From: Acidobacteriota bacterium
GTDB lineage: Bacteria > Acidobacteriota > Holophagae > Thermotomaculales > Thermotomaculaceae
DNA length: 34,387 nucleotides
Direction of reading: 5' to 3'
Assembly (NCBI GenBank): GCA_003650445.1
Contig: QMQE01000002.1
Coordinates: 1-34,387, forward strand
Positions 1 through 34,387 of the stretch are shown one piece after another; position 1 is the first letter of the stretch, and each line of letters starts with the position of its first letter. The notes under the pieces are model-generated. The model was given only the letters and a program-made list of their open reading frames with translations. It searched no databases and was not told the origin of the DNA. The position numbers and the translations under genes were made by a program.

Positions 1-451
1 AAGATGCGAGCTTGTTCCCGGTTTTTTTGCCGGGAAGTTCTGCATTCAGCAAAATGAGTTTGAGACCTCGATACGACTTCATCTCCCACTCTGTGAAAGT
101 CTCAGCCGTTGTTTTCCGATAAAAATCCTGAACGTCACAAGCAACTACCTCCACAACTTTTGCCTGTGATCCAAAAAACACCGACCCGATGAATGGCAAT
201 GTTCCCGGTTGTTTGACCCCATACGCGTATCGATATTCTGGAGAATATAACGCAATAAAATTGACCGTGTTGACTTCATCCGGCGGACCCATGATTTTTC
301 TGACCTCTGCCTCAGTCATACCCTTCTTAACTTCCTGCCTGAGCCTGTTGCGCTGTGCAATAAGTCCCGCATCCTGATCCGCACAGACGGGAACTGCAAA
401 ACTGATGGCAACTACGAAAACAAAAACCCTCTGAATATAATTGAGTTTCAT
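1..451 (-). CDS. Exported BamE/SmpA-like protein, partial (3' end beyond window)
   Basis: An uninterrupted frame of 150 codons runs on the minus strand from an ATG at 451 off the left edge, so the C-terminus is missing. The first 24 residues look like a signal peptide: a basic start (MKLNYIQR), a hydrophobic core and a PVCA-D cleavage-like site. Residues 42-57 read KKGMTEAEVRKIMGPP, the helix-turn signature seen in BamE/SmpA/OmlA-type envelope proteins (small outer-membrane assembly factors or look-alikes). A start six codons upstream at 469 is also in frame and has a better-spaced GGGGG, so the true start is uncertain. There is no lipobox cysteine at the expected place, so a secreted periplasmic form is more likely than a lipoprotein. 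The family call is from the motif only. Confidence 0.7.
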   Translation of the reverse strand, partial: MKLNYIQRVFVFVVAISFAVPVCADQDAGLIAQRNRLRQEVKKGMTEAEVRKIMGPPDEVNTVNFIALYSPEYRYAYGVKQPGTLPFIGSVFFGSQAKVVEVVACDVQDFYRKTTAETFTEWEMKSYRGLKLILLNAELPGKKTGNKLAS

Positions 452-506
452 GATTTTATGATAGCACATAGATAAACCCCCGAACACTTCTCTGTCGCTT
501 CGCTCA

Positions 507-535
507 GTTGGAGTAGGGGTAGGAGTTGGGGTAAG
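507..535. repeat. Degenerate GGAGTA/GGGGTA tract (intergenic)
   Basis: A purine-rich run of near-hexamer words (GTTGGA, GTAGGG, GTAGGA, GTTGGG) lies between the BamE-like gene and yciA. Similar tracts occur at 1295-1322 (opposite orientation), 18653-18680 and 22778-22806, always in intergenic DNA. Confidence 0.7.
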
Positions 536-560
536 AAAAGTCAGGAAATTGTCTGCTTCC

Positions 561-626
561 ATTCTTCACTCATCACTCTTCACACATCACAGTGCCGGAG
601 GCACGGCATCACTCATCACCCATCAC
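561..626 (-). repeat. Composite intergenic repeat: GTGATG words around a 13-bp hairpin
   Basis: Read on the minus strand, the element starts at the yciA stop codon. It has several GTGATG/GTGATGA words, then a 13-base hairpin GTGCCTCCGGCAC (592-604, 5-bp stem, TCC loop), then more GTGATG-like words. An element of the same design with nearly the same hairpin lies just after another gene's stop codon at 33549-33591. It resembles a REP-like 3'-end element rather than a coding sequence. Confidence 0.7.
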
Positions 627-1033
627 TACATATTCTTACTGATCGGCTTCTTCTTCCCATTCTTGTCGATGGCGACGTAGGTGAATGCGGCTTCGGTCAC
701 TTTCAGGAATGGGGATTCTCCATCTTCCCGGCGGCCGACGGATTTTACCCATACCTCCAGTTCCAGGGTGATGGAGGTGGTTCCGATCCGAACAACCGAC
801 CCGTAGCAGGCGACAACATCCCCCACCAGTACCGGATGGATGAATTTCATTGAGTTTACCGCCACTGTAACCATTCGGGAGTTGGCAATTTCCTGGGACA
901 TGATCCCGCCTGCAATGTCCATCTGTGACATGATCCAACCGCCGAAGATGTCACCCTTTGAATTCGTGTCTGCCGGCATAGCCAGTGTTCGAAGTATCAA
1001 TTTCCCCCTGGGTCCCGCTGCATTTTCAACCAT
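626..1033 (-). CDS. yciA: Acyl-CoA thioesterase, YciA family
   Basis: A 135-residue hotdog-fold thioesterase that hydrolyses acyl-CoA to free acid and CoA in the cytoplasm. The signature NSKGDIFGGWIMSQMD lies at about residues 25-40, containing the catalytic Asp/GGW region. It is followed by GDVVACYGSV and TLELEVWVKSV, all matching E. coli YciA in order and spacing. The ATG at 1033 is chosen because AGGAGG sits 5 bases upstream. The frame stays open for 62 more codons, but that stretch translates intergenic low-complexity repeats and is not protein-like. The length is normal for the family. It lies alone between two repeat-rich gaps, with no clear operon partner. Confidence 0.9.
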   Translation of the reverse strand: MVENAAGPRGKLILRTLAMPADTNSKGDIFGGWIMSQMDIAGGIMSQEIANSRMVTVAVNSMKFIHPVLVGDVVACYGSVVRIGTTSITLELEVWVKSVGRREDGESPFLKVTEAAFTYVAIDKNGKKKPISKNM

Positions 1034-1342
1034 ACCTTCCTCCTCTTCTTGCCAATCCTCATCCCCGTGGGCGGCAGAAAGTGCAAGTGAAAGTGCGAGT
1101 GCGTGAAAGAAGGGATTGTCACTCATCACTCTTTCAGAGTGGGCGTTGCGAGTGGGCGTGCGCGACAGAGTAGGGAAAATCAGGGAGTTGGCCTTTCCCG
1201 TCTTTTTCAAACTCGTCACCCATCACTTCTTGTTTCCATTCACTATTCACGCGTCCGTCAGAACGCTTCACCTTTCACCTCTCGTTTCCTTCCTCCTCCT
1301 ACCCCAACCCCAACTCCTACCCGTCTGCGCCGCAGGCGCAGC
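1034..1342. other. Intergenic gap rich in short degenerate repeats
   Basis: This 309-base stretch holds no credible gene. It contains GTG/GCGAGT-type low-complexity words (about 1075-1165), CATCAC words (1115-1130 and 1210-1230), the G-rich tract in reverse orientation (1295-1322), and a 17-base hairpin at 1325-1341 just after the yihY stop. Its core is the 13-mer GCGCCTGCGGCGC, which recurs at 19874-19886 and 21549-21561. I could not pick a convincing yciA promoter here. Confidence 0.65.
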
Positions 1343-2140
1343 CTACATATCTTTCGCCACTTCGGCGCCGAAGAGGTAAATCAAGATGGAATAGTAAATC
1401 CATAGTATCAGCAGAATCAGAGAGCCGATGGAGCCGTAGACCAGCGAGTAGAGTTTGATGGAGACGATGTAAAGGCCAAAGATGTGTTTCAAAATTTCCC
1501 AGAGCATGGTGGCGACAAAGCCGCCGGTCAGCGCCCTTCGAAAAGACATGTGAACGTGGCTCATGTATTTGTAGGACAGGGCGAAAAAGATGGTTTCAAG
1601 AAAAATCTGGCCAAGCAGGATGACTGTGTATTCGTTGACAAAGGGCAGGGTTTCCAGTTTTTTGCTGATGACGAAGAAGGTAGAACCGGAAAAGAAAAGC
1701 ACGAGCAGTACAAAGGCGGTTACCAGAAAGAAGATGAAGGATTTCAGTGTGGCTTTCCAGGTGCTTCGCTCTTCATGGGTTTCAAAGATGATGCTCAGCG
1801 CGTTCTCCATTACCGTGAATACCCGAAACGCGAAATAAAAGACGGCGATGGCACTGATGACAGAAAAAACACGTCCACTGCTGATGATGCTGTCCACGTT
1901 GCCGATTACGGCCTGGGATATGGTTGGAGGAAAGAGTTTCAGGTACTGCTCCAGTTTCAGAAGAGACAGACTTTCCTGAAACAGCATTGTGGACACATAA
2001 ATTAACAGGATAAAGAAAGGGAAAATAGCGAGAAACGCGTAGTAAGACACTGCAGCCGCAAGGGTAAATACGTTCTTCTTATAGAAATTTCTAAATATGT
2101 GGCCTAATTTTTGAAATACCGTCAGCAGGTGTCGGTTCAT
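1343..2140 (-). CDS. YihY/BrkB-family inner membrane protein
   Basis: A 265-residue polytopic membrane protein. The N-terminal segment with KKNVFTLAAAVSYYAFLAIFPFFILL (residues about 20-45) is the family hallmark, and five to six further hydrophobic segments follow, ending with GSIGSLILLILWIYYSILIY near the C-terminus. The family (formerly called ribonuclease BN in error) has no firmly established biochemical role and is often suggested to be a transporter. It is the last gene of the run starting with the S9 peptidase, and its start is 3 bases after the stop of the TonB-like gene, so co-transcription is very likely. A hairpin with the recurring 13-mer core lies 2 bases beyond the stop codon. 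Confidence 0.88.
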   Translation of the reverse strand: MNRHLLTVFQKLGHIFRNFYKKNVFTLAAAVSYYAFLAIFPFFILLIYVSTMLFQESLSLLKLEQYLKLFPPTISQAVIGNVDSIISSGRVFSVISAIAVFYFAFRVFTVMENALSIIFETHEERSTWKATLKSFIFFLVTAFVLLVLFFSGSTFFVISKKLETLPFVNEYTVILLGQIFLETIFFALSYKYMSHVHMSFRRALTGGFVATMLWEILKHIFGLYIVSIKLYSLVYGSIGSLILLILWIYYSILIYLFGAEVAKDM

Positions 2141-2143
2141 CTG

Positions 2144-3034
2144 TCAGTCCTTTGGCCGTTCATTGTAATAGAATGACCACTTCACATGAATTTTATCCTT
2201 CTTGATGAAATGAGGCAAGGGCGGAAATGGATTGGAGTATTTGATGGCAAACTCCGCCGACATGTCCAGGGGGTCCACTCCCGTTTTTTTCAAGATCCCG
2301 ATGTTCTGAATGCTACCGTCTCTCAGGATGTCGAATTCAATAACAACACTGCCCTTGAGGTAGAGGTTCCGCGCTACTTCCGGTACTTTCCAGTTGGACC
2401 GTACAATCTGTTGTACTTTTTTTGCGTAGGGGCCAAGGTCAAAGCCTTGAGTATCAATGGAAAAATTGCCCGGTATGACCAGACCGCCATTTTGGCTATC
2501 GTAAATTTCAGGGTCTGTGACAGAGAACATGCGGCTTAAATCCACCAGTGGCTTTGCTTTGCTGGCTCTTCCGCTTTTCCCTTCAGCCTGCTGTTTTCCG
2601 GCAGCACCGGCCTGTTCCAGTCCGGTTTCTCCCCGTTCCTGTTTTCTTGTGGCTTTTTCTCCTTTTGATAACCGGTCCGCCTGAGTGGGCTTTTGCTTCA
2701 TTTCCCTCTGGTTTATTTTCATGGCTTTATGCATGACCACGGATGATGTGTTTCCTTTGGATAGTGCTTTCAAGGAAGGCGCCCCGCTGCCCCCGGCAGC
2801 CTTCCGGCTGATGTCTGAATATAATCTGGCATCTGAATTAGGTGTTTCTTTATCGTCAGGCAGGTCCACGAAGGTGAATTTGATGGATTTGTTCTTTTTC
2901 GCACTGGCCTGGAGGTTCGGCTGAAATTCCACCCGCATGGCCCGAAACATGGTCTTGTCTGCGGTAACAAAGAATATTAAAAGCACAATGATGGCCATGA
3001 AAAAGGCCTCAGTCAGAGAAATTTCCCGCTTCAC
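2144..3034 (-). CDS. TonB-like protein with C-terminal TonB domain
   Basis: A 296-residue protein with one N-terminal membrane anchor (about residues 8-26), a long polar, Lys/Gly/Ala/Gln-rich periplasmic linker (about 45-170) and a C-terminal TonB-like domain (about 200-290). The domain carries YAKKVQQIVRSNWKVP and VVIEFDILRDGSIQNIGILK, followed by the conserved NPFPPLP segment. TonB proteins pass energy from the inner membrane to outer-membrane receptors, but no ExbB/ExbD gene is nearby, so it may use a shared motor or have a structural role. The start is a GTG at 3034 that overlaps the preceding stop as GTGA, with GGAG 8 bases upstream, indicating translational coupling. Confidence 0.85.
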   Translation of the reverse strand: MKREISLTEAFFMAIIVLLIFFVTADKTMFRAMRVEFQPNLQASAKKNKSIKFTFVDLPDDKETPNSDARLYSDISRKAAGGSGAPSLKALSKGNTSSVVMHKAMKINQREMKQKPTQADRLSKGEKATRKQERGETGLEQAGAAGKQQAEGKSGRASKAKPLVDLSRMFSVTDPEIYDSQNGGLVIPGNFSIDTQGFDLGPYAKKVQQIVRSNWKVPEVARNLYLKGSVVIEFDILRDGSIQNIGILKKTGVDPLDMSAEFAIKYSNPFPPLPHFIKKDKIHVKWSFYYNERPKD

Positions 3035-3948
3035 GCAAACATCTCCATGGCAGCCCGGAATATCTTATGGCGCACCGCACTGAAATCCCCGGACGGGACG
3101 ACAGGATGCACACGGTTACTCAAAAAGGCCACCGCTGTCCGTCGGTTATTGGAGACCGCAATACCGGTTCCGGTAAAACCCAGATGATAGTGGTACCCCC
3201 CCCCTTGCATCAGGGGCAGAAAGGCATCCTCCATGCCAGATAGTGCCTGTAACAGTGCCATTGCCCCATTCGCCGTGGCAAAAAGTCCGGCATTCCCGGA
3301 AATCCCCCCATCGGAAAAGGCGTTGAGGTCGTGGGTTTCCCCGTGGATGTCCCGGCCCAGCCGAAAGTGGGACGGGTCTGGTGTTTTCACAAATTCCTCC
3401 GACAGTTTTAGTTCAAATTGATTTCCATGCTCAGTGGGGGCCACGTCCGGCCTTGGGCCGGGGTTGATCTCACAACCGGGAAAGCCCCGCAGGAATTCTC
3501 TCACAATTTCCGAAAAACGGGTCCCCACTGCCTTTTCCACCGCACGGGACAGGAGTATGTACCCGAGGCAGGAGTATGTCGGTGTTTCAGCATTTCCCAC
3601 CGCATCAAGTCCCCGCTGACGGATGGAATCCAGATAGCTTTCCCTGAACAAATAGAGGGGAAGCCAGGGTTTCAGGCCTGCGCGGTGGCCCAGCAGTTCA
3701 ATCAATGAGGCCTGGATTCCAGCCTCCGGCAATATGTCCATCAGTGGAAGTTCCAGTCTCCCGAGACTTTTTTGAACAAGGGGAAAGGTGACGAGGGGCT
3801 TGGTCAGAGATGCCGTATCGTAAACCAGGTCAGGGCCTTCCAGCGGGAACCGTTCAAAGAACACAGATTTCCCGTCCCGGTAAACCCGACAGTCAAAGGA
3901 CGGCACAAGTGATTGTTCAACAAGCTCCTTTAAAATTCGGTGAAGCAT
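3031..3948 (-). CDS. Serine hydrolase of the beta-lactamase (class C/PBP) fold
   Basis: A 305-residue protein of the beta-lactamase/D-alanyl-D-alanine carboxypeptidase fold. It has the SxxK motif as SLTK (S47, K50) and a third-motif-like HLGFTGTG near residue 255. The second motif, normally YxN, reads YSC (Y125, C127), so the conserved Asn is replaced by Cys. No signal peptide is visible, suggesting cytoplasmic location. Related proteins act as esterases or peptidases rather than drug-resistance enzymes, and the substrate cannot be told. The start overlaps the oxidoreductase stop by 19 bases and has only a weak ribosome site, consistent with coupled translation. Confidence 0.8.
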   Translation of the reverse strand: MLHRILKELVEQSLVPSFDCRVYRDGKSVFFERFPLEGPDLVYDTASLTKPLVTFPLVQKSLGRLELPLMDILPEAGIQASLIELLGHRAGLKPWLPLYLFRESYLDSIRQRGLDAVGNAETPTYSCLGYILLSRAVEKAVGTRFSEIVREFLRGFPGCEINPGPRPDVAPTEHGNQFELKLSEEFVKTPDPSHFRLGRDIHGETHDLNAFSDGGISGNAGLFATANGAMALLQALSGMEDAFLPLMQGGGYHYHLGFTGTGIAVSNNRRTAVAFLSNRVHPVVPSGDFSAVRHKIFRAAMEMFA

Positions 3949-4874
3949 TTCCCGGAGGCAGCCATTTCTGAAACAACTTTGGTGTAGAGCAGCGCTTTCA
4001 ACCCGTCTTCCCCGGAAACTTCAACCGGCCGATTCGAGATGATACTATCCAGAAAAGAGCCGATTTCTGCTTCCAGCTGATCCCGGTCCGTCACCGGCAG
4101 TGGGTGGTTCACCATTGAGCTGTCTCTGAAAAACATTTTTTTCAGTTTCCGGTTGTTCAGGTCGGCACTGTAATAGGTGTTTTCTTCCCCGTCAAAAACC
4201 CGCAAGCTCCGCTCCCGCTCCGATGCCACCCGACTGACGTTCAATTCGGCAATGCAACCGGATTCCAGTTCCACCATGGCAAAGGCAATGTCGGTTTTGT
4301 CTGTCACAACTTTCGTACCCTTCACGGTAATCCGTCTTACCGGGGAATTGTCCAGTGCAAACACCAGATCCATGTCGTGAATCATCAAATCCAGCACCAC
4401 GTCAATGTCCGTACTCCTCCCGGTAAAGGGGGAATAGCGATTGGCCCGGATCATCCATGGGGTTTTAACGTTCTCCTTCAGGGCTGTGAAGGCCCGGTTG
4501 AACCGCTCAATATGCCCGACCTGAAGCTTAACATCACGCTGGCCTGCCATTTCAATGAGCTGTTCCGCCTCATCCACATTGTCTGTGATGGGTTTTTCAA
4601 TCATCACGTGGATTCCATTTTCGATGAAAAACCGGGCCACATCAAAATGATAAACTGTCGGAGTGGCAATGGTCACCGCCTCTACTTCGCCGACAACCCG
4701 GCGAAAATCCCGAACATACGGTACCTTGTATTTTGCCGCAATCTCCCGGCCCCGTTCCTCATCCACATCCACAACACATACGAATTCACAATTTCTTAAT
4801 ACGCTCATCACACGGGCATGGAAACCGCCGAGATGGCCGCTCCCGATTACGGCTGCTTTAATTTTTTTTGTCAT
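3930..4874 (-). CDS. Gfo/Idh/MocA-family NAD(P)-dependent oxidoreductase
   Basis: A 314-residue enzyme with an N-terminal Rossmann fold (GSGHLGGFHARV near residue 12), the EKP signature (IEKPITDN, near 93-100) that supplies the catalytic Lys, and GHIERFNRAF plus DLMIHDMDLV in the C-terminal domain. The family oxidises or reduces sugar derivatives. The GHIERFN form resembles UDP-sugar 3-dehydrogenases such as GnnA, but no partner aminotransferase is present, so the substrate is open. I chose the ATG at 4874 with GGAGAG 8 bases upstream; an in-frame ATG lies five codons earlier. It overlaps the S9 peptidase stop by 17 bases. Confidence 0.85.
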   Translation of the reverse strand: MTKKIKAAVIGSGHLGGFHARVMSVLRNCEFVCVVDVDEERGREIAAKYKVPYVRDFRRVVGEVEAVTIATPTVYHFDVARFFIENGIHVMIEKPITDNVDEAEQLIEMAGQRDVKLQVGHIERFNRAFTALKENVKTPWMIRANRYSPFTGRSTDIDVVLDLMIHDMDLVFALDNSPVRRITVKGTKVVTDKTDIAFAMVELESGCIAELNVSRVASERERSLRVFDGEENTYYSADLNNRKLKKMFFRDSSMVNHPLPVTDRDQLEAEIGSFLDSIISNRPVEVSGEDGLKALLYTKVVSEMAASGKCFTEF

Positions 4875-7290
4875 GGGCTTTCTCTCCATAGAAAAAATAG
4901 TCCTTGAATGGTTTATGCTCGGGCTTCAATTCTGTCTCTTTCACAAGGTAATTCCAGTGGCCCGGTTCATTTTTCAAGTAATTATCAAACCAGGCCATCA
5001 CAAATTCCTCCTGGGCAATCCAGTTGGAAAACTTTCCTTTCATTCCGTGATTTTCCCCGAAAAACCGAACATAGGCTGTTTTCTTCCCCAGCACGTTTAA
5101 CGCTGTAAACATCTGGTCTGATTCTACAATCGGCACGTTTGTATCCGCATCCCCGTGCATCAGCAGCAGGGGTGTCTTCACCTTGTCCGCATTAAAAAGC
5201 GGGGACTTGTCCACATACACCTCCCTTGCGTTCCAGGGATAAGAACCCGCCAACGCCGTCATTCCATAGAGGTAGCCCCAGTAACCGCCGCCCCAGTAGG
5301 AGGTGATATTGCTGATACCGTACTCCGAAATCAAGGCCTTGAACAAGGTCGTTTTTGTCGCCAGTGACATGGCAAGAAATCCGCCGTAACTGCCGCTGTA
5401 GGCACCCATACGCGCCCCGTCAACCGAGGGCTCATGCTTCGCGGTGTACGCCGCCGCTTCAATGAGATCAGCTGCGGATTTATCCCCCCATTCGTTGACA
5501 TGTTCAGCGGCAAATTTTTCGCCACGGCCCACCGCGCCCCTGGGGGTGGTCAGCAGAACGAAGTAGCCGTTTCCGGACAGCCACTGGAAAGTCGGATGGA
5601 ACACCGGGCCGCAGGGCACCACACCGCCGTAGTAAAACACAATGAGGGGATAGGTTTTGCCGGGTTCAAAGTTGGCCGGATATACGAGGGAATTGTGAAT
5701 TCTGTATCCATTCTTTGACTTAAATGTGAACTCTTTGAATGGAGACAATGCCCCTTTTTCCTGCCTGTTATTCTGAAAATCTACAATCTCCTTTTCTCCA
5801 AGGAAAAGGGCCGGATAGCGGTCAATGGCGGAAGACATGAACAGCGTTCCCCCTGCGGTGGGACAAAACCCGTTCACCACGCCCCCCGGAATGTCCACTC
5901 TGGAAACCTCGCCATCTTTGTAGCGGAAAACCGCGCCCTTTCCGTCCAGTGTGGCAATGAACATCAGCTCCCCCGGACTCACTGTCTGAAGCGTATCAGA
6001 GGTCTGGCGTGTGTAGATAATATCGATGCCGGGACTGAACGTGGCATCCGATGTTACACAGTGGATTTCACCACTTGTCATATCCAGTGTAAACAGTGCT
6101 TTATCATAGTAGTTGGTCTGTTGGCCCTCCCGGTACGGCCGCCGCTGGGAAACAAAAATCACGGTTTTGTCATCGAGATATTTCACCTCATCAAAACTGC
6201 GGCTGTAGGCGCCAACCTGTTGAGCCTCCAGTGTTTCCAGATTCAAGTCCATAACCTTGAATGATGACCACGGGTAGCGTTCAATATCATCAGAGAGGGA
6301 GAGTACCGCGTGTTTCCCCCGGACATCATAGGCAGAAATGGACACCGGCCCGTAGAGTTTCCGAAGTACAACGCCGTCTGTGGACAGTGAGAAAAAGAAA
6401 GATTTGCTCAACCAGGACGGCCGCTTCTGTTCCATCCGGGTCCAGAGGGAATACTCCCCTTTTTTCTTCTCCTTGAATGTGTCCCGGACAATAAAATATA
6501 GAAATCGGCCGTCTTCTGACACGGTAAGTCCGGAAACCGGTTTGTCCATCAACCGGACGAGGTGTCGTTCCATGGAATCCGGATTCAGCACCATGATTTT
6601 TTTGCCCGTAACATAGTAAAGCCACTTATTGTCTCCGGAAAATACCGGTTGCCCGGCATCCTCAATTTCATGGCTTTGAATCTCTTTTTTGTCCAGTTGA
6701 ATCACGTCCAGAGAACGCATTCGTTTCCCCTTTTTGTCCCGCCTGGACACTGTCACTGCTGCAAAGTGCCCGTTCCGGCTGGCGGTAAAAAACCCCGGAC
6801 TCACCAATTTCGTGTAATCCAGGTGGGAAAACGGGCGATCCGGTGTCAATTTTACAGTCGCGTCCAGGCCGTCAAGTGTTACCGGAACAACACCATCAGT
6901 GGCCGGTTTTCCCTTCAACAGCATGCTGACTTTGTGTCCTCCGGTTTCAAACACCAGCGGCGTATCCGCCTTCACCGGCTTGTCATCAAGAAACAACAGG
7001 GCCTGTACACCTTTCTCGACCTTGAAAGAAGCTGTTTGAAAGCGCGGAACATTCAGATAACAGACCACAGCCACTGTTCCCTCTCCTGAAAGAACGACCG
7101 TGTCCGTTTTTTCAAATACAACATCGGAGGTGAACTCCGGCAATTTATCCCCGGCTTTCGGGAAAATCCCGGTGAGCATGGTCACGCCTGGCGCCAGTTT
7201 CGCCGTCAACACCGGTTTCAATGCCAGTGTTGCCGGGCGAACGGGAAGCACGAAGATAAGAAAACATCCGATTAACCAGAATCGTTTCAT
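4858..7290 (-). CDS. Exported S9-family (prolyl oligopeptidase-type) serine peptidase
   Basis: An 810-residue protein with a signal peptide (residues 1 to about 20), a long beta-propeller region (about 150-530, with repeated segments such as SGDNKWLYYVTGKKI and VSEDGRFLYFIVRD) and a C-terminal alpha/beta-hydrolase domain (about 550-790). The catalytic triad reads Ser634 in GSYGG, Asp716 in HGDADTNVP and His748 in ENHG. These enzymes cleave oligopeptides, typically after Pro or Ala, or trim dipeptides; export suggests a role in peptide scavenging. GGAG lies 5 bases before the ATG. It is the first gene of the five-gene run ending at yihY. I found no strong promoter upstream; a TTGCTT-17-GACAAT pair near 7330-7360 is only weak. 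Confidence 0.92.
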   Translation of the reverse strand: MKRFWLIGCFLIFVLPVRPATLALKPVLTAKLAPGVTMLTGIFPKAGDKLPEFTSDVVFEKTDTVVLSGEGTVAVVCYLNVPRFQTASFKVEKGVQALLFLDDKPVKADTPLVFETGGHKVSMLLKGKPATDGVVPVTLDGLDATVKLTPDRPFSHLDYTKLVSPGFFTASRNGHFAAVTVSRRDKKGKRMRSLDVIQLDKKEIQSHEIEDAGQPVFSGDNKWLYYVTGKKIMVLNPDSMERHLVRLMDKPVSGLTVSEDGRFLYFIVRDTFKEKKKGEYSLWTRMEQKRPSWLSKSFFFSLSTDGVVLRKLYGPVSISAYDVRGKHAVLSLSDDIERYPWSSFKVMDLNLETLEAQQVGAYSRSFDEVKYLDDKTVIFVSQRRPYREGQQTNYYDKALFTLDMTSGEIHCVTSDATFSPGIDIIYTRQTSDTLQTVSPGELMFIATLDGKGAVFRYKDGEVSRVDIPGGVVNGFCPTAGGTLFMSSAIDRYPALFLGEKEIVDFQNNRQEKGALSPFKEFTFKSKNGYRIHNSLVYPANFEPGKTYPLIVFYYGGVVPCGPVFHPTFQWLSGNGYFVLLTTPRGAVGRGEKFAAEHVNEWGDKSAADLIEAAAYTAKHEPSVDGARMGAYSGSYGGFLAMSLATKTTLFKALISEYGISNITSYWGGGYWGYLYGMTALAGSYPWNAREVYVDKSPLFNADKVKTPLLLMHGDADTNVPIVESDQMFTALNVLGKKTAYVRFFGENHGMKGKFSNWIAQEEFVMAWFDNYLKNEPGHWNYLVKETELKPEHKPFKDYFFYGEKAHDKKN

Positions 7291-7488
7291 AATAACTCCT
7301 TAAATCTATTTCTGTTCCCGCCCATTGTCCCAGATTCTGTGCAGAAAAGCAAGTTTAAGTAGAAGGAAAGGCTAAGGTTAAGTTCAGAAAATACAGGGGA
7401 TGGGTAATTCCCCCATTCCCGCGCACAAACACCTTCGCCCATGCTCTTCGCCGAAAAATGGATAGGGTTAACAGGATAGGCGTAAATT

Positions 7489-7686
7489 TTATTTCGGGTC
7501 GAATCCAAGGAGAAGTATGTTGTGGAAATAAAGCCAGATCATGGTGGCCAACCCCGAGTACAAAACGCCGACAGCAATGATTTTCACACACACCTTGTAC
7601 CACGGCATATCCTCCCGGCCCTTAAAAAGAACCTCAAATGCCCGCATAAACACATAGGCACTGATTGTAAAAAATGTATATCCCAT
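7489..7686 (-). CDS. Small membrane protein of unknown function
   Basis: A 65-residue protein starting MGYTFFTISAYVFM, with two hydrophobic segments (about 3-17 and 31-58) separated by a charged loop containing KGREDMPWYK. The start at 7686 is supported by AAGGAGG 8 bases upstream and by a good promoter (7762-7791). An upstream in-frame extension exists but lacks a ribosome site and runs through the promoter. I recognise no family. It is transcribed away from the methyltransferase and sits about 200 bases before the S9 peptidase on the same strand. Confidence 0.7.
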   Translation of the reverse strand: MGYTFFTISAYVFMRAFEVLFKGREDMPWYKVCVKIIAVGVLYSGLATMIWLYFHNILLLGFDPK

Positions 7687-7761
7687 GTTCCCATCCTCCT
7701 TTTCAGCCACACCGCACAGGCGAAAATGGCGTCCCCGATTTTGCAGACTTCCTGTTTTTTG

Positions 7762-7791
7762 AGTATAGACGCCGCACTTATCCAGTGTCAA
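7762..7791 (-). promoter_or_regulatory. Sigma70-like promoter for the small membrane protein
   Basis: On the minus strand, TTGACA (7791-7786) and TATACT (7767-7762) are separated by 18 bases: a perfect -35 and a 5/6 -10. Predicted transcription start is about 7755, roughly 70 bases before the ATG at 7686. The -35 lies 6 bases from the -35 of the divergent plus-strand promoter. Confidence 0.7.
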
Positions 7792-7797
7792 GAAAGT

Positions 7798-7826
7798 TTG
7801 TTACGGGAATCCGGATGCAGTATACT
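7798..7826 (+). promoter_or_regulatory. Sigma70-like promoter for the methyltransferase/serine hydrolase pair
   Basis: TTGTTA (7798-7803) and TATACT (7821-7826) are separated by 17 bases; predicted start is about 7833, some 44 bases before the ATG at 7877. It is back to back with the minus-strand promoter, so RNA polymerase binding on one side may affect the other. Confidence 0.55.
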
Positions 7827-7876
7827 GTCTGTGAGAATCCAGGTTCACATGGGCCGTGGCCGAAACGGAGGATATA

Positions 7877-8884
7877 ATGACAGAAAGAAACGGATCATTG
7901 ACAGCGGAAAAACTGGAAGAAATGGTTCGGAGCTGGCAGGCATCCCGAATTGTGCTCAGCGCGGCGGAATTGAAGGTATTTGACCACATGGAAACACCGG
8001 CATCGTCGTCAACCGTGGCAAAGGCAATTGCTGGAGAACCCCGCTTCACGGACCGGCTCCTGAACGCGCTGGCGGTCCTTGGGCTATTGAAAAAGAAAAA
8101 CGGGCAGTTTCAAAATACAGCGGTTTCATCCGCGCACCTCGTGTCGGGGAAACCCGGCTACTGGATGGGGCTGGCCCATACCGAACACATGTGGCAGAGC
8201 TGGAGCCGTCTCACTGACATCGTGAGAACGGGGAAACCGGCCCGGGCACTCCCGAATCCTCCAAAAATAGAAAACTGGTTAGACGCCTTCATCACCGCAA
8301 TGCAGCAGTACGGTTCTGAACGGGCCCTCCGAATCATTGACATGCTGGACTTTTCCAATGTCAGAAGTTTCCTTGACGTGGGCGGCGGCTCCGGCGCGTT
8401 CAGTGTGGAACTGGCAAAACGTTTTCCGGGCATGGACATCTGTATCTTTGACCTGCCGGATGTTATTCCCCTGACAAAGCGCTTTGTGAACAAGAGCCAT
8501 GTTTCCGGCATCCGCTACGCCGAGGGTAATTTCCTCGATTTTCTTCCGAAGGAAGGCTTCGACATGGTATTCATGTCCCACGTAATTCATTCCAACCCTC
8601 CGGAAGGGGTAAAAACCCTGTTTCGACATGCCTTTCAGGCGACGGCACCGGGTGGACAGGCCGTTATCCACGACTTTATTGTCAACGACGAGCGAACCGG
8701 GCCACCCTGGGCGGTGATTTTCGCCCTGAACATGCTGGTGAACACCGACGGCGGAGACACCTTCAGCGAATCGGAAACCCGTAACTGGCTGGAAGAGGCC
8801 GGATTTACCGACATCACCCACCGGGACACCGGCTTAAATTCATCCCTGGCCACAGCAAAAAAACCGGAGGCCCAACAGAAATAA
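7877..8884 (+). CDS. SAM-dependent O-methyltransferase (acetylserotonin/plant-OMT type)
   Basis: A 335-residue class I methyltransferase. Residues about 15-90 form the winged-helix dimerisation domain of this family (SRIVLSAAELKVFDHM, then RFTDRLLNALAVLGLL). The C-terminal domain has the SAM-binding glycine motif FLDVGGGSGAFSVELAKRFP (about 174-193), followed by CIFDLPDVI and later GGQAVIHDFIVND. Such enzymes methylate hydroxyls of small aromatic or isoprenoid acceptors, and the acceptor here is unknown. The ATG at 7877 is chosen over an upstream in-frame GTG because GGAGG sits 5 bases before it. Its stop overlaps the start of the serine hydrolase as TAATG, so the two are translationally coupled. 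Confidence 0.85.
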   Translation: MTERNGSLTAEKLEEMVRSWQASRIVLSAAELKVFDHMETPASSSTVAKAIAGEPRFTDRLLNALAVLGLLKKKNGQFQNTAVSSAHLVSGKPGYWMGLAHTEHMWQSWSRLTDIVRTGKPARALPNPPKIENWLDAFITAMQQYGSERALRIIDMLDFSNVRSFLDVGGGSGAFSVELAKRFPGMDICIFDLPDVIPLTKRFVNKSHVSGIRYAEGNFLDFLPKEGFDMVFMSHVIHSNPPEGVKTLFRHAFQATAPGGQAVIHDFIVNDERTGPPWAVIFALNMLVNTDGGDTFSESETRNWLEEAGFTDITHRDTGLNSSLATAKKPEAQQK

Positions 8885-11256
8885 TGAAAAAACTCGCCGC
8901 TTTCCTGTTTGTTTTTGTTCTTCTCTGCCTCCCGCTGAAGGGGAAAGAATTTACCTTCCGGATCTGCCACATCCCGGAACACCCCTGGCAGACAAATCTC
9001 CTGGTCATCAACCCGGGGGACAGTGATCTGGCGCTGCAGCTCCATCACATCTCAGAAAACGGGAACGAAGCGGTCGGCGACATGCTCACCCTTTCTCCCG
9101 GCGGCACCACCCTACTGAACGCGGATGCCATAGGCAACGGAGGCACCGGATGGCTGGCATGCGATGGTGACACAGCCCCGGCCGTGGTGCTGAGCTACCG
9201 TTACAGTGACAGCAAATCCATCTGCCGCTTTCCCCTGTCCCCGGACAAAACCAGCACAAAGTGGCTGCTGCCGCTGCCGTCGGACGGACCGTCAGACTGG
9301 TACGGCATTGCTGCCGCCAATTTCGGAGACAACACAGTTCAACTGACTGTTGCCGGAATAAAAGAAGGCAATATTATTGAACAAATTACCCTTTCCATTG
9401 GAAAAAACCAAAAAGCGGTGGATACCCTGTCCCACATCTTCCGGGAACTGAACTTCCAGCGACCGGAGTGGCTTCTACTGACAGCTCCTGTGGCAATGCC
9501 TGCCCCCATCGGCATTGCGGGAAACAACAGCCAGGACCGGCACCTGTTTTTTTCCGCCGAAGCGCTTGTCCCCGCCGGTGAAGATCAGGCGAGATACGCC
9601 ATTCCCCACGTGGCAGAAAGCAACTGGGACAGCACCGTGGAGCTCATCAACCCCGACAGCAGCAGCCTTGAAGCCACCCTCTATCGCCCCTATAAAATTC
9701 CATGCGCGAGGCCTCTGTCAGACACCCTGCTGCACCCCCTGGGAACCGCAAGCATTGACATATACAAGACCGGAGAGCCGGGACCACTGGTTATCAATTC
9801 CAGGATTCCCGTCGTTGCCCGGCTTCGCTACCACTACAAAGATTCTCCCTCGGTATGCAGTTTTTTCCTGGAAAATCGCTGGAGCCGGAAGTGGATTCTC
9901 CCGGATACGAAAGAAAACTATCTCAGCTGGCATGGAATCGCCATGGGAAATCCCCTGTCGGTACCGGTTGAAGTCACCATCACCGCCTACACCGCAGACG
10001 GGCCGGTGGCAGGAAACACAAGGACGGTGGAAAACGGGGGAAAATGGGTGGGACTGGCCTGGCAGTGGTTCTCAGATTACGAAGAAACGGCTCCGAACCT
10101 GTCTGAAGTTATTTATTTTCTAATTGAAAGTAATGTCCAACTGTCAGCACCCCTGCTCATTGCGGGAAACACCGCCCAGGACCGCCACGTCTTCCTGCCT
10201 GGAATCCCGGTGAATGAACCGGACACCTTCACTAAAAGCGGTCCGGCCCTCGGTAATTACTGGCCCACCGCTGGCTGGCGGGAATGCCGACCGGAGGAAG
10301 CGGGAATGGACAGCTCAAAGCTCCGAAAAGCCCGGGACTACGCCGCCAATCCCGCCATCAACACCCATGGACTGCTGGTAATCCGGGACGGCTACATCCT
10401 GGCGGAACAATACTTCCGGGGCAATAGCGAATCCACCATCCGCCACAGCTTCTCCATCGCCAAGAGCTTTGCAAGCTGCCTCACCGGGATCGCACTGGAC
10501 AGGGGTGAAATCCCCGGATTGGATATTCCCATCTACACCTTCTTCCCCGAATGGCAGCAGCCGGACACCCCGGCAATCAAAAAACGCATCACCCTGCGGG
10601 AACTTCTGACCATGACATCGGGAATCAAATGGAACCAGGATGCCCCGGATTACGACCTCGACAGGATGATTTTAAGCGGAGACTACGTCTCCTACGCCCT
10701 GAACAAAGCAGTTGTACATGAGCCCGGAACCTACTGGCAGTACAGCAATGGCGGTGCCGCCCTGTTCTCTGGAATTATTCAGTCCGCAACGGGGAAAACC
10801 CCTGAGGAATACGCCAATGAGGCCCTCTTTCCTGAAATCGGCTTTCAATACGACATGTGGGAATCGGACCGGGCCGGCCACAGCACCACCGCCTGGGGCA
10901 TCCACACCACAGTCCGCCAATTTGCCAAATTCGGCTACCTCTACCTGAACGACGGAAACTGGGACGGCAACCAGGTGATTTCCAAAAACTACGTCGCCCT
11001 TTCGGGCCAGCCGGTATCAGGTTCAGTCAACTGGTACGGCTTCCTGTGGTGGCTGAAGCCCTCCCTTGAAAACTGGGAAAATTCCCCGGTGCCCGACAAT
11101 CTGATAATTGCCTGGGGAAAATACAGCCAGCAGATCTTCGTCATGCCGGACCAGAACCTTCTGGTACTCCGCTTCGGCAATGATCTCTACTCAACCACTG
11201 ACGAATGGGATGAAGTCGAATTCCTGTCCCTCATTCTGGACGCGATAAAAGAGTAG
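8884..11256 (+). CDS. Exported two-part protein: duplicated beta-rich module plus C-terminal serine hydrolase
   Basis: A 790-residue protein with a signal peptide (about 1-21). Residues about 25-443 are two copies of a roughly 210-residue module: the pairs KWLLP/KWILP (127 and 337), WYGIAAAN/WHGIAMGN (139 and 349) and AGNNSQDRH/AGNTAQDRH (212 and 428) recur at constant spacing. Residues about 465-785 are a beta-lactamase-fold hydrolase with SIAK (S524, K527), YSN (Y620, N622) and a third-motif-like WGKYSQQIF. The C-terminal domain resembles exported class C-type esterases or 6-aminohexanoate-dimer hydrolases; the module may bind a surface or a glycan. It has no ribosome site at normal spacing and relies on the TAATG overlap with the methyltransferase. 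Confidence 0.85.
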   Translation: MKKLAAFLFVFVLLCLPLKGKEFTFRICHIPEHPWQTNLLVINPGDSDLALQLHHISENGNEAVGDMLTLSPGGTTLLNADAIGNGGTGWLACDGDTAPAVVLSYRYSDSKSICRFPLSPDKTSTKWLLPLPSDGPSDWYGIAAANFGDNTVQLTVAGIKEGNIIEQITLSIGKNQKAVDTLSHIFRELNFQRPEWLLLTAPVAMPAPIGIAGNNSQDRHLFFSAEALVPAGEDQARYAIPHVAESNWDSTVELINPDSSSLEATLYRPYKIPCARPLSDTLLHPLGTASIDIYKTGEPGPLVINSRIPVVARLRYHYKDSPSVCSFFLENRWSRKWILPDTKENYLSWHGIAMGNPLSVPVEVTITAYTADGPVAGNTRTVENGGKWVGLAWQWFSDYEETAPNLSEVIYFLIESNVQLSAPLLIAGNTAQDRHVFLPGIPVNEPDTFTKSGPALGNYWPTAGWRECRPEEAGMDSSKLRKARDYAANPAINTHGLLVIRDGYILAEQYFRGNSESTIRHSFSIAKSFASCLTGIALDRGEIPGLDIPIYTFFPEWQQPDTPAIKKRITLRELLTMTSGIKWNQDAPDYDLDRMILSGDYVSYALNKAVVHEPGTYWQYSNGGAALFSGIIQSATGKTPEEYANEALFPEIGFQYDMWESDRAGHSTTAWGIHTTVRQFAKFGYLYLNDGNWDGNQVISKNYVALSGQPVSGSVNWYGFLWWLKPSLENWENSPVPDNLIIAWGKYSQQIFVMPDQNLLVLRFGNDLYSTTDEWDEVEFLSLILDAIKE

Positions 11257-11292
11257 TCCCTGAAGCAGAAAACCAGATGGATATTTTTAAAC

Positions 11293-11320
11293 TTGACTTT
11301 AATTTTATCCATGCTAAAGT
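11293..11320 (+). promoter_or_regulatory. Promoter with embedded inverted repeat before the DUF4143 ATPase
   Basis: TTGACT (11293-11298) and TAAAGT (11315-11320) are 16 bases apart. The start codon is only 6 bases past the -10 box, so the mRNA may be leaderless. ACTTTA (11296-11301) and TAAAGT (11315-11320) form inverted arms across the promoter, a possible operator. Confidence 0.5.
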
Positions 11321-11326
11321 TAAACC

Positions 11327-12493
11327 ATGTTTGAGAGATGGATCGCGTTAGATGCAAATAAAAGCACCCTGCTGACCGGCCCGAGAAGATGCGGAAAAAC
11401 AACTTTACTTAAGCATTGCTACCCAGACTTTGCGTATGCCACCCTGGATGATCTGGACTTACTGGATTGGGCAAGGCGGGATGGGAAGGGATTGATCCAA
11501 TCACTTGGAAATCGCGTAATTCTGGATGAGATCCAACGTCATCCACCACTGACAGTGGCTGTGAAATATGCCATTGATAAAGGAAATGCCCATTTTCTCA
11601 TGACCGGTTCCAGCACCATCGGCCTGCTTGATGCCGGGGCCGATTCCCTCGCCGGAAGGATCAATATCCGTTCTCTTCCCACCGCATGCTGGGGAGAAAA
11701 CCGGGGCCTCCCCACTCACCGGATTTTTGAAGATGCCGTTCCTTTCCCTCAACTGCGAGAGGCGGAGCGTTTGCTGCCGGATGCGATTCGCTTTGGCCAG
11801 TTTCCTGAAATTCTCACGGCAGATTCACCTGAGAAAAAGCAGGAACTTCTCAAAAACTATCGGGACACGTACTTTACCAGGGACCTGATGCAACTGACAA
11901 ACATTGAAAATCTCGACGGGTTGATGGCACTTTACCTCAACGTCATCCGTTCCATCGGCTCATCCCTCGAAGTTTCAAACCTTGCAAGGGAAGCCGGAAT
12001 CAGCTTTGTAACGGCAAAAAAATATCTGAACTCCCTCCTTCAATCCCAATTGACGTTCAGGCTGGCCGGTTATCAGTACGGACCGGCCAAGCGCTACACA
12101 AAGGCGGCAAAAACCTATCTCGCCGATATGGGAATTGCACAGGGATTCAGGGCCCGCCTGTCCGATGGGCAGGCAATGGAAAACTTTGTGATTGCGGAAT
12201 TGGAAAAGCGGCGAAAATTGGGATTTATCCCCGCCGACCGCCTGTACCACTACCGTTCTGCAGGGGGGCGGGAAGTGGATGTTGTGTTTGAAACCGATAA
12301 ATTCCTCACCGCCATTGAAATCAAATGCACAAAAAAGCCCTCCCGTCGGGACACCCGCAACCTTGAGGATTTTGCTGCCGGTGTCAATGCGGAAAAAGCC
12401 GTACGCTGCTTCCTCTTCTATTCCGGCCTCGAATATCAGGAAATCGGCAACGTGAACCTCCTCCCGATTGCCGCCCTCTACCGGGGGAAATGA
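11327..12493 (+). CDS. ATP-binding protein with C-terminal DUF4143 domain
   Basis: A 388-residue AAA-type ATPase. Walker A is GPRRCGKTT (residues 18-26) and Walker B is VILDEIQ (64-70), followed by LMTGSST with sensor-like Ser/Thr. The C-terminal half carries the DUF4143 signature: MENFVIAELEKRR, LYHYRSAGGREVDVVFE and AIEIKC, the last two resembling a PD-(D/E)xK nuclease core (D, then ExK). These ATPases are common, often multicopy and patchily distributed in anaerobes; their role is unknown, though defence or mobile-element links have been suggested. There is no obvious ribosome site, consistent with a leaderless start at 11327. It is a single-gene unit convergent with the PLP-enzyme gene. 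Confidence 0.88.
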   Translation: MFERWIALDANKSTLLTGPRRCGKTTLLKHCYPDFAYATLDDLDLLDWARRDGKGLIQSLGNRVILDEIQRHPPLTVAVKYAIDKGNAHFLMTGSSTIGLLDAGADSLAGRINIRSLPTACWGENRGLPTHRIFEDAVPFPQLREAERLLPDAIRFGQFPEILTADSPEKKQELLKNYRDTYFTRDLMQLTNIENLDGLMALYLNVIRSIGSSLEVSNLAREAGISFVTAKKYLNSLLQSQLTFRLAGYQYGPAKRYTKAAKTYLADMGIAQGFRARLSDGQAMENFVIAELEKRRKLGFIPADRLYHYRSAGGREVDVVFETDKFLTAIEIKCTKKPSRRDTRNLEDFAAGVNAEKAVRCFLFYSGLEYQEIGNVNLLPIAALYRGK

Positions 12494-12847
12494 GTGGAAA
12501 GAATTTACTGTCTTTGGTTTCTTTAATAGATCCTTTCGCAGAGGATATCATACCGGTCAATGATTAATAAAAGCCGTTAAACAGGCGAACGTAATGGGTC
12601 CAAGAACCACCTTGGAAACCTTACCCCTCTCTACAATATTCACCTGCTCATCTCCCTTTTGTCTGCTTCTTAACCATTTTATTCCCCGCTCCCCTATCCC
12701 TTTCCTTATCTATTCTTTTCCAATGATTTTTCAATTCAGTGTCCCAATCGAATGGAGGGATGCCAGCGTTGGACGTCCGGGCCATCCGGCCCCTGAAGAA
12801 ACGGGGCCTTGTGGCCCCATTTCTTTTTGCAAGCGATGTCGATAAAT
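12494..12847. other. Intergenic gap between convergent genes
   Basis: About 354 bases without a credible gene. An 83-codon plus-strand frame (12594-12845) runs through the terminator and is Pro/Ser/Phe-rich without a ribosome site. The only clear structures are a small GGGCC-ATCC-GGCCC hairpin near 12779-12792 and the strong hairpin at 12798-12823. Confidence 0.5.
12798..12828. terminator. Bidirectional intrinsic terminator
   Basis: GGGGCC (12803-12808), loop TTGT, GGCCCC (12813-12818), extended by GAAA/TTTC arms around one C-A mismatch. On the plus strand it is followed by TTTTT; on the minus strand by GTTTCTTC. It lies between the convergent DUF4143 and PLP-enzyme genes and probably serves both. 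Confidence 0.7.
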
Positions 12848-14014
12848 TTATTTCATGCTCTGGTCGAGATCGGCGATGAGTTCATCCACATCTTCAATGC
12901 CGACGGAGATTCGGACAAGGCCATCGCTGATACCGGCCTGTTCCCGGAGCTCCTTCGGCATGCCGGCATGGGTCATGGACGCCGGGTGCTGAATCAAAGA
13001 CTCTACCCCTCCGAGGGAAACTGCCAATTGGGCAATTTTCACACTGTTCATCATACGCTTTCCGGCGGCAAGGCCGCCCTTCAGCTCAAAACTGATGATT
13101 CCGCTGAACCCGTTCATCTGCTTTTTAGCAATTTCATGCTGAGGATGGGATTTGAGCCCCGGGTATTTTACCCAGGACACTGCCGGATGTGCTTCAAGGT
13201 ATTCAGCGATTTTCTGTGCGTTTTCGTTGTGTTTTTTCATTCGAAGGGACAGGGTTTTGATACCCCGAAGTACCAGAAAAGCCTCAAACGGAGGGATTAT
13301 TCCACCGAGATGATTGAGAATGTAACGGCAGGTTTTGTATTGCTCTTCGGTTTTCACCACAATCATTCCCGCAACCACATCGGCGTGGCCGTTGAGAAAT
13401 TTGGTCATACTGTGAACAACAATGTCCGCCCCGTGGTCCAACGGACGCTGGACAGCCGGGGAAGAGAAGGTGTTGTCCACCACGAGGATAGCACCGGCAT
13501 CATGGGCAATCTTTGCGGTTTCTGCAATATCAGAGACAACGAGGGTGGGATTCCCCGGTGTTTCCACGTAAATCATCTTTGTGTTGGGACGAACCGCATT
13601 TTTTACAGCGGAAAGGTCTGAGGTATCCACAAAAGTGTGTTCCACACCAAATTCCACCAACACTTTTTCAAGGGAGGTGGATGTGGGGCCGTAAACGGAT
13701 TCACTGCATACCACGTGGTCACCGGCTTTCACAAATGCCATAAAGGTGGTGTTAATAGCAGCCATGCCGCTGGCGGTGCCCAGGCCCTTGTGGCCATTTT
13801 CCAGTTCCGCCACCGCGTCTTCCAGTGCTTTCACTGTGGGATTGAGCATCCGGGTGTAGATGTATCCTTCCTCTTTCCCCGCAAAAAGTGCCGCACCGTG
13901 ATCGGCATCCCGGAACTTGAAGGTGGATGTCTGGTAGATGGGGGGCGCCACCGCGAGGTGTTCGTTTTCACTCATTCCGGCATGTACGCACAGGGTGTCC
14001 ATTTTGTGTTTCAT
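12848..14014 (-). CDS. PLP-dependent transsulfuration enzyme (methionine gamma-lyase/cystathionine gamma-lyase/synthase group)
   Basis: A 388-residue Cys/Met metabolism PLP enzyme. The PLP-binding Lys is K205 in SMTKFLNGHADVV, with the cofactor-contacting Tyr in SVYGP (Y108), plus TASGMAAI and PGNPTL. Members cleave or form C-S bonds of cystathionine, homocysteine or methionine. The position equal to the special Cys of methionine gamma-lyases (YGC) is Pro110, so a cystathionine gamma-lyase/synthase or O-acylhomoserine sulfhydrylase role is equally possible. The ATG at 14014 is chosen (GGAG 5 bases upstream); an in-frame GTG at 14020 overlaps the ribosome site. It starts 29 bases after MrpORP on the same strand with no terminator between, tying sulfur amino acid breakdown to the Fe-S cluster genes. 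Confidence 0.88.
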   Translation of the reverse strand: MKHKMDTLCVHAGMSENEHLAVAPPIYQTSTFKFRDADHGAALFAGKEEGYIYTRMLNPTVKALEDAVAELENGHKGLGTASGMAAINTTFMAFVKAGDHVVCSESVYGPTSTSLEKVLVEFGVEHTFVDTSDLSAVKNAVRPNTKMIYVETPGNPTLVVSDIAETAKIAHDAGAILVVDNTFSSPAVQRPLDHGADIVVHSMTKFLNGHADVVAGMIVVKTEEQYKTCRYILNHLGGIIPPFEAFLVLRGIKTLSLRMKKHNENAQKIAEYLEAHPAVSWVKYPGLKSHPQHEIAKKQMNGFSGIISFELKGGLAAGKRMMNSVKIAQLAVSLGGVESLIQHPASMTHAGMPKELREQAGISDGLVRISVGIEDVDELIADLDQSMK

Positions 14015-14043
14015 TTTCACTCCTTCTCAGATTTCTTTCTATC

Positions 14044-15294
14044 TCAATGATTGCATTGATTTCCCGCAATATTTAAATTGTCGTTCAGGTAGTCTTTTGC
14101 CACCTTTGCCGCATTGTCCGCCGCGACGCCAATGACCACGTCCACACCCTTGTCCACCAGGATTTTACGGGCACTTTCGCCCAGCCCACCGGTCAACAGT
14201 ACATGGGCCCCCTGAGCCGCAATCCAGGAAGGGATTACGCCGGGTTCATGGGCCGGAGGAGTCAGGGTTTTGGCCTCCACAATAATTTTTTTCTCCGTAT
14301 CCACGATAAAAAACGCAAAACCGGAGGCATGGCCGAAGTGGGCGTCCAGTATCCCGCTGGCATCCACAGGCATGGCAATGGTCTGGATGCGGTCATCTTT
14401 TCGAGCTGCTACGGCCGCTGCACCTTCTTTTACGGTTTCTTTTTTCACCGGCTTTTTTTCTTCCAGTTCACTCAACACTTTCACAATGGGGTCAAAGGCA
14501 GACATTTCCTTGAACGCATGCATCAGTTTTCCGTTGTCAGATGCTTCCAGAAGATTATGGTTCAGCGGCAACTTTGCCAGCAGGGGGACACCGGCGTCCT
14601 TCGCCATTTCTTCTCCACCTTTGCCGGGGAAAATTTCAATATCTTCACCACACTTGGGGCATTTGAAGGTGCTCATGTTCTCCACAATACCCACGAGATC
14701 CATGTTCATTTTTTTACAGAAGGTGATGGATTTCTGCACGTCTTCCACCGCCATTCCCTGAGGCGTAGTCACGATGATGCCCCGGGCATCCGGAACCATC
14801 TGAAGGATGGAAAGAGGCTCGTCTCCGGTTCCCGGAGGGCAATCTACCACAAGGTAATCCAGTTCTCCCCAGTCCACATCGGAAAAGAACTGTTCAATCA
14901 GGCCGATCTTCAACGGGCCGCGCCAGATCAGGGCTTCTTTGTCGTGGGGCAGTAGAAATCCCACCGACATCAGTTTCAAGTTGTCTGTCATGGGCACCGG
15001 AATCATTTTTTCCTCGTCCGTCATCCCCGGGCGCTGGTCTTTTACACCAAAAATACGGGGAATGCTGGGGCCGTGGATGTCCACATCGAGAATCCCCACC
15101 CGATGCCCTTCCACCGCCAGTTTTGTGGCAATGGATGCTGCGACAGTGCTTTTCCCAACGCCGCCCTTTCCGGACAGCACTACGATTTTATGTTTAATTC
15201 CGCCAAGGGTGTTCTTTACCTCGCGTTGCCGGGCAATCTGTTCCGGGTTTTGATTCATTCCGCACGAACCTGTCGAACAGGAATTTTCACTCAT
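14044..15294 (-). CDS. Mrp/NBP35-type ATPase fused to a NifX/NifB-like domain (MrpORP architecture)
   Basis: A 416-residue two-domain protein. Residues about 30-285 are a Mrp/ApbC P-loop ATPase, a scaffold or carrier for [4Fe-4S] clusters: Walker A SGKGGVGKST (41-50), DVDIHGPSIPR, DCPPGTGDEP, and the cluster-binding CxxC pair C212/C215 in FKCPKCGED. A Lys/Glu/Ala linker (about 285-310) leads to a dinitrogenase-iron-molybdenum-cofactor (NifX/NifB) domain (about 313-410: AHFGHASGFAFFIVD, then GGLGESARKILVDKGVDVVIG). This fusion matches Desulfovibrio MrpORP, which carries an orange-protein domain. A Cys-rich N-terminus (C6, C11) and a His/Cys end (NQCNH) may add metal ligands. GGAGG lies 7 bases before the ATG. 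It sits in the operon with both MinD-type ATPases. Confidence 0.92.
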   Translation of the reverse strand: MSENSCSTGSCGMNQNPEQIARQREVKNTLGGIKHKIVVLSGKGGVGKSTVAASIATKLAVEGHRVGILDVDIHGPSIPRIFGVKDQRPGMTDEEKMIPVPMTDNLKLMSVGFLLPHDKEALIWRGPLKIGLIEQFFSDVDWGELDYLVVDCPPGTGDEPLSILQMVPDARGIIVTTPQGMAVEDVQKSITFCKKMNMDLVGIVENMSTFKCPKCGEDIEIFPGKGGEEMAKDAGVPLLAKLPLNHNLLEASDNGKLMHAFKEMSAFDPIVKVLSELEEKKPVKKETVKEGAAAVAARKDDRIQTIAMPVDASGILDAHFGHASGFAFFIVDTEKKIIVEAKTLTPPAHEPGVIPSWIAAQGAHVLLTGGLGESARKILVDKGVDVVIGVAADNAAKVAKDYLNDNLNIAGNQCNH

Positions 15295-15327
15295 TTTGTA
15301 TCCTCCAAATGATTCTGTAGATGTTGT

Positions 15328-16206
15328 CTATTCAGTCTCTTCAGCCAATCGCGCTTTGAGCCGTTGCCAAACGTCGGCCACGGCCGTCGCCACCGGCGAA
15401 CCGGGAGCGGCCTCAATGACGGTCTGGCCATTGTTCATAGCCGAAATCACTTCTTCGGCATGATAGGGAATTCGGCCGAGACGGTCAAATCCGTTTCCCA
15501 CAGCCAGAGCCTCTATGTTATCGGACATTTCAGGGTGAATGTCAAACTTGTTTATCACCACACCCCCGGAAAGTTTGAAATGAGACATCAGCTCAAACAC
15601 CCGTTCCAGGTCATGGTACCCGGATATGGTGGGCTCGGTAACCACCAAAACGTAGTCCGCACCCGTTACTGACGCGACTACCGGACAGCCGACGCCGGGG
15701 GACCCATCCACGAGAATCAGCTCTTTCCCCTGCTCCACTGCCGCCGCTCTGGCATCGTTTCGGACCCGTGTCACCAGTTTACCGGAGTTTTCCTGCCCCG
15801 GGTTCAGCCGTGCGTGGAAAAAGGGGCCCAGCCTGGAACTGGAATGAAATACCGTTCCGGTGTACTGGGGTTCAAAAAGAATCGCATCGTGGGGACAGAA
15901 ATAGTAGCAGGCGCCGCAGCCCTCGCAGGCCAGCGGCTCCACCACATAATCTTCACTGATGGCGTCAAACTCGCACACTTCCCGACACTTTCCGCAAGCG
16001 GTGCATGGGTCCTGGAGAATTTCCGCCAACTTCCCCCCTGTGAAACTCTCGGTGTGATGGGTTTCTGGATCCAGAACCAGGAACATATCAGCGGCATCCA
16101 CGTCACAATCCGCCAGTACCGCGTTTTTCGCCAGTGAAGCCAAGCCCAGTACAACGGTGGTTTTACCGGTTCCGCCTTTCCCACTGATAATTACAATTTC
16201 CTTCAT
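15328..16206 (-). CDS. MinD-superfamily ATPase with inserted 2x[4Fe-4S] ferredoxin domain (second of pair)
   Basis: A 292-residue P-loop ATPase: deviant Walker A ISGKGGTGKTT (7-17), DCDVDAAD switch (33-40) and DGSPGVGCPV (Walker B/switch II). A bacterial ferredoxin domain is inserted at about 66-108, with cysteines C68/C71/C74/C78 and C94/C97/C100/C104, enough for two [4Fe-4S] clusters. Proteins of this kind occur as adjacent pairs beside orange-protein/NifX genes in sulfate reducers, methanogens and Thermotogae, and are thought to handle or sense metal clusters. Its start overlaps the stop of the upstream paralogue as ATGA. The exact substrate is not known. Confidence 0.9.
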   Translation of the reverse strand: MKEIVIISGKGGTGKTTVVLGLASLAKNAVLADCDVDAADMFLVLDPETHHTESFTGGKLAEILQDPCTACGKCREVCEFDAISEDYVVEPLACEGCGACYYFCPHDAILFEPQYTGTVFHSSSRLGPFFHARLNPGQENSGKLVTRVRNDARAAAVEQGKELILVDGSPGVGCPVVASVTGADYVLVVTEPTISGYHDLERVFELMSHFKLSGGVVINKFDIHPEMSDNIEALAVGNGFDRLGRIPYHAEEVISAMNNGQTVIEAAPGSPVATAVADVWQRLKARLAEETE

Positions 16207-17051
16207 TGCCCCAACTCCTCTTTCACCGCATCCAGAAGCCCGACAAAGCGGTAGCGATACGCGGGAAGCTCACGGATGGCCAGATTCCCGTGGGAATAGC
16301 ACTCCGCAATCTCCCGTTCCAACGGAACACTTGCTAAAAGACGGATGTTTTCGGTTTCACAGAAATCCGCAACGGAGGTGTTCCCCTCCATTGCCCGGTT
16401 TTCCACCACACCGAACTTCAGCTTCAGGCTCCGGCACATCTCAACAGCCAGTTTCAGGTCATTGATGCCGAACGGTGTCGGTTCTGTTACAAGAATCACA
16501 TAATCACAGCCCTGAATCGTTTCCACAACCGGACAGGATGTCCCCGGAGGCGAATCCAGAATCACGACACCGCCTGAAGGCAGCCGGTCTTTGACAAACT
16601 TGATAACCGGTGTCGCCAGTTCAGTGCCCACTTTCATCTCCGCTTCCATGAACAATCCACGTCCGAACTGTCCCTTCAGGAACGTGCCAATTACCTTGTC
16701 CCGTTTACCGATTGCGCCTTCCGGGCAGATTCGCATGCAGAACCCGCAGCCGTGACACATGTCCTCAAATACATAGGTCTTGTCTTTTACTGTAATCAAC
16801 GCGTGAAACTCGCAGTGGGAAGAACAAAGCCGGCACCCGGTGCATTTGTCATTGTCAATAACCGGCACCTCAATGGTAACCGGAATCGTCTCCATGATTT
16901 CCGGTTTGATAAACAACTGGCTGTTGGGTTCTTCCACATCGCAATCCGCCAGCGTTACCCCCTCACCCATATCCGCCAGCAGAGCTGCCAGATTGGTCGC
17001 GACAAAGGTCTTCCCTGTGCCGCCTTTTCCCGATGCAACCGCAATTCTCAT
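16203..17051 (-). CDS. MinD-superfamily ATPase with inserted 2x[4Fe-4S] ferredoxin domain (first of pair)
   Basis: A 282-residue paralogue of the next gene: Walker A ASGKGGTGKT (6-15), DCDVEEPNS (37-45) and DSPPGTSCPV. Its ferredoxin insert has C70/C73/C76/C80 and C99/C102/C105/C109. The two paralogues share layout but are clearly diverged, suggesting an obligate heterodimer. The ATG at 17051 is preferred to an in-frame TTG at 17057 because GAGGGGG is 7 bases upstream. It follows the DUF5320 genes after a 112-base gap holding an imperfect hairpin, which might trim expression between the small proteins and the ATPases. Confidence 0.9.
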   Translation of the reverse strand: MRIAVASGKGGTGKTFVATNLAALLADMGEGVTLADCDVEEPNSQLFIKPEIMETIPVTIEVPVIDNDKCTGCRLCSSHCEFHALITVKDKTYVFEDMCHGCGFCMRICPEGAIGKRDKVIGTFLKGQFGRGLFMEAEMKVGTELATPVIKFVKDRLPSGGVVILDSPPGTSCPVVETIQGCDYVILVTEPTPFGINDLKLAVEMCRSLKLKFGVVENRAMEGNTSVADFCETENIRLLASVPLEREIAECYSHGNLAIRELPAYRYRFVGLLDAVKEELGQ

Positions 17052-17112
17052 GCTCAACCCCCTCGCAAAACCACATTAGCACAGGAAATCCGCTTTCAAT
17101 GAACAAAAGAAG

Positions 17113-17134
17113 GGGTGCGGCCAAAGCCACACCC
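17113..17134 (-). terminator. Possible intra-operon attenuator hairpin
   Basis: On the minus strand, GGTGTGGC and GCCGCACC pair with one mismatch around a TTTG loop, with one further G-C pair outside. A pyrimidine tail (CCTTCTTTTGTTC) follows. It lies between the first DUF5320 gene and the MinD-type pair; if functional it would be a partial terminator. Confidence 0.4.
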
Positions 17135-17163
17135 ACAATTCTCATCTTATTCAATTCCTGTAA

Positions 17164-17502
17164 TTACTTGTCCTCATCCTTGTCTTTGGCCAACTGATCC
17201 AGCCGTTTTTTCGCAGCTTCCAGCTGACGGGAAAGGGCATCCACTTCGCTCTCGAGAAATTGCTTCTCGTCCACAGCAGGGACAGAAACCGGAACACCCC
17301 ATCCCGGAGCATATCCCCGGTGAAAACCAAAGCCACGACCCATTCCACGACCCATTCCGCGGCCAAAACCGCGGCCAAAACCACCACCGGCCATCCGGCC
17401 GCCGTTCACTGCGCCCGGAGCATCATATCCATTACAAAATCCCATTCCTCTACCGGTCCTCGGACCATAACCCATTGGCCCGGAATGATCACCATACGGC
17501 AT
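17164..17502 (-). CDS. DUF5320 glycine/arginine-rich small protein, long form
   Basis: A 112-residue protein opening MPYGDHSGPMGYGPRTGRG, the standard start of DUF5320 proteins. A Gly/Arg/Met/Phe-rich stretch (about 30-62, repeated GRGMGRG/GFGRG words) is followed by a charged C-terminal helix with coiled-coil character (about 78-110, LESEVDALSRQLEAAKKRL). DUF5320 genes sit next to NifX-like and DUF134 genes in many anaerobes; their role is unknown. The ATG at 17502 has AGGAGG 5 bases upstream. The single Cys (in GFCNGY) is typical of the family. Confidence 0.82.
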   Translation of the reverse strand: MPYGDHSGPMGYGPRTGRGMGFCNGYDAPGAVNGGRMAGGGFGRGFGRGMGRGMGRGFGFHRGYAPGWGVPVSVPAVDEKQFLESEVDALSRQLEAAKKRLDQLAKDKDEDK

Positions 17503-17544
17503 ATGCACCTCCTGTTTTATTAATAAAAAAATGAATAAATAAAC

Positions 17545-17760
17545 TTATCTGCCGCGACCGCCGCCGCGGCCCATTCCACGGCCAGAACCACGGCCCTGCC
17601 CACGGCCAATTCCGGCACCTCTGCCCTGACCGCGGTTACCGCCCAGCCTGCCCGGACCCGGTTGTTCAGAACCTGGTCTGTCGTTTCCAGCGGATTTCCC
17701 CAAACCTCTACCGGTACGGGGACCTTTTCCCTCTGGCCCTGTCTGATCACCCTGTGGCAT
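17545..17760 (-). CDS. DUF5320-like glycine/arginine-rich small protein, short form
   Basis: A 71-residue protein opening MPQGDQTGPEGKGPRTGRG, parallel to the neighbouring DUF5320 protein. It lacks the coiled-coil tail and ends in Gly-Arg words (GRGQGRGSGRGMGRG), so it is strongly basic. The ATG at 17760 has AGGAGG 5 bases upstream. It is probably an ancient tandem duplicate that lost the helical tail. An overlapping frame (17520-17750) is a shadow. The function is unknown. Confidence 0.78.
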   Translation of the reverse strand: MPQGDQTGPEGKGPRTGRGLGKSAGNDRPGSEQPGPGRLGGNRGQGRGAGIGRGQGRGSGRGMGRGGGRGR

Positions 17761-17816
17761 AAACACCTCCTACTGCACTGGCCAACTGTTAAAACAGCCG
17801 GTTTTTATATGGTTGT

Positions 17817-18137
17817 TCAGCCTTTGACAAGCTGTTCAATCGCTTCCTTTACCGTCCATGCGGGTTCAGCTTCCTTCATCTGAATCCCCGCAGTTTGCAA
17901 TACCTGTGCGGCCTTCGGCCCGAAATGGCCTGAAATCACCATTTCCACACCCTTATCCGCGATAAACTGGGCAGTCTGTGTGCCGGCCCCCTGGGCCAAC
18001 GCGATATTTTCACCGTTTCCGGTATATTCGGAATCTCCGGATTCAGTGTCATAAAAAACAAACCCCTGTGCCCGTCCAAACCGGGGATCAATCTTATCTT
18101 CCATTGTCTTTCCAAGTGTACTTACTGCAACTTTCAT
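17817..18137 (-). CDS. NifX/NifB-like (dinitrogenase iron-molybdenum cofactor family) small protein
   Basis: A 106-residue stand-alone domain of the NifX/NifB/orange-protein family: MKVAVSTLG at the start, DPRFGRAQGFVFYDTES (about 20-36) and VEMVISGHFGPKAAQVL (about 67-83). Relatives bind Mo-Fe-S or Mo-Cu-S clusters. The open frame extends 44 codons upstream, but the ATG at 18137 is the conserved family start with GGAG 9 bases before it, and the extension overlaps the DUF134 gene. It lies 19 bases after the DUF134 stop. The same domain occurs fused at the end of the Mrp protein in this operon. Confidence 0.88.
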   Translation of the reverse strand: MKVAVSTLGKTMEDKIDPRFGRAQGFVFYDTESGDSEYTGNGENIALAQGAGTQTAQFIADKGVEMVISGHFGPKAAQVLQTAGIQMKEAEPAWTVKEAIEQLVKG

Positions 18138-18156
18138 GATGCATTTCTCCTCTTTT

Positions 18157-18534
18157 TTATCTTCTTTTGCTACCACAACGGTGACGGCCCATCCCTCTGC
18201 CACGGGGCATTTCCCATCCACAATCATCACAACGGCCCCGGTTAACCACCTCCACGTTTCCACCCTCAATCACCAGTGCCTTTCCAGTGACAATGGCATC
18301 GGCAACCTTGCGCCGGGCCGTCTCCACCAGCCGGGAAAGGGTGGGCCGGGAAATCTCGATCAACGCCGCCGCACCTTCATGGTCCATACCCTCAAAATCC
18401 ACGAGGCGAAGGGCCTCGAACTCATCCAGCGCCAAGATTATCTGATCCATCTCCATTGCGGGAATTCCCACCGCCTTGAACATCCTGAATCCCGGCTCCA
18501 TTCCAACGAACCGGAGTTTCCTTGGTCGCGCCAT
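18157..18534 (-). CDS. DUF134/UPF0251 DNA-binding protein, probable operon regulator
   Basis: A 125-residue protein opening MARPRKLRFVGMEPG. It has a sigma-70 region 4-like helix-turn-helix at about 40-85 (ALDEFEALRLVDFEGMDHEGAA, then ISRPTLSRLVETARRKVADA) and a Cys-containing basic tail (RCDDCGW and HRCGSKRR) that could bind a metal or Fe-S cluster. GGAGG is 6 bases upstream of the ATG. As the first gene of the operon, just behind a palindrome promoter, it is likely the local autoregulator and could sense metal or redox state through its cysteines. That regulatory role is inferred from position and fold. Confidence 0.88.
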   Translation of the reverse strand: MARPRKLRFVGMEPGFRMFKAVGIPAMEMDQIILALDEFEALRLVDFEGMDHEGAAALIEISRPTLSRLVETARRKVADAIVTGKALVIEGGNVEVVNRGRCDDCGWEMPRGRGMGRHRCGSKRR

Positions 18535-18551
18535 CCTTCACCTCCATACCC

Positions 18552-18580
18552 AATGTAATGAACATATGTTCATAATGCAA
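18552..18580 (-). promoter_or_regulatory. Operon promoter with a 16-bp palindromic operator filling the spacer
   Basis: On the minus strand, TTGCAT (18580-18575) and TACATT (18557-18552) are exactly 17 bases apart. Sixteen of those 17 bases (18573-18558) are the perfect palindrome ATGAACATATGTTCAT. Both boxes are moderate matches, as expected for a regulated promoter. It lies 18 bases before the DUF134 ATG. Confidence 0.7.
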
Positions 18581-18807
18581 GCTTTTTCTAAAAAATTTTC
18601 ACAAAAATGACAAAACCGTACAATCTGAGCCTTTCTCATCCGAGTGAGCAGAAATAGGAGTAGGAGCAGGGGGAAGAAAAATCAAAGATCTGGCCATCCT
18701 CCTTATCACCTGTCGTGCTTCACTCATCCCAGATTCTTTTACTGAAGATTCAGGATGTGCCTGCGGCAGGAGCTGCGGCTGCAATAGCTGAAAAGGACCA
18801 CACGGAT

Positions 18808-18838
18808 AAAAAAAAGGGGGCGAAATTCGCCCCCTTTT
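18808..18838 (-). terminator. Strong intrinsic terminator of serA
   Basis: A perfect 12-bp stem (AAAAGGGGGCGA/TCGCCCCCTTTT, 18812-18838) with a 3-base loop, followed on the minus strand by eight T residues. It lies 20 bases after the serA stop codon. Confidence 0.92.
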
Positions 18839-18858
18839 CAGTTTCATAGGTAAAATAT

Positions 18859-19785
18859 TTACTTGTTGACCTGAAAGGTGGTGTCACCTTTCTCAAAGAA
18901 ACCGAGAATCTGGTTGGCAGCGGCAAGTGCAGCGTTCACATTTGCTTCCAGTGTCTGCGCCCCCATCTTCTTTGCAGTGAAAAATACACGATCCGGGTAC
19001 TGAGCCAGGAGTTCATCTTTGCAATCCGGTGCAATATCAGACACATAGCGGAAATCCGGTCGTTTTTCCAGCATTTTCTTCAGTCCCTCTTCGTCAATCA
19101 CTTCCTTCCTCGCCGTATTGATTACCGTTGCTCCCTCCTTCATCCGGGACATCAGGGGAAAATTGATGGACTTGATGGTGGGCTTGATTGCCGGGATGTG
19201 CAATGAAACATAGTCCGAGCGATCATACAGCACTTCCACTGAATCCACCGGTTCTACATCATCTTTCCGAATGGTATCCGCTGGGACAAAAGGGTCATAG
19301 GCCAGTACCTCCATGCCAAAACCGCGGGCAATCCGTGACACATTCCGCCCCACATTGCCGTAAGCCTGCAAGCCCAGGGTCTTGCCCTTCAGTTCAGTAC
19401 CGGCTTTCCCGGAATACGCCCGCCTGGCCATGTAAATCATCAGGCCAAACACCAGCTCCGCCACTGCGTTGGAATTCTGCCCGGGGGTATTCATCACCAC
19501 AATTCCCTTTTCGGATGCGGCTTCCAGATCCACATTGTCGTATCCTGCACCGGCCCGGACTACAATCTTGAGGTTCGGGGCATTGTCCATCACTTCCCTC
19601 GTTACCTTGTCGCTGCGTATAATCAGTGCTTCCACATCCGACACAGCATTGACAAAGGCCTGCTGATCCGGATAATTCTCCAGAACCTGCAGTTCATACC
19701 CTGCGCCTTCCATTATCTTCCGAATCCCGTCCACAGCAATTGAAGCAAACGGCTTAACTGTCGCAACCATTACTTTTTTTGACAT
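18859..19785 (-). CDS. serA: D-3-phosphoglycerate dehydrogenase-like 2-hydroxyacid dehydrogenase (short, no ACT domain)
   Basis: A 308-residue NAD-dependent D-2-hydroxyacid dehydrogenase, probably the first step of serine synthesis. Substrate-side residues are RAGAGYDNVD (77-86) and the catalytic Arg is in INTARKEVID (R226). The nucleotide-binding loop reads GLQAYGNVG (138-146). The usual catalytic His (TPHxGxxT) is replaced: the site reads TAKKMGAQT (270-278), so Lys272/273 occupies the position, as in the Lys-type short PGDHs reported from Entamoeba and seen in Bacteroidetes. The ATG at 19785 has GGAGG 6 bases upstream. It is transcribed from the promoter in the 86-bp repeat (19819-19904) and ends at a strong terminator, so it is a single-gene unit. 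Other 2-hydroxyacid substrates cannot be excluded. Confidence 0.85.
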   Translation of the reverse strand: MSKKVMVATVKPFASIAVDGIRKIMEGAGYELQVLENYPDQQAFVNAVSDVEALIIRSDKVTREVMDNAPNLKIVVRAGAGYDNVDLEAASEKGIVVMNTPGQNSNAVAELVFGLMIYMARRAYSGKAGTELKGKTLGLQAYGNVGRNVSRIARGFGMEVLAYDPFVPADTIRKDDVEPVDSVEVLYDRSDYVSLHIPAIKPTIKSINFPLMSRMKEGATVINTARKEVIDEEGLKKMLEKRPDFRYVSDIAPDCKDELLAQYPDRVFFTAKKMGAQTLEANVNAALAAANQILGFFEKGDTTFQVNK

Positions 19786-19818
19786 GATTCCCCTCCATTT
19801 CACATAAGAACTCACCCG

Positions 19819-19904
19819 TTAACTGTAACGCACCACTCTCCCCTTGTCAAAGAGTTAAGGGGAAGTGTTCTGTGCGCCTGCGGCGCCTGTATTCTGTGTT
19901 CTGA
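19819..19904 (-). repeat. 86-bp direct repeat, copy 1 (promoter cassette upstream of serA)
   Basis: It matches 21494-21579 at 85 of 86 positions in the same orientation; the one difference is at 19895/21570. It contains a GCGCC-TGC-GGCGC hairpin (19874-19886), CCCCTT/AAGGGG inverted arms around the -35, and a full promoter. Similarity stops just after the -10 box on one side and after TCTGA on the other. Confidence 0.95.
19822..19850 (-). promoter_or_regulatory. serA promoter inside repeat copy 1
   Basis: On the minus strand, TTGACA (19850-19845), a 17-base spacer and TACAGT (19827-19822). Predicted start is near 19815, giving a leader of about 30 bases before the serA ATG. Confidence 0.75.
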
Positions 19905-19986
19905 GGGATAAGAATGGGAATGAGAGTGCGGAAAGAGTACATGTAAGTATCCAGATAATTCCAGAGCTGTTTCAATCGGCTCATTG

Positions 19987-20607
19987 TCATTTTTTCTCAA
20001 GTGTTTTTTTCAGCTCGGCAATTAACTTTTTTGATTTTTCAGGAATATGACAATCAAAACCCGAATCGGTCTTTTCAGTGGCAATCGTCCGTGTTAAACG
20101 TTCCAATTCCTCAGTCCCATGCAATTTTTCAATACCGATGCACGCAATGAATGCCCTCAAAAATGACAGGATGTGAGTCCAGTGGTTATATCCTTCTGGG
20201 GCCTGAATTTGCTCTCGCCAATCACCTACCCTTAATTGGATTTCTTTACCCTGCAACCATCTAATTTTGAGCCATGGATCCCTGTTTTTTATCCGAAGTT
20301 CAAATACAAAAGAATCCACATTATTCTTGTGCAATTTCCTTGTTGAAAACAGGCTTTTCATCAAAATCAATTCCTGGTCTGTATCAAAGCTAATTTTGTG
20401 TGCTTCTGTAGTAAGACTTTTAAGGGCCTTGGGCGTACCAGCCAGGAAAAGAACAGCCAGAACAATCAAGTTTTCGTATCCTTGAATGCCTGGCCTGTCA
20501 GAATGGACAACAAAAAAGACCAGAATAGTGGGAAGTATCAACCCGATAAATATGTTCCCATACAGGACAAGAGATAGTTTTTTGAAGATCATGATCTTTT
20601 TTCCCAT
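19987..20607 (-). CDS. Unknown membrane-anchored protein riding with the HEPN/MNT pair
   Basis: A 206-residue protein with two hydrophobic N-terminal segments (about 8-34, LYGNIFIGLILPTILVFFVV; and 44-58, NLIVLAVLFLAGTP). A soluble, basic cytoplasmic part follows (WLKIRWLQGKEIQLRVGDW, then helical regions, ending KKLIAELKKTLEKK). I do not recognise a family; the layout of two membrane spans followed by a beta-rich stretch resembles bPH-type domains, but this is a guess. Sampled lines have about 32-38% GC against about 55% in serA. It starts 35 bases after the MNT gene and has no clear terminator before serA. It may be a third component or a passenger of the toxin-antitoxin insert. Confidence 0.72.
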   Translation of the reverse strand: MGKKIMIFKKLSLVLYGNIFIGLILPTILVFFVVHSDRPGIQGYENLIVLAVLFLAGTPKALKSLTTEAHKISFDTDQELILMKSLFSTRKLHKNNVDSFVFELRIKNRDPWLKIRWLQGKEIQLRVGDWREQIQAPEGYNHWTHILSFLRAFIACIGIEKLHGTEELERLTRTIATEKTDSGFDCHIPEKSKKLIAELKKTLEKK

Positions 20608-20642
20608 ATTTTACCTTTCTCAAAATGGATAATGTAAGTGTT

Positions 20643-21029
20643 TCAATCTAAACCCAGACTACCGGAATCCGGTCTGATATCCGAATTCCTTCCAGACTTG
20701 TCGTGGATGAGATCAGCTTTTGTAAACAATGGAACGCTTACAAGATCAATGTGCTTTTTCAAAGCTGCTTTTGTAATTTGCGCATACGCCAGCACATCCA
20801 CTTTCAAGGCCAGACTGCTCTCAGCGAAAAGTGTCCATAGCCGGTCTGTTGCTTTTTTGTCAATGTCGCCCCTCAACACAAGGTCAATATCCGAGTTCGG
20901 GCGGTGCGTGCCCTGTGCCCTTGACCCGAATAAATCGACTCGGTCTATCCTGTCGGCAAACGGTGCCAGGATCTCCCGGATTATCTCCAGTTGTTGTTTT
21001 GATAATCCATTGTCCATCTTTTTATTCAC
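20643..21029 (-). CDS. MNT-type minimal nucleotidyltransferase (antitoxin of HEPN/MNT pair)
   Basis: A 128-residue nucleotidyltransferase of the MNT (HI0073/MntA) group. It has the GSxxxG motif GSRAQG (35-40), the metal-binding pair in SDIDL (D47, D49) and the third acidic residue in KVDVL (D78). In characterised type VII systems this enzyme adds AMP to the HEPN toxin and silences it. The start is taken as the GTG at 21029, overlapping the HEPN gene by 8 bases; an ATG at 21017 is the alternative. The C-terminal 30 residues (SGRNSDIRPDSGSLGLD end) are polar and may be disordered. Confidence 0.85.
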   Translation of the reverse strand: MNKKMDNGLSKQQLEIIREILAPFADRIDRVDLFGSRAQGTHRPNSDIDLVLRGDIDKKATDRLWTLFAESSLALKVDVLAYAQITKAALKKHIDLVSVPLFTKADLIHDKSGRNSDIRPDSGSLGLD

Positions 21030-21456
21030 GACCCTCTTCTTCCTGTGAGAATTGTAAAAGCTTAAAGTAAATCTCTTCCATCGCCGGCAGATAATGGGTC
21101 TTTATATCTTCAATAACACTTTCAAACTGTGCCAGATCGTAGGTGTGTGACATTTTGTTCCTGGCATCCAGCGCGTCCATCCATACCTGACCGTCGTTGA
21201 TTAGTTTTGCGGCAAAGGCTTCTCGGATTACGCTCCGTGGTGTTACCTGGGGAATTACCACGTTCTGGAATTCCAGATAATCTTTCAATGTCTTCCATGC
21301 AAGCTCAATGCTATACTCAAAACGCTGGATAACGCCTTCCTTCTCAAGTTGGTTAAGCCCTTTCTCATCCTTTTGCTTCATTGCCTCTCTTAACAAAACA
21401 TAAGCCCGCTGAAAATTATCAAAGCGATACAACCATCGAGGTTTTTCATCTGGCAC
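21022..21456 (-). CDS. HEPN-domain protein, HI0074/HepT-like (toxin or nucleotidyltransferase substrate-binding)
   Basis: A 144-residue helical HEPN protein of the HI0074 group (GVIQRFEYSIELAWKTLKDY at 41-60). The RNase-type motif RNKMSHTY (R99-Y106) fits Rx4HxY, in which the Tyr is the residue AMPylated by MNT partners in HepT/MntA systems. The start is called as the GTG at 21456, with GGAGG 6 bases upstream and about 30 bases past the promoter start. The longer frame to 21525 would translate the -10 box and part of the 86-bp repeat. It precedes and overlaps the MNT gene, the usual toxin-first order. Confidence 0.85.
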   Translation of the reverse strand: MPDEKPRWLYRFDNFQRAYVLLREAMKQKDEKGLNQLEKEGVIQRFEYSIELAWKTLKDYLEFQNVVIPQVTPRSVIREAFAAKLINDGQVWMDALDARNKMSHTYDLAQFESVIEDIKTHYLPAMEEIYFKLLQFSQEEEGRE

Positions 21457-21493
21457 TTCATACCTCCCTGAACAATATTCTCTAAATTCTTTC

Positions 21494-21579
21494 TTAACTG
21501 TAACGCACCACTCTCCCCTTGTCAAAGAGTTAAGGGGAAGTGTTCTGTGCGCCTGCGGCGCCTGTATTCAGTGTTCTGA
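21494..21579 (-). repeat. 86-bp direct repeat, copy 2 (promoter cassette upstream of HEPN/MNT)
   Basis: Second copy of the cassette at 19819-19904, 1675 bases away, same orientation, one mismatch. With copy 1 it brackets the unknown membrane protein and the HEPN/MNT pair. Confidence 0.95.
21497..21525 (-). promoter_or_regulatory. HEPN/MNT promoter inside repeat copy 2
   Basis: On the minus strand, TTGACA (21525-21520), 17 bases, TACAGT (21502-21497), identical to the serA promoter. Predicted start is near 21490, about 34 bases before the GTG of the HEPN gene. Confidence 0.75.
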
Positions 21580-21711
21580 AAGAAAGGGAAAAGAACTGAT
21601 ATCCATTGATAAGTTCCCGTTACAGTTCCAGTTTCTCTATTTTTTCTGTCAGAAAACAGAACATATCTTTATTTAATTAAACTCAATTCCAACCTTTCCC
21701 CCACTTCAGCT

Positions 21712-22713
21712 CTACACGCCGCGGAAATCCGGTTCCGGGCTCGGACGGTTGTCGACAATGGTTTCAAGCCGGCCCATCACATCGTCTGTCAGAAGCGACA
21801 CATCATCCAGCGCCTTCATGTTTTCCACCACTTGTTCCGGACGGGACGCCCCGGTAATAACGGTGGAAACATGGGGGTTTTTCAAACACCATGCCAGGGC
21901 CAGGCGAGCAAGGGAAATCCCCAGTTCATCTGCCACTACCTGCAGTTTACGGGCCTTCTCAATTTTCACTTTACCCTCTGGAGTGTCCATGATGCTTTCT
22001 TTCAGCCACTTGTAGCTTGAAAGAGACAGACGGCTGCCTTTCGGAATTCCATTACTGTATTTGCCGGTGAGGATGCCGCTGGCCAGCGGACTCCAGATGG
22101 TCGTTCCCAGCCCAATCCGGTCATAGAGCCGGATATATTCTTTTTCAATCCGCTCTCGCCTCAGGAGATTGTACTGGGACTGTTCCATCAGCGGCGGTAC
22201 CATGCCATTTGCCCTTGCGATGTGCCAGGCATCCATGATCATGTCTGCCGGCCACTCGGACGTTCCCCAGTACATCGCCTTGCCTTCCCGAATCAGCTGA
22301 TTCATGGCACGGACGGTTTCTTCCACCGGGGTAAAAAAATCCGGCCGATGGCAGAATACAAGGTCCACATAATCCATTCCCAACCGGCCTAAAGCAGCGT
22401 CCATTCCCTCCTTAACGTGTTTTGCATGTACACCCTTATCATTGGGGCCAACACCTCCCCAGAAGATTTTCGTACTAATCACAAGGTCGGAGCGTTTCCA
22501 TCCCAGTTTACGGATGATCCGGCCCATCATTTCCTCTGCCACACCGTGGCCGTACACCTCTGCATTATCAAAGAAATTGACCCCCGCGTCATAGGCCGCC
22601 TTCATGCAGGCCTCTGCCGTTTCATCTCCAATCTGGTCCCCGAATGTCACCCAGGCCCCGAAACTCAACGCCGAAACCCGAAGGCCCGATCTTCCCAGTT
22701 GACGATATTCCAT
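21712..22713 (-). CDS. Aldo/keto reductase, potassium-channel beta-subunit-like (AKR6) group
   Basis: A 333-residue NADPH-dependent TIM-barrel reductase. The catalytic tetrad is visible: D49 and Y54 in FFDNAEVYG, K82 in STKIFW and H122 in VFCHRPD. The coenzyme-binding end has STVITGASRPEQVVENM. The opening MEYRQLGRSGLRVSALSFGAW and the STKIFWGG segment place it with the Kv-beta/YghZ-like AKR6 group, which reduces aldehydes and ketones, including methylglyoxal-type toxic carbonyls. GGAGG is 7 bases before the ATG. It appears to be a single-gene unit between the tricorn terminator and the HEPN/MNT region. Confidence 0.9.
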   Translation of the reverse strand: MEYRQLGRSGLRVSALSFGAWVTFGDQIGDETAEACMKAAYDAGVNFFDNAEVYGHGVAEEMMGRIIRKLGWKRSDLVISTKIFWGGVGPNDKGVHAKHVKEGMDAALGRLGMDYVDLVFCHRPDFFTPVEETVRAMNQLIREGKAMYWGTSEWPADMIMDAWHIARANGMVPPLMEQSQYNLLRRERIEKEYIRLYDRIGLGTTIWSPLASGILTGKYSNGIPKGSRLSLSSYKWLKESIMDTPEGKVKIEKARKLQVVADELGISLARLALAWCLKNPHVSTVITGASRPEQVVENMKALDDVSLLTDDVMGRLETIVDNRPSPEPDFRGV

Positions 22714-22777
22714 CCCGTTTCCTCCCGTAGCTTTTTGTTCCCACCCTTTCCTGCAATTGTATCATCTCAATGGGAAA

Positions 22778-22806
22778 GTAGGGGTAGGAGTTGGAGTAGG
22801 GGTAAG
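22778..22806. repeat. Degenerate GGAGTA/GGGGTA tract (intergenic)
   Basis: Tract of GTAGGG, GTAGGA, GTTGGA and GTAGGG words ending GTAAG, nearly the same word order as the tract at 507-535. It lies between the aldo/keto reductase start and the tricorn terminator. Confidence 0.7.
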
Positions 22807-22814
22807 AAAGAAGC

Positions 22815-22850
22815 AAAAAAAAGGCAGGGAACATCTGGTTCCCTGCCTTT
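22815..22850 (-). terminator. Strong intrinsic terminator of the tricorn-like gene
   Basis: A perfect 13-bp stem (AAAGGCAGGGAAC/GTTCCCTGCCTTT, 22820-22850) with a 5-base loop, followed on the minus strand by a T run ending at 22815. It lies about 50 bases after the stop at 22902. Confidence 0.92.
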
Positions 22851-22901
22851 GACTTAAGCTTGTCTGGTCTTGACCTTTTCCGGCCTTAACCTTTTCTCCA
22901 C

Positions 22902-25900
22902 TTACCGGTGCCGGATGGTGGTTTTCACCTTCGGGAAAACGGGTTTTGCGTTGATTTCACCGGTCAGCACTTCAATGGCCTTGTTCAACTGAGCGTCCAC
23001 TCCCTTTGCAAGGTCGTTGGGATTGTTGTGGACAATAATATCGGGAATAGCACCCCGGCTTTCCAGTTGATTGCCGTTGACATCCCAGATGCCAATGAAG
23101 GTCTTGCGAATGGAGCCGCCGTCAATGAGTCCGTGCTCGTTGACCGCAACGACAAAGCCCAGGGTCTGTTCACCGATGAGCTTGCCCAGCCCCAGCACTT
23201 TGAAGGCGTTGGGAAATACCTCCGCGTCGGAGTAGGAATGCTCGTTGCAGAGCACGACCACTTTTCCGCGAAAAAGATTGGACGGCCGGGGCATGTCCAG
23301 CCCGTCCCGCATCCGGGTAACCTGGTATTGGCGCCGTTCCAGATAGTCAATGAGCTGAGGGTCAATCCCGCCACCACCGTTGAAGCGGACATCGAGGATT
23401 AGCCCTTCCTTGTCAAAATAGGCCTGGATGGCATTGAGAAAGGTATTGAGTTGTGCTCCCATCATGTAGTTGAGGTGAATGTAACCAATCCGGCCGTGGG
23501 ATTTTTCTTCCACCAGTTTCCGGTTGCTTTCCACCCAGTTGAGGTAGCGCAAGCGGTATTCGGAGGAAACCGGCTTGACTTTTACTTCCCAGGCGCCCTT
23601 CACTTCAGGCTTGTCATTGACTTTCAGGAAAACGGTTTTTCCGATGGTGTTGAGCAGGTACATGTGATAATCCACGTTTGTGTGGACAGTGGAACCGTCA
23701 ATTGAAATAAGGTAATTCCCCGGTTTTACTTTCTGCCACGGATGGCCCAGCGGTGCCTTGTATTCGCTGTAAAAGGGGTTTCCGGCGTAAATCTTATCAA
23801 ATTTGTAGAACCCGGATTTATCCGGAATGAGCTGTGCGCCGAGGGTGCCGATACTGACCCGTTTCGGATGGGGCATGTCCCCGCCACGGGCACCCTGGTG
23901 GGATGCGTTCAGCTCACCAACCAGCTGTACCAACACCCGATTTACGTCGCTCCGGGTCTGGCAGTAGTCAATCAGTTTGCCATATTTTGTCTTCATTGCC
24001 GGCCAGTCCACGCCGTGGATATCCGGATCATAAAAATTATCCCGGATCAGGCGCCAGCTTTCGTTAAATATCTGGTGCCATTCGGCTTTACGGTCTAAGT
24101 GCATGGAGAGTTTCGCCAGTGAAATTCGTCCATCTTTCCCCGCTGGCCGCCCGGCCGCAATAATCTGGAAACTCCCCTTTTTCGCCAGCAACAGTTTTTT
24201 ACCATCGTGAGAAATGGTAAATCCCTGAATCCCCTTTGCAATAGAGGTCAGCTTTTCCTTCTTGATATTGTAGAGGTAGAGGTCAAATCCCATGTGAAAA
24301 TCCATCTTTTTGCCGGCACTGAGTTTCTGCTCCTTTGGCATAAAGCCGATGTACAGGCCTTCTTTTGCCGCTTTCAGATTCACATAGCGATATCCGGTGA
24401 CGGGCAAGAGCTGGACGCGGTTCATGATACCGTCAAAATCAATATTGACGGTAACTTTGCCGTCTTTCTTTTTATCGCCTTTCTTGCTCTTTTCCTCCGC
24501 TTTTTCCTTCTGGCCTTTCTTGTTGTCTGCTTTTTCAACCTTCCTGGTGTCTTTTTTCTCCACAACTTTTTCTTCGTCCCAGTCCTTTGCCAGGGGGTCT
24601 TTGTCCTCTTTGGCCAAACTCATCATGGCAATACGGGCATTCGCCCCTTCCCGGTCAGTGACAAAATAGAGGTATTTCCCGTCTGTAGAAAAAGTCGGAT
24701 TGTGGTTCTGCTCAAAGGAACGGAAAAGCAGATGGTCTTTGCCTGCTGCCAGGTTGTACACGTGGATTTCAGGCACCAGGTTGCTACCAAGGATGGTATA
24801 GGCAATCCAGGCGGAGTCCGGTGACCAGGAATAATCCATCTGCCCGTAGCGTTTGGACCTGTTCACCAGCGTCTCTTTCTTTGTTTCGGTATTGTATACC
24901 CATAGGGCAAAATCGTTGGACTGGTAGGACAGGTATTTCCCATCCGGCGACCACATCAGGTCTTGCAGAAATTTGCTCTTATGACTGGTCAATTTTACAG
25001 GAGCTGTCTTTGCAAATTGATCCACCAGATAGATATTGTCCGCAATACCGTCCCTGTCGGAAATGAAGGCAATCTTTCCGCCGTTCGGTGACCACACCGG
25101 CTCGGTATCTTTTGAAGCACAATTGAAGGTCAGTTCCCGGATTTCTCCGTTCTTTGCCGGTGCGGAAAATACCTCGCCCCTGGCGGAGAATACCACCCGT
25201 TTTCCGGTGGTGGAAATGTCATAGGTATCGAGAAATTTCACCGGGTTGACAAATTCATAGCTGGGAACTACGTTCTGAACCGTATCCGGAACCTTGATTT
25301 CGTTGGTTTTCCCGGTCTGAATATTGTAGGCGTAGATACCGGCATTGCACTCGAAGACAATCCGTTTCCGGTCGGAGGAGAGGGACGGCCATTGAACATT
25401 GTCTTTTTTAAAATTGGTGAGCCGAACCTGCTTCTTTGTTTTCAGGTCCATGCGGTAGAGGTTTGCCATTGCGCCCTTTTCAGAGACAAAATAGACATTG
25501 TTCCCTACCCACATAGGCCAAGATTCATTTGTTAAAGTATTTGTTAGATTTACGTACTTTCCCGTTTTCTTCGTGTACATCCAGATGTCAGTGTTGGCAG
25601 TGCCCTTATAGCGCTTCCACCACCAGAAGTACAGGGAATGCCGATTCAGGACATAGCCATCCCCCTTGTCATTGAAGCAGAGGGTGGACGCCTGGTCCAC
25701 CGGCAGTACCTCCGGCAATCCGCCTTCAATGCTGACTTTGAAAATACGGGCGAAAAATGGTGAAAAAGAGGCCGCACGGGACAGGAAATAGATTCCCTTT
25801 CCGTCATTGGACCACTCCAGCATCGCCGCACCCTCCGGCTCAAAGGTCAACTGGCGTACGGTTCCCCCCGCTGACGGAATGAGGTAAACATTGGGATTGC

Positions 25901-26150
25901 CGTTGAAATAACTGGAAAAAGCAATCCACTTCCCATCCGGCGAAAACTTCGGGTATGCTTCTGTTCCCACGGCTTTGACCAGGCGAACCGGGTTGGTTCC
26001 GTCGAGGTTGGCGGTAAACAGGTCATTCTGATAAATAAAACACACCTTCGTTGTCGAAGCATCCGGTGTCCGCATCAGATGCATCATGTTGGTGGCCATT
26101 CCAGATACGGACAGCACAGCCACGCACATCAAAACGCAAAATTTTTTCAT
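22902..26150 (-). CDS. Exported tricorn-like S41 protease
   Basis: A 1082-residue tricorn-type protease. It has a signal peptide (about 1-20), then beta-propeller repeats of the WD40/TolB-like kind (about 30-510; PKFSPDGKWIAFSS, PVWSPNGGKIAFISDRDG and others). A very Lys/Glu-rich linker (about 512-570) follows, then a C1-like domain, a PDZ-like domain (about 800-860, VKPGNYLISIDGSTV) and an S41 catalytic core with NEHSYSDAEVFP (probable nucleophile Ser974) and GFVVAVNEHGLIDGG. Tricorn enzymes trim peptides into small products; export suggests periplasmic or extracellular peptide breakdown. The ATG at 26150 has GGAGG 7 bases upstream, and the 22 codons before it are not signal-like. It starts 59 bases after the sensor kinase stop, so co-transcription is plausible. 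Confidence 0.92.
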   Translation of the reverse strand: MKKFCVLMCVAVLSVSGMATNMMHLMRTPDASTTKVCFIYQNDLFTANLDGTNPVRLVKAVGTEAYPKFSPDGKWIAFSSYFNGNPNVYLIPSAGGTVRQLTFEPEGAAMLEWSNDGKGIYFLSRAASFSPFFARIFKVSIEGGLPEVLPVDQASTLCFNDKGDGYVLNRHSLYFWWWKRYKGTANTDIWMYTKKTGKYVNLTNTLTNESWPMWVGNNVYFVSEKGAMANLYRMDLKTKKQVRLTNFKKDNVQWPSLSSDRKRIVFECNAGIYAYNIQTGKTNEIKVPDTVQNVVPSYEFVNPVKFLDTYDISTTGKRVVFSARGEVFSAPAKNGEIRELTFNCASKDTEPVWSPNGGKIAFISDRDGIADNIYLVDQFAKTAPVKLTSHKSKFLQDLMWSPDGKYLSYQSNDFALWVYNTETKKETLVNRSKRYGQMDYSWSPDSAWIAYTILGSNLVPEIHVYNLAAGKDHLLFRSFEQNHNPTFSTDGKYLYFVTDREGANARIAMMSLAKEDKDPLAKDWDEEKVVEKKDTRKVEKADNKKGQKEKAEEKSKKGDKKKDGKVTVNIDFDGIMNRVQLLPVTGYRYVNLKAAKEGLYIGFMPKEQKLSAGKKMDFHMGFDLYLYNIKKEKLTSIAKGIQGFTISHDGKKLLLAKKGSFQIIAAGRPAGKDGRISLAKLSMHLDRKAEWHQIFNESWRLIRDNFYDPDIHGVDWPAMKTKYGKLIDYCQTRSDVNRVLVQLVGELNASHQGARGGDMPHPKRVSIGTLGAQLIPDKSGFYKFDKIYAGNPFYSEYKAPLGHPWQKVKPGNYLISIDGSTVHTNVDYHMYLLNTIGKTVFLKVNDKPEVKGAWEVKVKPVSSEYRLRYLNWVESNRKLVEEKSHGRIGYIHLNYMMGAQLNTFLNAIQAYFDKEGLILDVRFNGGGGIDPQLIDYLERRQYQVTRMRDGLDMPRPSNLFRGKVVVLCNEHSYSDAEVFPNAFKVLGLGKLIGEQTLGFVVAVNEHGLIDGGSIRKTFIGIWDVNGNQLESRGAIPDIIVHNNPNDLAKGVDAQLNKAIEVLTGEINAKPVFPKVKTTIRHR

Positions 26151-26209
26151 TAAAAATCCTCCTGAAATCACAAATCCAGTCCATTGTACGGGGTTTAACC
26201 CATGATTGT

Positions 26210-28660
26210 TCAACATTTTGTTATTTTTGAAATAAATTCCCGTAATTCATGCAGAGAATAAGGCTTTTGTAACAATGGGCTCCCACTGCCTACCCCATGC
26301 CGACTGAGCTTCTCCCGATCATATCCGGAGGTGAACGCAACCTGGATATCGGGGTTCAGCCCTTTGATTTTGTGTGATAGCTCAACCCCACTCATCCCGG
26401 GCAAAATTACATCAGTGAATACAACAGCGATCCCCGGATTTTTATTGAATATCTCCAGTGCTTCATCTCCGGATGTTGCGGTCAAAACCTCGAATCCCAT
26501 CTGGGAAAACACCTCTCTCGCAAAATCCAGGACACCGGCTTCATCCTCTACAACAAGGATTTTCCCTTGGAAATTCTCTGTTTTTTCCGGGATGGGAGGA
26601 TGAATCAGAGAAGGGGAAATCGACTCCGAAGGCAATGGCCAGTACACCGTGAACACGGCTCCACCTTCTTTGCCTTCGGACAGCATAACTGCTCCGTCGT
26701 TCTGCCGGGCAATCCCCTGGACCGTTGCCAGCCCGAGGCCACTTCCCTTCCCCACCTCCTTGGTGGTAAAGAAGGGCTCAAAAATCCTCTTTTTCAGTTC
26801 CGGTTGAATCCCCGGTCCGTTGTCTGCCACCTCAATGGCAGCGTAATTCCCCGGTTCCAGTTCCAGTTTTTCAGCTTCGCCCGCATCCAGCTCAGTGGGA
26901 TAAATCCGTAGCCGAATGACAGGGTTCGGGATTTTGTCATGGGCTTCTTCCAGGGCATCCCTGGCATTGGTAATCAGGTTAATTAATACTTGATGAAGCT
27001 GTGTCGGATCGGCTTCCAGTACCGGAAGCCCCGGGTTCAGTTCACTGGAGAAATGAATATTTTCCGGGAGAAGGCGGGAAAGAATTTCATTGAATTCAGG
27101 GAATTCCAGTTTCAGGTCCACGGGCCGCGGCACCCTCATCTGCTTCCGGCTGAACCCGAGAAGCTGGCTCACCAGAATTGCCGCCCGGTCTGTGGCCCGA
27201 AGTATCATCTCGGCCCGTTCCATCACCTGGGGCTGATTGTTTTTCAACTGAATCAACTCGGTTGACCCACGGATAACCGTCAAAAGGTTGTTGAAATCGT
27301 GGGCAATCCCCGCAGCCAGCTGGCCTACCAGTTCCAATTTCTGCTTCTGCTGAACCTGTCTCTCCAGTTTCCGCTCCCGGGTCACGTCCCACATGGTCAG
27401 TCCGTGGAACAGGATGTTTCCGCTTCCGTCCCGAACCGGAAAGGCGGAAATGCCCAGAATGGCACCTCCGTCCGCTTCTTCCTCTCCCTGGATTTCCGCC
27501 TCGCCATCCCAGTTTTTTCCCTCGCGGGTGGCGGCCAGGATTTCATCCAGGAATCCGCTGTCTCCACCGAGAATTTCCCCAATAGACTGCCCCCGGAACC
27601 CGGAAAAATCCACACCGAAAAACTTCCCTGCGGCGGGGTTGGAGAGAAGAAGTCGGCCCTCGCTATCCACAATAATGATACCCTCCTCCGCCTGTTCCAC
27701 CAATGAAGACAGCGCAAGAAGCTCCCGGGAAGTCTGGCGATGAATTTTTATCTCCTGGGACAGGCGTTGATAGGCAAGGCGGGTCTGCCTCGTTTTCTGG
27801 CGGATCAGGAGCAGAAGGAAAAAAGTGTAAACGGCCAGGAGAAACAGCGCTAAGAACGCCGTTACAAAATAGCCCCGATGCTGTTCCCAGAATCCCCGGC
27901 TCATCGATGAGCGAACAAGCCATTTCCTGAGAATTTGAGCATAGGTCGAATTCGAGCCGGACTTTAACCGTAGAAACTCAGCGTCAAAGCGATTGAGCAG
28001 GGAAGCTTTAGCCTTCGACGCGGCAACTGCTACCGAAATCGGGGAAAATACCACCGGTGTATTCTCCATTGAAGCCGGAAATGCCCCTGAAAATGTGAAA
28101 AACCGGTTCACAACCCCTGCGTCCGCTTTTCCAATGGCCACTGCCGCAGTCACCTGGGCATAGCTGGATAGCTCCAGAAATCGACAATCGATACCGAATG
28201 TGCGGGTCAGAATTTTAATCCCATTGGGCCCGGAATAGAAAATGTCCCCCTTCAGTACTGCCAGTGTCCGGCCTTTTAAATCCTGAAGGGAGGTGATACC
28301 ACCTGCCCGGCGGCAGACCAGCTGGCCCCAGTTGAACACAAGCGCTTTCCTTGAAAAAGACACAAAGGCAGCTCGTTCAGGGGTTTCTCCCACGGCGAGG
28401 AGAAAATCCAGATGGCCCTTTTCCAGCCTGTCCAGCCCTTCCTGAAAAGTCCCCGGAACATATTCCGGCTCCCAGTGGGCCCTTTTCGCGATTTTCTCAA
28501 AAATATCTACGATTAATCCGCGGGGCCGGCCATCCGGAGACATGAAAACCAGAGGCGGGTTATCATAAATCCCCACACGGAGCTTTGTAGCAGCCATCCC
28601 CTCTGGAATGAAGCTAAGCAACAAGGCCAGAAACAAATACAGTCTCAATTTATGTTTCAT
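26210..28660 (-). CDS. Hybrid sensor histidine kinase with periplasmic solute-binding domain and C-terminal receiver
   Basis: An 816-residue membrane kinase. It has a signal/anchor (1 to about 22), a family-3 solute-binding domain (about 26-245, LRVGIYDNPPLVFMSPDG; amino-acid or small organic ligand type) and one membrane span (about 262-285). A PAS domain follows (about 312-430, AEEGIIIVDSEGRLLLSNPAA), then HisKA with phospho-acceptor His454 in AAGIAHDFNN and an HATPase_c domain with N box NLITNARDALEEA, DNGPGIQ and GSGLGLATV. The protein ends in a receiver domain with Asp750 in FTDVILPGMSG. No DNA-binding domain or separate regulator is encoded nearby, so the phosphoryl group must pass elsewhere. 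There is no good ribosome site. Confidence 0.93.
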   Translation of the reverse strand: MKHKLRLYLFLALLLSFIPEGMAATKLRVGIYDNPPLVFMSPDGRPRGLIVDIFEKIAKRAHWEPEYVPGTFQEGLDRLEKGHLDFLLAVGETPERAAFVSFSRKALVFNWGQLVCRRAGGITSLQDLKGRTLAVLKGDIFYSGPNGIKILTRTFGIDCRFLELSSYAQVTAAVAIGKADAGVVNRFFTFSGAFPASMENTPVVFSPISVAVAASKAKASLLNRFDAEFLRLKSGSNSTYAQILRKWLVRSSMSRGFWEQHRGYFVTAFLALFLLAVYTFFLLLLIRQKTRQTRLAYQRLSQEIKIHRQTSRELLALSSLVEQAEEGIIIVDSEGRLLLSNPAAGKFFGVDFSGFRGQSIGEILGGDSGFLDEILAATREGKNWDGEAEIQGEEEADGGAILGISAFPVRDGSGNILFHGLTMWDVTRERKLERQVQQKQKLELVGQLAAGIAHDFNNLLTVIRGSTELIQLKNNQPQVMERAEMILRATDRAAILVSQLLGFSRKQMRVPRPVDLKLEFPEFNEILSRLLPENIHFSSELNPGLPVLEADPTQLHQVLINLITNARDALEEAHDKIPNPVIRLRIYPTELDAGEAEKLELEPGNYAAIEVADNGPGIQPELKKRIFEPFFTTKEVGKGSGLGLATVQGIARQNDGAVMLSEGKEGGAVFTVYWPLPSESISPSLIHPPIPEKTENFQGKILVVEDEAGVLDFAREVFSQMGFEVLTATSGDEALEIFNKNPGIAVVFTDVILPGMSGVELSHKIKGLNPDIQVAFTSGYDREKLSRHGVGSGSPLLQKPYSLHELREFISKITKC

Positions 28661-28667
28661 ATTTATA

Positions 28668-28695
28668 TATTAATCGATTCTAATAACTATTTCAA
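28668..28695 (-). promoter_or_regulatory. Possible promoter of the sensor kinase gene
   Basis: On the minus strand, TTGAAA (28695-28690), 16 bases, TTAATA (28673-28668), in AT-rich DNA. Transcription would start at about the ATG (28660), and no Shine-Dalgarno is visible, so the message may be leaderless. Confidence 0.35.
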
Positions 28696-28726
28696 GGAAA
28701 AGGCAATTTTACAAAGTTTCCTGATT

Positions 28727-28764
28727 AGACAAAAGAGGGAAGCAGTTTGACCCGCTTCCCTCTT
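28727..28764 (-). terminator. Intrinsic terminator of the TMEM43-like gene
   Basis: An 11-bp perfect stem (AAGAGGGAAGC/GCTTCCCTCTT, 28733-28764) with a 10-base loop, followed on the minus strand by TTTTGTC. It lies 43 bases after the stop at 28808 and upstream of the kinase promoter. Confidence 0.8.
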
Positions 28765-28807
28765 CTTGTACAAAACTTTGCTTTAGCCGTTTCCCCGGCT
28801 AATTGGG

Positions 28808-29953
28808 CTATGCCTTTGCTTTCTTGAGTTTTCCCCGGGTCATCACAATCAGTGCAATAGCAACAACCACAAGGGGGACACCAATCAACGGGCGGTAGAA
28901 TATCCAGGCAAAGCCGATGGTGAACAGAGAGATAACCAGTGACAACAGAAAGGCAATGATCCCGGTACCGGCACCGACAATGGAACCAGCTAACGGCACC
29001 ACATCCGCCACCACAGAAAGAGGACTGAAAATCAAGCTGAACCCGATGAGCATCAAGACAAAACCCACAAGGCGCAGAATCCAGGTAAGGACCTTGTTAC
29101 TGTGCGCCTCATTCTTGAACATCGCAGCTGCTGAACGAGTCCCGTTTTCCAGGAGTTCAATACTTCCCCCGGCCTTGGTCTCGTAGGGCTCAAAACTGTT
29201 TCCCACCTGCTTCGCAATGATGCTGACAGTCTTCGGGTGAAGCACCCGGAATGAAACACGGGCATCTCCGATTTCAGGGGCATCGGGAGAAAATCCGACG
29301 TAAAATTCCCCATTTGCAGCCAGGGTGGTGGCGCTGATGGTCAGGGGGACATCCTTGGGTTCAACAGGCAACTGCTCATCTCCACCGATACGGGAAATCA
29401 GTTCCAACGGCAGGGTGAACGCCCCCAATGTCACTTTTTCGGCATAAAAACTCACAGGTTTGTATGGAAGCCGGGAAGGATTCTGGTGTCCGTCCGGATG
29501 TTTGAATTGGGAGGAATTGATGACATGATCCGACCACACCTTGTCGTAGGTGTAGGTGGTTATCTTTTTCTTCCCGCCCCCGAGTTTCTTCTTCGTTGTG
29601 GTTTGAGAACTCTCTTTCCACTGGTACATTTCAACTGAGCGTTCCAGCTTCAGTGCCTGGGCTGAGATCTCAAAAACAGGGTCCTTGAGCGTTTCTGTCG
29701 TATCCGCTTTCCCCGTTACATGAACCAGCTTTCCTTCGTTCTTCGGGTCCACACTGTCCGCTTTTGAAAGGACAACCGCCCCGCTGCCTTCTTTCAATGT
29801 TTTGTAGCGCTCCACCGAACGCCCTTCATTCCAGAACAACAGCCCGAAGGCAATGACAATCATAACCAGGCCAACCAGGATTCCTTTGATTGCACCCCCG
29901 ATCCGGCCGAACCACGATTGATTTGTAACATCTGTAAAACTCTCTCCTGACAT
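28808..29953 (-). CDS. TMEM43/LUMA-family membrane protein
   Basis: A 381-residue protein with the family layout. One N-terminal membrane span (about 22-43, ending FGLLFWNEGRSVERY, a hallmark) leads to a large non-membrane domain (about 45-285), then three to four C-terminal spans (about 288-375, with GFVLMLIGFSLIFSPLSVVADVVPLAGSIVG). The animal homologue sits in the inner nuclear membrane; bacterial members have no assigned role. The ATG at 29953 (GGAGG 5 bases upstream) is preferred over one four codons earlier that overlaps the ribosome site. It is a single-gene unit with its own promoter and terminator. Confidence 0.9.
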   Translation of the reverse strand: MSGESFTDVTNQSWFGRIGGAIKGILVGLVMIVIAFGLLFWNEGRSVERYKTLKEGSGAVVLSKADSVDPKNEGKLVHVTGKADTTETLKDPVFEISAQALKLERSVEMYQWKESSQTTTKKKLGGGKKKITTYTYDKVWSDHVINSSQFKHPDGHQNPSRLPYKPVSFYAEKVTLGAFTLPLELISRIGGDEQLPVEPKDVPLTISATTLAANGEFYVGFSPDAPEIGDARVSFRVLHPKTVSIIAKQVGNSFEPYETKAGGSIELLENGTRSAAAMFKNEAHSNKVLTWILRLVGFVLMLIGFSLIFSPLSVVADVVPLAGSIVGAGTGIIAFLLSLVISLFTIGFAWIFYRPLIGVPLVVVAIALIVMTRGKLKKAKA

Positions 29954-30051
29954 AAACCCCTCCATTTTTTATTCTTTCCGCTTCGTATTCCCTGACAGAG
30001 AGACTGTGCGCACTCTGCAATTCAAAATCAGAAACGAGTGAATCAACGCAG

Positions 30052-30081
30052 ATTATACCGGAGTTTTCAGTAATCTGTCTA
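30052..30081 (-). promoter_or_regulatory. Promoter of the TMEM43-like gene
   Basis: On the minus strand, TAGACA (30081-30076), 18 bases, TATAAT (30057-30052), a consensus -10. Predicted leader of about 90 bases before the ATG at 29953. Confidence 0.6.
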
Positions 30082-30111
30082 AACTTTCTTTTGTCCCTAA
30101 ATCTGCACCAA

Positions 30112-30143
30112 CTCTCCCAGGCCCCTCAGGGCCCACCGGAGAG
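30112..30143. other. Nested GC-rich hairpin of unknown role
   Basis: Outer arms CTCTCC (30112-30117) and GGAGAG (30138-30143) enclose an inner GGCCC (30120-30124), CTCA loop, GGGCC (30129-30133). It lies outside both predicted transcripts and has no T tract. It does not match a riboswitch I know. Confidence 0.4.
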
Positions 30144-30318
30144 GATGGTTCCACCGTGAGCTGTGTTTTTCCCCCGCCTCTTTCTACTTTTCCCTTTATT
30201 CTCATTTCGGCCACCTTTTGGGTTCGTTTCTATGCTATCTAACAATTACATTACACTACATCTTAATCTTAAGGTGGTTTTGTTGTTTTGATGCAGATTT
30301 GGAGGATGATTCGGCTGA

Positions 30319-30347
30319 TTGATAATGGCCTGGCCAGATGATATAAT
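30319..30347 (+). promoter_or_regulatory. Promoter of the EIIA/PII-like/antiporter operon
   Basis: TTGATA (30319-30324), 17 bases, TATAAT (30342-30347): one of the best sigma70-type matches in the window. Predicted start is about 30354, giving a 35-base leader. Confidence 0.8.
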
Positions 30348-30388
30348 GATGTTATGAAAAATGCATTTCAACATAAGGGGAGAATGCA

Positions 30389-30844
30389 GTGAAACTAGAC
30401 CAATTTGTCCGCAAAGCACACATTCGGTTCCAGTTTGATGCTGATGATAAGACCGATTTTTTCAAGAAAATGGCAAGAGACATTACGACTATCCACCCTG
30501 ATTTTGAAGAAGAGCGTTTGCTGGAACTCTTTTACCTTCGGGAAGAAACCATGAGTACCGGAATCGGGAATGGCATTGCCATCCCCCATGTCATGTATGA
30601 AAGATGTGAGAGCCAGGAGATTTTTGTCTACCGGCTGGCCAAGCCCATTGATTTTGCCGCACTGGACAAGAAACCGGTGGAACTGGTATTTGCCATGGTG
30701 GGTGCCCCTTCCCCCAGCAACATTATTAACCTTCAAATACTGGCCAAACTGGCATTGATGATAAAACATCCGGAATTTCTGGAAAAACTCCTTGCCGCAG
30801 AAAGTGCAGATGCCCTCTTCGAGGCCTTGATTCACTATGACTGA
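30389..30844 (+). CDS. PTS EIIA-like (PtsN/fructose type) regulatory protein
   Basis: A 151-residue EIIA domain of the mannitol/fructose/nitrogen type. The phosphorylation-site motif GNGIAIPHV gives His67, preceded by REETMSTGIG, which is typical of the fold. No EI, HPr or permease gene is present, so it is probably a regulator like PtsN, which in E. coli controls potassium transport, rather than a sugar transporter part. The GTG start at 30389 has GGGGAG 6 bases upstream; the nearby ATG at 30384 stops at once. It leads an operon with a PII-like protein and two antiporters and overlaps the next gene by 8 bases. Confidence 0.85.
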   Translation: MKLDQFVRKAHIRFQFDADDKTDFFKKMARDITTIHPDFEEERLLELFYLREETMSTGIGNGIAIPHVMYERCESQEIFVYRLAKPIDFAALDKKPVELVFAMVGAPSPSNIINLQILAKLALMIKHPEFLEKLLAAESADALFEALIHYD

Positions 30845-31178
30845 CGCAAAGCTGCTTGTCTGTATCATCGAAAAAGAAGAGCGTCTCGAGGATGTTCTGG
30901 AAGCCCTGCTGGAAGAAGGAATTACCGGAGCCAGCATCCTGGATGCCAGAGGGATGTTTGAATATATGGCAGACGAAATCCCACTCTTTGCCGGATTCCG
31001 TGCCCTGATTCAGGGAAACAATCCCACCAACAAAATCATCCTGTCAGTCGTGCCCGACCGGGATACCCTGGTCCTCGCCATGGACACTATTCAGTCCGTG
31101 TACGGAGATTTTTCACTGCCCAACACCGGCATCATGTTTTCACTGGACATCGGGGATACCCGCGGACTCCCTTCCTGA
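30837..31178 (+). CDS. PII-like small signalling protein
   Basis: A 113-residue protein with a ferredoxin-like pattern of PII-related proteins: KLLVCIIEKEERLEDVLEALLEEGITGASILDARGM (residues 5-40, strand-helix-strand) and a second KIILSVVPDRDTLVLAMDTIQ unit (about 67-87). It lacks the PII T-loop uridylylation motif and ends in a short, flexible GDTRGLPS tail. PII-like proteins bind nucleotides or small ligands and sit on transporters, so here it may gate the antiporters. The family match is by pattern rather than by a strict motif. Confidence 0.65.
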   Translation: MTDAKLLVCIIEKEERLEDVLEALLEEGITGASILDARGMFEYMADEIPLFAGFRALIQGNNPTNKIILSVVPDRDTLVLAMDTIQSVYGDFSLPNTGIMFSLDIGDTRGLPS

Positions 31179-31179
31179 T

Positions 31180-32244
31180 ATGTTCACCCGTCTTTTTGTC
31201 ATCATCGCGGTGGCGGTGGCCTATTTCAGTTTTTCGGCAATTTTCAAAAAACGAAAAATCTCCACCTTTGTGGGAATGGAATACCTTATCCTTGGATTCC
31301 TGCTATCAAAATTTCCACTGGGGCAGGGATTATTGAAACCCCTGCTCTACCCCTTCCTTGGCTGGATCGGGCTTTTAATCGGCCTGGAAGTGGATTTCCA
31401 TTATCTGAAGGAGCTGCCCAGGCATTTTCTGACGAAGGCAGCCCTCTGGGCTGTCGGGTTGACGATGGTAATGGCACTGGGCCTGGTACTTTTGACCGGC
31501 AACCCGATGCTTTCAATTTTCGCTTTGGCCCTGGCGCCCATCAGTTTTCGTGTCACTTCCCACTTTATACCTTCCCGGGGTATTGATAATCGTACAGTAC
31601 TCTTTTTTGTCAGCATTCTTCCATTCTTCATTCTTCTGCTTTTCGCAGGTGCTCAGGCAGTTACCCTTTCCCCGCTTTCAACCGTGTATATGATCTGTTT
31701 CAGTACACTTTTTGCCATTTTCTCCCGGGCACTTCTTTCATTGAACCACAAACCGGAGGGATTGCTCCTGGTGCTTATCGGAGTCATTGTCCTGCTATCT
31801 GAAACCTGTGCCGTATTCCAGATTTCTCCACTGACGGTTTCTTTTTTTGCCGGGGTCTACCTTGCCAATACCTGCAAAAAATGCGACCCCATCTACCGGG
31901 ACATTGCGGCGGATGAAAAACCACTGTACATGCTCTTTCTTCTCCTGGTGGGTATGCTGTCCGGCATTCCGGACAACCCGGAATTTCTGTTTTCCTCTCT
32001 TTCCATCATTTTGATTGCGGGATTGCTCCGCTTCGTATTTGTAAAAGTCCCCTGGTTCAATCTAAAAACTCACCCATGGGCCTATTTCATGGCGCCGGGG
32101 GGACTATCTATTGCCATCGGTACGGACATCTGGATACAGAACGGAGGCACGTTTCCGGCCGCATGGTTTTCCTCCTTTCTGGTAGCCGTAATGATCCTCC
32201 AGGCAATCGGCGTAATGGCTGGAAAAATGGGAGATGACAAATGA
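31180..32244 (+). CDS. CPA2-type cation/proton antiporter-like membrane protein, short form
   Basis: A 354-residue protein with about ten hydrophobic segments. WIGLLIGLEVDFHYLKELP (about 62-80) matches the conserved GLELD segment of CPA2 antiporters. The segment that normally carries the ion-binding Asp (FQDLAV type) reads FVSILPFFILLLF (about 142-154), with no acidic residue, and the preceding crossover helix is ALAPISFRV. There is no C-terminal TrkA-N domain. It begins 1 base after the PII-like stop and overlaps the next antiporter as ATGA. It may be a non-transporting partner subunit or a diverged carrier. Confidence 0.8.
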   Translation: MFTRLFVIIAVAVAYFSFSAIFKKRKISTFVGMEYLILGFLLSKFPLGQGLLKPLLYPFLGWIGLLIGLEVDFHYLKELPRHFLTKAALWAVGLTMVMALGLVLLTGNPMLSIFALALAPISFRVTSHFIPSRGIDNRTVLFFVSILPFFILLLFAGAQAVTLSPLSTVYMICFSTLFAIFSRALLSLNHKPEGLLLVLIGVIVLLSETCAVFQISPLTVSFFAGVYLANTCKKCDPIYRDIAADEKPLYMLFLLLVGMLSGIPDNPEFLFSSLSIILIAGLLRFVFVKVPWFNLKTHPWAYFMAPGGLSIAIGTDIWIQNGGTFPAAWFSSFLVAVMILQAIGVMAGKMGDDK

Positions 32245-33557
32245 ACTGGAGAGCCATCGGCAGCCTGCTGCTCAACATCATCGCCATTTCTGTCCTGTTT
32301 TTCCTGATACTAACCGGGAGCAGTACGGTATCTCACAGCGCTGCAATCGCCCCCTACCTGGCGTTGGGTTTTCTCATCATCGTCGCCTACCTTACAGGGA
32401 TTCTGGCAAGAGAACTGGGCTTCCCCGCCCTTACCGGGAACCTCTTGGCCGGCATCGTATTCGGTCCGTCCCTTCTGGGATTTATCACGAAAAGCAACAT
32501 TCATTCCCTTGAATTCATTAACACCATCGCCTTGAGTTTTATTGCCCTGTCAGCCGGAGGTGAATTGAAACTTAAGAGCCTCCGGGAGAATGCCAGCGTC
32601 ATTTCAGGCATCACTTTGAGTCACACGGTTCTGATTTTCGGCGGTACCCTGGTGGCCATGGTTTCCTTCCTGAACATCTCCGGAATCCAGGGAATCGCCG
32701 GATCAAGAATCATCTGGATGGCATCCATTGTTCTGGCCGTAGTCGCTGTGGCAAAATCCCCGGCATCCACCATCGCAGTTATTAACGAGTATAAAGCCAG
32801 GGGGCCGTTTACAGACGTTGTACTGGGCGTGACCATGGTGAAAGACGTTGTTGTACTCCTGATATTTGCCGTTTCCATGGGAATAATCCGGGGAATCAGC
32901 GGTGCAGCGCCCTTCTCTCTTTCTTTTCTCTTTCACACCTTTGGAGACATTTTTCTGTCCATTGGCGCCGGCCTGGTTTACGGCGGATTGATGATCCTGT
33001 TTTACCGTTTTGTTGCCCGTGAAATCACTGTGTTCATTGTCATTGCCGCTTTTCTTGCCAATGAACTGGCAAGCTTTGCCGGATTGGAACAGATGCTCAT
33101 GTGCATGATTGCCGGCTTCGTCGTTCAGAATTTCTCCAGGCAAGGGGCTTTGATGATTGAGGGAATTGAAAAAAGTCATCTTCCAATCTACGTCATTTTC
33201 TTTTCCATTGCAGGAGCCGGGTTGGATTTTTCATATTTTGGATCGGTTTACATCCTTGTCACGCTTTTTGTGCTTCTCCGTGTCGGCCTTATCTTCTTCT
33301 CCACTTTTCTGGGAGCGAAACTCACAGGGGCATCCCCCGCCATACGAAAATTTGCCTGGACCGGTTTTCTCACCAATGCCGGCCTGACCCTCAGTATTGC
33401 CATTATTGTCGAAAAGGCATTTCCGGACTGGGGCCGGCCGTTGAAATCCATCATCATTTCCGCCATTGCCATCAATCAGCTTGTGGGGCCGGTGCTGTTT
33501 AAGATTGGCCTGGTAAAAAGCGGAGAAGTGAGGCCGCAGAGCGGCCGTGACAGGTGA
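32241..33557 (+). CDS. CPA2-type cation/proton antiporter
   Basis: A 438-residue polytopic protein (about 12-13 hydrophobic segments) of the Na+/H+ or K+/H+ antiporter family. Segments include LTGILARELGFPALTGNLLAGIVFGPSLLG, ALSAGGELKLKSL and the crossover-type VAKSPASTIAVINEY. They are followed by GVTMVKDVVVLLIF, which retains the Asp expected at the ion site. It has no regulatory TrkA-N domain; the EIIA and PII-like proteins of the operon may fill that role. The last codons and stop run into the composite repeat at 33549. Ion choice (sodium or potassium) cannot be read from the sequence. Confidence 0.88.
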   Translation: MNWRAIGSLLLNIIAISVLFFLILTGSSTVSHSAAIAPYLALGFLIIVAYLTGILARELGFPALTGNLLAGIVFGPSLLGFITKSNIHSLEFINTIALSFIALSAGGELKLKSLRENASVISGITLSHTVLIFGGTLVAMVSFLNISGIQGIAGSRIIWMASIVLAVVAVAKSPASTIAVINEYKARGPFTDVVLGVTMVKDVVVLLIFAVSMGIIRGISGAAPFSLSFLFHTFGDIFLSIGAGLVYGGLMILFYRFVAREITVFIVIAAFLANELASFAGLEQMLMCMIAGFVVQNFSRQGALMIEGIEKSHLPIYVIFFSIAGAGLDFSYFGSVYILVTLFVLLRVGLIFFSTFLGAKLTGASPAIRKFAWTGFLTNAGLTLSIAIIVEKAFPDWGRPLKSIIISAIAINQLVGPVLFKIGLVKSGEVRPQSGRDR

Positions 33558-33591
33558 TGGCGTACCTCCGGCACTGTGATACGTGATGGGT
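33549..33591 (+). repeat. Composite intergenic repeat: GTGATG words around a hairpin, second copy
   Basis: It begins within the antiporter gene's last codons (AGGTGATGG supplies the TGA stop), continues with CCTCCGGCAC (one base off the 592-604 hairpin arms) and ends with TGTGATACGTGATGGG. It has the same order of words and the same orientation relative to the gene as the element after yciA (561-626). A GGAAGTGTTCTG word, as in the 86-bp repeats, follows at 33595. Confidence 0.7.
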
Positions 33592-33691
33592 TCCGGAAGT
33601 GTTCTGCATTTTGAAAAAGCGACATGTGGTGTGGACGTCAGACAGGGAACCGGCCATGCTCCCTATAAACCGAGGCAAAAAAGATGAAATG

Positions 33692-33715
33692 ACCGGCGGG
33701 AATCAACCCGCCGGT
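33692..33715. terminator. Hairpin shared by convergent genes
   Basis: A 9-bp perfect stem (ACCGGCGGG/CCCGCCGGT) with a 6-base loop between the antiporter (+) and the propeller gene (-). The stop codon and last residues of the propeller gene lie in the stem and loop. T tracts are weak on the plus strand (TTTC) and about 12 bases away on the minus strand. Confidence 0.6.
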
Positions 33716-34387
33716 TTCAATGCCTTCAGTGGATAGATAAACCATTGCTCATCTCGCATAGCATACAGTTGATCGTCCACAATAAAGAAACGCCGGGATC
33801 CACCATAAAACATTTTACCATCGGGCTGTTTTTGTGCAAAAATAAGATTTTCAAAGGACAAGTCACCAAGCGAGATCCGTGTAGTATAGTTGCAGCTGCA
33901 CACCACTACACTTTCTCCGTCACGAATAACGGCCGTAGCAAATGTGGCCAACCCCTCCCCCTCACGCAATCCATCAGCCAATACACGATTTATTTCTTTG
34001 AACCGGTCAGTAAAGACATCCGGACAAATCATAAGGTCCTTTATTGGTTTGAGGGAATGACGATTCAGTAAAATGACATCCGGATAATAAGGACGAGCCA
34101 ACCACACATACTTTCCGGCCACGATCGGGATACCTTGTGAAAAATAGCGACCGTCCAGAAAAGGGTTCCCCATTTTCGGCATTGTTCCATAGCTTTCCAG
34201 TTTGCCGCTATCCATGTTAACGAAAAACACATTCGTGTCCGTTGCCGGGGCATTCAACACCAGTCTATGGTTCCGTTCATCCACAGCCAAATGTCGGGCT
34301 TTCCCTTTCAATAGAATTGACCGCTTAAATCTGCCGTCAACGCTGAACACCATTACTTTTTTCTGTTGACCGTCCAGTACATAAACT
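33703..34387 (-). CDS. Beta-propeller (NHL/6-bladed type) protein, partial (5' end beyond window)
   Basis: The frame is open to the right edge, and the residues before the first in-window Met read VYVLDGQQKKVMVFSVDGRF, a typical NHL-blade pattern, so the Met at 34353 is internal and the gene's start is missing. At least three further blades are visible (KARHLAVDERNHRLVL; GIPIVAGKYVWLARPYYPDVILLNRHSLKP; TAVIRDGESVVVCSCNYTTRIS). Such 6-bladed propeller proteins are often exported and bind peptides or ligands; no catalytic residues are evident. The last codons (LKPAG) fall in the terminator stem. Confidence 0.8.
   Translation of the reverse strand, partial: VYVLDGQQKKVMVFSVDGRFKRSILLKGKARHLAVDERNHRLVLNAPATDTNVFFVNMDSGKLESYGTMPKMGNPFLDGRYFSQGIPIVAGKYVWLARPYYPDVILLNRHSLKPIKDLMICPDVFTDRFKEINRVLADGLREGEGLATFATAVIRDGESVVVCSCNYTTRISLGDLSFENLIFAQKQPDGKMFYGGSRRFFIVDDQLYAMRDEQWFIYPLKALKPAG

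Follow-up and report, generated by a model that had tools for sequence, protein, structure and literature searches.

Among the described systems close to the locus reported here, one resembles it in the way in which DNA would be read and another in the genes that are regulated. Bacillus subtilis DeoR, of the SorC/DeoR subfamily, has a sugar-phosphate effector domain and binds as a tetramer to a two-part operator, the half-operator of which, ATTGAACAAAATTTCAAT, has the spacing TGAA-N6-TTCA. In the structure of DeoR with OL18, limited to a resolution of 3.7 Å, R39 contacts G4 of TTGAACA, the contacts being tentative according to the authors (PMC11229326). The orp operons of D. vulgaris (MrpORP/Orp9, Orp3, Orp4) encode MrpORP together with ferredoxin-type MinD ATPases, and they are regulated by the sigma-54 activator DVU2106 with IHF (PMC3897727, PMC6345978). 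DUF134 (UPF0251/COG1342) is a domain of unknown function that many anaerobes and some plasmids of enterobacteria encode. The original prediction from this DNA stated that its operator is not well defined, and a search of the literature, which covered few subscription papers, found no published one, most matches concerning other DUFs (e.g., DUF1343) or unrelated subjects.

The window, the whole stretch of 34,387 nucleotides analyzed here, contains an operon in the order DUF134-NifX-DUF5320-ATPase-MrpORP (Table 1), and thus the same class of genes as the orp operons, but with a sigma-70-type promoter and a predicted DUF134 operator instead of a sigma-54 activator. Its first gene encodes a member of DUF134/UPF0251/COG1342 (PF02001), the C-terminal tail of which has a CxxC motif and one further cysteine. 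Inspection of the sequence confirmed a perfect 16-bp palindrome, ATGAACATATGTTCAT, at 18558-18573, within the promoter that heads this operon. On the operon strand the order is TTGCAT-T-ATGAACATATGTTCAT-TACATT, so that the palindrome occupies 16 of the 17 bases between the two boxes, as had been claimed; the distance from TACATT to the ATG at 18534 (minus strand), originally given as 18 bases, is 17. It is the 20-bp TTATGAACATATGTTCATTA that serves as the useful unit, and the promoter conforms to the family consensus described below, a definition of the operator proposed in this analysis rather than an established one.

Table 1. Features of the DUF134 operon and its promoter in the window.
Feature	Position	Strand	Basis or remark
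DUF134 operator (predicted), TTATGAACATATGTTCATTA, 20 bp	18556..18575	minus	perfect 16-bp core; same placement in L008, L007, L012
-35-like box TTGCAT	18575..18580	minus	TTGC(A/G/T)T-17-TATATT kept in five other promoters of the family
-10-like box TACATT	18552..18557	minus	TATATT in relatives
DUF134 (PF02001) HTH protein, 125 aa, predicted autoregulator	18157..18534	minus	Pfam 94.4 bits against a gathering threshold of 27, residues 2-95; model pLDDT 88
Start of recognition helix, S62-R63-P64-T65-L66-S67-R68	18331..18351	minus	residue 64 covaries with half-site position 5, residue 67 with position 6 and residue 68 with position 4
NifX-like protein (Nitro_FeMo-Co, PF02579), likely partner or sensor	17817..18137	minus	own operator before NifX-like genes in G004/G005
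DUF5320 protein, same operon	17545..17766	minus	profile match
DUF5320 protein, same operon	17164..17508	minus	profile match
MinD-type ATPase with 4Fe-4S ferredoxin insert (Orp3/Orp4-like)	16203..17057	minus	profile match and comparison with D. vulgaris orp genes
MinD-type ATPase with 4Fe-4S ferredoxin insert (Orp3/Orp4-like)	15328..16206	minus	profile match and comparison with D. vulgaris orp genes
MrpORP iron-sulfur carrier (Mrp ATPase fused to NifX/ORP domain)	14044..15294	minus	NCBIfam NF041136, 462 bits against a cut-off of 450

ATGAACATATGTTCAT is the only perfect palindrome of at least 16 bp in the window. Taken alone, it is not beyond chance, because dinucleotide shuffling of the window yields a mean of 0.52 such palindromes, with one or more in 37% of the shuffles. 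The palindrome by itself proves nothing, and therefore the claim of an operator must rest on comparison across loci. DUF134 loci were gathered from Acidobacteriota, Bacteroidota, the Verrucomicrobiota group, the Deferribacterota group and Spirochaetota and reduced to 160 non-redundant ones (<75% identity). Among 630 palindromes of the same composition, TGAGCATATGCTCA ranked first, both overall and in each of the five phyla, and it was present at 11/14 or better upstream of 78 of the 160 loci (control median 0). The window-type TGAACATATGTTCA also ranked first overall, among 420 palindromes of its composition. Thus the motif core originally put forward holds as a palindrome but not as the consensus of the family, which is TGAGCATATGCTCA; TGAACATATGTTCA is a variant paired with the SRPT[FLV][ST]R helix. 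Refinement of a palindromic matrix gave the consensus TTATGAGCATATGCTCATAA. A score of at least 14 was reached in 103 of the 160 upstream regions, where the center of the site lies a median of 29 bp, and mostly 20-40 bp, from the start codon. Sites scoring at least 16 have a density of 4.14 per kb in the regions upstream of DUF134, against 0.048 per kb in the remainder of these loci. This comparison of densities is a fairer control than promoters of other genes (31/396 at a score of at least 7), because the latter set still includes divergent neighbors of real sites. No site was found within 160 bp of 43 of the 160 DUF134 genes, some of which have one further up, at the head of the operon.

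The occurrence of the site also follows that of the protein. Among 248 Bacteroidota genomes, the palindrome was present in 31 of the 65 with DUF134 and in 3 of the 183 without it (Fisher 4e-18), and a reversed control pattern never occurred. Two genomes of this phylum (G116, G248) have the palindrome without a DUF134 match, which may reflect a missing contig, a divergent member of the family or chance, and one further genome with the palindrome has only a sub-threshold match. In two held-out phyla, Pseudomonadota and Bacillota, represented by DUF134 genes on plasmids, a site lies upstream in nine of nine cases, so that the conservation before orthologous operons expected in the original prediction extends over five phyla and two more. 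A scan of viral contigs with the DUF134 alignment found no relatives. That the palindrome arose fortuitously in an AT-rich promoter, for which the expectation of about half a 16-bp palindrome per window speaks, is refuted by this conservation of the site across phyla and by its recurrence together with the promoter layout in relatives, and its probability is negligible.

Which protein reads the site is indicated by an unsupervised mutual-information scan of 100 protein columns against 10 half-site positions. Columns 64, 67 and 68 supply all of the six best protein-operator pairs (z 10-20, against 8.6 for the pair ranked next), and in the predicted model these residues open the third HTH helix (H63-83). 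With R68, position 4 is G in 151/158 half-sites, and with N68 it is T in 38/38; S or T at residue 67 goes with A at position 6 (34/40), and G64 with T at position 5 (32/32). A test on supported branches of the tree is underpowered, yielding just one or two pairs owing to a short DUF134 tree with weak support; for this reason, pairs from the best tree and prediction across phyla were used. Phylogenetically independent pairs on the best tree, itself weakly supported, agreed in 9/9, 7/9 (two ties) and 3/3 cases, with none opposite. When four phyla were used for training and the fifth for testing, the three residue-base pairs took the top three ranks among 300, and the prediction of T for position 4 was correct in 38 of 38 cases. 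In the held-out Pseudomonadota and Bacillota, the sites of all seven N68 proteins show T as the fourth base of each half-site. Since the operator bases covary with residues of the recognition helix, DUF134 itself very probably binds the operator and is not a bystander, in line with the original proposal of the palindrome as a candidate operator of DUF134. Three Verrucomicrobiota loci (L225, L226, L227) combine an SRSTAGR helix with a changed core, TTATGGGAATAATCCCATAA, a correlation that comes from one clade.

ArsR/SmtB-type operators have a dyad of the TGAA-N6-TTCA type. The site might therefore belong to another regulator of this geometry, of the ArsR/SmtB or SorC/DeoR type, as the five ArsR-type matches in the genome of the window and the presence of both TGAA-N6-TTCA and TTACATATGTTCAA in the B. 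subtilis DeoR operator could suggest. However, ArsR/SmtB is a different protein family, whereas the bases at these sites follow the recognition residues of DUF134 across phyla and the sites follow its presence. Moreover, contigs of G000 that carry ArsR genes hold no palindrome within two mismatches, and such an owner of the site is very improbable.

Nevertheless, DeoR is instructive as to how DUF134 may work. Foldseek places the DUF134 HTH on the operator-bound DNA-binding domain of B. subtilis DeoR (PDB 7bhy) with an rmsd of 0.6 Å over 40 residues, and also on sigma region 4, in neither case with an E-value <0.001. The recognition helix is ISRPTVSRLL in DeoR and ISRPTLSRLV in the DUF134 protein of the window, an SRPTVSR-type helix on a site that shares the TGAA-N6-TTCA spacing, and R39 and G4 of DeoR are the equivalents of R68 and operator position 4. 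These parallels in helix, half-site spacing and contact argue that DUF134 would work like DeoR at the DNA without being a member of SorC/DeoR: it has a single palindrome and a cysteine tail or NifX-like domain, and a profile search of the window protein matched only DUF134 and no sugar-binding effector domain. With region 4 of sigma-70 it has in common the HTH fold and a weak profile similarity. It lacks the other sigma regions (of regions 2 and 4, there is only a region-4-like HTH, below the NCBIfam cut-off), and it appears to read a helix-dependent palindrome, not a -35 box.

The position of the site bears on the direction of regulation. Protein matches and kinship assign the window to an Acidobacteriota MAG. 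The comparison took in four genomes from the genus of the window, one of them its own, and five from a sister genus. The other three of the genus (L008, L007, L012) have the same promoter, TTGCRT, a 17-bp spacer with the palindrome and TATATT. In the sister genus, the site is just behind the -10 box instead of in the spacer, and it directly follows the -10 box in L005, L009-L011 and L301. In the family promoters compared, the site thus overlaps RNA polymerase contacts, which suggests autorepression. DUF134 could bind and yet activate, for example by a MerR-like distortion of the spacer, since MerR sites are likewise between -35 and -10. However, six promoters have a spacer of the optimal 17 bp rather than one of 19-20 bp, the sites just after the -10 box fit a repressor, and the HTH resembles DeoR and sigma region 4, not MerR, so that activation is unlikely. 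It is highly probable that the DUF134 protein, the gene of which immediately follows, has its operator in the palindrome and that a dimer would repress its own operon. The two recognition helices of the dimer would enter successive major grooves of TGAA-N6-TTCA in the geometry of DeoR. Because the site fills the 17-bp spacer, sigma-70 RNA polymerase would be kept from the promoter once the dimer is bound, and the dimer's own operon, with the Fe-S/ORP genes behind DUF134, would be repressed.

The predicted regulon extends beyond the DUF134 gene to NifX-like genes, among others. In G004 and G005, the NifX-like gene is unlinked to DUF134 (at 204,518 and 2,142,484, respectively, in G004), and a separate copy of the operator precedes its ATG by about 30 nt; these copies (L288, L290) also lie inside TTGC(A/T)T-17-TATATT. 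The sites support control of the unlinked NifX-like genes by the same regulator. A second site, TAATAAACATATGTTCATAA, directly precedes another NifX-like gene in G000, G001 and G003, divergent to a gene for NADH:flavin oxidoreductase, and G005 has a site upstream of the same oxidoreductase, which is probably also controlled. In the genome of the window, pattern searches, the only means by which its sites were located, gave just two that differ from the 14-bp core by one mismatch or none, both heading operons with NifX-like (PF02579) genes. Sites on C1 and C10 with two mismatches were left uncounted, being without a convincing promoter position.

How the repressor would be informed is less certain. 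A signal may reach DUF134 through the NifX-like protein, acting in trans here, and/or through the cysteine-rich tail, and a bound metal or Fe-S cluster may set the affinity for DNA. We suspect that a metal cluster borne by NifX is the signal. NifX-like genes occur in the fetched stretch of 109 of the 160 DUF134 loci and share the reading frame of DUF134, as a fusion, in 38 (confirmed by Pfam in L334). Within the DUF134/NifX-like/DUF5320 cluster of the original prediction, it is thus the NifX-like gene that stands as key partner and not DUF5320. This linkage argues against a signal unrelated to NifX, perceived by the cysteine tail alone or consisting of sulfur species, with NifX merely a co-regulated product. 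Such a signal is nonetheless a possibility of some weight, if a rather doubtful one, as 78 of 101 unfused DUF134 proteins have at least three cysteines in the tail and sites in Bacteroidota precede OsmC-like and sulfide-quinone-reductase-like genes. Returning to sensing through NifX, we tentatively propose, with confidence approaching an even balance, that DUF134 may be a repressor family, spread over at least seven bacterial phyla, whose members read a CATATG-centered palindrome by a simple code of three helix residues and perceive a metal or an Fe-S- or sulfur-derived cofactor through a cluster-binding domain of the NifX type, fused or in trans; such a class was not found described in the literature searched.

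New are a concrete predicted operator, a helix code and a partial regulon for an uncharacterized family of regulators, which now has a definite candidate DNA target and whose regulation has become directly testable. The helix-to-base code and the candidate regulons can be used at once for annotating DUF134 regulons and for approaching a question that has stood since the orp operons were described, namely to which signals NifX-like proteins and ORP complexes respond. The DUF134-type palindromes of Bacteroidota (L304-L320, L328) are often asymmetric (TTATAAGCATATGCTCATAA) and also lie before genes for an SBF/ACR3-like permease, a zinc-ribbon protein and NifX, a gene set faintly suggestive of a regulon concerned with sulfur or soft metals. 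In many genomes of Bacteroidota and Deferribacterota, among them G193, G201 and G619, there are two or three DUF134 paralogues. Among 5,426 E. coli genomes, a DUF134-NifX pair occurs in one, on plasmid pKTa005_1 (L341) of a river-water E. coli, with two tandem sites.
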